NCBI GenBank assembly: GCA_011523635.1
Contig: WTGI01000020.1
Coordinates: 12,526 to 56,079, forward strand
Direction of reading: 5' to 3'
Length of the DNA: 43,554 nucleotides
From: Acidimicrobiia bacterium
Lineage (GTDB): Bacteria > Actinomycetota > Acidimicrobiia > Spongiisociales > Spongiisociaceae
In this document: in pieces, positions 1 to 43,554 of the stretch
Layout: each line of letters opens with the position of its first letter
Position numbering within the stretch: the stretch's first letter is position 1
Position numbers and translations under genes: made by a program
Notes under the pieces: generated by a model
Told to the model about the DNA's origin: nothing
Database searches by the model: none
Seen by the model: the letters and a program-made list of their open reading frames with translations, nothing else

Positions 1-1
1 C

Positions 2-718
2 GGGGCCATGGACGAGATCGTCAACCAGGCCGCCAAGTTCCGCTACATGTTCGGCGGGCAGGTGTCGGTCCCGCTGGTGCTCCGGGCCTCCGACGGGGTG
101 CTTCGCTCATCGGCCGGCCAGCATTCGTCCAGCCTGGAGGGTCTGTTCACCCACCTTCCCGGCTTGAAGGTGGTGGCCCCGTCCAACCCGGCCGACGCCA
201 GGGGCCTGCTGCGAGCGGCCATCGCGGATGACGACCCCGTGGTCTACCTGGAGAACAAGCGGATCACGGCCAAGCGGGGACCGGTCCCGGCCGGGGACCA
301 CGTGGTCCCGCTCGGCTCGGCCGCGGTTCGCCGCCGAGGAGCGGACCTGACCATCGTCACCTACTCGGTGATGACCCTCCATGCCGAGAAGGCCTGCTCC
401 CGGCTGGCCGAGATGGGCATCGAGGCGGAGCTGATCGACCTCAGGTCGCTGGTCCCGCTCGACCTCGACGCCGTGCTGTCCTCCGTGTCCAGGACCGGTC
501 GGGTGGTGGTGGCGCACGAGGCCTGGGAGTTCGGCGGGTTCGGCGCCGAGCTGGCGGCCACCATCACCGCCGAAGCCTTCGACCGGCTGCGAGCCGCCCC
601 GGTGCGGGTGGGCGCCGCCCATGCGCCCATCCCGTTCAGCCCCCCGCTGGAGCGGGCGGTCGTCCCCGGAGCTGATGAGATCGTGGCCGCCGCCCGCGAG
701 GTAATGGGCCTGACCTGA
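2..718 (+). CDS. 2-oxoacid dehydrogenase E1 component, beta subunit (5' partial)
   Basis: This is the C-terminal part of the beta subunit of a thiamine-diphosphate-dependent pyruvate or branched-chain 2-oxoacid dehydrogenase E1. The frame is open to the window edge and begins with GAMDEIVNQAAKFRYM, which in E1-beta proteins lies roughly 80-90 residues from the N-terminus, so the start is outside the window. Visible family blocks are the QHSSSLEGLFTHLPGLKVV segment, the DDDPVVYLENK segment and a transketolase C-terminal domain (from about DLTIVTYSVMTLHA to the end). E1-beta pairs with E1-alpha (presumably upstream, not visible) and hands the acyl group to the E2 encoded at 1553-2746. Oddly, that E2 gene is on the opposite strand and converges on this one. 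Substrate class (pyruvate or branched-chain) cannot be settled from this fragment. Confidence 0.93.
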   Translation, partial: GAMDEIVNQAAKFRYMFGGQVSVPLVLRASDGVLRSSAGQHSSSLEGLFTHLPGLKVVAPSNPADARGLLRAAIADDDPVVYLENKRITAKRGPVPAGDHVVPLGSAAVRRRGADLTIVTYSVMTLHAEKACSRLAEMGIEAELIDLRSLVPLDLDAVLSSVSRTGRVVVAHEAWEFGGFGAELAATITAEAFDRLRAAPVRVGAAHAPIPFSPPLERAVVPGADEIVAAAREVMGLT

Positions 719-1549
719 TCAGGTGGGCGGTGCGCCGTCCGTCCATAGACAATCGCGAGAACCCTGCATGCGGTGGAAGGCGAGGGCCAGTTCCGATGAG
801 CCCGAACCAGGGCCGGCGTGGAGTTGCCCGGGGAGTCGATAGGTGTAGGTCCCGGCTTCCCAGTAGTGGATCTGTTCAACCGCCGGCCCGTCAAGGTGGT
901 CAGGATCATGGCCTGGGAGGCGCTCGGCCATGGTGAACTCCCCGTCGAGCACGAAGACCTCCTCCGCGCCGGCGTGGGAGTGCCACGGACCGTCCTCGTT
1001 GGTCCAGGAACGGGCCCCTGCCAGCCACACCTGCCCGTGGGGACCATCGGCGAGTGGACGGATGAACCGGCCCGGGAGCTCGCTCACGGGCATCCACGGA
1101 GACCCGCTCGCCCACCCGATCAGGGGCTGGGACAGCATCCCGCCGGCCGAGCTGTCGTACCGGACCGGCGCCGAGGTCATCAACAGCGCCAGGGTTGGCG
1201 AGAGGGCCCGGATCCCGGGGATCACCTCGCCCGATCGGACGGCTGCGTAGTCGTACTGGCCCACCCGCTCTCCCGCCACCATCAGGTCGCCGCGTATGAC
1301 GAACAGCTCGACATCGGCGGTGAACGCCCCCACCACGCCCGATCCCCATCCGCGGCTCAGCATGACGAGACGGGTCGCCGGCCCGGACATGTCCTTCGAG
1401 AGGGTACGGGCCTCGATCCGGCCTTCGCATCCCGAGATGGTCATCATCCTGCTCGGCACCTCGGCCTCGCGAACGGCCAGCAGCGACCGGTGGCGGCGGT
1501 CCACCACCGCCGGATCGGTAACGGTCTCGCTCACATCCGGGCTGCGCAA
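719..1549 (-). CDS. Cupin-domain protein
   Basis: A 276-residue protein with a clear C-terminal cupin: H190, H192 and E197 in WHSHAGAEEVF plus H244 in GQLHAGPG form the usual metal-binding set. The N-terminal half (about residues 40-130) looks like a second, degenerate cupin without the histidines, so the protein is probably bicupin. The chosen start is TTG directly after the E2 stop (3-nt gap); a GTG six codons in (1534) is an alternative. It follows the E2 gene in the same operon, but no link to 2-oxoacid oxidation can be read from the sequence. Its stop abuts the E1-beta stop with no gap, together making TGATCA. Enzymatic function unknown; the fold call is secure. Confidence 0.8.
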   Translation of the reverse strand: MRSPDVSETVTDPAVVDRRHRSLLAVREAEVPSRMMTISGCEGRIEARTLSKDMSGPATRLVMLSRGWGSGVVGAFTADVELFVIRGDLMVAGERVGQYDYAAVRSGEVIPGIRALSPTLALLMTSAPVRYDSSAGGMLSQPLIGWASGSPWMPVSELPGRFIRPLADGPHGQVWLAGARSWTNEDGPWHSHAGAEEVFVLDGEFTMAERLPGHDPDHLDGPAVEQIHYWEAGTYTYRLPGQLHAGPGSGSSELALAFHRMQGSRDCLWTDGAPPT

Positions 1550-1552
1550 GGA

Positions 1553-2746
1553 CTAGTGGTCCAGGAACGGGGCCGGTTCCTCCAGGTTCTCGACCAGCCT
1601 GTTGAGGAAGCGCTGCCCGAGACCGCCGTCGATCACCCGGTGGTCGAAGCCGAGCGACAGCGGCATCACGGGCGCCACCGTCACGGCGCCGTCCCGGACC
1701 ACCGGGGTGTCGGCGGCCCGACCTATGACGAGGATGGCGGTCGTGCCCTTGGGGATGATGGGAGTGCCCCTGGCCCCTCCCAGGGCGCCGATGTTGGAGA
1801 GGGTGAAGGTGGCGCCGGTCAGGTCGCCCGGACGGAGCGACCGGGCCTTGCCCCTTACCCCGAGGTCGGCGATGGTGGCCGCCAACTCCATGACGCCCAG
1901 GTTCTCCGCCTCGCGGACCACCGGCACCAGCAGGCCTTCATCGGTATCCACGGCGATCCCCACATCCAGGGAGGGATGGAGCACCAATTCGTCACCCTCC
2001 AGGGTTGCGTTGAAGGCCCGGAACTCGTCCAGGACCGGTACGAGGGCCCTGACCACCAAGGCCTCCATCGGGATGCTCCGCCCGTGGCGGGCCCCCAGCG
2101 CCTGCCGGGCCTCCAGGAGGCGGGTGGCATCGATGTCGTGGAAGACGGTTACGTGGGGGATCTCGAGCCATGAGGCCGTCATGTTGGCGGCGATGGTGCG
2201 GCGCAGCATCGAGAGACGGACCCGCTCACCCGCGGCCAGCGCCGGGGCATCCTCCGGGGGCGCGCCCTCGACGGCCGCCATCACATCGTCCCTGGTGATC
2301 CTCCCGCCTGGACCGGTCCCCCGGACGGAGGACAGGTCGATGCCATGCTCCCTGGCCAGCCGCCGTACGACGGGTAATGCCTTGACGGAAGCGTCCCCGG
2401 CCGATGGACCGCCGCTCGGACCGCCACCGGCCTGGCCGGTGGCCCGCCGCGAAACGGTCGCGGCGTCACCGGGCTGGTCCCCATCCGGCCAAGCCTCACC
2501 GGCTCGGCCGATGACCGCCAGCACCGCTCCCACCGCCAGAGTCTCCCCCTCGCGGGCGCCGTGGTGCAGGACCGTCCCACCGGCGGGAGCAGGGATCTCC
2601 ACCACCGCCTTGGCGGTCTCGACCTCGACCAGAACATGATCGGCCTCCACCGGGCCGCCCACGGGAACGTGCCAACGAACGATGTCGGCCTCGGTGAGAC
2701 CATCACCGATATCGGGTAGCTCGAACACGTAGGGCATCGGGTCCAT
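1553..2746 (-). CDS. Dihydrolipoamide acyltransferase (2-oxoacid dehydrogenase E2)
   Basis: This is the E2 core of a 2-oxoacid dehydrogenase complex, which transfers the acyl group from lipoyl-lysine to CoA. The layout is complete: one lipoyl domain (about residues 5-82, lipoyl lysine K46 in VETAKAVVE), a Gly/Pro/Ala linker, a peripheral-subunit-binding domain (about 122-160, VRGTGPGGRITRDDV) and the catalytic domain with H369 and D373 in FDHRVIDGG. At 397 residues it is normal length for a single-lipoyl E2. The start is ATG at 2746; a second in-frame ATG at 2737 (MPYVFELPD) is equally possible, and neither has a strong SD. The open frame continues upstream into ftsK, but that part is arginine- and serine-rich shadow. 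It is first in an operon with the cupin gene and convergent to the E1-beta gene. Confidence 0.93.
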   Translation of the reverse strand: MDPMPYVFELPDIGDGLTEADIVRWHVPVGGPVEADHVLVEVETAKAVVEIPAPAGGTVLHHGAREGETLAVGAVLAVIGRAGEAWPDGDQPGDAATVSRRATGQAGGGPSGGPSAGDASVKALPVVRRLAREHGIDLSSVRGTGPGGRITRDDVMAAVEGAPPEDAPALAAGERVRLSMLRRTIAANMTASWLEIPHVTVFHDIDATRLLEARQALGARHGRSIPMEALVVRALVPVLDEFRAFNATLEGDELVLHPSLDVGIAVDTDEGLLVPVVREAENLGVMELAATIADLGVRGKARSLRPGDLTGATFTLSNIGALGGARGTPIIPKGTTAILVIGRAADTPVVRDGAVTVAPVMPLSLGFDHRVIDGGLGQRFLNRLVENLEEPAPFLDH

Positions 2747-2810
2747 GGTACGCGAACCGGGAAGCCGGCCTGCCTGCCCGGTGGGATCCGTCACCCGCAG
2801 TTGGGACGGA

Positions 2811-5318
2811 TCAGACCGGTACCTTCTTCCGTTCCCCTTCGAGTTCCTCCATGGTGACCAGCACTTCGCGCGCCTTGGAGCCCTCGGAAGGCCCGACGAT
2901 CGCTCTGGTCTCCAGGATGTCCATGATCCGCCCCGCCCGGGCGAACCCGATCCGGAGCTTCCTCTGCAACATCGAGGTCGACCCCAGCTGCGAGCGCACC
3001 ACGAGTTCGGTGGCCTGGCGGATGAGGTCGGCATCCTCGCCCTCGTCCTCATCGGCAGCCTCCTGGCGCCTCGACTGGCGGACCTCCTCCTCGATCTTGC
3101 GGTACTCGACCGCCTTCTGGTCCCGCACCCACTTGACCACGGCCGCGACCTCACCCTCGCTCACCCACGCTCCCTGCACCCGTTGGGGACGCGGTTCGCG
3201 GGCGGTGATGACCAGCATGTCCCCCACCCCGACCAGCTTCTCGGCGCCCACCACGTCGATGATGACCCGGGAGTCGGCCTGAGAGGCCACGGAGAACGCG
3301 AACCGGCTCGGAATGTTGGCCTTGATCACGCCGGTGATCACGTTGACCGAGGGGCGCTGGGTGGCGATCACCAGGTGGATACCGACCGCCCGGGCCATCT
3401 GCGCTATGCGGACGATGGCCGACTCGACATCGCGCCCCGCCACCATCATCAGGTCGTTGAGCTCGTCGACGATCACCACCACGTACGGGAAGCGATCGAA
3501 CTTGGCCTGATCCAGGCCTCCCGCGTCGTATTTCTCCTGGTAGCCGGTGATGTCCCGGACCCCGCTGTCCGCGAGCAGCTCGTAGCGCCGGTCCATCTCG
3601 CCGACCGCCCACTGCAGTGCCTCCAACGCCTTCTTCGGCTTGGTGATCACCCTCGTGAGCAGGTGGGGAACCCCGTTGTACTGGCCGAGTTCCACCCGCT
3701 TGGGGTCGACCATGATCAACCGGACATCCTCCGGCCTGGCCCTCATCAGGATGGACGTGACGATCGAGTTGATACACGAGGACTTGCCGGCGCCGGTCGC
3801 GCCGGCGATGAGCAGGTGGGGTAACTCGGCCAGGTTGACCATGACGGGACGCCCCGAGATGTCCTCCCCCAGACCGACCGCCAGCGGATGGTGGTTGCCG
3901 GTCGACTCCTCCGAGCTCAGCACGTGGCCGAGCGTGACCAGCCGGCGGCGCTTGTTGGGAACCTCCACCCCGATCGCCGACCGGCCCGGAATGGGCGCCA
4001 GGAGCCGCACGTCAGGGGTGGCGAGCGCATAGGCGATGTCGCCGGCCAGGTTGGTGACGCGGGCGACCTTCACCCCGGCGGCGAGCTCGATCTCGTAGCG
4101 GGTCACGGTCGGACCCGACACCACGTTGGTGAGCCGGGCGTCGACCTCGTGATCGTGGAGCGTGGCTTCGAGCTGGCGGGCGGTCTCCTGGACCATCCTC
4201 CCGCTCCGCTGCTCGGCTCTGGGAGTGTCCAGCAGGCGGAGAGGAGGCAGCCGGTACCCGTCCGTATCGGAGGGAGTAGCGGCCGGGGCCGGCTTCTTCG
4301 GCGCTTTGCGCTGCCCGGCGGCCTTCGCCTTACTGGCCTTCGCGGTGTGCTGACCGGGACGCTTGGGAACCTTGACGGCCTCGTCCGACCCGGGGACGCT
4401 CACGGAAGCGGGCTGCGGCGGACGGTGAGGCCGGCGGGGTCTCGACACCTCGTAGGGCTGGGCTCCCCGGCGTTCCTCCCGCCCGCCGGCGATGCTCGCA
4501 ACACGTCGACTAGCGGCGCCCAGCCGTGCTCGAACGACTTTCACGGTGTAGACGCTCAACTCACCCGCCGCCACCAGCACCTCGACGATGGAGGCCCGCA
4601 TGGCGATCATGACTCCCGCGGACAGCGCCGTCACGAGCACTACGAACGCACCCCAGAACCCGAGCGTCCGCTCCAGCGGGAAGGCGACCAGCGACCCGAC
4701 CACCCCTCCCGACTCCTTCACGCCCTCGGTACCGCCGGCCAGGGCCGGATTGCCGGTCATGAGATGGAACAGCCCCACCGACCCCACCAGCCAGACCAGC
4801 ACCCCGAAGAGGATCCTGCGGTGGCCATCGGCAGCACGGCCGAGCAGGAGGGTGCCTCCCAGCCCCAGCAGGACCACCGGTGACAGGTAGACCCATATGC
4901 CCAGCAACAGGCGCAGGCCATCCAGCATGTGCTGGCCCAGAGGACCGGCGGCCCGGAAGAAGGCGAGGGCCACTACCACGCCGGCCAGGGCCAGCCCGAG
5001 GCCGATCAGGTGGTGCGCCTGGCGTCCGATCCCGAAGCGGAGGCGCTCGTAGAGCAGGGAGAAGATCGACTCGCGAGGCTCGGCGCGCCGGCCCTGCGCA
5101 GCCCGCTTGGACCCGCCGGAGCGATCGGCGTCCCGACCCTGCGGCGCGGCGCGGCCGGACGCTTGACGCTTGCCCTTGGACACGGAAGCCCGGCGGGGGG
5201 AAGCGCCCCCGCGCGGTGCGGAGCGCGACCCGCGCGGCTCCGTCTTCTTGCGATTCGCATGTACCTGTGACACCCGTCTCCGCCCCGTGTCCCCACGGGT
5301 GGATGTCGCCTTGGCCAT
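2811..5318 (-). CDS. ftsK: FtsK/SpoIIIE DNA translocase
   Basis: Septal DNA pump that moves chromosome termini across the division site. The 835-residue protein has a basic Ser/Arg-rich N-terminus (about 1-85), four predicted membrane segments (about 95-245), a Pro/Lys/Ala-rich linker, and the motor domain with Walker A in IAGATGAGKSS (about residue 500-510), Walker B near VVVIVDELNDLM, and the SQADSRVIIDVVGAEKL block. A C-terminal gamma winged-helix (from about residue 755, SMLQRKLRIGFARAGRIMD) reads polar DNA sequences in the family. A hexamer TAGTCT lies 10 nt before the ATG. It closes the conserved dapB-dapA-rnj-ftsK series seen in other actinobacteria, about 110 nt after rnj. Confidence 0.96.
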   Translation of the reverse strand: MAKATSTRGDTGRRRVSQVHANRKKTEPRGSRSAPRGGASPRRASVSKGKRQASGRAAPQGRDADRSGGSKRAAQGRRAEPRESIFSLLYERLRFGIGRQAHHLIGLGLALAGVVVALAFFRAAGPLGQHMLDGLRLLLGIWVYLSPVVLLGLGGTLLLGRAADGHRRILFGVLVWLVGSVGLFHLMTGNPALAGGTEGVKESGGVVGSLVAFPLERTLGFWGAFVVLVTALSAGVMIAMRASIVEVLVAAGELSVYTVKVVRARLGAASRRVASIAGGREERRGAQPYEVSRPRRPHRPPQPASVSVPGSDEAVKVPKRPGQHTAKASKAKAAGQRKAPKKPAPAATPSDTDGYRLPPLRLLDTPRAEQRSGRMVQETARQLEATLHDHEVDARLTNVVSGPTVTRYEIELAAGVKVARVTNLAGDIAYALATPDVRLLAPIPGRSAIGVEVPNKRRRLVTLGHVLSSEESTGNHHPLAVGLGEDISGRPVMVNLAELPHLLIAGATGAGKSSCINSIVTSILMRARPEDVRLIMVDPKRVELGQYNGVPHLLTRVITKPKKALEALQWAVGEMDRRYELLADSGVRDITGYQEKYDAGGLDQAKFDRFPYVVVIVDELNDLMMVAGRDVESAIVRIAQMARAVGIHLVIATQRPSVNVITGVIKANIPSRFAFSVASQADSRVIIDVVGAEKLVGVGDMLVITAREPRPQRVQGAWVSEGEVAAVVKWVRDQKAVEYRKIEEEVRQSRRQEAADEDEGEDADLIRQATELVVRSQLGSTSMLQRKLRIGFARAGRIMDILETRAIVGPSEGSKAREVLVTMEELEGERKKVPV

Positions 5319-5408
5319 GTGACCGACCAGACTACACCAACCTGAGACCGCACCGGCGACTATCGGACCCAGACCAGCTGTCCGCAGTCGATGATCAGCC
5401 TAATCCAA

Positions 5409-5433
5409 CTGAAACTAACAACTAACAACTAAT
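5409..5433 (-). repeat. Tandem TTAGTTG repeat overlapping the rnj stop codon
   Basis: On the minus strand the end of rnj reads GAT then TAGTTGTTAGTTGTTAG: the stop TAG is the first unit of a TAGTTGT repeat. The patch is AT-rich against its surroundings. Related patches follow the stops of the genes ending at 36920 and 40109. Confidence 0.6.
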
Positions 5434-7060
5434 CCAGGTAGGTGATCACCGGCACGACCACCGGCTTGCGGCGGATCTCGTTCCTGATCACCCGGCGCGC
5501 CGCGTGGCGGACGGCGGTGTCGACATCCCGGAAGAACCGCCTGGGATCCCGCTCGGCGGCGGCCATCACCGCCTCGGCCACGTCGTCCATCACGCGCAAG
5601 GGCTCGGCCATCAGCCCGTAACTCATCACCTGCGGAACCCTCACCAACTCCTCGCCCTCCCCGTCGAGGAGGAGCACCACCACCAGGACCCCGTCGTCGC
5701 TGAGCCGGGCCCGCTCTCGCAGGAGACCCTGCTGGATGTCCCCCACTCCCGAGCCGTCCACGTACACGTAGCCCGCGTCGACCACACCGCGTTCCACCCT
5801 GGTGGATTCGCCGTCCAGGACCACGGCATCGCCGTCCTCGAGGACCAGCACGTCCGGAACGCCCATGTCGATGGCGAGGTCGGCGTGGGCGCGCAGATGG
5901 CGGTACTCGCCATGAATGGGCACGAAGGCATCGGGACGGATCAGGTTGATGAACGTCTTCAGCTCCTCGGACGAGGCGTGACCGGACACGTGGACGTTCG
6001 CGTTCCCGCCGTGGAAGACCTTGGCGCCCCTTCGGATCATGTCGGAGATGACCCTGGAGACGGCGGTCTCGTTACCCGGCACGGGCGTCGCCGAGATGAG
6101 GACCGTGTCGGTCTCGTTCAAGGTCACGAAGCGGTGGCGTCCCACGGCCATCAGCGACAGCGCGGCGAAGGGCTCCCCCTGAGAGCCGGTGGTGATTATC
6201 ATCACCTCCTCGGCCGGCAGGTCCATCGCCTCGCTGATACTGATCACCCGATCCTCGGGGATGTGGAGAACGCCCAGCTCCCTCCCGATCGCCACATTGC
6301 GCTCCATGGACCTGCCGATGAAGCTCAGGTAGCGACCGGCGGCCAGCCCGGCGTCCGACAGCTGCTGGACCCGATGCAGGTGGCTGGAGAAGCAAGTGCT
6401 GATGACCCGTCCCGGCGCCTGCTGGACGATGGTGAGGATGGGGTTCTCGAGGGACTTCTCGGACGGCACGAATCCGGCCCGCTCGGCGTTGGTGGAGTCC
6501 GACAGCAGGAGCCGAACGCCCTGGTTCCCGAACCGTCCGAAGGTGGGAAGGTCGGCGCGGCGCCCGTCGATCGGGGTGGGGTCCAGCTTGAAGTCCCCCG
6601 TGTGAAGAACGAGGCCCTCCGGGGTATCGAACACGACCCCGCTCCCCTGGGGCACCGAGTGGGACACCGGGATCAGCTGGAACCTGAACGGCCCCTCCAC
6701 TACCCACTGGCCGTCCGGGGTGGGACGGAAGTCCTTCTCGACCCCCATCTCGTCCACCCGCCCGGCCGCGATGGCCAACGACAGCTCGGTGCCGAAGACC
6801 GGGACCGGCAGTTCCGAGAGGAAGTAGCCGAGGCCGCCCATATGGTCCTCATGGCCATGGGTCAGGACCACGCACCGGACATCCTCCCGGCGCTCGACCA
6901 GCCACCGCCAGTCGGGGAGGACGAGGTCCACGCCCCGCATGTCCTCCTCGGGGAACATCAGGCCGCAGTCGACCAGCGCGATCTGATCGTCAATCTCGAC
7001 CGCGGCGCAGTTGCGGCCAATCTCGCCCAGACCCCCCAGGAACGTGACCCGGACGCTCAC
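5429..7060 (-). CDS. rnj: Ribonuclease J
   Basis: Metallo-beta-lactamase/beta-CASP ribonuclease with endo- and 5'-exonuclease activity in mRNA decay and rRNA maturation. The metal-binding HGHEDH motif is present (LTHGHEDHMGGL), followed by the beta-CASP segment SDSTNAERAGFVPSEKSL, a GSQGEP block and the C-terminal GHASSEELK and HGEYRHL blocks; the last ~100 residues are the usual C-terminal domain. The 543-residue length fits the family. The start is taken as GTG at 7060 (VSVRVTFLGGLGEIGRN), because homology begins there; the frame upstream is dapA shadow. The GTG overlaps the dapA stop as GTGA, so translation is probably coupled. It ends inside a TAGTTG repeat. Confidence 0.95.
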   Translation of the reverse strand: MSVRVTFLGGLGEIGRNCAAVEIDDQIALVDCGLMFPEEDMRGVDLVLPDWRWLVERREDVRCVVLTHGHEDHMGGLGYFLSELPVPVFGTELSLAIAAGRVDEMGVEKDFRPTPDGQWVVEGPFRFQLIPVSHSVPQGSGVVFDTPEGLVLHTGDFKLDPTPIDGRRADLPTFGRFGNQGVRLLLSDSTNAERAGFVPSEKSLENPILTIVQQAPGRVISTCFSSHLHRVQQLSDAGLAAGRYLSFIGRSMERNVAIGRELGVLHIPEDRVISISEAMDLPAEEVMIITTGSQGEPFAALSLMAVGRHRFVTLNETDTVLISATPVPGNETAVSRVISDMIRRGAKVFHGGNANVHVSGHASSEELKTFINLIRPDAFVPIHGEYRHLRAHADLAIDMGVPDVLVLEDGDAVVLDGESTRVERGVVDAGYVYVDGSGVGDIQQGLLRERARLSDDGVLVVVLLLDGEGEELVRVPQVMSYGLMAEPLRVMDDVAEAVMAAAERDPRRFFRDVDTAVRHAARRVIRNEIRRKPVVVPVITYLD

Positions 7061-7938
7061 AACCCCTGCGCTCGGCCTACTGCGGCAACCACCATGTCGC
7101 GGGTCTCGGGCGACGCCGGGACCAGCGGCAGCCTCGGATCCCCGACCGGCTCCCAGAGGGCGTTCAGGCCCGCTTTGGTGGGCATCGGGTTGGGCTCGAC
7201 GAAGCAGGCATCGAACAGGGGCATCAGCCCGTCGTGGAGACGCCACGCCTCGGGGGCGTCACCCGCCCGGTGGGCCTCGATCATCCGTTTGATCTGGCGG
7301 CCGGCCAGGTGGCCCGCCACCGAGACCACGCCCTGACCACCCAGTTCCATCATCGGCAGGGTGGCCGAGTCATCCCCCGAGAGCACCATGAAGTCATCCG
7401 GCAGCAGTTCCATGCTGGCCTTGGTGTACTCGAGGTCGCCCACCGCGTCCTTGGTAGCAGCGATGTTGGGGTGCTGCGCCATCTCGCCGAGCGTCTCCGC
7501 CTCGATCAACCGGGCCGTGCGGCTGGGGATGTTGTAGATCATCACGGGAAGGTCGGTGGCGTCGGCGATGGCGAGGAAGTGGGCCAGAAGACCCGCCTGG
7601 CTGGGCCTCGAGTAGTAGGGGGTGACCGCCATCAGGCCGTCCACCCCGACATCGGCCGCCTTCTTGGACATCTCGACCGAGTGCCGGGTGTCGTAGGTGC
7701 CGGTTCCGGCGATCACCACCGCCTTTCCCCCCACCGCCTCCAGCACCGTGGAGTAAAGGGCCAGCTTCTCCGCATCGGACAAGGTGGGCGACTCGCCGGT
7801 GGTTCCGGTAACCAGCAGGCCGTCGTGCCCGTTCTCGACCAAGTGGATCGCCAGCCGGGCCATCCGGCCGTAGTCGACCGACCCGTCGCCGGCAAAAGGT
7901 GTGATCATGGCGGTGGTCAAGCCGGCAGTCAGAGCCAA
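7057..7938 (-). CDS. dapA: 4-hydroxy-tetrahydrodipicolinate synthase
   Basis: Condenses pyruvate with aspartate semialdehyde at the branch point to diaminopimelate and lysine. The TIM-barrel protein of 293 residues carries the Schiff-base lysine K163 (ATKDAVGDL), Y135 and R140 in YNIPSRT, and the GTTGES loop (45-50). The start codon is TTG at 7938, supported by a GAGAGGA Shine-Dalgarno sequence 8 nt upstream and by the MALTAGLTTAMITPF N-terminus. It heads a dapA-rnj pair joined by a 4-nt GTGA overlap. In mycobacteria thyX and other genes lie between dapB and dapA; here only an unrelated small antitoxin-like gene on the other strand does. Confidence 0.96.
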   Translation of the reverse strand: MALTAGLTTAMITPFAGDGSVDYGRMARLAIHLVENGHDGLLVTGTTGESPTLSDAEKLALYSTVLEAVGGKAVVIAGTGTYDTRHSVEMSKKAADVGVDGLMAVTPYYSRPSQAGLLAHFLAIADATDLPVMIYNIPSRTARLIEAETLGEMAQHPNIAATKDAVGDLEYTKASMELLPDDFMVLSGDDSATLPMMELGGQGVVSVAGHLAGRQIKRMIEAHRAGDAPEAWRLHDGLMPLFDACFVEPNPMPTKAGLNALWEPVGDPRLPLVPASPETRDMVVAAVGRAQGL

Positions 7939-8001
7939 GGTCCGTATCCTCTCGCGGGTGGCCGGCCTGCAAGCCGCCCAGTCGTTTACCGCTCAGGGCC
8001 A

Positions 8002-8007
8002 ATCATA
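8002..8007 (-). promoter_or_regulatory. Candidate -10 element for dapA
   Basis: TATGAT on the minus strand, about 63 nt upstream of the dapA TTG. It matches the consensus well but has no convincing -35 partner. Position in the divergent dapA/antitoxin gap fits a dapA promoter with a leader containing the GAGAGGA ribosome-binding site. Confidence 0.35.
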
Positions 8008-8071
8008 GGAAACTACCACCACTCTTGCCGCTCGCCTGCTCCGGCTTCCGGCTGCATGACAGAATACGTAC

Positions 8072-8302
8072 GTGCCGAACAAGACGATCTGTGTGCCTGA
8101 CGACGTTGTGCCGATCATCGACAGCCTCGGCGTTCCGTTCTCGACGTGGGTGACCGACCAGCTTCGCCGCCACTCAGCCCAGACGACTATGACCTTCGCC
8201 CAACAGCTCCTGGCCGATGCGGCGCTCGCGGCCGGTGGGCAGCCGACCGCTGAAGGCGCCCTCGCCGCGGCCGAGCGGATGGAGCGATCCGCGCCGTGGT
8301 AG
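8072..8302 (+). CDS. Small antitoxin-like protein (ribbon-helix-helix-type N-terminus), orphan
   Basis: A 76-residue protein starting MPNKTICVPDDVVPIIDSL. A short basic strand followed by 'VPDD' and a helix is how many ribbon-helix-helix antitoxins begin; the rest is an acidic/alanine-rich tail typical of a toxin-binding region. The GTG start follows CAGAAT by 6 nt, consistent with a leaderless message. No toxin gene follows. However, a GTG overlapping the stop (8296) opens with VVARG, the way many actinobacterial MazF toxins begin, and then loses any resemblance before the dapB end at 8372. I read this as an antitoxin whose toxin has been deleted. The family assignment is by pattern only; it could be an unrelated small DNA-binding protein. 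Confidence 0.55.
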   Translation: MPNKTICVPDDVVPIIDSLGVPFSTWVTDQLRRHSAQTTMTFAQQLLADAALAAGGQPTAEGALAAAERMERSAPW

Positions 8303-8371
8303 CGCGCGGTGCTGGGGCTATAGGCCGGTCCGCCAGCACGCCAGAGTCATCTGCGTCATCCCGAACGGTGA

Positions 8372-9142
8372 TCAGAGGCCGAGCAGGCCCTCCAGTCCCA
8401 CCGTGACCGGCTCCTCCAGCGAGGCAACCGACCGCAGCGCCAGGACGATCCCGCCTGCGAAGGAGGTCAGGTCGGTGGTGTCGTGGCGGATGGTCAGGTA
8501 CTCGCCGACCCCGCCCAGGATCACCTCCTGGTGGGCCACTAGGCCCGGGGACCGGATGGCATGGACGGGAATGCCCTCGACGTCGGCTCCCAGGGCGCCG
8601 TCCGTCAACTCCCGGCCCCGGTCGGCCGGTGGAGTGCCCGCCTCCCGGCGGGCCCGTCCCATGCGGGCGGCGGTGTTGAGAGCGGTTCCGGAGGGTGCGT
8701 CGCGCTTGCGGTCGTGGTGCATCTCGATGATCTCCGCCCCCGCGAAGAGCGGGGCGGCCATCTCCGCGAACCGCATCATCAGCACCGAGCCCAGGGAGAA
8801 GTTCGGAACCACCAGGCATCGCCGGTCGCTCTCCTCCCACTCGTCCCGGAGCCGGGCTATGCGGCCGGAGTCGTAACCCGAGGTCCCGATCACCACGTGC
8901 GCTCCGAAGGACCTCCAGCGGCTGACGTTGGAAGGGGCCACTCCCGGGTGGGTCAGCTCCAGGATCACGTCACACCCGCGCAGGTCCTCCGGGTCGCCCG
9001 AACAGGTACCTCCCAGGAGCGACTCGCCGTCGTGGCCCGGTGCGTACAGGCCGCCCACCACCAGATCCTCCAGCGGCCCGATGGCGGCCTGGGAGACCAA
9101 TCCCATCCTTCCGGGAGCGCCCGAGATACCGACCGAGATCAC
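8372..9142 (-). CDS. dapB: 4-hydroxy-tetrahydrodipicolinate reductase
   Basis: Second enzyme after the aspartate semialdehyde branch, reducing the dapA product with NAD(P)H. The N-terminal Rossmann motif GISGAPGRMG (6-14 region) and the substrate-binding signature EMHHDRKRDAPSGTA (140-154) are both intact; NFSLGSVLMMRF (114-125) is also typical. The start is GTG at 9142 (VISVGISGAPGRMG), giving 256 residues, the usual length; the open frame further upstream is M16-peptidase shadow. The GTG overlaps the stop of the M16 gene as GTGA, so the two are probably translated together. Confidence 0.95.
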   Translation of the reverse strand: MISVGISGAPGRMGLVSQAAIGPLEDLVVGGLYAPGHDGESLLGGTCSGDPEDLRGCDVILELTHPGVAPSNVSRWRSFGAHVVIGTSGYDSGRIARLRDEWEESDRRCLVVPNFSLGSVLMMRFAEMAAPLFAGAEIIEMHHDRKRDAPSGTALNTAARMGRARREAGTPPADRGRELTDGALGADVEGIPVHAIRSPGLVAHQEVILGGVGEYLTIRHDTTDLTSFAGGIVLALRSVASLEEPVTVGLEGLLGL

Positions 9143-10389
9143 GACAGGTATCGCTCGAACTCGCCCGCCGGGAGCGGACCCACGGCGCCGACCACCCGGG
9201 GGCCGGCCAGGTTGCGGGCGGCCGTCTCCGCGATGTCCGTCCTGGTGACGGCCTCGACCCGGGCCAGGCGCTCGTCGAGGGGAAGATGGGGCAGGCCGAA
9301 CAGCTGGTTCCGACCCAGGCGGATCATCCGGGCGTTGGTGTCCTCCATCGAGAGGGCGAGGGCGCCCCGCATGTGCCCCTTGGCCCTGTCCAGTTCCGCG
9401 GCCGTCACGCCCTCGGAGACCATCCGCTCGATCTCCTCGACGAGGATCTCCATGACGGTGTGGGCGTTGGCCGGCGTGGTGCCGACGTACACTCCCCAAC
9501 CGCCCGTCTCGGCGAAGCGCATACCGAAGCTGTGGACCGCGTAGGCCAGGCCGCGTTCCTCGCGGATCTTCTGGAACAGGCGGGACGACATCCCGCCGCC
9601 CAGAATGTGATGCATCACGCCGTCGGCGATCCGACCCTCATCGGTGCGGTGGATCGACTCGCCACCGAATACCAGGTGGACCTGCTCGGTGTCCCGCTCC
9701 ACCACACTCGCTCTCGGGCCCACCCGGAGCGCAGCCAGGTCATGGGTGGCGTCCTCCGCCTCCCAGGCGCCGAACCGGCGCTCCACCATCTCCACCACAT
9801 CTCCGTGCTCCACATTGCCGGCCACCGCCACCAGCGCGGTCCGGGCGCCGTAGCGCCTCCGCCAGTAACCCCTCAGGTCCTCCGGGGTCATGCCACCGAT
9901 CGACTCGCGGGTCCCCAGCACCGGTAGGCCCAGCGGATGCCCCTCGAACAGGGTCCGCATGAAGGCCTCCCCGGCGACGTCCGACGGGTCGTCCTCGTTC
10001 ATGTTGATCTCCTCGATCACCACGTTGCGCTCGGAGTCGATCTCGTCCGGTCGGAACGCGGGCCTCTGGAGCATCTCCGCCAGCAGGTCCATGCCGGTCG
10101 CCAGCTCGCTGTCGAGCATGCGGGCCCAGAAACAGGTGTACTCCTTGGAGGTGAAGGCGTTGCTCTGGGCGCCGATGGCGTCGAACGTCTCGGAGATGTA
10201 GCGGGCCGACAGCTCCTCGGTCCCCTTGAACAGGAGGTGTTCGAGGAAGTGGGCCGCCCCCGCCTCGCCGGGACGCTCGTCCCTGCTACCGGTGTCTATC
10301 CAGCAGCCCACCGCCACCGACCTGACTCCGGGGACCGGTTCGGTCGCGACCGTCAACCCCGTGGACGTCTGGGAAATCTCAACCTGCAT
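9139..10389 (-). CDS. M16 family zinc peptidase (processing-peptidase type)
   Basis: Pitrilysin-superfamily peptidase of 416 residues with the inverted zinc motif HFLEH (H47, E50, H51) and the third ligand region ERNVVIEEINM (E127). The C-terminal domain contains the family block GGGMSSRLFQKIREERGLAY. The start is ATG at 10389 (MQVEISQTSTGLTVATE); upstream in-frame sequence is proline/arginine-rich and non-homologous. The gene corresponds in place and type to mycobacterial pepR upstream of dapB. It is divergent from the rhomboid gene, with 66 nt between start codons. Its substrate is unknown; the domain call is firm. Confidence 0.92.
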   Translation of the reverse strand: MQVEISQTSTGLTVATEPVPGVRSVAVGCWIDTGSRDERPGEAGAAHFLEHLLFKGTEELSARYISETFDAIGAQSNAFTSKEYTCFWARMLDSELATGMDLLAEMLQRPAFRPDEIDSERNVVIEEINMNEDDPSDVAGEAFMRTLFEGHPLGLPVLGTRESIGGMTPEDLRGYWRRRYGARTALVAVAGNVEHGDVVEMVERRFGAWEAEDATHDLAALRVGPRASVVERDTEQVHLVFGGESIHRTDEGRIADGVMHHILGGGMSSRLFQKIREERGLAYAVHSFGMRFAETGGWGVYVGTTPANAHTVMEILVEEIERMVSEGVTAAELDRAKGHMRGALALSMEDTNARMIRLGRNQLFGLPHLPLDERLARVEAVTRTDIAETAARNLAGPRVVGAVGPLPAGEFERYLS

Positions 10390-10442
10390 GGGCCGGGATG
10401 CTACAGGCTCGGCGGGCCATCGAGTACTCGCCGCCCTGCCCG

Positions 10443-10448
10443 TACAAT
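10443..10448 (+). promoter_or_regulatory. -10 element of a leaderless promoter (rhomboid gene)
   Basis: TACAAT followed by exactly 7 nt and then ATG at 10456, so transcription should begin at or next to the A of the start codon. It decides between the two in-frame ATGs (10447 lies inside the hexamer). Confidence 0.55.
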
Positions 10449-10455
10449 GGACGCC

Positions 10456-11274
10456 ATGGACGAAGGAACGCCGGGCGCCGCCGGCCCGGCCACCTGCCAC
10501 CGGCACCGGGACCGGGTCACCTACCTGCGTTGCTCGCGGTGCGGACGGCACATATGTGGCGACTGCTCACGGGACTCCCCCGTAGGCCAGCGATGCCCGG
10601 AATGCGCCGGCGCCACGACCCGCGTGGTGCCCGCCCGCAGCATCCGCTCCGGCATCAGCCCGGCGGTGCTCACCATCATGGTGATAACGGTGGCCGCCTA
10701 CCTGGCCCAGCGCGCCAACGCCCGGTTCACCGTCGACTACGCCCACATAACTCCGGCGGTCAGCGCCGGAGAGTGGTGGCGGGTCATCACCGCCACCTTC
10801 CTGCACTCCGTCGGCAGCATCGTCCACATCCTCTTCAACATGTACGCCCTCTACGTGTTCGGGCCGTACATCGAGCGGCAGGCCGGGACCATCCGCTTCG
10901 TGGGGCTCTATCTGGCTTCGGCCGTTACGGGGGGAGTGGTCTTCCAGTACCTGTCGGAGGGCGCCGCGGTAGGGGCCTCGGGCGCCATCTTCGGGCTGTT
11001 CGGCGCCGTCCTGGTGGGAACCTATCCGCTCCGGCACACCCCGGCCGGCGCCGCCCGTTTCCGGCAGCTCCTCCTCCTGCTGGCGATCAACCTCGCGCTG
11101 CCCCTCCTGGTCCGCGGGATCGCCTGGGAAGCCCATGTCGGCGGGCTGTTGGCCGGGATGCTGATCGTGTGGGCCTGGCAGCGGATACCGCCCGGCCCGA
11201 ACGCCGACCTGATGCGAACCCTGGTGCCCTCGATAATCATCCTGGTGGGACTGCTGGCCATCTTCGTGGCCTGA
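10456..11274 (+). CDS. Rhomboid-family intramembrane serine protease with N-terminal zinc finger
   Basis: Six-to-seven-helix membrane protease of 272 residues. The catalytic dyad is visible as S175 in GASGAIFG and H227 in EAHVGG; N128 in HILFNMYAL corresponds to the conserved oxyanion-region asparagine. Before the membrane part is a B-box-like zinc finger (C14, H17, C26, C29, C34, C37, C47, C50), a common actinobacterial arrangement. Membrane segments run from about residue 66 to the C-terminus. The start at 10456 is chosen from the leaderless -10 element. It is monocistronic or followed 59 nt later by the VWA gene, which has its own -10-like sequence. Substrates unknown. Confidence 0.93.
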   Translation: MDEGTPGAAGPATCHRHRDRVTYLRCSRCGRHICGDCSRDSPVGQRCPECAGATTRVVPARSIRSGISPAVLTIMVITVAAYLAQRANARFTVDYAHITPAVSAGEWWRVITATFLHSVGSIVHILFNMYALYVFGPYIERQAGTIRFVGLYLASAVTGGVVFQYLSEGAAVGASGAIFGLFGAVLVGTYPLRHTPAGAARFRQLLLLLAINLALPLLVRGIAWEAHVGGLLAGMLIVWAWQRIPPGPNADLMRTLVPSIIILVGLLAIFVA

Positions 11275-11333
11275 ACGGCCAACGTTCGGTCCTGATGTCC
11301 ACGCGTGCGTCGGACCTGCGACAATAGAGCTTT

Positions 11334-13451
11334 GTGACACTTCGAGATCGCTCGCTGCTGACCGAGATACTGGCTCCGGAGGAACGCGCCATCGAGTCGG
11401 TGGTCGGCCGGTACCAGCGGGTGGCGGGCGCGGTGACCCGGGTCGCACGCACCGTGACGGGCCGGGAGGAGCTGCGGGTGACGCTCGGTTCCACCAGCAG
11501 GGCATCCGAGCATGAGGTGGTGATCGACCCCGGACTCTTCCAGGCCGCGTACGGGCGCAGGGCCCCCGTCACCGCCGAGGAGACCGCCCTCGCCTCGGCG
11601 CTCCACGAGGTGATCCACCTGGTCTCCTCCGACTTCGACGAATGCCGGCCGATACCGGACCATTGGCTCCAGGACGACCGGCCCGGCCCGAAGGAGGGAG
11701 AGGAGTTCACCCTGCTCGAGGCCCTCGACCGGGCCGGCGGGCCCCCGGCCGAGGCTCTCTTCTTCGCCGTGGAGGACGCCCGCCAGGAGCGTCAGGGTCT
11801 GGAGGCCTATCCGGGCGCCCGCTCCGTTCTCGAGGACCTCTACCGGTCCTCACTCCGGGGGGCACTGGCAGGCCGCGGTCCCCTGGCCCGGTACACCATC
11901 GCCTGCTTCATGTCCGTGGGCGGGTACGCGCCTCCCGACCGCCTGGAACGGCTCCTCGATTCCCGTTCCGGGCCTGCCTGGGCGGATTCACGCGCCGTGC
12001 TCGACGAGGCATCGGTCACCGCCCAGCCCTGGGACACCGGCGATCTGACCATGCAGCTCCTGGCCATCGCCAAGGCGCACGGCCTGATACAGCAGAGCGC
12101 GCCGGACGACCAACCGGTGGCTCGCCGGGAGCGTGAGCAGGCGGAGAAGGACGCCATGACCGACGGCCTGGACCGGGTCAGGCTCTTCTCTCCCGCCGTC
12201 CAGGACGCAGATCACTACAACGAGATCCGCCGGGGGGCGGAGGATCCCACCGGCCTCGACCTGAGGCCGGCCCGGATGGACCGGACCGCCGGTGAAGGAA
12301 CGGACCAGTTGCTGATGGTCAGCCAGGCCCCGGTCATCTACCTCCCGAACGGCCAGAGCGGCAAGCTGGCCGTAGCGCGCGTTCCCGACTCCTTCCGCAA
12401 TTTCTCCGACCGGGGACGAACCGCCCTCGTCAACGCCGCCCGCGACTGGAACGTCGACCAGCGACAGGTCGGGGGCGAGCTGCATCCCCTGTTCATCGCC
12501 AACCAGCGCCGCGGGCTGAGATCGGGCTTCGACGCCGGCGACCTCTCACCCCACGCCGCGCTGCTTCTGGGCGGCGGCCTCTACCAGCGGATGTTCGAGC
12601 GCCGGTCGGTCTCGACCCGCCGCTCCTACGCGGTCAGCGTGCTGGTGGACGGCTCGGCCTCCATGCTCCAGCCCCGGCGGCTGTCGGCCCCCCGCGACCG
12701 CCGGCCCTGGGGACTGGCGGCCGCCATGCTCGGCGCCTGGACCCTGGCCGCCATGTGCAACGAACTCCGGGTGGACTTCGAGGTGGCCCTGTTCAACCGC
12801 GCCTTCGTCGCCCAGGTGGACGACACCGAGTGGACCTATTCCCGCCGCCGGGCAGCCGCCATCAGCGAACTGCGCCAGAGCCACGGGGCGGCGGCCGACC
12901 GCCTCACCTCCACGGTCAACCACTACGTACTGTCGGCCTTCCACGAACCCTGGCGCCGATCCGACGACCTCCTCGCCGGACTGTTCTGGACGGCGGCCCA
13001 TGCGAGCGAGGCCGGTGTCGAGGCGCGGCGCAACCCGCGCCGGACCCCGCCCGTGTCCCTGTTCGAGAAGGGCGCCAACGTGGACGAGCTGAACGTCACC
13101 TACGCGGCCGGGCGGCTGGTCAACCACGGCGCCCGGGTCCGGGTGCTGGTGGTGCTGGCCGACGGGATGACCAGGGGTTCGGTGGAGGCCCTGGCCCGGT
13201 CGGTGGAGGAAGTGGACGGGCGAGGCACTACGGTTCTGGGGATCGGCGTGGGAGACGATACGGTGGTCTCCGCCTACCGTCACCACCAGGTGATCTCCCG
13301 TCCGGACGATCTGGCCAACTCCATGGTGGCCGGAGTACGGATGGCCCTCCGGCGGGGCCTCGCCCTGGACGGGGAGGACACCTGGTGGATCCGGGCCGGA
13401 CGACAGCAAACCGCGAGCAGCCCCCTGATGCCGGAGTTACGCAGTGCCTGA
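11334..13451 (+). CDS. CobT-like VWA-domain protein with N-terminal HExxH motif
   Basis: A 705-residue protein. The C-terminal third is a von Willebrand A domain with the MIDAS motif DGSAS (439-443) and a later VLADGMT segment. The layout resembles the CobT/NorD group, which works with AAA+ partners of the CobS/NorQ/MoxR type, and such a partner follows immediately (8-nt overlap, GTGCCTGA). The N-terminal region carries HEVIH (H91, E92, H95) and, further on, FAVEDARQE (E147), a combination that could bind zinc as in gluzincin-like proteins; I infer this and cannot show it. The middle is acidic and basic mixed, poorly conserved-looking. No cobN or nor genes are nearby, so a cobalamin or NO-reductase role is not supported. 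The GTG start lies 8 nt after GACAAT. Confidence 0.8.
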   Translation: MTLRDRSLLTEILAPEERAIESVVGRYQRVAGAVTRVARTVTGREELRVTLGSTSRASEHEVVIDPGLFQAAYGRRAPVTAEETALASALHEVIHLVSSDFDECRPIPDHWLQDDRPGPKEGEEFTLLEALDRAGGPPAEALFFAVEDARQERQGLEAYPGARSVLEDLYRSSLRGALAGRGPLARYTIACFMSVGGYAPPDRLERLLDSRSGPAWADSRAVLDEASVTAQPWDTGDLTMQLLAIAKAHGLIQQSAPDDQPVARREREQAEKDAMTDGLDRVRLFSPAVQDADHYNEIRRGAEDPTGLDLRPARMDRTAGEGTDQLLMVSQAPVIYLPNGQSGKLAVARVPDSFRNFSDRGRTALVNAARDWNVDQRQVGGELHPLFIANQRRGLRSGFDAGDLSPHAALLLGGGLYQRMFERRSVSTRRSYAVSVLVDGSASMLQPRRLSAPRDRRPWGLAAAMLGAWTLAAMCNELRVDFEVALFNRAFVAQVDDTEWTYSRRRAAAISELRQSHGAAADRLTSTVNHYVLSAFHEPWRRSDDLLAGLFWTAAHASEAGVEARRNPRRTPPVSLFEKGANVDELNVTYAAGRLVNHGARVRVLVVLADGMTRGSVEALARSVEEVDGRGTTVLGIGVGDDTVVSAYRHHQVISRPDDLANSMVAGVRMALRRGLALDGEDTWWIRAGRQQTASSPLMPELRSA

Positions 13452-14451
13452 CCAACCCGCGAAAGTCACCTTCACCGACCCGACCGAAAAGGGCCGTCCC
13501 ATCACCCTGGACACGGTGGTGGTTCCCAGGACGGACATGCGGGACTACGAACAGCGCATCAACAAGATCCCCGAGCCCGACCCCCATTACGTCGACGTCG
13601 GCATGCTGTACCGCTTCGCCCAAGTGGAGAAGATCCGCCGGGAGCAGCCCGAAGGCACCGTGCCGCTCCACCTGGCGGTGCGGGGACACATGGGGACGGG
13701 CAAGGATCACGACATCGAACAGTTCGCCGCCCTGCTGCGCCTCCCCTACTACCGGATCCCGCTGACCGGCGAGGTGCGCGACATCACCCTCATCGGCTCG
13801 GTGAAGCTCTACGGGGACGGCCTCGGCGGCACGGAGAGCCGCTGGGAGGACGGTGACATCACCCGCGCCCTGAGAGGGACCGCTCTGGTGAACCTGTCCG
13901 AGCTGAACGCCGCCGGGGCCGAGACGCTCTTCGCCCTGCACGGCCTGCTCGACCGCTACGCGGCGCTCGACCTCCCGACCGGCGAGACGGTGCCCCTCCG
14001 CGACGATGTCCGCCTGTTCGGAACCATGAACCCGACCGACCTGCGTGACTACGCCGGAACCCAGACCCTCAACAAGGCCTTCGCCGACCGGTGGGTGATC
14101 TGGGAGAAGGACTTTCCCGACATCACCGAGATCGAGGCCATGCTGGACCGCCGCTACCCGTCTATGCGCGACGTGTACGTGCGCCATATCAGCCGGCTGG
14201 CCACCGAGATCAACCGGTCGTTCCTCTCGACCGATCCGGGCACCCGGGTGGAGACCCCGATCAGCCTGCGGACGGTTCTCGACCGCCTCCCGGTGGGCCT
14301 GATGGTGTACGAGCGGCGGGAGGACCCGCTTCGCACCGCCTGGGAAGCCATGGTCCTCCCCCACATCGATGCCTACGACATCGACCACTACGAGACGGTC
14401 TGGGCGGCCTGCGTGCGCAAGGGACCATCCGACCCGCCGTTCGGTTCGTAG
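13444..14451 (+). CDS. CobS/MoxR-like AAA+ protein with altered Walker motifs
   Basis: A 335-residue AAA+ protein whose nearest recognisable relatives are CobS-type ATPases: RGHMGTGKDHDIEQF aligns with the CobS P-loop region. The P-loop keeps G81, G86 and K87 but the Mg-binding Ser/Thr after the lysine is D88. The Walker B strand reads ALVNLSELN, with S152 where the aspartate should be and E153 retained. Sensor-1 asparagine (FGTMNPTD) and the arginine-finger region (NKAFADRW) are present. It may therefore bind nucleotide poorly or not hydrolyse it, acting as a structural ring subunit for the VWA protein. It overlaps that gene by 8 nt and is followed by the MITE-like element at 14478. Confidence 0.82.
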   Translation: MPDQPAKVTFTDPTEKGRPITLDTVVVPRTDMRDYEQRINKIPEPDPHYVDVGMLYRFAQVEKIRREQPEGTVPLHLAVRGHMGTGKDHDIEQFAALLRLPYYRIPLTGEVRDITLIGSVKLYGDGLGGTESRWEDGDITRALRGTALVNLSELNAAGAETLFALHGLLDRYAALDLPTGETVPLRDDVRLFGTMNPTDLRDYAGTQTLNKAFADRWVIWEKDFPDITEIEAMLDRRYPSMRDVYVRHISRLATEINRSFLSTDPGTRVETPISLRTVLDRLPVGLMVYERREDPLRTAWEAMVLPHIDAYDIDHYETVWAACVRKGPSDPPFGS

Positions 14452-14477
14452 GCCCGTAGCGGTCTGTCTGTATCCCT

Positions 14478-14642
14478 GTGGTCTGTCTGCGGGACGGCGG
14501 TGTGGTATGGCGTCGGCAGCGGTGTTCCTCGCAAGGCCCGCTGACGAAGGCGTGCCCGCAGCGGCACGTTGAGGAAGCGGAACGCAGCGACGGGACACCG
14601 ATGGCAGCCAGAACACGCCCAGTCGTTTCGCAGGTAGACCAC
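14478..14642 (-). mobile_element. MITE-like element, copy 1 (165 bp, terminal inverted repeats)
   Basis: A 165-bp element bounded by imperfect terminal inverted repeats, GTGGTCTGTCTGCG on the left and the complement of CGCAGGTAGACCAC on the right. Read on the minus strand it matches copy 2 (30661-30825) at about 149 of 165 positions without gaps. It contains an inner hairpin (CGTGCC/GGCACG with 6-nt loop) and nested weak complementarity throughout, so it can fold end to end. It encodes no plausible protein. Its right end lies 2 nt before the GTG of the Ppx/GppA gene. A partial second terminal repeat (GGTCTGTCTG) sits at 14461-14470. No clear target-site duplication is visible. Confidence 0.8.
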
Positions 14643-14644
14643 TA

Positions 14645-15541
14645 GTGCCACGGTTCGCGGCGGTCGACATCGGCACCAACTCCACCCGGCTGCTGATCGC
14701 CGACGTCAAGCGCCACGGGATGGCCGACGTGGAGCGGATCGAGCAGGTGACCGGGTTGGGGCGGGACTCGACCCGCTCAGGACGGTTGACGCAGGAATCC
14801 ATCGGGCGGACCGTGCGCGTGCTAGCCGGATACGGGCAGCGCATCCGATCGGCGGGCGTCACGGCCTCTCGGGCGGTTGCCACGGCCGCCACCCGCGATG
14901 CCGTCAACCGGGAGGAGTTCCTCTCTGCCGCCCGGAAAGCGCTGGGTTTCCGTCCCGACGTCATCGGCGGCGAGGAGGAGGCCGTTCTGTGCTTCCGGGG
15001 CGCCACCGCCCGCCACGGCGACCCCGACCGGATGGCGGTGGTGGACATCGGGGGAGGCAGCACCGAGATCGTGACCGATGACGGCGGCGTCTCGGTGAAC
15101 ATCGGATCGATCCGGCTCACCGAGCGATGCCTGCCCACCCACCCAGCCGCCCCCGAACAACTCGCCGCGGCCCGCCGGGTCGCCGCCGAAGCGATGCGGA
15201 CGGCCGGACTCGCCCACCGGCCCGAGACGCTCGGCACCGCCGGCACGTGGACGACGCTGGCCGCCATCCATCAGCGACTCGACCACTTCGATCCGGAGGC
15301 CGTCGAGGGTACAAGCCTCACCCTGACCGACCTCGAAGGGATGGTGTCCCGGCTCGGGAAGCTCACGCTCGACCAGAAGCGGGCCATCCCCGGCCTCGAT
15401 CCGTTGCGAGCCCCCGTGATCCTGGGCGGCGCCGTCATCGCCGAGACCGCTCTCCGTGTTCTCGGTCTGGAGACGATCACGGTGACCAGCTACGACATCC
15501 TCGACGGTGTATGCCTCGCATTGGCACAAGGTGGGCGCTAG
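14645..15541 (+). CDS. Ppx/GppA-family phosphatase (exopolyphosphatase/pppGpp hydrolase)
   Basis: Acetate-kinase-fold phosphatase of 298 residues with the N-terminal phosphate-binding loop AVDIGTNSTRLLIAD (6-20), the DIGGGSTE loop (about 138-145), E-rich GGEEEAVLCFRG, and a C-terminal GTAGTWTTLAAI block. This short form lacks the HD-like C-terminal domain of enterobacterial Ppx, which is normal in actinobacteria. Whether it acts on polyphosphate or pppGpp cannot be told from sequence alone. The GTG start is set by the homology and lies 2 nt after the MITE-like element, whose end provides AGGTAG 7 nt upstream as the only visible ribosome-binding sequence. Confidence 0.92.
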   Translation: MPRFAAVDIGTNSTRLLIADVKRHGMADVERIEQVTGLGRDSTRSGRLTQESIGRTVRVLAGYGQRIRSAGVTASRAVATAATRDAVNREEFLSAARKALGFRPDVIGGEEEAVLCFRGATARHGDPDRMAVVDIGGGSTEIVTDDGGVSVNIGSIRLTERCLPTHPAAPEQLAAARRVAAEAMRTAGLAHRPETLGTAGTWTTLAAIHQRLDHFDPEAVEGTSLTLTDLEGMVSRLGKLTLDQKRAIPGLDPLRAPVILGGAVIAETALRVLGLETITVTSYDILDGVCLALAQGGR

Positions 15542-15564
15542 AGCCTTACCGCCCAAGACACCAC

Positions 15565-15570
15565 TAGCTT
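15565..15570 (+). promoter_or_regulatory. Candidate -10 element upstream of the LOG gene
   Basis: TAGCTT 24 nt before the ATG of the LOG gene at 15595; a transcript starting about 7 nt downstream would have a short leader that contains the strong Shine-Dalgarno sequence GGAGGA (15585-15590). This is the clearest SD in the window, whereas several neighbours appear leaderless. Confidence 0.35.
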
Positions 15571-15594
15571 GGGGAACGAACATCGGAGGAATCT

Positions 15595-16668
15595 ATGGCC
15601 CGATACAGCATGGGAGACCCGCTACTGGACGAGACGATCCGAGATCTCGTCGCCCGAGCCGGGGATGCCGAGAACCAGGACCTGATCGCCGAGATCATGA
15701 CCACCGCCCTCAAACTCCACCGGGATCGGGCCGACCGCTGGGAGATCAAGCTCTTCAACAGCGCCCTCAAGGAGATGCGTTACTCCTCCAAGGTGTTCAG
15801 GTCCTATGCCGAGACGCCGAAGGTCACCATCTTCGGATCGGCCCGTACCGCGCCCGACCATCCCGACTACCTGCTGGCCCGCGAGTTCGCCAGCCTCATG
15901 TGGGAGGACCGGGGATGGATGGTGGTGACGGGCGCCGGCCCGGGGATCATGGAGGCCGGAAACCGGGGCGCCGGCCGGGAGGGTTCCTTCGGCGTCAACA
16001 TCCGGTTGCCGTTCGAGGCGCAGCCCAACCCCTTTATCGCCGGATCCCGTCTGATCAACTTCAAGTACTTCTTCACCCGCAAGCTGGGTTTCGTGAAGGA
16101 GTCTCATGCCTTCGCCATCTTCCCGGGCGGCTTCGGCACCATGGACGAGGCGTTCGAGCTCCTCACGCTGATCCAGACCGGGAAGGCGCCCATCCAGCCG
16201 GTCGTACTGATGGAGGCGGGCACGTCGTACTGGTCCTCGTGGCAGGCGTTCGTCAGCGACCGCCTGGAAGGGCACGGGATGATCAGCCCTGCGGACGCCA
16301 ACCTGTTCGTGCGCGCCCGGGACGCGGCCACCGCGGCTGACGAGATCTGCCGGTTCTACGCCAACTATCACTCCCAGCGCTACGTGGACGGGCGGCTGGT
16401 GCTCCGGCTGCGGCACGCCCCCACCGAGCGGCAGGTGGAAGACCTGAACAAGGAGTTTGCCGACATTCTCGCCAGAGGACGGATCGAGGCCGCCGGGCCC
16501 TCGGAGGCCGAGATCGGTGACGGAGACGCGCTCGACTGCGCCCGGCTGGCGATGTGGTTCGACCGGCGGAGCCTGGGACGCCTGCGCCTGCTGGTCGACC
16601 GGCTCAACAGCTACGTCTACGAGACTCCGGGGTTCGAGGGTCCGCTACCCAGGCCGCACACGGCCTGA
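15595..16668 (+). CDS. LOG-family protein (TIGR00730-like)
   Basis: Rossmann-fold protein of the LOG (lysine decarboxylase-like/cytokinin-activating phosphoribohydrolase) superfamily. The hallmark PGGFGTMDE motif and an upstream GAGPGIMEAGNRGA block are intact. At 357 residues it is longer than the ~190-residue plant-type LOG; there is an extra helical N-terminus (about 1-75) and a C-terminal extension (about 290-357), as in longer bacterial members. Nucleotide 5'-monophosphate nucleosidase activity is the family expectation, but the true substrate is unknown. ATG is preceded by GGAGGA at 4 nt. It follows the Ppx/GppA gene by 53 nt. Confidence 0.9.
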   Translation: MARYSMGDPLLDETIRDLVARAGDAENQDLIAEIMTTALKLHRDRADRWEIKLFNSALKEMRYSSKVFRSYAETPKVTIFGSARTAPDHPDYLLAREFASLMWEDRGWMVVTGAGPGIMEAGNRGAGREGSFGVNIRLPFEAQPNPFIAGSRLINFKYFFTRKLGFVKESHAFAIFPGGFGTMDEAFELLTLIQTGKAPIQPVVLMEAGTSYWSSWQAFVSDRLEGHGMISPADANLFVRARDAATAADEICRFYANYHSQRYVDGRLVLRLRHAPTERQVEDLNKEFADILARGRIEAAGPSEAEIGDGDALDCARLAMWFDRRSLGRLRLLVDRLNSYVYETPGFEGPLPRPHTA

Positions 16669-16859
16669 GCCCGCCGAATTCGGTCCGAGCCGCCGAAACC
16701 CGATCGAGGGTGGCATGTGCCGACCTCCGGCCGCGGCCGAGTCAGGCGACCGTGCCGGGCGGTCCCGGTGCTCGATTCCTCTAGTGAAGACACCGGCCCG
16801 ACCTGCAACGGGACTGCGGGAAGGGCCTGGCGAGCGGAACGATTAGGGCTAGGCAGTGG

Positions 16860-16865
16860 TAAACT
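16860..16865 (+). promoter_or_regulatory. -10 element of a leaderless promoter (TIGR03084 gene)
   Basis: TAAACT, then exactly 7 nt, then ATG at 16873; supports that start over upstream in-frame codons. The roughly 200 nt between the LOG stop and this element hold nothing else that I can identify. Confidence 0.55.
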
Positions 16866-16872
16866 TGGGACC

Positions 16873-17610
16873 ATGCGGGAAGTATTGTCTGATCTCGTTG
16901 CCGAGCAACAACAGCTCGACCAGTTCCTCCAGAGGATCACCGTCAACAAGTGGAACATCCGGATCCCTGAAGACGACTGGACCATCCGCGACACGATCTC
17001 GCATCTGGCCCATTTCCAGGAATACGCCTACAACGCCGTGGCCGAGGACGGCGCCATGCTCGATGATCTCGACGAGTACGAGAGCGTCGACGACCTCGCC
17101 GAGGTCGGCGTCGAACGAGGCCGGCAGATGCGCCCCCAGGACGTGATCGAGTGGTGGCGGCTCGGCCGGGCACAGGTGGTTGACGCCATGAGCAGAGCCT
17201 CGGCCTCCGACCGCGTCCCCTGGGTGTATTCGGACATGTCCGCCAAGACCTTCGCCACCCTCCAATTGGCGGAAGTCTGGGCCCATGGCCTCGACATCTA
17301 CGAGGCGATGGACGAGGAGCCCGAGGATTCGGATCGCCTGCGCCATGTCATCTGTTTCGCCCACATGACCCTTCCATGGGCATTCGACCTGGCCGGGTAC
17401 GAGTACGCGGAACCGGTCCGGATCGAGGGGATCGGACCGCTGTACGCCAAGTACGTGGCCGGCCCCGAGGACACTGATCAGCTCATCCGTGGTCCGGCAG
17501 GGGAGATCTGCCGGGTGGCGGTCGGGCGGCTCCATCCGGACGACGCCGAGAACGTCATCCTGAAGGGCGAGATGGCCGAGATAGCCTTCCAGGAGATGCG
17601 CATCTTCTGA
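16873..17610 (+). CDS. TIGR03084-type DinB/mycothiol-dependent maleylpyruvate isomerase-like protein
   Basis: A 245-residue four-helix-bundle protein of the DinB/maleylpyruvate-isomerase superfamily. Probable metal ligands are H44/H47 in TISHLAHFQEY and H138 in AEVWAHGLDIYEAM; the sequence DDWTIRDTISHLAHF is typical of TIGR03084 proteins. Members are found in actinobacteria and some use mycothiol as cofactor; the reaction of this one is unknown. The start is fixed by the leaderless -10 element. It forms an operon with the BtpA gene: the stop TGA and the next ATG share one base (TGATG). Confidence 0.82.
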   Translation: MREVLSDLVAEQQQLDQFLQRITVNKWNIRIPEDDWTIRDTISHLAHFQEYAYNAVAEDGAMLDDLDEYESVDDLAEVGVERGRQMRPQDVIEWWRLGRAQVVDAMSRASASDRVPWVYSDMSAKTFATLQLAEVWAHGLDIYEAMDEEPEDSDRLRHVICFAHMTLPWAFDLAGYEYAEPVRIEGIGPLYAKYVAGPEDTDQLIRGPAGEICRVAVGRLHPDDAENVILKGEMAEIAFQEMRIF

Positions 17611-18401
17611 TGGCCTCCCGCCAACTCATCGGGATGGTCCACGCCCTACCACTCCCCGGCTCGCCTTCCTACCGCCCGCCCACCGGCGCCATCGTGGAGC
17701 GCGCCGTCGAGGACGCGGTCCTGCTGGAGGAGTGCGGTTTCGATGCGCTCCTGGTCGAGAACTACGGAGACGCTCCGTTCTTCGCCGATCGAGTGCCCCC
17801 GGTCACCGTGGCATCACTCGCCCGGGTGGTTTCCGCCGTCCGGGCCGCGGTTGACATTCCGGTAGGGGTCAACGTGTTGCGCAACGACGCCATCGCCGCC
17901 CTCTCGATCGCCGCCGCCTGCGACGCCCGGTTCATCCGGGTGAACGTCCTCTCGTCCATGATGTACACCGACCAGGGCCCGATAGTCGGCCAGGCCGCCC
18001 GGTTGTCCCGCCTGCGGGCGGCGCTGGACCCCGGGATCGAGGTGCTGGCCGACCTGTTCGTGAAGCACGCCACTCCCCCGCCCGGCCTCCGCATCGAGGA
18101 CGCGGCATCCGATCTCCGGGATCGGGCAATGGCGGACGGCATCATCCTCTCCGGGCGCGGCACCGGCCTCCCGGCAGACACGGACATGATCCACCAGGTC
18201 CGGCAGGCGGTTCCCGACACCAGGTTGCTGGTGGGATCCGGCGTCGACACGGAGTCCGTCGCCTCCGTGCTCCGGACCGCCGACGGGGTGATCGTCGGCA
18301 CCGCCACCAAGGAGGAGGGCGACGTCCTCCGCCCGGTTGACCCGACCCGCGCCCGAGCCCTGGTTCAGGCCGCCCGCAACTCGAAACCACAGCCCTCATA
18401 G
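17610..18401 (+). CDS. BtpA/SgcQ family TIM-barrel protein
   Basis: A 263-residue protein with the BtpA-family order IGMVHALPLPGSP, GFDALLVENYGDAPF, VGVNVLRNDAIAAL and ADGVIVGTATKEEGD. Cyanobacterial BtpA is needed for photosystem I stability, but in non-photosynthetic bacteria members such as SgcQ are presumed sugar- or nucleoside-related enzymes. The barrel carries a phosphate-binding-like C-terminal GSGVDTES loop. Translationally coupled to the preceding TIGR03084 gene by TGATG; the pairing offers no clear substrate. It converges with the broken HEPN-like gene across a hairpin. Confidence 0.88.
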   Translation: MASRQLIGMVHALPLPGSPSYRPPTGAIVERAVEDAVLLEECGFDALLVENYGDAPFFADRVPPVTVASLARVVSAVRAAVDIPVGVNVLRNDAIAALSIAAACDARFIRVNVLSSMMYTDQGPIVGQAARLSRLRAALDPGIEVLADLFVKHATPPPGLRIEDAASDLRDRAMADGIILSGRGTGLPADTDMIHQVRQAVPDTRLLVGSGVDTESVASVLRTADGVIVGTATKEEGDVLRPVDPTRARALVQAARNSKPQPS

Positions 18402-18414
18402 CCCAACGCGATCC

Positions 18415-18451
18415 GAGCGGATAAGTCCCCTAGGAACTGCGCGATCCGCTC
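18415..18451. terminator. Hairpin between convergent genes
   Basis: GAGCGGAT (18415-18422) and ATCCGCTC (18444-18451) form a perfect 8-bp stem with a 21-nt loop. The position between the convergent BtpA and HEPN-like genes suits a bidirectional terminator, though no T-run follows. Confidence 0.4.
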
Positions 18452-18464
18452 AGAGACGCGGGTA

Positions 18465-18870
18465 TCACTCGAGAGGGTCACGTCCCTCCCTCTCCTCGTA
18501 CTCTTCCACGAGAGCCAGCAGGCGCTTGACATAGCCCCGCACACCGTGGCGGTCCACGGCTATCTGGTAATCCTCCATGTTGTCGTGATGGAAGTGGATA
18601 TGCAGCTTATCGGCAGCCGAGAACCCGTTGATCAGGGAGGAGTCGCCGTATTCCTTGGCCATCTCAACTGAGGCACTTTTGTTGGCGCGGTGCGAGTCAT
18701 GTTTCCACCCGCGCTGAAGAGGCGGCGATGATGGCCTGGACAGCGGCGCCGTAGAGTTTCTCGGCACCCCGGCGAGTGTCGCCCATCGCGAACTCAGCCT
18801 CCGCCTGCTCCAAGAAGACCAGGGACTGCGTGACCCGTTTGGCGACCGTACATTCCTTGATCATGGTCAT
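18465..18870 (-). pseudogene. PaREP1/HEPN-like protein gene, frameshifted
   Basis: Two overlapping frames together make one protein. The first (ATG 18870, or 18864) gives a helical region FLEQAEAEFAMGDTRRGAEK and AAVQAIIAA, ending at TGA 18697-18699. The second frame continues exactly where the family pattern expects, with GWKHDSHRANKSA, then ADKLHIHFHHDNMEDY to the stop at 18465. The shift lies at about 18709-18714 (GCGCGGGTGG on the minus strand): removing one base or adding two restores a continuous reading of about 135 residues. HEPN proteins of this kind are small helical proteins, often in toxin or accessory loci. AGGAAGG lies upstream of the start as SD. Whether this is decay, an assembly error or programmed shifting is open. 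Confidence 0.6.
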
Positions 18871-18965
18871 CGATGGTAACCCCTTCCTGTCTGTTGCAGG
18901 TGAGCCTGGGGGGCCCTGCCCGACCGGCGCCAACCCTCAACAGCCAACGTAACGGCCAACCACCA

Positions 18966-18981
18966 AAGGGTCAAGACCCTT
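18966..18981. other. Short perfect palindrome in the HEPN/Fic gap
   Basis: AAGGGTC-AA-GACCCTT, a 7-bp inverted repeat about 95 nt upstream of the HEPN-like start and downstream of fic. The 281-nt gap (18871-19151) contains no gene I can support. The palindrome could be an operator for the HEPN-like gene or a weak terminator for fic. Confidence 0.35.
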
Positions 18982-19151
18982 GATCGGTTTCCAGGGGCCG
19001 ATCTGCGATGCGCGGCGGAGGTTGGGAACGGGATCCTGAGAACCGGGCGCTGCGCGGCGGAGCGCCGGGAAACAAGAAGGAGCGATGGAAACGTGACCGG
19101 CCCGGCGGATAGACACCCGACCCGAGCGGCACACGAGATCGGCTCCGGACC

Positions 19152-20327
19152 CTATAAGAGCCCGGGGAGGGTGGGGGTCGTGGGCAATTGGTACGGGTCG
19201 TCCGCTCCGCGCGGTGGTCGGGCTCGGCGAATTCCGTGCCAGACCTCCCTGAGTGGGCTAGCGCCCACGTAGTGTCGACCTCGACGCTCTCCGCGGGCAT
19301 CCAAGAGGCCGACACGTGTCATCGCGGTGAGGTCTCTCGTGGCCACGGCGCTGCTTACCGTCTCTCCATACGATATCTCTATGAGGCTCATGTATAGGGA
19401 CCGCCGAAGCGTCCATCCTCGGGCCGAGTCGACCAGGGCGGCCACCGTCCGGGCGGGTAGACGGTGCTGGGCGGCCAGCTGCTCGCACCTGTCCCAGAGT
19501 TCCTCCATCTCTCGTATTCGCCGCCGCACGGTCATGGCTTGGCGGTAGTGCGCGGTTATGCAGAACTCGACCCACGGACGAGCGCTGCGATCTGGTGACC
19601 ACCTGCCTCCGGCCACATCGTTGAGCGCCGCGTAGTAGGCGGGGGTGTTGCGGCCCAGATACTCCTCGATGCTGAAGAACTCCGGAGACAGGAGGCCATC
19701 GCTTCCTAGGACCAACGACTGGAGACAGCGGGCTACCCGTCCGTTTCCATCGCTGAACGGATGGACGAGCACCAGGTTCAGGTGAGCCATGGCCGCCGTA
19801 ACTATCACGTGCTTATCGCTGGCGTTGATCTGGTCCAAGAGAGCGCTGACCAGGGGCTCTAACAGGGATCGCTCGGGCGCCTCGTAGACGGCTCGGCCCT
19901 CGCTGTCGTTGACCCAGACCGGTCCCGGCCGCCATAGCCCGGGATTGCTCGACAAGTCGTGCCGCGTGATCATGAAGTGCAGGGCCCGGAGCGTGGAGGC
20001 GTCGATCGCGGGGGCTTCCAGTGCCTGCTGGATCACATAGGTCATGGCGTCCCGGTACCCGGCAACCGCATCCCGAGTTGCGGGATCAAGCTTGCTCGGT
20101 TCCTCGTTCGCTATCAGGGCCGCCACATCCTCGACGGTCGCGTGATAACCCTCGATGGAGTTCGATCCTTGGACAGCTCGCGCAACGGTTGCCCTTCGCA
20201 GCGTTCCGTGCCACCGACGCGGGTTCCTGACGTAGAGCCTCAAATCGTCCCGCAAGCCGTTGATGGCGTCCAGCGCCCGCTCATCCTTCGGGGACAGCAG
20301 CGGCGTTCGGTAGATCATGCGATCCAT
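19152..20327 (-). CDS. Fic/DOC family protein (AMP-transferase type)
   Basis: A 391-residue Fic protein with the full active-site motif HPFSDGNGRVAR (189-200), so AMP transfer to a target hydroxyl is expected. The inhibitory helix is at the N-terminus, SNSIEG (55-60), matching the class II [ST]xxxE[GN] pattern, so the enzyme should be self-inhibited. A C-terminal winged-helix-like region (about 290-370) follows, as in many bacterial class II members. No separate antitoxin is present or needed. The gene is visibly less GC-rich than its neighbours and its upstream 40 nt are AT-rich (TTTAAACACAATTAAC region), suggesting horizontal acquisition. The start is ATG 20327; a second ATG three codons in is possible. 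Confidence 0.92.
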   Translation of the reverse strand: MDRMIYRTPLLSPKDERALDAINGLRDDLRLYVRNPRRWHGTLRRATVARAVQGSNSIEGYHATVEDVAALIANEEPSKLDPATRDAVAGYRDAMTYVIQQALEAPAIDASTLRALHFMITRHDLSSNPGLWRPGPVWVNDSEGRAVYEAPERSLLEPLVSALLDQINASDKHVIVTAAMAHLNLVLVHPFSDGNGRVARCLQSLVLGSDGLLSPEFFSIEEYLGRNTPAYYAALNDVAGGRWSPDRSARPWVEFCITAHYRQAMTVRRRIREMEELWDRCEQLAAQHRLPARTVAALVDSARGWTLRRSLYMSLIEISYGETVSSAVATRDLTAMTRVGLLDARGERRGRHYVGASPLREVWHGIRRARPPRGADDPYQLPTTPTLPGLL

Positions 20328-20445
20328 TTAAACACAATTAACTCCATACACGCGCCAAATTTATGGATCGCAGAAGCAGCGTTCGAGCAAACGCACCGAT
20401 ACGCCGGCATGAACGTCACAGGCACGCGATAGCCTGCCGTCAGAG

Positions 20446-23400
20446 ATGTTGAGAGACCTGTTTTCGCCCGCCACGGCCACCTGGTTCGAGGAAGCCTTTC
20501 CCGGGCCCACCGAGGCTCAGGCCAGTGGCTGGCCGGCCATCGCGGCCGGCCAGCACACGCTGATCCACGCCCCTACCGGATCGGGCAAGACGCTGGCCGC
20601 GTTCCTCTACACGCTCGACCAGCTTCTCACCGAGCCGGTGCCGGCCAAGGCCCAGCGCTGCCGCGTCCTGTACATCTCTCCGATGAAGGCCCTGGCCCAT
20701 GACGTGGAACGCAACCTCCGGGCGCCCCTGACCGGGATCGCCCACGCAGCCGACCGCCACGGCCTGGCGCCCCCTCCCGAGGTGGTGGCCGCCATCCGGA
20801 CCGGTGACACCCCGCCCGCCGACCGCCAGCGCATGCAGCGTCACCCCCCGGACATCCTCATCACCACCCCCGAGTCCCTGTTCCTGATCCTGACCAGCGC
20901 GGCCCGCAAGATGCTGGCTTCGGTCCGGTGGGTGATCCTCGACGAGGTCCACGCCGTGGCCGGGACCAAGCGGGGATCGCATCTAGCCTTGTCGCTGGAG
21001 AGGCTGGAGGAGGTGACCGCCGTCCGGCCCCTCCGCATCGGCCTCTCCGCCACCCAGCAACCCCTCTCGGCCATCGCCGAGTTCATGGGAGGCGGGACCA
21101 TGGACAACGGCGCCTGGACGCCACGGCCGGTCACCATCGTCGATGTCCCAGGCAAGCGGGGCCTCGAGGTGGAGATCGTGGTCCCGGTCGAGGACATGTC
21201 GGCGCCTACGCCACCTGATCCCCTCTCCTCCGAACCCGCCGACCCGGGCTACCGGTCCATCTGGCCCTCCGTCTACCCGGCCCTGCTGGATCTGGTCAGA
21301 GCCCACCGCTCCACCATCGTGTTCGCCAACTCCCGGCGGCTGTCCGAACGGCTCTGCTCAGAGCTGAACAACCTGGCCGGGGATGAGATCGCCCGCGCCC
21401 ATCACGGATCGGTGTCGCGCGAGCAGCGGATCGTCATCGAGGACCTGCTCAAGCGGGGAGAGCTACCGGCCGTGGTGGCGACCTCGACGCTGGAGCTGGG
21501 CATCGACATGGGGGCCGTCGACCTGGTGATCCACGTCGAGTCGCCCACCAGCGTGGCCTCCGGCCTGCAGCGGGTGGGTAGGGCCGGCCATCAGGTGGGG
21601 GCGACCAGCGTGGCCAAGATCTTTCCCAAGTTCCGTGGGGACCTCCTCGAGGCGACCGTGGTGGCCGACCTCATGCTGGCGCGGTCGGTGGAGCCCACCG
21701 CCGTCCCACAGAGCCCGCTCGACGTGCTGGCCCAGCAGGTGGTGGCGGCGGTGGCGATGGACGAATGGAAGGCGGACGACCTGCTCTCCCTGGTCAGGCG
21801 GGCCGCCCCCTACCGTGACCTGGCCCGGGGACCGTTCGAGGCGGTTCTCGACATGCTGGCCGGCCGCTACCCGTCGGAGTTGTTCGGGGAGTTGCGCCCC
21901 CGCCTGGTATGGGACCGGGTCACGCACACGCTGACCCCTCGTTCGGGGGCCCAGCGCCTGGCGGTCACCAACGCCGGGACCATTCCCGACCGCGGGCTGT
22001 ACTCGGTCAACCTTCCGGACGGCAGCCGGGTGGGCGAGCTCGACGAGGAGATGGTCTACGAGTCCCGTCCCGGGGACGTGTTCGTCCTCGGGACCTCGGC
22101 GTGGCGGATCAGCGACATCACCGCCGACCGGGTGGAGGTGATCCCCGCCCCGGCCGAGTCGGGCCGGATGCCGTTCTGGAAGGGCGACCGGGTGGGCCGT
22201 CCCGTCGAGACCGGCAGGGCGATCGGCCGCTTCGTCCGCACCATCGGGGCGATGGAGACCGACCGGGCGGTGGACACGCTCCGGCGCCGGTATCACCTGG
22301 ACGAGTGGGCGGCCACCAACCTGGTCGCATACATCGAAGAGCAGCGGGACGCCACCGGAGTGCTTCCCACCGACCGGACGGTGGTGGTGGAGCGTTTCCG
22401 CGACGAGATCGGGGACTGGCGGATCGCCATCCTCTCGCCCCTCGGCGGCCGGGTGCACGCGCCGTGGGCAATGGCCATCGGCCAGCGCCTGCGACACCGC
22501 TACGGGCGGAATGTGGACGTCATCTGGAGTGACGACGGAATCTCCTTCCGCTTCATCGACACCGACGACCTGCCGTCTCTCGAAGACCTTCTCCTCGACC
22601 CGGACGAGCTGGAGTCGATCCTGATCGAGGAGCTGTCCGGCACGGCCATGTTCGCCGCCCGGTTCCGGGAGGCGGCCGCCCGCGCATTGCTGCTGCCCCG
22701 CCGCCGCCCTGGCGGTCGCACCCCCCTGTGGCTCCAGCGACGCCGGGCCGCCGACCTGATGGCCATCGTCACCCGCTTCGGCTCGTTCCCGATCATCCTC
22801 GAGACCTACCGCGAGATCCTCTCGGACGTGTTCGACCTTCCCTCCGCCCGGGAGCTCCTCGGGGACATCGCGGCCCGCCGGGTGCGGGTGGTGGAGGTCG
22901 ACACCACCTCGGCCGGGCCGTTCGCCTCGTCGCTCCTCTTCGAGTTCGTGGCCTCCTACCTGTACGAGGGGGACGCCGCCCCGTCCGAACGGCGCGCCAC
23001 GGCCCTCACGCTCGACCGGGAGCTACTCCGCGAGCTGCTCGGCGAGGGCGAACTCCGCGACCTGCTCGACGAGGACGTGATCGCCGCCGTCGAGCTGGAG
23101 CTCCAGTACCTGACCCCGGAGCGCCGGGTCAAGGAGGTGGACGGAGTGCACGATCTGCTCCGGGCCCTCGGGCCGCTCACCGGGGCGGCAGTGGCCGACC
23201 GGCTGGCCGAAGGCTCCGCATCCGGCCTGCTCCGCGAACTGGAGGAGCGCCGCCGGGCCATCCGGGTTCAAGTGGGCGGAGCGCCGAGGTGGGCGGCCAT
23301 CGAGGATGCCGGACGGCTCCGGGACGCGTTGGGAGTCCAGCCGCCGGCCGGGGTTCCTCATGCCTTCCTCGAGACCGGTCCCGACCCGCTCGGGGAGGTG

Positions 23401-24858
23401 GTGCGCCGCTACGCCCGCACCCACGCGCCGTTCACCGCCGAGGAGGCCGGATCAGCGCTCGGCCTCCCCCCGGCCGCTATCCGCATCGCCCTGGTGGCCC
23501 TCGAGCAGGCCGGAACGGTGGCCCGGGGCGCCTTCCGTCGGGGTGAGGCCGGCCAGGAGTGGGTGGACACGGGAGTGCTGCGCCGCCTGAAACGCCGTAG
23601 CCTGGCGGTGCTCCGCCGTGAGATCGAAGCGGTCGAGGCCGGCGCCCTCGGGCGGTTCCTGCCCGCCTGGCAGGGAGTGGGCCGCACCGGGCGCAACCAC
23701 CTGTCGGCCCTGGTCGAGACGATCCGCACCCTCCAGGGCCTTCCCATCCCCGCCTCGATACTCGAACGGGACGTTCTGGCGGCCAGGCTGGACTACACGC
23801 CCACCATGGCGGACCAGCTCATGGCGTCGGGCGACGTGGTATGGGTCGGCCGGGGCGCGATCGGTCCTCGGGACGGACGGGTGGCCCTCTACCTGCGCGA
23901 ACAACTACCGATCCTCTACCGACCCCCCGCGGACGACCTGCCCGACTCCGACCTCCACCACGCCATCCGGTCCCACCTCTCGCGGAGGGGCGCCAGCTTC
24001 TTCCGGGACATCCACCTCGTTGTTCGCGGTGAGAACCTCGAGGACACCCTCGAGGCGCTCTGGGACCTGGTCTGGTCGGGAGAGGTCACCAATGACACCC
24101 TCGCCCCGCTGCGCGCGCTACGGATCCGCCGCCTGGCCCGGTCCCGCTCCGCGCGATCCCGGCGCCGGCTGCCCTCCTCCATGCCCCCTTCCTCGTCCGG
24201 ACGGTGGTCGCTGGTCGCCGACCTGTGCGCGGCGGATGTCACCGATGCGGAATGGGGTGCGGCCTGGACGGAAATCCTGCTGGAACGCCATGGGGTGGTG
24301 ACCCGGGCCGGCGCCCGCGCGGAGAACATCCCCGGTGGACTGACCACCCTGTACCCCATCCTCAACCATCTGGAGGAGACGGGCCGCATCCGCCGCGGCT
24401 ACTTCGTGGAGGGCCTCGGTGGCCTTCAATTCGCCCTACCGGGGGCCGTGGACCGGCTCCGGACCGCGGGCAGCGACCAGGGCACCGTGATCCTCGCCGC
24501 CGCCGATCCGGCCAACCCGTACGGCACCCTGCTGCCGTGGCCCGAGGAAACCCAGGGCCGGGCTTCCCGCTCGGCCGGCGCCTACGTGATCCTCCACGAC
24601 GGCCGGCCCCTGCTGTTCCTGGAGCGGGGCGGGAAGACTGCCACCCTCCTCACCGACGCGGAGGAGCTTCACGGCGCGGCCGCCGACGCCCTGACCGAGA
24701 TCGGAGTCCGGCACCGGCGGTTGATCGTAGAGACCATCAACGGTCTCCCGGCCGGCGACCACCCGCTCGGCGCCATCCTGCTGGAGAGCGGCTTCGCGAT
24801 AAGCCTGAAGGGCCTCGCCTACCGGGGCCCCACCCGCCGCCAACCCGCCCGTCGATGA
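20446..24858 (+). CDS. lhr: Large helicase Lhr (superfamily 2 ATP-dependent helicase)
   Basis: A 1470-residue Lhr-type helicase that translocates 3' to 5' on single-stranded DNA and unwinds RNA:DNA hybrids in the family. Motif I is APTGSGKT (about 42-49), motif II DEVH (LDEVHAVAG), motif III SATQQ and motif VI QRVGRAGHQ; then come the Lhr-specific winged-helix and beta-barrel parts and a long C-terminal domain, giving the full length of actinobacterial Lhr (about 1500). The C-terminal half contains the long-form module. A basic patch RSRSARSRRR at about 1235 interrupts the C-terminal domain. The ATG follows TAGCCT by 10 nt. It stands alone, with the secreted protease gene 33 nt downstream under its own -10 element. 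Confidence 0.95.
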   Translation: MLRDLFSPATATWFEEAFPGPTEAQASGWPAIAAGQHTLIHAPTGSGKTLAAFLYTLDQLLTEPVPAKAQRCRVLYISPMKALAHDVERNLRAPLTGIAHAADRHGLAPPPEVVAAIRTGDTPPADRQRMQRHPPDILITTPESLFLILTSAARKMLASVRWVILDEVHAVAGTKRGSHLALSLERLEEVTAVRPLRIGLSATQQPLSAIAEFMGGGTMDNGAWTPRPVTIVDVPGKRGLEVEIVVPVEDMSAPTPPDPLSSEPADPGYRSIWPSVYPALLDLVRAHRSTIVFANSRRLSERLCSELNNLAGDEIARAHHGSVSREQRIVIEDLLKRGELPAVVATSTLELGIDMGAVDLVIHVESPTSVASGLQRVGRAGHQVGATSVAKIFPKFRGDLLEATVVADLMLARSVEPTAVPQSPLDVLAQQVVAAVAMDEWKADDLLSLVRRAAPYRDLARGPFEAVLDMLAGRYPSELFGELRPRLVWDRVTHTLTPRSGAQRLAVTNAGTIPDRGLYSVNLPDGSRVGELDEEMVYESRPGDVFVLGTSAWRISDITADRVEVIPAPAESGRMPFWKGDRVGRPVETGRAIGRFVRTIGAMETDRAVDTLRRRYHLDEWAATNLVAYIEEQRDATGVLPTDRTVVVERFRDEIGDWRIAILSPLGGRVHAPWAMAIGQRLRHRYGRNVDVIWSDDGISFRFIDTDDLPSLEDLLLDPDELESILIEELSGTAMFAARFREAAARALLLPRRRPGGRTPLWLQRRRAADLMAIVTRFGSFPIILETYREILSDVFDLPSARELLGDIAARRVRVVEVDTTSAGPFASSLLFEFVASYLYEGDAAPSERRATALTLDRELLRELLGEGELRDLLDEDVIAAVELELQYLTPERRVKEVDGVHDLLRALGPLTGAAVADRLAEGSASGLLRELEERRRAIRVQVGGAPRWAAIEDAGRLRDALGVQPPAGVPHAFLETGPDPLGEVVRRYARTHAPFTAEEAGSALGLPPAAIRIALVALEQAGTVARGAFRRGEAGQEWVDTGVLRRLKRRSLAVLRREIEAVEAGALGRFLPAWQGVGRTGRNHLSALVETIRTLQGLPIPASILERDVLAARLDYTPTMADQLMASGDVVWVGRGAIGPRDGRVALYLREQLPILYRPPADDLPDSDLHHAIRSHLSRRGASFFRDIHLVVRGENLEDTLEALWDLVWSGEVTNDTLAPLRALRIRRLARSRSARSRRRLPSSMPPSSSGRWSLVADLCAADVTDAEWGAAWTEILLERHGVVTRAGARAENIPGGLTTLYPILNHLEETGRIRRGYFVEGLGGLQFALPGAVDRLRTAGSDQGTVILAAADPANPYGTLLPWPEETQGRASRSAGAYVILHDGRPLLFLERGGKTATLLTDAEELHGAAADALTEIGVRHRRLIVETINGLPAGDHPLGAILLESGFAISLKGLAYRGPTRRQPARR

Positions 24859-24878
24859 GGGGCCGCCAAAGATCCGGG

Positions 24879-24884
24879 TAGCCT
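24879..24884 (+). promoter_or_regulatory. -10 element of a leaderless promoter (SLH/beta-propeller protease)
   Basis: TAGCCT, exactly 7 nt, then GTG at 24892. It lies in the 33-nt gap after lhr and supports the GTG as start and an independent promoter. Confidence 0.5.
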
Positions 24885-24891
24885 CCGTCGA

Positions 24892-27732
24892 GTGACGGGT
24901 ACCGTCGGCAGGCCCAGTGATGTAGCCGGATACCCCCGCCGGCACCAAACCCGCGGCCTCCTGCTTGCGTTCACCGTGCTGCTGATGGTCGGGGGCTTGC
25001 TTCCGAGTCCGGCGAGCCCGGCACCCGCCCCGGAACACGGGGAGGTGCTGTCCGGAACCGGCGAGGATGCGAACTCAGCGGCCACCGAGCCGTTCTCCGA
25101 TATCGCCGAGGCGGGTGTGCACCGAGATAGCGTGGAGATCCTGGCTGCGAAGGGGACATTCGAGGGAACGGAGTGCGCACCCCGCCGGTTCTGCCCTGAT
25201 CTGCCCATCCGGCGCTCGGTGATGGCGGTCTGGCTCGTCCGGGCACTGGACGGCGCCGACCCGGCGCCCATCGATCGGTCACGGTTCGCTGACGTCGACG
25301 AGGGTGAGTGGTGGGCGGTCCATGTGGAACGCCTGGCAGAGCTGGGAATCACCCGGGGATGCGCTACCGAGCCGGCGCGCTTCTGTCCCGACTCTCCGGT
25401 CACCCGTGCGCAGATGGCCACCTTCCTGACCCGCGCCTTCCGGCTGCCGTCCGTGCCGGACGCGGGGTTCACCGACGTCGGGCAGAGCGCCACTCACCTG
25501 CCGGACATAAACTCCTTGGCCGCGGCCGGCATCACCTCCGGGTGCGCCGTCGATCCGGCCCGCTACTGCCCCGGACGGGCTACCACCCGTGCGCAGATGG
25601 CCACCTTCCTGACCCGCGCTCTCCGGTTCGCCGGTGCTATCCCGTCCAGGGACGCCGGCACCCTGATACCACCCGACGAGGGTGACTTCACCGCGGTCAC
25701 GGTCGGTTGGGATCACTCCTGCGGCATACGCAGAGATCGCACGGTGACCTGCTGGGGGGACAACGCGAAGGGCCAGGCCGCACCACCGGACGGGGAGTTC
25801 GTGGCGTTGGCAGCCGGCCGGAGCCATACCTGCGGCATCGACGCCCGCCAGAAGATCGTCTGCTGGGGTTGGGACGGCTGGGGGGCGACCGGAGCTCCGG
25901 AGGGGAGGTTCCTCGCGGTCACCGCCGGGGGCGACCACTCGTGCGCTGTCCGGACCGACCGGAGCGTCGGTTGCTGGGGCGCAAACCACGCCGGCCAGGC
26001 CGACCCGCCACCCGGCGAGTTCGCCGCCGTCGCGGCCGGGGAATGGCACACGTGCGGGCTCCGCTACACCGACCAGACCCTGACCTGCTGGGGCGCCGGC
26101 AACGATGGCCAGGCCGATCCGCCACCTGGACGGTTCCTCACCATCGCAGCCGGCAACTGGTACTCGTGCGGCGTGCGCACCGATGGCGCCGGCGTCTGCT
26201 GGGGCGCTGACCACGCGGCACAGGCCAACGCCCCGGCCAGGCGCTTCCGCTCCATCGCGACCGGCTGGCAGCACTCTTGCGGGATCACCCTCGACAGTTC
26301 GGTGGTCTGCTGGGGCCACGACGAACACGGTAGGGCCAGCCCTCCGGCAGGGAAGTTCAGCGCCGTCGCCCTGGGAGACCGGCATTCGTGCGGGCTGCAC
26401 GCAGGCGGAGCCATCACCTGCTGGGGTCAGAGCCCGCAGGATGGCCGGACCGCGCCTAGCCGGGTGGCAGCGACGCCCGTGGGGGTGTACCAATACGCCG
26501 GCCAGAGCCGGCCGGATCCGGATTCCTGCCGTCCGCCCGGTCCCGCCGGATTCCCGCTTCGCAGCCGGGTCTCGTCCACGGGCGTCCTCCGGGTGGCGGT
26601 GCTGTTCCTGGACTTCCCGGACGCCCGGGCATCCCACACCACGCAGCGAGAGGCGGCTTTGGGTCTGCCCTACATCGAGACGTATCTCGAGACCGCCAGC
26701 TACGGCCGCCTCGAGACGGAGTTCACGCCCCTGCACCGGTGGCTACGGGCCGCGCACGGCTACCGAAGCTATCTCGGAACTTCAGCAGCGCCGACACTCG
26801 CAAACCCGCTCGACCCGGATGCGGAGGCGGTAAGGCTCGCGGACCCGGAGTTCGACTTCTCCGATCACGACGCTGTGATGGTGGTGATGCCCAGCTCGCA
26901 CTTCGGCAACGGACTCGCCACGGGGAGTATCCGGACCGAGGAGGGAACCCTCGCGAGGGTGCGGATCAACTTCCTGTCCGTGGCCGAGCCGCGCCAGCCT
27001 CTCGAATGGGGTTTGGTCGCCGCCCATGAGGTGGCGCACATGCTCGGGCTGTTGGATCTGTATCCCTTGGACAGCTCCCTGCGCGATCATCCCGAACCGC
27101 CCCCGGGGAGACGGTGGGTGGCCAACCAGATCGGCCTGATGGGTCTCTGGGCCAACTTCCTCGCCCGCGACGGCGATCCACGCCTGGCCCATGAGATACA
27201 CCTTCCGGATGGACGTCGCCGCACCGCCTACGCATATGACCTGCAAGCCCGGGAAATGCTGGCGTGGAGCCGATGGCAACTCGGTTGGCTCCAGCCCGGC
27301 CAGGTCCGCTGCCTCACCGGTCTCGAGACCGGGAAGACCGTCACCGTTGCCCTACAGCCGGTCGCCTCGCCCGGCTTCGGGACCGCCATGGTCGGTATCC
27401 CGCTCTCGGACACGGAGATCGTCATCATCGAAAGCCGCCGGCGCCGCGGTTTCGACGCAGGACACGAGTACAGGTATGCGGACGGCGCCACCACCACTCT
27501 CCCCACCCTGGCCGGCGGCGGGGTGCTCGTCTACGTCGTTGACGCCTCTCGCTCCGGCGGCCGGATGCCCGTCCGGGTGATCGGACACTCCGGGAACCCC
27601 TACCCCATCCTCCACTTCAACGAGTACCCGCTGCTCGCCTACGGCGAGAGCGTCTCGGTCGGCGGCTACACCATCACGGTCCGCTCTTCCGACGACCACC
27701 CGGACTTCCTCACCATCACCAGGGACAGCTGA
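24892..27732 (+). CDS. Secreted SLH-like / RCC1-like beta-propeller / M6-like metalloprotease
   Basis: A 946-residue exported multidomain protein. Residues 1-45 are a signal peptide (RR-containing, hydrophobic 22-38). Three SLH-like repeats follow (about 68-119, 132-184, 193-244), each with a cysteine pair of the type GC..(P)xRFCP and the motif TRAQMATFLTRA. Residues 266 to about 525 are seven repeats of about 37 residues ending CWG, each with HSCG or similar, as expected for a seven-bladed RCC1-like propeller with internal disulfides. The C-terminal part has HEVAHMLGLLDLY (H712, E713, H716), the M6/immune-inhibitor-A-type zinc motif HExxHxxGxxD, and an earlier FLDFPDA segment typical of M6 proteins. 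Probably a cell-surface protease; substrate unknown. Confidence 0.88.
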   Translation: MTGTVGRPSDVAGYPRRHQTRGLLLAFTVLLMVGGLLPSPASPAPAPEHGEVLSGTGEDANSAATEPFSDIAEAGVHRDSVEILAAKGTFEGTECAPRRFCPDLPIRRSVMAVWLVRALDGADPAPIDRSRFADVDEGEWWAVHVERLAELGITRGCATEPARFCPDSPVTRAQMATFLTRAFRLPSVPDAGFTDVGQSATHLPDINSLAAAGITSGCAVDPARYCPGRATTRAQMATFLTRALRFAGAIPSRDAGTLIPPDEGDFTAVTVGWDHSCGIRRDRTVTCWGDNAKGQAAPPDGEFVALAAGRSHTCGIDARQKIVCWGWDGWGATGAPEGRFLAVTAGGDHSCAVRTDRSVGCWGANHAGQADPPPGEFAAVAAGEWHTCGLRYTDQTLTCWGAGNDGQADPPPGRFLTIAAGNWYSCGVRTDGAGVCWGADHAAQANAPARRFRSIATGWQHSCGITLDSSVVCWGHDEHGRASPPAGKFSAVALGDRHSCGLHAGGAITCWGQSPQDGRTAPSRVAATPVGVYQYAGQSRPDPDSCRPPGPAGFPLRSRVSSTGVLRVAVLFLDFPDARASHTTQREAALGLPYIETYLETASYGRLETEFTPLHRWLRAAHGYRSYLGTSAAPTLANPLDPDAEAVRLADPEFDFSDHDAVMVVMPSSHFGNGLATGSIRTEEGTLARVRINFLSVAEPRQPLEWGLVAAHEVAHMLGLLDLYPLDSSLRDHPEPPPGRRWVANQIGLMGLWANFLARDGDPRLAHEIHLPDGRRRTAYAYDLQAREMLAWSRWQLGWLQPGQVRCLTGLETGKTVTVALQPVASPGFGTAMVGIPLSDTEIVIIESRRRRGFDAGHEYRYADGATTTLPTLAGGGVLVYVVDASRSGGRMPVRVIGHSGNPYPILHFNEYPLLAYGESVSVGGYTITVRSSDDHPDFLTITRDS

Positions 27733-27788
27733 TCCTCCCGGCGGCCGCCGCTCTAGCAGTCTACCTGCGACCGGGCTGCCCGTCCGCG

Positions 27789-28547
27789 TTACACGTAGGG
27801 GGAGGAGTGGGCTATGCCGCCGTCCACGTCGAGGGTCACGCCGGTCACCCAGGATGCCTGGTCGGAGCACAGGAACACCACCGCCTGCGCCACGTCCACC
27901 GGCTCGCCGACCCGTCCCATGGGGTGGAGGGCCGCGCCTCGTTCCTCGTCCTCCCAGAGGACCCTCGACAGGCGGGTCCTCACCACCCCTGGCGCCACCC
28001 CGACCACGCGAACGGTGGGCGCCAGCTCGTATGCCAGGTGCCGGGTCATGTAGATGAGCCCGGCCTTGGAGATGTTGTAGGCGCCCATGCCCCGCCCCGG
28101 TAGCCGGCCCCCGACGGAGGCGATGTTGCAGATCACCCCTCCGTGGTCGCGCATCCCGGCGGCCCATACGGCCCGTGCGTAGACGAGCGGGCCCTCCAGG
28201 TTGATCTCCCAGGTCCGCTTGACGGCGCCCAGGTCCACGTCCATGAGCGGCCCGTAGGCGGGATTGGTCGCAGCATTGTTGACCAGCACATCGCAGGACC
28301 CGAAGCGCTCGATGGCGGCGCCCACGGCCGTGGCCGCCCCCTCCTCGGTATCCGATCGGGCCACCACTGCCGCCACCCGGTCCGCCTCGCCGAGCCGGTC
28401 GGCCGCGCCTGCGATGTTCTCGGGCTTGCGGCTGGTGATCACCACGCCGCGAGCGCCCGCCGCCAGCATGGCTGCCGCGATGGCTTCTCCGATCCCCCGC
28501 GAGGCGCCGGTGATGACGGCTACCCGCCCGTCGAGGCGCGCCTCCAT
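27789..28547 (-). CDS. Short-chain dehydrogenase/reductase (SDR)
   Basis: Classical SDR of 252 residues: cofactor motif TGASRGIG (13-20), NNAA, catalytic S...YNISK, and the C-terminal VTGVTLDVDGG. R-containing SRKP after beta-2 suggests NADP(H) preference, by general SDR rules. The ATG shares its base with the stop of the preceding flavin-reductase gene (TGATG), so the two are one operon and probably one pathway, but the substrate is not evident. It converges with the secreted protease gene; the 56-nt gap contains the palindrome CGGCGGCCGCCG (27739-27750) and no proper terminator hairpin. Confidence 0.92.
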   Translation of the reverse strand: MEARLDGRVAVITGASRGIGEAIAAAMLAAGARGVVITSRKPENIAGAADRLGEADRVAAVVARSDTEEGAATAVGAAIERFGSCDVLVNNAATNPAYGPLMDVDLGAVKRTWEINLEGPLVYARAVWAAGMRDHGGVICNIASVGGRLPGRGMGAYNISKAGLIYMTRHLAYELAPTVRVVGVAPGVVRTRLSRVLWEDEERGAALHPMGRVGEPVDVAQAVVFLCSDQASWVTGVTLDVDGGIAHSSPYV

Positions 28548-29077
28548 CAGTGGCCGCCCCGCTTCACGCCGCCGTACTTCATGCGCGTGTCGCCCATCCA
28601 GGCGGCCCGACCCGGCTCGTCCGTCACGCCCGCGTCCACCAGCTCACCGGCGAACAGCGTGTGGGTCCCGAAGTCGATCGCCCGCCTGACTTCGCACTCC
28701 ATCCAGGCGATGGCATCCTCGAAGATCGGAACCCCGGTGACCCCCTCCCGGATCACCCGACCGTTGAGGGCCATCCCTTCCTTGGTGGCGGGCTTCGAGA
28801 ACTTGACGAACACCCTCCGGTCGTCCGGCGACCACAGGTTGACGCTGAAGGAACCCCCCTCGGAGATCAGCCGATGGGTCACGGCCTTGTTGTCCACACC
28901 GATCCCGATCATCACCGGCTCCATCGACAGTTGGGTGATCCAGGAGGTGGTCATCCCGTTCCATTCGTCGCCCGCCCGGGAGCCCACCAAGGCCAGGGCG
29001 TTGGGGATCATCCAGGTGACCCGGTTGATCAATGCCGCCTCTATCAGGTTCCTCCGGGTCCGACCGTCCGTGTCCAC
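28547..29077 (-). CDS. Flavin reductase-like domain protein
   Basis: A 176-residue flavin-reductase-like (FMN-binding split barrel) protein: AALVGSRAGDEWNGMTTSW-type N-terminal region, PVMIGIGVDNKAVTHRLI and GGSFSVNLWS are the conserved parts. Such proteins supply reduced flavin to monooxygenases or bind FMN/haem themselves. Here the partner is an SDR, translationally coupled by TGATG. The start is GTG 29077; no strong SD is visible and a downstream ATG (MIPNALALVG, about 22 codons in) cannot be excluded. Confidence 0.87.
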   Translation of the reverse strand: MDTDGRTRRNLIEAALINRVTWMIPNALALVGSRAGDEWNGMTTSWITQLSMEPVMIGIGVDNKAVTHRLISEGGSFSVNLWSPDDRRVFVKFSKPATKEGMALNGRVIREGVTGVPIFEDAIAWMECEVRRAIDFGTHTLFAGELVDAGVTDEPGRAAWMGDTRMKYGGVKRGGH

Positions 29078-29111
29078 GTTACACCGGCCGCTGGTCCGGT
29101 ACGGTGTTCAG

Positions 29112-29117
29112 TATGAT
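29112..29117 (+). promoter_or_regulatory. -10 element for the ATP-grasp operon
   Basis: TATGAT, a near-consensus -10 hexamer 102 nt upstream of the ATP-grasp ATG, in the gap between divergent genes. No good -35 is visible. It would yield a leader of about 95 nt carrying the small ORF and hairpin at 29176-29222. Confidence 0.45.
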
Positions 29118-29175
29118 TCCGGCACCGGTCAAACGTTCCGGACAAGGGCGGCCGGCAGGCAGCGAGCGAACCATC

Positions 29176-29222
29176 GGAGAAGGGTGATCGGCCCGGCGCA
29201 CGCGCCGGGCTCACCGTCATGA
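29176..29222 (+). promoter_or_regulatory. Leader with SD, 12-codon upstream ORF and hairpin
   Basis: GGAGAAGGG (29176-29184) precedes a GTG at 29184 that opens a 12-codon frame (VIGPAHAPGSPS) whose TGA overlaps the ATP-grasp ATG as ATGA. Inside it lies the inverted repeat GCCCGGCGC (29191-29199)/GCGCCGGGC (29202-29210). Either the small frame couples translation to the main gene, or the hairpin folds away the spacer so that the distant SD serves the ATG at 29219 (about 14 unpaired nt would remain). Confidence 0.4.
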
Positions 29223-30658
29223 AGTTCGACAACTACGACCTCGACACGGGCATCTACGACGAGTTGTTCCGTAGCGACGGGACTCCCCGTTCCCACGGCA
29301 CGGATCTCTACGAAACCCTCCTGGATGCTCCTGACGAGTACCTAAACGCGGTCGGCGAGTGGGTCACGCGGTCATTCACCCACGAGGGCATCACCTTCAC
29401 CGTCTACGGCGACGACGAGGCCGACGAGCGCATCATCCCGATCGACTGCATCCCGCGGGTGATGGCGGGCTCCGAATGGCGAGCCCTGGCCAAGGGACTG
29501 GAACAGCGCCTTGCCGCTCTCAACGCCTTCCTCCGGGACATATACGGTGCGGCACGGATCGCTGCGGACGGGGTCATCCCGCCGGACATGATCTTCGGCT
29601 GCCCCCAGTACCGCATCCAGATGCGGGGATTCGAGGCCCCAAGGGGAATCTGGGTGGCTGTCTGCGGCACCGACCTGGTCCGTACGGTGGACGGTTTCCG
29701 GGTTCTCGAGGACAACCTGCGGGTTCCCTCGGGAGTCTCCTACATGATCGCCATCCGCAAGGCCACCAAGTCGGCCATGCGGCTGCTCTACCGGCGTTCC
29801 CGGGTGGGCGCCGTGGAGAACTACGGACTGGTCCTCCGACAGACCCTCCACGAAATGGCGCCCGAGGGTTGTGACGACCCGACGGTCGCCCTCCTGACCC
29901 CCGGCGTCTACAACTCGGCCTTCTACGAGCACATGTTCCTGGCTCGCCAGATCGGCGCCGAACTGGTGGAGGGCCGGGACCTGGTGGTCGAGGACGGCTA
30001 CGTCTACATGCGTACCACGACGGGTCTGAGGCGGGTGGACGTCGTCTACCGCCGGATCGACGACGACTTCCTGGACCCCCTCGTCTTCCGTCCGGACTCG
30101 CTGCTCGGCGCTCCCGGCCTGCTACACGCCGCCCGGCTGGGCAACGTATCGCTCGTCAACGCCCCGGGCACGGGGGTCGCCGACGACAAGAGCGTCTACG
30201 CCTTCGTCCCCGACATGATCCGCTACTACCTGGCGGAGGAACCGCTCATCCCCAACGTGGACACCTACCTGTGCCGCCGCCCCGAGGATCTCGAGTACAC
30301 CCTGGACAACCTGGAACACCTCGTGGTCAAGCGTGTGGGCGAATCCGGCGGCTACGGGATGCTGGTGGGTCCCCATGCCGACGCCGAGGAACGGAACCGG
30401 TTCGCATCCCTGCTTCGCGAGGATCCGGCCGGCTTCGTCGCCCAGCCCACGCTGGCCCTCTCCAGGGCGCCCTGCCTGATCGACGGGCGGCTCGAGCCCC
30501 GCCACGTGGACCTGCGGCCCTTCATCCTGTCGGGGAGCGAGACCCGCATCGTGCCGGGGGCGTTCTGCCGGATCGCGCTGCGCCGGGGGAGCCTGGTCGT
30601 CAACTCCAGCCAGGGTGGCGGCGCCAAGGACTTCTGGGTGCTGGAAGAGGACGACTAG
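29219..30658 (+). CDS. Circularly permuted type 2 ATP-grasp protein
   Basis: A 479-residue protein of the circularly permuted ATP-grasp family (former DUF404/DUF407), with VPSGVSYMI, a C-terminal VKRVGESGGYGM glycine-rich loop, LEPRHVDLRPF and VNSSQGGGAKDFWV. Family members are predicted to ligate amino or peptide groups with ATP. They occur with alpha-E and transglutaminase-like proteins, and exactly those two genes follow. A peptide-modifying role is established by comparative genomics, not experiment, for most members. The stop TAG is followed by TTG and then immediately by the MITE-like element at 30661, which separates this gene from its partners. Confidence 0.93.
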   Translation: MKFDNYDLDTGIYDELFRSDGTPRSHGTDLYETLLDAPDEYLNAVGEWVTRSFTHEGITFTVYGDDEADERIIPIDCIPRVMAGSEWRALAKGLEQRLAALNAFLRDIYGAARIAADGVIPPDMIFGCPQYRIQMRGFEAPRGIWVAVCGTDLVRTVDGFRVLEDNLRVPSGVSYMIAIRKATKSAMRLLYRRSRVGAVENYGLVLRQTLHEMAPEGCDDPTVALLTPGVYNSAFYEHMFLARQIGAELVEGRDLVVEDGYVYMRTTTGLRRVDVVYRRIDDDFLDPLVFRPDSLLGAPGLLHAARLGNVSLVNAPGTGVADDKSVYAFVPDMIRYYLAEEPLIPNVDTYLCRRPEDLEYTLDNLEHLVVKRVGESGGYGMLVGPHADAEERNRFASLLREDPAGFVAQPTLALSRAPCLIDGRLEPRHVDLRPFILSGSETRIVPGAFCRIALRRGSLVVNSSQGGGAKDFWVLEEDD

Positions 30659-30660
30659 TT

Positions 30661-30825
30661 GTGGTCTGCCTACGCAACAACCAGGCGTGCTCTGGCTGCC
30701 AGCGGCGCCCCGTCGCTGCGTTCCGCTTCCTCAACGTGCCGCTGCGGGCACGCCCTCGTCAGCGGGCCTTGCGAGGAACACCGCTGCCGACGCCATACCA
30801 CACCAGCGTTCCACAGGCAGACCAC
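30661..30825 (+). mobile_element. MITE-like element, copy 2 (165 bp, terminal inverted repeats)
   Basis: Same length as copy 1 at 14478-14642 and about 90% identical to its reverse complement. The terminal repeats are perfect over 11 bp: GTGGTCTGCCT at the left, AGGCAGACCAC at the right. The inner hairpin CGTGCC/GGCACG is identical to copy 1, and the central ~80 bp differ at only one position, so the middle is better conserved than the flanks. It lies inside the ATP-grasp/alpha-E/transglutaminase operon. Its right end is 2 nt before the ATG of the alpha-E gene, giving AGGCAG 7 nt upstream of the start. No transposase is present in the window; movement would be in trans. Confidence 0.82.
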
Positions 30826-30827
30826 TG

Positions 30828-31814
30828 ATGCTGGCCCGCAGCGCCGAGAGCCTCTACTGGATCGGCCGGTACCTGGAGAGGGCCGGCCATCTCGCCCGGC
30901 TAATGCGCCAGCAGACCGAGTCGCTGGTGGACAGCCCGGTCCGTGACATCTACTTCGGATGGCACCGGATCTACGGCGCGCTGGGAAGGCAACCGCATCC
31001 GGGGCCGCTCGACACGGAAGGCGACGAGTTCTACACCCTGGCCGACTCCTTCACCCTGGCCGACGACCTCACCTTCGAACCCACCACGCCCGACTCCATC
31101 CGGAACTGTTTCGCCCAGGCTCGAGAGAACGCCCGCCAGGTGCGCCACCGTATCTCGGCGCAGATGTGGACATCTCTCAACCGGCCCTACCTGCGTCTCC
31201 GCGACACGGAGATCCAGGACATCTGGGCGTCAACGCCCGAGCAGTTCTATGCGGGCGTGGAGGCGGACATCGACACCTTCCGGGGCGTCAGCTCCTCGAC
31301 CATGTACCGGGATCAGGGCTGGCACTTCATCCGGATGGGCAGCCTCCTGGAACGAGCCGAACTGGTGGCCTCCGTGCTGAGCGCCCAGATCGCCGCGGTG
31401 CGGCTGTTCGATGTTCCCGCGGATGCCTACTGGACCAGCCTGCTCCGCCTGTTTCACGCCTTCGAGGCGTACCAGCAGGGCGAGGGCCTGGAGATCGATG
31501 CCGGCCGGGTGCTGGACCTGCTCGTGTCCAACCCGCAACTTCCCGACTCGCTGAGCATGTCGGTCCTGGGGTTACATCGGGAGTTGTCGGCGGTCGGGCT
31601 GGGTCCCGACCACACCGCCACCTCGCAGACCCGGACCCAGGCGGACTACGTGTCGGACCTGCTTCGCTCCGCCTGGCCCAGGACCGTCGACGCCGAAGGC
31701 CTGTTGGCCGAGTTCAGGAGCGCCATCCGGCGGCTCCACGACCTGGTCACCGAAACCTACTTCTACTACCCCGTAGCAACCCCGTCGGCCCGCATCGGCG
31801 GGTTCGACCAGTGA
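30828..31814 (+). CDS. Alpha-E domain protein
   Basis: A 328-residue, mainly helical alpha-E (former DUF403) protein. The opening MLARSAESLYWIGRYLERA is the family signature, and the later FIRMGSLLERAELVASVL is the second conserved helix. Function unknown; comparative work places it in predicted peptide-ligation operons beside ATP-grasp and transglutaminase-like proteins, as here. The ATG follows the MITE-like element by 2 nt; upstream in-frame sequence is element or shadow. It overlaps the transglutaminase gene by 4 nt (GTGA), so these two are probably coupled. Confidence 0.93.
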   Translation: MLARSAESLYWIGRYLERAGHLARLMRQQTESLVDSPVRDIYFGWHRIYGALGRQPHPGPLDTEGDEFYTLADSFTLADDLTFEPTTPDSIRNCFAQARENARQVRHRISAQMWTSLNRPYLRLRDTEIQDIWASTPEQFYAGVEADIDTFRGVSSSTMYRDQGWHFIRMGSLLERAELVASVLSAQIAAVRLFDVPADAYWTSLLRLFHAFEAYQQGEGLEIDAGRVLDLLVSNPQLPDSLSMSVLGLHRELSAVGLGPDHTATSQTRTQADYVSDLLRSAWPRTVDAEGLLAEFRSAIRRLHDLVTETYFYYPVATPSARIGGFDQ

Positions 31815-32719
31815 GCATTCCGGCTACGGGTCCGGCTCCTCTCGCACGCTACCGGATCGAGCACCTCACCCGATTCGGCTACAGCTCCCCGGTGCGACGA
31901 TGTACCATGTCGCTCTGCCTCCGGCCCCTCGACGGCGCCCGCCAACAAGTGCTGGGATTCGAGATCAGCACTTCCCCTCCGGGGACGCTTACCACCGAGA
32001 TCGACCCGTTCGGCAATACCCGCCATGTCCTCACCGTGAACGAGACGCACGACACTCTCGAGGTGGTATCCATCTCCACCGTCGATGTACTCCCTTCGCC
32101 GCCTGTGCTACTACGTCTCCGGCCGGATGCTTGGGACGTGGTGCGATCGTGGGCTACCGACCTCGCCCGCTGGCAATTCATCCACCCGAGCCCCGGCGCC
32201 GGCCCTACCCCGGCCCTCGCGGGGTTCGTTTCCGAGACAGGAGTCGGGCCGGGGTCCGATCCACTGGCCGATCTCGTGGAACTATCCTTAACCTTAAACG
32301 ATAACTTTAGTTACGTTCCGGGCTCGACATCGGTGGATTCTCCGATAGACGAGGTACTCGCGACCCGGCGAGGGGTGTGCCAGGACTATGCCCACGTCAT
32401 GATCGCGATCGCCCGTTCATGGGGTGTCCCGACGCGCTACGTGTCCGGATACCTCTACACGGACGATGCTTCGGACGGCATGGACGGACCGCGCAGCACC
32501 GCGACCCATGCCTGGGTCGAATGCCGGCTCCCGCAACTCGGATGGGTGGAGTTCGACCCCACCAACCGGACCCTTACCGACCACCGCTACGTGCGGACCG
32601 CGGTCGGCCGGGACTACCGCGATGTCCCGCCGACCCGTGGGGTGGTGGAGGGAGGCGCCAACTCCGGCCTGGATGTGGACGTCAGGATGACCCGTCTGGC
32701 CGACGCCGCGCCGCCCTGA
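31811..32719 (+). CDS. Transglutaminase-like cysteine protein
   Basis: A 302-residue transglutaminase-fold protein with an N-terminal beta domain (about 1-110, starting ARYRIEHLTRFGYSSPV) and the catalytic triad C190 in RGVCQDYAH, H233 in ATHAWVE and D249 in FDPTN. Bacterial members act as peptidases or transferases on peptide/amide bonds; with the ATP-grasp and alpha-E proteins it would form a peptide synthesis and cleavage module. The GTG start overlaps the alpha-E stop. An AT-rich islet of about 14 codons (32282-32320) includes two TTA leucine codons (160 and 162), rare in such a GC-rich gene. Confidence 0.93.
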   Translation: MSIPATGPAPLARYRIEHLTRFGYSSPVRRCTMSLCLRPLDGARQQVLGFEISTSPPGTLTTEIDPFGNTRHVLTVNETHDTLEVVSISTVDVLPSPPVLLRLRPDAWDVVRSWATDLARWQFIHPSPGAGPTPALAGFVSETGVGPGSDPLADLVELSLTLNDNFSYVPGSTSVDSPIDEVLATRRGVCQDYAHVMIAIARSWGVPTRYVSGYLYTDDASDGMDGPRSTATHAWVECRLPQLGWVEFDPTNRTLTDHRYVRTAVGRDYRDVPPTRGVVEGGANSGLDVDVRMTRLADAAPP

Positions 32720-32793
32720 CCGACCCCGGACCGGGAGCACACTGCGCTTGAGCAGGATGATGCGCAATCTGGCGGCTTACGCTGCCGTAGCCT

Positions 32794-32804
32794 GTGGTCT
32801 GCCT
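32794..32804 (+). repeat. Lone copy of the MITE terminal repeat
   Basis: GTGGTCTGCCT, identical to the 11-bp terminal repeat of the element at 30661-30825, here without the rest of the element. The following GTAGG also resembles the inner side of the right terminus. It lies just upstream of the -10 element of the stress-protein gene and may be a relic end. Confidence 0.5.
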
Positions 32805-32805
32805 G

Positions 32806-32811
32806 TAGGTT
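32806..32811 (+). promoter_or_regulatory. -10 element of a leaderless promoter (universal stress protein gene)
   Basis: TAGGTT, exactly 7 nt, then ATG at 32819. It directly follows the lone MITE terminal repeat. Confidence 0.5.
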
Positions 32812-32818
32812 TACCCCT

Positions 32819-33307
32819 ATGGACGTGCTGATCGCTACGGCGGGGGTACTACCGCCGGGGCCGGTCGCCGACTTCGTGGAGGTGCTGGTGGGCACCCGGG
32901 GAAACGCCACCGTCATGAACGTCACCCAGGCCCCCGCCGAGTTCCTCGATGAGCTGGAGGACGGCCCGTGGCAGCCCTTCGACGGTCCGGCGGACCGGAG
33001 CGAATCCGACCGCGCCGCGCAGGAGGTCGACCGCTACATACAGGAGCGGGGCTCGAAGATCGTGGCTCCTGTGGTGGCGGCGCTGAAGCTTCGGGAAGTC
33101 GAGACCGCGACGCTGTTCGTGGAGGCGGACGACGTGGCGCAGGCCATCATCGACACCGCCGAGCAGGTCGGCGCCGACGTCATCGTCATGGGCGCCACCC
33201 GGCGCCTGTTCGACGAGATGTCCTGGACCAGCGTGTCCATGAGGGTGACCGCCAAGTCCAGCCTTCCAGTGCTGCTGATCCCCGAACCCGCCCAGCCGGA
33301 CAATTAG
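32819..33307 (+). CDS. Universal stress protein (UspA-like)
   Basis: A single-domain 162-residue UspA-fold protein. The C-terminal nucleotide-binding region is recognisable as GADVIVMGATRRLFDEMSW followed by SVSMRVTAKSSLPVLLIPEP; the Walker-like G-2x-G-9x-G(S/T) pattern is imperfect, with no glycine at the usual place after ATRR, so ATP binding is uncertain. The N-terminus MDVLIATAG is shorter than in typical Usp proteins. It is monocistronic with a leaderless promoter, and converges with argJ with a 17-nt gap. Confidence 0.82.
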   Translation: MDVLIATAGVLPPGPVADFVEVLVGTRGNATVMNVTQAPAEFLDELEDGPWQPFDGPADRSESDRAAQEVDRYIQERGSKIVAPVVAALKLREVETATLFVEADDVAQAIIDTAEQVGADVIVMGATRRLFDEMSWTSVSMRVTAKSSLPVLLIPEPAQPDN

Positions 33308-33324
33308 GTGGACGGTTTTTCCAA

Positions 33325-34596
33325 CTAAGTCGTGTAGTCGGCGTTGATGCGCACGTAGCCGTCGGTCAGGTCGCACCCGTACACGGTGAAGGAGCCCTTC
33401 CCCGGGGAGAGGGAACCGTCTCCCGGCACGCCCAGGTTGACATGGATGAGCACCTCCGGAGACGCCAGGTAACGCTCCAGTTCCTCCAGCAACATGGGGG
33501 TGATCGGCGCCGGATACACCTCTGTGGGGCCGAAGCGGATGGTGATCCGCTCCGCCAGGATGTCATCCTCGTAGCACTTCCCCACCGCCATGGCCACCCG
33601 GCCCCAGTTGGGATCGCGGCCGTGGACCGCGGTCTTCACCAGGGGTGAGTTGACGATCGACTTGGCCACCCTCTTGGCCTGCGCATCGTCCCGGGCGCCG
33701 TCCACCGTCACCACGATGAGGGTCTCGGCACCCTCTCCGTCGGCCGCCAACTGCCTAGTCAGCCCCAGGCAGACCTCGTCCAGGGCGGCCTCCAGGGCGG
33801 CCTCGTCCACCCGTCCGGCGTCGCCCGAGGCGAGCACCACCGCCATGTCGCTGGTCGAGGTGTCGGTATCGATGCTGAGGGCGTTGAACGTACGGTCCAC
33901 CACCCGCCGGAACACCGCATCCAGGGACGCCGGATCGACGGCCGCATCCGTGGCGACGACCGCCAGCATCGTGGCCATGTCGGGCTCGATCATCCCCACC
34001 CCCTTGGCGATACCCACCACCCGAGCCGGACCGGCCCGGGCGGCAGCCACCTTGGCGTGGGTGTCGGTGGTCATGATGGCGCAGGCCGCCGCGGTGGCCG
34101 AACCCGGCTCATCGAAAGCGCTGGTTCCGCTCGCTTCGAGGCGGCTCATGTAGGAGCGGATCCTGTCCATCGGATACTGCACGCCGATCACGCCCGTCGA
34201 AGCGACGATCACCTCGGGTGTGTCACAACCCACCACCCGAGCGGTCAGTTCAGCAAGCTCCGCCGCATTCGCATCGCCCACAGGGCCCGTGGCCACGTTG
34301 GCGTTCTTGGAGAGGATCACCACCGCCCGCGCCCGACCGTCGGCGACATGCTCCCGGCTCAGCGTGACACTCGGCCCCGAGAACCGGCTCTTGGTGAAGA
34401 CGCCGGCCGCCGTCGTTCCCGGCGGCGCCGAGAGGATCATCACGTCCTCGGTCCGGTCCTTGATCCCGATGTTGCCGGTATGCAGGCCGAACCCGGACGG
34501 GAACGCCACCTCCTGGACCACGATCCCCAGCGCGTTACCACCATACGGGTTGGCCCGCATCGCGCCGGCCGCGGGAGTATCGGATGGAGAGCTCAT
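33325..34596 (-). CDS. argJ: Bifunctional ornithine acetyltransferase/N-acetylglutamate synthase
   Basis: ArgJ makes N-acetylglutamate and recycles the acetyl group in arginine synthesis, and matures by self-cleavage. The cleavage site is visible as MIEPDMATML, with T209 as the new N-terminal nucleophile; the usual asparagine two before Met is Asp here (D206). Other family blocks are STGVIGVQYPMD, DTDTSTSDMAVVLASG (normally TSTND), and GRDPNWGRV. At 423 residues it is slightly long, from an N-terminal extension of about 20. No other arginine genes are nearby, which is unusual. The ATG is preceded by an imperfect palindrome CTAGTGGTCACTAG (34612-34625). The stop TAG is followed by TTGG. Confidence 0.92.
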   Translation of the reverse strand: MSSPSDTPAAGAMRANPYGGNALGIVVQEVAFPSGFGLHTGNIGIKDRTEDVMILSAPPGTTAAGVFTKSRFSGPSVTLSREHVADGRARAVVILSKNANVATGPVGDANAAELAELTARVVGCDTPEVIVASTGVIGVQYPMDRIRSYMSRLEASGTSAFDEPGSATAAACAIMTTDTHAKVAAARAGPARVVGIAKGVGMIEPDMATMLAVVATDAAVDPASLDAVFRRVVDRTFNALSIDTDTSTSDMAVVLASGDAGRVDEAALEAALDEVCLGLTRQLAADGEGAETLIVVTVDGARDDAQAKRVAKSIVNSPLVKTAVHGRDPNWGRVAMAVGKCYEDDILAERITIRFGPTEVYPAPITPMLLEELERYLASPEVLIHVNLGVPGDGSLSPGKGSFTVYGCDLTDGYVRINADYTT

Positions 34597-34634
34597 GACG
34601 AACCAGAATGCTAGTGGTCACTAGATCACCCGAC

Positions 34635-34659
34635 CTGCCACCGCGAACTGCGGTGGCAG
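34635..34659 (-). terminator. Perfect 10-bp hairpin after the TlpA-CcdA operon
   Basis: CTGCCACCGC (34635-34644) and GCGGTGGCAG (34650-34659) form a perfect 10-bp stem with a 5-nt loop, about 50 nt past the CcdA stop in the direction of transcription. No T-run follows, as is common in high-GC actinobacteria. The 109-nt gap also holds the argJ upstream region. Confidence 0.55.
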
Positions 34660-34705
34660 CACCGCCGGAGGACTGAGCCGCGCGTCAGGCGCCCGCCGGG
34701 GTCCC

Positions 34706-35284
34706 TTACAGGTTGGAGAGGCGGGCCAGTTCGCCCGCCAGACGTTCGTAGGCGCCGGTGGCCACCGCAACGGGAATCAGCACCGCCACCACCTTGAAGC
34801 CGGTCCGCACGCGAGGGCGCTCCAGTAACTTCGCGAAGCCGGCGTCCTTCGCCGCCAGCAGGTAGATCAGCGCGGACGGGACCATCACACCGGCCACGTA
34901 CAGGGCCATAGGGAGGACCGCGCCGGCCGGCTCGGCCAGGCCTCTGGTCAGAACCGAACCGAGTTGAGGACCGACACAGGGCACCCAGGTGGCGCCGGCG
35001 AAGGCGCCCACCAGGACGGCGCCGCCCGATCCGGCCCGGAAACGTCCGGCTGTCAGGGCCAGACCGGCTGCCAGGACGGCGGCCCCTCCGAGCCGGTGGT
35101 CGAGCATCAGGTTGACGCCTGCCAGCGGAAGCCAGGCCAGGAGCACGGTTCCCAGATAGAAGAGCCCCAGCACCTCCGCTCGTTCGCCCCGCTTCCGGAG
35201 GCCGAGGAGCACCAGGGCCATCAGCAGGATGGAGTAGGAACAGGGTAGGAGCGCGGAGCGGAGCGCCTCGATCAGGAGGCTCAT
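34706..35284 (-). CDS. CcdA/DsbD-type membrane thiol-disulfide transporter
   Basis: A 192-residue membrane protein with about six transmembrane segments and the two conserved proline-cysteine sites of the CcdA/DsbD family: C15 in SALLPCSYSILL and a second in WVPCVGPQLGSVL (about residue 100). Such proteins carry electrons from cytoplasmic thioredoxin to extracytoplasmic thiol proteins. The partner is the TlpA-like protein encoded immediately upstream; the ATG overlaps its stop as ATGA (35281-35284). Role in cytochrome c maturation is plausible because a multihaem bc complex lies 5 kb away, but no ccs genes are in view. Confidence 0.88.
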   Translation of the reverse strand: MSLLIEALRSALLPCSYSILLMALVLLGLRKRGERAEVLGLFYLGTVLLAWLPLAGVNLMLDHRLGGAAVLAAGLALTAGRFRAGSGGAVLVGAFAGATWVPCVGPQLGSVLTRGLAEPAGAVLPMALYVAGVMVPSALIYLLAAKDAGFAKLLERPRVRTGFKVVAVLIPVAVATGAYERLAGELARLSNL

Positions 35285-36033
35285 GGGGCTTCGGCCAGAA
35301 GCGCCACCACGGTGTCCTCCAACGCCCCGTAGGCCCCCTCCCCGATGTGATCGAAGCGCACCCGGCCCGTGCGGTCCAGGACGTAGGTGCGGGGCCAGTA
35401 GGCGGGTGATCCCTGCCACTCCCGGAAGGTGCGGCGATCCGTGTCCAGCACCACGGGCCAGGTCACCCCGAGCCGGTCCATCGCATCGACGATGGCGTCA
35501 ACCTCCTTCTCGTAGGCGAACTCGGGGGAATGGATGCCGACGATCTCGAGACCCTGCTCCCGGTAGGCGGCGTAGATGTCCTGGGTGTACGGGAGGCGGT
35601 TGCGGCAGTTGTAACAACCGAAGGTCCAGAACTCGACGATCACCACCTTGCCGCGCAACTCCTCCAGGGAGGTCACGTCCGACTGCAGCCAGCCGTCGAT
35701 GTCCCTGAGAGGTGGGTGTTCCTCCCTCAGCACGGGCGGCGGATCGATCGGCTCGGTGACCGCCGGCGCGGTCGTTGCCACGGGGGCTTCGGTGCTCGGC
35801 GGGACCGTGGTGGTCGCTGCCGCTGTCGTGGTCGCTTCGGCCGCCGTGGTGGTGCCGACCGAAGCCGACGTGACGCTAGGAGGGGACGTATCAGAGGAAC
35901 CTCCGGCCACAATGGCTTCACGGTCTGCAGACACCAGCCGCGACACTCCGATCGCCACCACGAGCAACCCGAGCATGATTGCCACCGCGACGGCCGCGCG
36001 CCTGCGGGACGGCTTGGCGCCCTTCTCAACCAT
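35281..36033 (-). CDS. Membrane-anchored TlpA-like thioredoxin-fold protein
   Basis: A 250-residue protein with an N-terminal basic stretch and signal anchor (about 13-35), a Thr/Ala/Pro-rich linker (about 45-100) and an extracytoplasmic thioredoxin domain with the redox motif CYNC (140-143) in EFWTFGCYNCRNRLPY. The domain also has the typical cis-proline region (AYWPRTYVLD). This is like DipZ-type C-terminal domains that receive electrons from CcdA. It is the first gene of the TlpA-ccdA operon. TAACGT lies 6 nt upstream of the ATG, again suggesting a leaderless message. Confidence 0.9.
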   Translation of the reverse strand: MVEKGAKPSRRRAAVAVAIMLGLLVVAIGVSRLVSADREAIVAGGSSDTSPPSVTSASVGTTTAAEATTTAAATTTVPPSTEAPVATTAPAVTEPIDPPPVLREEHPPLRDIDGWLQSDVTSLEELRGKVVIVEFWTFGCYNCRNRLPYTQDIYAAYREQGLEIVGIHSPEFAYEKEVDAIVDAMDRLGVTWPVVLDTDRRTFREWQGSPAYWPRTYVLDRTGRVRFDHIGEGAYGALEDTVVALLAEAP

Positions 36034-36137
36034 GCGAGCACGTTACCGGCTCCCTCCGGTTGTGCCGCAGCCCCTGCCCGCCCGAGCCGCGGTCGGGGAT
36101 TAGGTAACGCGGAATCAGCGTGCCATTATCCGGCGCC

Positions 36138-36920
36138 ATGCGACCAAATCCACTTCGTTCCAAATGGGCGGCGGGCCGGCCTGCGCTGGGTAGCTGGGTA
36201 TCGATTCCCAGCCAGCTGGTGGCGGAGGCGGTAGCCGCCAACGACCTTGACTATGTAGTCATCGACTGCCAGCACGGATTCATCGGCTTCGACGACACGG
36301 TCCGCATGCTGGCGGCGCTGAACACGGGGAGTGTCACGCCGATCGTGCGGGTGCCGGAACTGTCAACGGCCAACATCTCCCGCGTTCTTGACGCCGGGGC
36401 GATGGGAGTCATCATCCCGATGGTCAACTCGGTCGAGGAGGCGGCCGCGGCCGTCTCGTACACACGCTTTCCTCCGGTGGGCGTCCGCAGCATCGGCGCA
36501 GGCCGGGCACTGATCACCGAAGGCGCCGACTATTACCAGCGCGCCAACGAAGAGGTGGCTTGCATGCCGATGATCGAGACCATGGAAGCCATCGCCGATC
36601 TGGACAACATCCTCTCCGTTCCGGGTATCGATGTGGCGTATGTCGGGCCCTCGGACCTGGCCGTGGCGATGGGCTACCAGCCGGGTACCACCGCCCAACC
36701 GTTCCTGGACATGCTCGATCACATAGTGGAAGCCTGCAATCGCCATGGCGTTCGTCCCGGCATCCAGGCAACACCCGGTACGGCGGCGGACCGCGTGGCA
36801 CGGGGATTCCAGATGGTGACGATGGTGGTGGACCTGCCTGCTCTCCGAGCCGCCCTAGCCCGGGGCATCGCCGACGCCGCCCTCACCGACGAGGAACGCT
36901 CCCACCCGGCATTGTATTAG
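36138..36920 (+). CDS. HpcH/HpaI family aldolase/citrate lyase-like
   Basis: A 260-residue class II (metal-dependent) pyruvate aldolase of the HpcH/HpaI family. Visible parts are GSWVSIPSQLVAEAV, DYVVIDCQHGFIGFD (the HG region), AGAMGVIIPMVNSVEEA, GVRSIGAGRA, MIETMEAIADLDNIL (metal-binding E) and VAYVGPSDLAVAMG. The substrate is a 2-oxo-hydroxy acid of uncertain type. ATG 36138 is preferred (CATTAT 8 nt upstream); a GTG at 36120 is in frame. It converges with the S41 peptidase gene; its stop TAG begins a TAGTCGCTGG repeat tract. Confidence 0.9.
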   Translation: MRPNPLRSKWAAGRPALGSWVSIPSQLVAEAVAANDLDYVVIDCQHGFIGFDDTVRMLAALNTGSVTPIVRVPELSTANISRVLDAGAMGVIIPMVNSVEEAAAAVSYTRFPPVGVRSIGAGRALITEGADYYQRANEEVACMPMIETMEAIADLDNILSVPGIDVAYVGPSDLAVAMGYQPGTTAQPFLDMLDHIVEACNRHGVRPGIQATPGTAADRVARGFQMVTMVVDLPALRAALARGIADAALTDEERSHPALY

Positions 36921-36955
36921 TCGCTGGTTGCTAGTTGGTGGTTACTAGCTTCTAG
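36918..36955 (+). repeat. TAGTTG-type repeat tract after the aldolase gene
   Basis: From the aldolase stop TAG the sequence runs through TAGTCGCTGG, TTGCTAGTTGG and TGGTTACTAGC. It resembles the patches at 5409-5433 and 40107-40138 and fills most of the 63-nt gap to the S41 gene. Confidence 0.5.
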
Positions 36956-36983
36956 GTGGTGATAAGGGGTCCGTGGCCAGAGG

Positions 36984-39353
36984 CTACGTCGATGCTCCCA
37001 GCCCGAGAGCTCTCACCAGGAACGTGGCCATCTGCGCCCTACTCACCGCCACACCCGGACAGAACAAGCCACCATCGGAATCGCAACCCGCGGTGATACC
37101 GGCCTCGGCAAGACGATTGATCGCATCCTCAAAAACCGACCCATCATCATCCACGAAGAAATCACCCGTCGCCGGCGGCAACTCCAAACCCCGGCTCAGG
37201 AAGACCGCCATCTGCGCCCTACTCACCGCCACATCCGGACAGAACAAGCCACCATCGGAATCGCAACCCGCGGTGATACCGGCCTCGGCAAGACGATTGA
37301 TCGCATCCTCAAAAACCGACCCATCATCATCCACGAAGAAATCACCCGTCGCCGGCGGCAACTCCAAACCCCGGCTCAGGAAAGCCGCCGCCTGCGCCCT
37401 ACTCACCGCCACATCCGGACAGAACAGGTCACCGCTTTCGGCGGTGCCGCATCCCTCCATGATCCCGGCGGCGACGATCCGTTCGATGTCGGACCGGTGC
37501 GCGCTCTCCCGGATGTCGATGAACACGTCAGACCGGGCCAGCGAAGCCGGGCCGTCCACCCTGTGTCGCGGATCGGCAGCCACGGCATCGTGGTCCAACA
37601 CGGCCTCCAGGCCGGCGACCAGCCCTATCTTGGCCGAACCCATTTGCAGCGAATGGGCGCGGATGCTGATCCCGTCCGGGTCGGCATCGCTCTCCTGCAC
37701 CGTGTATGTGAACACCAACTCGGCCGTGCCCGAGCCCGAGTCGTACAGGGCAACGCGGCGATCGTCTCCAACCCGGATGTTGAGGGTCGGGCTGCCACCG
37801 TTGCGGAACACGACCACCGGGGAGTCGAAGGTCACGGTCACCGTCACCGTCTCCCCGGCCGCGTATGCCGTCCCGTCCGGGGGTTCCGACGTGATGGCCA
37901 CGCTCGCCACTCGGGGGCGGATCGCCGAGATGGCGCGCCGCGCCACCTCGGCCGGCAGCATGCACGATGGCAGGTTCATGGTGACCTCGGGCTCCAGTCC
38001 CCCGGTCACGCTCCGAGAATTGGGGGTGAACCACCTGAGGGTGGTGAGTTGGAGCACGCCGACCAGCCTGCCTCCGGGTTCCAGGTGATAGGAGGTCTGG
38101 CCGGTGTTCTTGCCGAAGGTCTTCCGGCCAACCACGGTGACGCGTCCCTGGTCGCTGAGAGCGCCAACCACCATCTCCGAGGCCGAGGCGCTGCCGTCGT
38201 CCACCGCGAGCACCATCGGCAGGAGGGTGGGATCGGGAGAGATCGCCCTACCTCGGGCCCTGACGGTTTCCAGGGTGTCCCTGCTCAACAGGTGGACGAT
38301 GGCCGACAGGTCCGGCAGGAAGGCGCCGGCCGTGCCCACCGCCGAGTCGATATACCCGCCAGGGTTGCCCCGAAGGTCCAGCACGAGGCCGCTGATGGGC
38401 GGATGGGTCAACTCGCGGAGCACCTCTGCCACCGCGCCGTCCGCCGTGGTGCTGAAGACGTCGAGGATGAGATAGCCGATGTTGCCATCCACGACCATCC
38501 CCCTGGCCACCGGTATGGCCAGCGCCGCCGCCCTGATCGTCCCGCTCAGGATCACATCCCGCCGGACCTTGATCGACACCTCCTCACCCGCCGCGAACCG
38601 GTCAAGGCGGGACACGTCCGCGCAACCGAGTTCGGCCGGGAACCGATCCCCCAACTCCAGGAGCTCGTCGCCCACCATGAGACCGGCCCTCTCCGCCGGG
38701 CTTCCCTCATACACCTCGGCAACCACCGGCCGGCAGGTGGCCGTCACCGTCAGGCAGGGACGGCCGTACTCCACCAGAGCGAACGCGACACCCAGACCGC
38801 TTGTCCCCCGGTTCTCCAGGCGCGTCTGGAACCGGCCGTATTGCGCGGCGGTCAGGTAGCGGGAGTTGCGATCGAGCGACCCGGCCATCCCCCGGACCGC
38901 CTCCCCGACCGCCGCGGCGGTGTCCTGCACCCTGTCGATCGCCTCGCACACCTCCTCGAACTCGGAAGAGGGCAGCGGGCATGCCGGTGGTTCCCCATCG
39001 GTCCGTTCGGCGAGGCCGGCCTCTCTCACCCGCTCGGCAGCCGCCGAGGCGAGTTCCTGACCGTCGACCGCATCGACGTAGTTGGCGGTGATCAGGTCGT
39101 AGACCGTGCAAAGCAACGTGAAGTCCGCCGACGCCTCTTCGCATGTCACCCGGCCCGGCGGGTGCGCCTCGGCCCGGTCTGTGCCCTCGGCCTGGGCGGT
39201 GCGTTCGAGACTCCCCTTCGGCTCGGCCGACGCGACCAGTGGAGCGGGGACAAGCGAGGCCAGGACGATGGCGGCGGTGATCAGGGGCGCGAGCCGGGCC
39301 GGACGACGAAGCGCCGCCCCGGCGCGCCTCCCGGAGACCCTGGCCGGCTTCAT
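36984..39353 (-). CDS. Secreted S41 (CtpA-like) peptidase with PDZ, beta domain and SLH-like repeats
   Basis: A 789-residue exported protein. Signal peptide 1-43 (ASA-EP cleavage), a helical region, a PDZ domain (about 185-240, with SPAERAGLMVGDELL), and the S41 protease core with S390 in GSASASE and K415 in TFGKN, the expected 25 residues apart. A beta-sandwich domain follows (about 482-590, TAYAAGETVTVTVTF). The C-terminus has three SLH-like repeats (about 610-664, 671-724, 731-783), each with a Cys pair (AGITAGC...LFCP) and SRAQM. The last two are almost identical in DNA. The start is ATG 39353 before the signal peptide; it overlaps the stop of a 7-codon leader frame. Likely a cell-surface tail-specific protease. 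Confidence 0.92.
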   Translation of the reverse strand: MKPARVSGRRAGAALRRPARLAPLITAAIVLASLVPAPLVASAEPKGSLERTAQAEGTDRAEAHPPGRVTCEEASADFTLLCTVYDLITANYVDAVDGQELASAAAERVREAGLAERTDGEPPACPLPSSEFEEVCEAIDRVQDTAAAVGEAVRGMAGSLDRNSRYLTAAQYGRFQTRLENRGTSGLGVAFALVEYGRPCLTVTATCRPVVAEVYEGSPAERAGLMVGDELLELGDRFPAELGCADVSRLDRFAAGEEVSIKVRRDVILSGTIRAAALAIPVARGMVVDGNIGYLILDVFSTTADGAVAEVLRELTHPPISGLVLDLRGNPGGYIDSAVGTAGAFLPDLSAIVHLLSRDTLETVRARGRAISPDPTLLPMVLAVDDGSASASEMVVGALSDQGRVTVVGRKTFGKNTGQTSYHLEPGGRLVGVLQLTTLRWFTPNSRSVTGGLEPEVTMNLPSCMLPAEVARRAISAIRPRVASVAITSEPPDGTAYAAGETVTVTVTFDSPVVVFRNGGSPTLNIRVGDDRRVALYDSGSGTAELVFTYTVQESDADPDGISIRAHSLQMGSAKIGLVAGLEAVLDHDAVAADPRHRVDGPASLARSDVFIDIRESAHRSDIERIVAAGIMEGCGTAESGDLFCPDVAVSRAQAAAFLSRGLELPPATGDFFVDDDGSVFEDAINRLAEAGITAGCDSDGGLFCPDVAVSRAQMAVFLSRGLELPPATGDFFVDDDGSVFEDAINRLAEAGITAGCDSDGGLFCPGVAVSRAQMATFLVRALGLGAST
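37027..37382 (-). repeat. Near-perfect tandem duplication in the S41 gene (180-bp period)
   Basis: 37027-37202 and 37207-37382 are identical except for one base (37054 C, 37234 T), which changes Asp to Gly in the protein. The period is exactly 180 bp, so the frame is kept and one 60-residue SLH-like repeat is doubled. A third, older unit upstream in the gene (about 37387-37540) is clearly diverged. Confidence 0.92.
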
Positions 39354-39376
39354 CACCGATGGCTCCGGGTCGACAT
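39353..39376 (-). CDS. Candidate 7-codon leader peptide of the S41 gene
   Basis: ATG at 39376 opens MSTRSHR and stops at a TGA that shares its A with the ATG of the S41 gene (TGATG). A TATCGT hexamer lies exactly 7 nt upstream, as at other leaderless starts in the window. If transcribed, ribosomes would load on the leader and reinitiate on the peptidase gene. The evidence is only positional. Confidence 0.35.
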   Translation of the reverse strand: MSTRSHR

Positions 39377-39383
39377 GGTGCCG

Positions 39384-39389
39384 ACGATA
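39384..39389 (-). promoter_or_regulatory. -10 element upstream of the S41 leader peptide
   Basis: TATCGT on the minus strand, exactly 7 nt before the leader ATG at 39376. It sits about 100 nt from the divergent Rex promoter. Confidence 0.4.
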
Positions 39390-39481
39390 GTCCTCTGCGC
39401 GGCCTTTCCAGACAGCGCCTCGACCGCAGACGTCCCCGGGAGGGCAGCCGCCGGGGCGGATTCGGGCCCTCCCGGCGCCGT

Positions 39482-39487
39482 TAACCT
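39482..39487 (+). promoter_or_regulatory. -10 element of a leaderless promoter (rex)
   Basis: TAACCT, exactly 7 nt, then the rex ATG at 39495; it fixes that start among several possible codons. Confidence 0.5.
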
Positions 39488-39494
39488 CTCGCCG

Positions 39495-40109
39495 ATGAAG
39501 TCGGACCTTCCTTCGGCCACGGTCGAGCGCCTGCCGCGCTACCTGAGATGCATCGAGCAACTACCCCAGTCACAGCTGACTATCTCCTCCCGCGACTTGG
39601 CCCGTCTCAGCAACCTGACCGCCGCCGGGGTCCGGCGGGACATTTCCTATCTCGGAACCTTCGGGATACGCGGGGTCGGGTACCGGGTCAAGGAACTCAA
39701 CGACCAGATCCGTCATGCCCTCGGGCTGACCGCCGACCGGCCGGTGGCGGTGGTGGGCATCGGCAATCTGGGTTCGGCGCTGGCCAACTACACCGGCTTC
39801 GGTAACCGGGGCTTTCGCGTAGTCGGCCTCTACGACGCCGCTCCCTCCAAGATCGGGACCTGCCTCGGCGGGGTGGAGGTCCGCCACATCTCCCGGCTGC
39901 CCGACGATGCCCGGACCACGCACATCTCGGTCGGGATCATCGCCACCCCGGCCGGGGCCGCTCAGCAGGTGGCGACCATGCTGGTCGAGGCCGGGGTGCG
40001 CTCTATCCTGAACTTCGCCCCCACTGTCCTCCAGGTACCCGATGACATCCATCTGAGACAGGTGGATGTGGCCACCGAACTCCAGATCCTGGGCTACTAC
40101 ATGACGTAG
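39495..40109 (+). CDS. rex: Redox-sensing transcriptional repressor Rex
   Basis: NADH/NAD+-sensing repressor of 204 residues. The N-terminal winged helix (about 8-75) contains LPRYLRCIEQL and ISSRDLARLSNLTAAGVRRDISYLGTFGIRGVGY, which is the Rex DNA-binding signature. The Rossmann part has VAVVGIGNLGSALANY (dinucleotide loop) and ends in DVATELQILGYYM. Rex normally controls respiratory genes, and the cytochrome bc operon lies directly downstream on the other strand. I did not find a clear Rex operator (TTGTGAANNNNTTCACAA type) in the window. The stop TAG is the first part of a hairpin-forming repeat. Confidence 0.95.
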   Translation: MKSDLPSATVERLPRYLRCIEQLPQSQLTISSRDLARLSNLTAAGVRRDISYLGTFGIRGVGYRVKELNDQIRHALGLTADRPVAVVGIGNLGSALANYTGFGNRGFRVVGLYDAAPSKIGTCLGGVEVRHISRLPDDARTTHISVGIIATPAGAAQQVATMLVEAGVRSILNFAPTVLQVPDDIHLRQVDVATELQILGYYMT

Positions 40110-40138
40110 TTGCTAGTCGAACCAATGACTAACAACTA
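40107..40138. terminator. TAGTTG-repeat hairpin between rex and the bc operon
   Basis: TAGTTGCTAGTC (40107-40118) and GACTAACAACTA (40127-40138) form a 12-bp stem with one mismatch and an 8-nt loop. The first arm includes the rex stop codon. Placed between convergent genes, it could end transcription from both sides. Confidence 0.5.
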
Positions 40139-40156
40139 GAGGCTACAAACTATCGA

Positions 40157-40510
40157 CTACTCCCGTTCTTGGTCGCGTTCGTAGCGGTGGAGAGCGACCA
40201 TGAACATGGCGAAGAGGATGGCCGAGGCGGCGGTGAAAGCTCCTGGAATGATCCGGATCTCGAAGGCGTTCAGCCCTTCGAAGTCGACCGGGCGAGGCCC
40301 GCGCGGCGCGTAGAGAACGAACAGGATCGAGTTGATCGTCGTCCACCCGAAGATGCCGGCGCCCGAAACCAGGATGGCGAGACGCTTACCCAGGTTCGTG
40401 TACTGCAGGAGGTAGACGCTCCCGAAGAACACGAGCACCGCCGCGATGGTCAGCACGATCCCCGTGAACAGCAGGTTCTGCGAGAGCAGGGCTCGGAACA
40501 GCTCGCGCAT
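40157..40510 (-). CDS. Small three-helix membrane protein of the cytochrome bc operon
   Basis: A 117-residue protein with three predicted membrane helices (about 12-34, 44-68 and 88-107) and charged ends; the C-terminus is RYERDQERE. I do not recognise the family. It is last in the bc-complex operon, 2 nt after the diheme cytochrome gene, so it is probably a small accessory subunit or an assembly factor. The stop is TAG followed by TCG, close to the rex hairpin. No cysteine or haem-binding motif is present. Confidence 0.75.
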   Translation of the reverse strand: MRELFRALLSQNLLFTGIVLTIAAVLVFFGSVYLLQYTNLGKRLAILVSGAGIFGWTTINSILFVLYAPRGPRPVDFEGLNAFEIRIIPGAFTAASAILFAMFMVALHRYERDQERE

Positions 40511-40512
40511 CG

Positions 40513-41964
40513 TCAGCCCTCCTCAGCCAGGTGTTCGGATCCGTCCAGGGTCGACCCCCTCAGGTACCGGACGATCAGATCGATGTCCTCGGCGGACAGG
40601 ACCATGCCGAAGCCGGGCATCCGGCCGGAGCCCACGCCGTTGACCCCGTAGCCCTCACCGGAGGTCGACCCCACGGTGACGAAATCGTACATGTCGTCGG
40701 CGGTCAGGAACTGGGTGAGGGCGCGACCGCCCCTCAGCGACGGTCCCAGGGCTCCCGAGGCCTGGAGTTGCTGGAAGGCGGGGCCGGCCGAATAGCCGGC
40801 GGTGTGGCAGCGGGCACAGTAGGCGTTGTACAGGTTCACCGCCCGATCGGCGGAAGTGGCGTCTCCCGCGAAGGAGGCATCGGCCACCGCTTGGACATCC
40901 ACCTCCCAGCGGGCGTGCCGGGCCGCGTTCTGGAGGAAGCCGAGGCCGAACTGCGCCTGCTCTCCCAGGACCTCCTGGTTCTGGTAGGTGATGGTCAGGG
41001 ACGTCGCTCTCGACTCGAGGTCGCCCACGGATGTGGCCGCCGAGGTGCCGTCGCGGATCCCGATCAGGGTCTCGGCGTCGCGGGGGTCGAGCGTGACCGC
41101 CGTGGCGAGGTATCCGGCGGCGTGTGCCTCGGCAAAGATGGCGGTCAGGCCGGTCTCGGTGACGTCGGACAGACCGTCCCCGTCCGTGTCGATACCCTCC
41201 GCCGCCCCGTCCAGCAGGTACCGGGCTCGCTCCGCTATGTCGCCGAGAACGGCCGAGGAGGTACCGGAGGTGCGGATCGTCTCGATCAGCTGCTCCTGCT
41301 CCGCTATCTGGCCACCCACCACGTCGGCTGCGCCTTCCCGCCTGCTCGAGGCGCCTGCCACCAGACCCCCCACCTTCAGCAGGGCGTCGGCCTGGCCCAC
41401 CTGATGGGACTCGATGTAGTTGAGGAGATCGTCGATCTGCTGGCTGTTGAGCGGGCCGCCGCCGTCGAGACCCCAGGGCGGCATCGGCGTGTTGGCCCGG
41501 CCGTAGGTGATCCAGAATTCGGCCTCGTCCCGGTCGTACCGGTAGAACAGGTCGTCCAGCGCGGGCGCCGCCCAGCCGGACACGTTGACCTGGGAACGCT
41601 CCTCCAGGAAGGATGCCACCCCGCCCGCCAGGTTGGCGCCGTGGCAGTCGCCGCAGCCGAACTCCAGCCATACCTCGTGGCCCCGGACCAGGGAGGCCTG
41701 GTAGAACTCATCCACGAAACCCTCCTGGCGGTCCAGCTCGGTGAGGTAGTAGATGGGCATGGCGAGGGTGAGGAACCCGGCGGTCACAACCGCCCCTACC
41801 AGGGCACGATCGAGCCGCCTGGTCTCCATCTCGTCGTCGGTCTGGGAGACGGACAGGTTGGCGGGCACCGGATCCTGGCGGTCACGGCGCGACCCCGACC
41901 CCACCAGGTAGGCGAACCAGGCGATCGCACCCAGTGCAACAATCGTGACTACGAGGGTTGACAC
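40513..41964 (-). CDS. Membrane-bound diheme c-type cytochrome (bc-complex subunit)
   Basis: A 483-residue protein with two N-terminal membrane helices (about 2-22 and 54-73) and two cytochrome c domains: CGDCH (104-108) with a likely Met ligand in NTPMPPWG, and CARCH (383-387) with SGRMPGFGM. It would pass electrons from the Rieske protein to a terminal oxidase, the role of QcrC in actinobacterial bcc complexes. Between the haem domains is an unusual 200-residue segment with a DTDGDGLSDVTE calcium-loop-like motif. The operon order is cytochrome b, Rieske, this gene, small membrane protein, with gaps of 2-3 nt. This order differs from the qcrCAB order of mycobacteria. Confidence 0.9.
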   Translation of the reverse strand: MSTLVVTIVALGAIAWFAYLVGSGSRRDRQDPVPANLSVSQTDDEMETRRLDRALVGAVVTAGFLTLAMPIYYLTELDRQEGFVDEFYQASLVRGHEVWLEFGCGDCHGANLAGGVASFLEERSQVNVSGWAAPALDDLFYRYDRDEAEFWITYGRANTPMPPWGLDGGGPLNSQQIDDLLNYIESHQVGQADALLKVGGLVAGASSRREGAADVVGGQIAEQEQLIETIRTSGTSSAVLGDIAERARYLLDGAAEGIDTDGDGLSDVTETGLTAIFAEAHAAGYLATAVTLDPRDAETLIGIRDGTSAATSVGDLESRATSLTITYQNQEVLGEQAQFGLGFLQNAARHARWEVDVQAVADASFAGDATSADRAVNLYNAYCARCHTAGYSAGPAFQQLQASGALGPSLRGGRALTQFLTADDMYDFVTVGSTSGEGYGVNGVGSGRMPGFGMVLSAEDIDLIVRYLRGSTLDGSEHLAEEG

Positions 41965-41967
41965 CGG

Positions 41968-42882
41968 CTAAACCTCTGTGGGGGCATTGAGAGCGATACA
42001 GGAAGGGCCCTGGGGGTACTGCACGGTCTTGGCTATCGCCCGGGCCGTTTGGATGATGGTGCCGGTCCTCACGATGAGGCGGCCGTTCTGGTCCTCGACC
42101 GCGAACCGGTCCAGGTTGCGGGGGGCGGGACCCGCCTCGTACTCCCCCACGTAGTTGTACTTCGAGCCGTGGCAGGGGCATTCGAAACCCTGGGAAGCGT
42201 CACACCAGGGCACGCGGCAACCGAGGTGGACGCAGCGCTGGAAGAGGGCGGTCAATCCGCCTGCCACCACCCCCGAGCCCTCGAACTGGGAGCGGGAGAT
42301 ATCCGACTCGGCGAAGGGCACGATGTAGGCGCGGGCCTCGGGCACGAACTTGGGCAGGATGGAGCCGTCGTTGAGCACCACCTCGGTCTGGAGGTCGGCA
42401 ATGGCGCCCACGTCGATGTCCGACCCGAAACCACCCGACAGGCGAGGCCAGAGGAAGGCCAGGTAGGAGATCCCGTTCAGGCCCACGAAGGCGCCGAAGG
42501 TGGCGCCGAGGGCCCTGGTGAAGAACTGGCGCCGGTTGACTCCTGCCTCTTGGGGGGAGAGCTCCTCCACCCGCATCACCTCGACCGCTTGCATGGCCGC
42601 GACCGGCTCCTCGGACTCCTCCTCCGCCTCCTCCGCGGCGGTCGCCTCCGTCTCGGTCACCTCCACCTCGTGGTCCGCAGCGGCCTCGGCGGGCCGTGCC
42701 ACTACCGGGGTGGCCAGGGCCGACCGGTCCGCCTTGCGGGTCTCGCGCGACAGACCTGATCTCCACGACCGGGCGGGCCGGCCCGGAGATTCGCTGCGAC
42801 GGTAGGCGATGACGAAAGCGCCCAGCACTCCCACCAACACGATGGCGGAGAGGGCGACGATCAGGAGCTGGACGGTGGTCAT
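41968..42882 (-). CDS. qcrA: Rieske iron-sulfur protein of the cytochrome bc complex
   Basis: A 304-residue Rieske protein. The cluster motifs are CVHLGC (217-222) and CPCHGS (235-240): C217, H219, C235 and H238 are the [2Fe-2S] ligands, and C222/C237 the disulfide pair. An N-terminal membrane helix (about 3-27) and an acidic linker (about 65-95) precede a twin-arginine-like NRRQFFTRALGATFGAF segment (117-133) that starts the second hydrophobic region, typical for Tat-exported Rieske domains. The start is ATG 42882, overlapping the cytochrome b stop as ATGA. The cluster CVHLGC has Val instead of the common Thr. Confidence 0.94.
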   Translation of the reverse strand: MTTVQLLIVALSAIVLVGVLGAFVIAYRRSESPGRPARSWRSGLSRETRKADRSALATPVVARPAEAAADHEVEVTETEATAAEEAEEESEEPVAAMQAVEVMRVEELSPQEAGVNRRQFFTRALGATFGAFVGLNGISYLAFLWPRLSGGFGSDIDVGAIADLQTEVVLNDGSILPKFVPEARAYIVPFAESDISRSQFEGSGVVAGGLTALFQRCVHLGCRVPWCDASQGFECPCHGSKYNYVGEYEAGPAPRNLDRFAVEDQNGRLIVRTGTIIQTARAIAKTVQYPQGPSCIALNAPTEV

Positions 42883-43529
42883 TCGAAGTGCACCCAGTCC
42901 TTGAGGTCGTCGAACCAGATCCCGTCCGCCCATGGATAGGTGAAGTTGAAGCCGGGACCCCTGAACAGGGTTCCCAGCAACGTCAGGGTGGCCGAGCCCG
43001 CCAGGAACAGGGTGAACAGCATGATGGCGAACTTACGGTCGGAGGGCTTGATGGAGGGATTGCGGTCCACGTAGGGAATCGCCATGAAGCCCAGCAGTCC
43101 GGTGATGGTCGGGATGATGACGCCGGCGATCTGGGGGTCGTAATAGGACAGGAGCTCCTGCAAGCCCAGGAAGTACCAGGGCGCCTTGGACGGGTTGGGC
43201 GTGGCGTTGAAGTTGGCCAGTTCCAGCAGCGGCGCCTGGAGGATCACCGACAGGACGATCAGCACCGCCGTTACCACCATCAGGGCGGAGAACTCGGCGA
43301 TCATCAGGTGGGGCCAGGTGTTGACCTTGTCGGTCGGCGTCGCCTTGACCTGCTGGATGGCCTTGGCCTTGACGACGGTGAGGAGACGCTGGGGCCGAAC
43401 CCCTTCGGGAACCTCTTCGGGCGGCGCCACCGGGCGGAGCGTGACCTGGGTCGCTCCCCCGCCGTTGTCCGATACAGGTGGCGGTGCGGTGGCCGGGGCG
43501 ACCTCGGGGGTCTCCGTCGCGACCCCCAC
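42879..43529 (-). CDS. Cytochrome b C-terminal (subunit IV-like) part
   Basis: A 216-residue protein with three membrane helices at the C-terminal side and the quinol-site segment SKAPWYFLGLQELL, a variant of the PEWY region of cytochrome b, followed by GVIIPTITGLLGFMAIPYVD. The first ~70 residues are Pro/Ala-rich and hydrophilic. It looks like the C-terminal half of a split cytochrome b (subunit IV type); the N-terminal half with the haem b ligands should lie just outside the window. GTG 43529 is the chosen start. The other frame upstream ends ..TDRRQK and a TAG at 43532-43534, 2 nt before this GTG, which could be the end of that N-terminal gene. The frame itself stays open to the edge, so the start is uncertain. 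Confidence 0.85.
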   Translation of the reverse strand: MGVATETPEVAPATAPPPVSDNGGGATQVTLRPVAPPEEVPEGVRPQRLLTVVKAKAIQQVKATPTDKVNTWPHLMIAEFSALMVVTAVLIVLSVILQAPLLELANFNATPNPSKAPWYFLGLQELLSYYDPQIAGVIIPTITGLLGFMAIPYVDRNPSIKPSDRKFAIMLFTLFLAGSATLTLLGTLFRGPGFNFTYPWADGIWFDDLKDWVHFE

Positions 43530-43554
43530 CGCTACTTCTGGCGCCGGTCGGTCA

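Follow-up and report, generated by a model that had tools for sequence, protein, structure and literature searches.

A multicopy 165-bp hairpin element with a conserved core and differing arms in Acidimicrobiia

The window analysed here, a stretch of 43,554 nucleotides from a genome of the Acidimicrobiia, contains two 165-bp intervals in opposite orientation, and the question raised by this locus is what kind of sequence they represent. A preliminary description offered two readings, a MITE moved in trans or a structured non-coding element with its core under some constraint; the results below support both.

Two copies in the window and many in related genomes

The two intervals are 149/165 (90.3%) identical as reverse complements and both carry GTGGTCT...AGACCAC ends, as the preliminary description claimed. 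Its report of an almost invariant centre of about 80 bp with a single difference also held, there being only one difference over roughly 90 bp, and so did its terminal inverted repeats (TIRs), although the pairing is longer than claimed, such that the whole element from TIR to TIR is one hairpin. The relevant features are as follows.

14459..14470, + strand: solitary TIR remnant GCGGTCTGTCTG, upstream of copy 1
14478..14642, + strand: mobile hairpin element, copy 1 (165 bp), flanked by genes for a MoxR-like AAA protein and Ppx/GppA
14478..14498, + strand: copy 1 left terminal inverted repeat, GTGGTCTGTCTGCGGGACGGC
14515..14605, + strand: copy 1 conserved structured core (covariance models R1, 115.8 bits, and R2, 83.9 bits)
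14622..14642, + strand: copy 1 right terminal inverted repeat, ending AGACCAC
14643..14644, + strand: copy 1 right-hand TA of the target-site duplication, immediately 5' of the Ppx/GppA GTG start
30661..30825, - strand: mobile hairpin element, copy 2 (165 bp), flanked by genes for a circularly permuted ATP-grasp protein and an Alpha-E protein
30698..30788, - strand: copy 2 conserved structured core (R1, 108.4 bits; R2, 77.9 bits)

The left-hand TA is not intact in copy 1, and copy 2 is antisense to both of its neighbours. Copy 1 occupies the same site in genome G005 (locus L043; element 99.4% identical, flanks 96.7 and 90.4%), where the remnant GCGGTCTGTCTG is also present with one base different, and copy 2 occupies the same site in G002 (L060; element 91.5% identical, flanks 84.4 and 82.7%). 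A pattern scan of the genome also finds a lone 12-base TIR match, GTGGTCTGCCTG, with one mismatch at window positions 32794-32805. The element is 160-166 bp long with TIRs of about 20 bp and has no convincing ORF of its own, so that the earlier statement that it encodes nothing convincing stands; an origin as a gene fragment is rejected, since there is no coding signal and copies are found in both orientations.

When the genome to which the window belongs (3.15 Mb in 91 contigs) was searched by BLAST, 43 matches to the element were found, several of them cut off by contig ends, and the best other copy has an E-value of 4e-68. BLAST also finds many copies in 8/9 of the remaining genus genomes and in each of the two genomes from a second genus of the family. 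Chance similarity is thus excluded, and the absence of further copies, which the preliminary description gave as grounds for abandoning a mobile element, is not what we observe; the earlier observation was correct, yet understates the extent of what is there. Six contigs of G000 (C14, C39, C44, C50, C59 and C68) terminate inside copies, which suggests that the repeats interrupt the assembly and makes the count a minimum. Within the genus only G009 lacks the element altogether, both by BLAST and by covariance model, and it could act as an element-free outgroup.

The named public genomes that carry the element are nearly all Acidimicrobiia or unclassified bacterial MAGs, and no match was found in the plasmids, phages or viral contigs searched. 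A typical copy (L077, VXMF01000049.1) lies on a contig binned as Terriglobia (SB0661_bin_30), which is likely to be a binning error since an Acidimicrobiia bin from the same sample, SB0661, contains copies too. No Rfam covariance model matches in the window or at the divergent homologous elements described below, and no described equivalent in Acidimicrobiia or Actinobacteria was found in the literature searched, subscription papers being mostly outside that search.

Insertion at TA and the probable parent transposons

For analyses of flanks, trees and folds 128 distinct full copies were gathered. The commonest flanks are CTA...TAG, and where the left TA is intact it is preceded by C in 66/67 copies, while an intact right TA is followed by G in 75/97. 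We note that, of 129 copies whose flanks were compared, 67 have an intact left TA and 97 an intact right TA, that 46 copies retain the right TA only, and that TCA or CCA is common at the left.

The joined flanks of 17 sites in the element's own genome were searched against the genus and the orthologous loci were then fetched. At these flanks G007 is 97-99% identical, and three of its loci (L155, L156, L157) are cleanly empty: GAGCTC|TAGGGT as against the occupied GAGCTCTA-(165-bp element)-TAGGGT, CACTCGC|TAGGC as against CACTCGCTA-(element)-TAGGC, and GACCGAC|TAGCCC as against GACCGACTA-(element)-TAGCCC. Empty sites of the same kind are found in other genomes (L159, L161, L169), and many insertions are not common to the close relative. 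Insertion is thus precise, at the TA of CTAG with duplication of the 2-bp TA, and has occurred in many copies, mostly near gene ends; this was one of the checks that the preliminary description had proposed. A 4-bp duplication of CTAG was considered and is less likely, since the terminal G and C of the element hardly vary, in contrast to the decaying TA beside them, and since the element at site L006, with target CTAT, keeps its G.

Several other apparently empty sites retain a TIR remnant such as CTAGTGGTCTGTCTG (L164, L165, L183), and deletions within the element therefore probably also occur. Solitary remnants of this type without a full element at orthologous sites are seen at window positions 14459-14470 and at L164, L165, L183 and L128, and suggest internal deletion or imprecise loss. 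Tandem copies are also present, with a recurrent 6-bp linker (TATCGC, TATTGC or TTTCGC) and a second copy that lacks its first GTG (L015, G000:C79; L014, G000:C14; L027, G000:C39; L046, G003:C133; and L116), and at L058 (G003:C29) there are three copies with single-base joins.

Duplication of TA is a hallmark of IS630/Tc1-mariner elements, and a preference for CTAG has been reported for IS630 (PMC2170065, and the title by Tenzen and Ohtsubo cited there). Insertion at TA with a 2-bp duplication fits mobilization of this type, although movement by an IS630 transposase itself is inferred. Transposases with the PF13358 domain are present in 19/138 genomes of the order, where several IS630-family elements are complete, 1138-1155 bp long and mostly flanked by CTA..TAG (L196, L198, L200, L201, L202). 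Their ends (GTGGTGTGTCGCGGAATTGG, GTGGTCCGTCGCGGAATTGG, GTGGTCCGTCTGG and similar) are of the GTGGTCYGTC or GTGGTGTGTC type, and those of the 165-bp element are GTGGTCTGTCTGYGGAAY and GTGGTCTGTCTGCGAAAC. Since both the CTA..TAG flanks and the GTGGTCYGTC ends are common to the IS630-family elements, the 165-bp element is a MITE, most likely of IS630 type and moved in trans. Apart from a helper in the same genus, the criteria for a MITE are fulfilled (shorter than 500 bp, non-coding, multicopy, with TIRs, a target-site duplication and empty orthologous sites), and dozens of copies, empty sites with TA duplication and matching IS630-family ends in the order all support this reading.

The IS630-family elements with similar ends sit in other families of the order and none is in the genus; no PF13358 transposase was found in the 10 genus genomes, and the one expected was thus not found in the same genome. 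The parent group is likely, being identified by resemblance of ends, while a helper within the genus is not identified. Gaps in the MAG assemblies could possibly explain its absence despite recent insertions, although this is untested, and a helper that closed the gap would, as inferred from sequence alone, be an IS630 element with GTGGTCTG ends. No pair of GTGGTCTGTCTG 1-4 kb apart was seen in a partial scan of the element's own genome, the core was not found inside IS630 transposons, and the five DDE_Tnp_1 (IS4/IS5-type) matches in the genus include none with element-like ends. In a second genus of the same family, L211 (G013:C16) has a core match (542-632) a few hundred bases from an IS630 transposase fragment; core matches near such fragments (L211, L195) may be separate elements.

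A strand-specific fold, a conserved core and differing arms

The consensus of the element is one hairpin of 64 pairs over 165 nt (a stem of about 65 bp), with a predicted stability of -101.5 kcal/mol on the + strand versus -73.4 on the - strand. A decaying DNA palindrome should give G.T and A.C mismatches equally. When changes at pairs with a Watson-Crick consensus were placed on a tree of the 128 copies, there were 32 to G.U and 3 to A.C on internal branches, and 73 and 40, respectively, on terminal branches; for all pairs the G.U:A.C ratios are 41:4 internal and 78:44 terminal. Related copies are not independent, and a tree of 165-bp sequences is noisy. The large excess of G.U over A.C indicates that the fold of one strand only is selected and maintained, most strongly on lineages from which more copies arose. 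Change is least in the core, where terminal branches have 1.88 changes per site as against 3.1-3.8 for the arms. We note that G.T and G.A pairs also stabilize single-stranded DNA, so that an RNA is not proven.

According to a simple codon-usage gene caller, nearly all classified copies are intergenic, and a gene 3' end is the nearest boundary in 72/109. Their orientation relative to genes is without preference (-- 45, ++ 38, -+ 13, +- 13).

The covariance model R1 was built from the core and finds divergent multicopy homologues in other families of the order, including 66 matches in G133 and 39 in G134. An alignment of 77 homologues (A3) was fitted to the structure and is biased towards it; in this, 22/31 pairs changed on both sides (shuffle mean 10.8; 0/500), with 59 further pair types, and the covariation score is 0.287 versus 0.127 when shuffled and 0.03-0.05 when slid. 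An independent RNAalifold structure gives 17/24 pairs changed on both sides, and across the homologues there are 261 G.U cells versus 16 A.C. Covariation between families and strand-specific tolerance of G.U thus support the other reading offered at the outset, a structured element with a constrained core.

The second model, R2, matches 79/395 genomes of the class and 20/396 genomes sampled across the phylum, other classes included, although the most distant matches (E about 1e-5 to 1e-4) are less certain. TIR-like ends delimit 16/19 distant loci inspected, mostly at 157-165 bp, and most delimited homologues are 157-166 bp long. All 79 delimited elements that were folded (63 from nine genome groups of the order and 16 more distant) are more stable on the + strand.

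The ends of these elements differ by lineage at similar length: GTGTCCTGAGTCG in G131, GTGCCTCGACCGG in G018, GTGCTCCCCACCG in G133, GTGCTCTGTCCACG in G093, GTGCTGTGCCCCGG in G064, and others. TIRs with three or fewer mismatches in 16 are present at 49/77 real loci versus 0/385 shuffles. Within G134, elements with GTGCTC- and GTGGT-arms have cores that are 92-93% identical and arms that are only 54-56% identical (random, 47%), and in both G133 and G134 the same core is also found with a third type of arm, GGAGGCTGGTGTG. The replaced arms are still paired, and both must therefore have changed together. Elements of the GTGGT/GTGTC group have 2-bp target repeats, mostly TA (10/16), and none with 3 bp, whereas those of the GTGC group have non-palindromic 3-bp repeats, mostly CTTA..TTAG (12/37). 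With at least two target types, probably two types of transposase serve one core, and as the duplication is a 3-bp TNA in some subfamilies, IS630 on its own is probably unable to move them all. The element is thus a single hairpin of about 160 nt whose central 90 nt or so show phylum-wide conservation, whereas its outer arms and the TIRs within them are different.

Interpretation and relation to known elements

We consider it likely that this is a non-autonomous cut-and-paste MITE of IS630/Tc1-mariner type with exchangeable arms, whose core is kept as a single-stranded fold. In this view an IS630-family transposase that recognizes GTGGTCYGTC ends would excise and insert the element in trans, and elements would retain the core, gain new paired arms and thereby become substrates for any transposase that happens to be resident. 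The core would act as a single-stranded nucleic acid, either RNA or the ssDNA present during replication or transposition, and may favour the persistence or spread of the element, for instance through binding of a host protein or by rendering intergenic insertions harmless. That the core is selected for something is inferred from its being kept while the ends differ; its function is unidentified and there is no transcript evidence. Random orientation, insertions absent from a close relative and the bias on internal branches suggest, and we infer, that it is the element, and not each host gene, that benefits from the core.

A bolder reading, which seems to us slightly less likely than not, is that these form a phylum-wide class of mobile hairpins whose unit of inheritance is a conserved single-stranded core (RNA or ssDNA), the terminal arms being exchangeable. 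The core would ride both TA-duplicating (IS630-like) and TNA-duplicating (perhaps IS5/PIF-like) transposases and be a trans-acting or host-factor-binding device, such as a fold-back module that rebuilds paired arms, and not leftover transposon DNA.

An ERIC-like non-coding RNA or mRNA-processing element, copies of which in operons would fold in the transcript, alter the stability or processing of neighbours and be kept by their hosts, is unlikely. It is favoured by the strand-specific fold, by the intergenic position of nearly all classified copies with a gene 3' end nearest in 72/109, and by the precedents of ERIC and NEMIS (PMC2229807), but there is no orientation bias relative to genes (45:38), many insertions are not common to the close relative, and the constraint is strongest on internal branches. 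In particular, copies in both orientations (-- 45, ++ 38) speak against the + strand RNA serving the host at every site.

Still less probable is an ordinary MITE with a functionless core, in which conservation results from recent amplification or inheritance and the hairpin from palindrome decay. The core does change on terminal branches (1.88 changes per site, as against 3.1-3.8 for the arms), these branches show less G.U/A.C bias (73:40) and copies occur in either orientation; however, decay predicts that G.T should equal A.C, and on internal branches these are 32 and 3, while the core structure is recognizable with unrelated arms in several families, other orders and other classes.

A REP-like element mobilized through its single-stranded hairpin by a Y1 (RAYT/TnpA-REP) transposase would account for the strand-specific hairpin and intergenic location but can be all but ruled out, since no Y1 (PF01797) protein is found in the 10 genus genomes, single-strand transposition by Y1 enzymes is not known to make TIRs and a TA target duplication, and 165 bp is far above the 20-40 bp of REPs (PMC3733652). 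Nor does the element qualify as a REP/RAYT member, these being 20-40 bp palindromes that carry either a GTAG tag, in which case a Y1 transposase goes with them, or a CGTC tag, as opposed to 165 bp with TIRs.

For the preferred reading, an IS630-type MITE with a maintained core, mobility itself is of a known kind, and the novelty lies in a core that is conserved, covarying and strand-specific and whose arms can be exchanged. Whereas a MITE is usually defined by its ends, with an interior that is lineage-specific and can be dispensed with, in this element it is the interior that is conserved between families, orders and classes, and the ends that are replaced. This suggests that the centre contributes actively to the success of a non-autonomous element and that such elements have a route by which to change transposase hosts, and the element provides a testable system for core function.

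By analogy, the closest working comparison is RUP with IS630-Spn1, and the folded palindrome of ERIC is a further likeness (PMC2229807). In Streptococcus pneumoniae RUP, for which mobilization by IS630-Spn1 has been proposed (PMC2229807), is likewise short and intergenic, with about 100 copies, a TA target and ends matching an IS630-family transposon; it differs in being 107 bp with 9-bp TIRs, and no phylum-wide conserved core with exchangeable arms is reported for it in the sections of PMC2229807 that bear on it. ERIC (IRU, RU-1) of enterobacteria is also a small intergenic TIR element with TA at its ends and a long stem-loop, and the fold and orientation of its transcript matter (PMC2229807, PMC10969869), but it is 127 bp long with a 7-bp TIR and other sequence and ends, is found in a different phylum, and has no parent transposon named in the sections of those papers that bear on it. 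IS630 and ISY100, of the IS630/Tc1-mariner group (PMC2170065), share cut-and-paste movement, TA duplication and (IS630) the CTAG preference, and the ends of the element resemble those of the order's IS630-family members, although it is 165 bp versus about 1.15 kb and has no transposase gene. MITEPsy1 of Pseudomonas syringae (PMC3189936) is another small MITE with a CTAG target, but is 100 bp long with a 4-bp CTAG or YTAA duplication and possibly an IS5-type parent.
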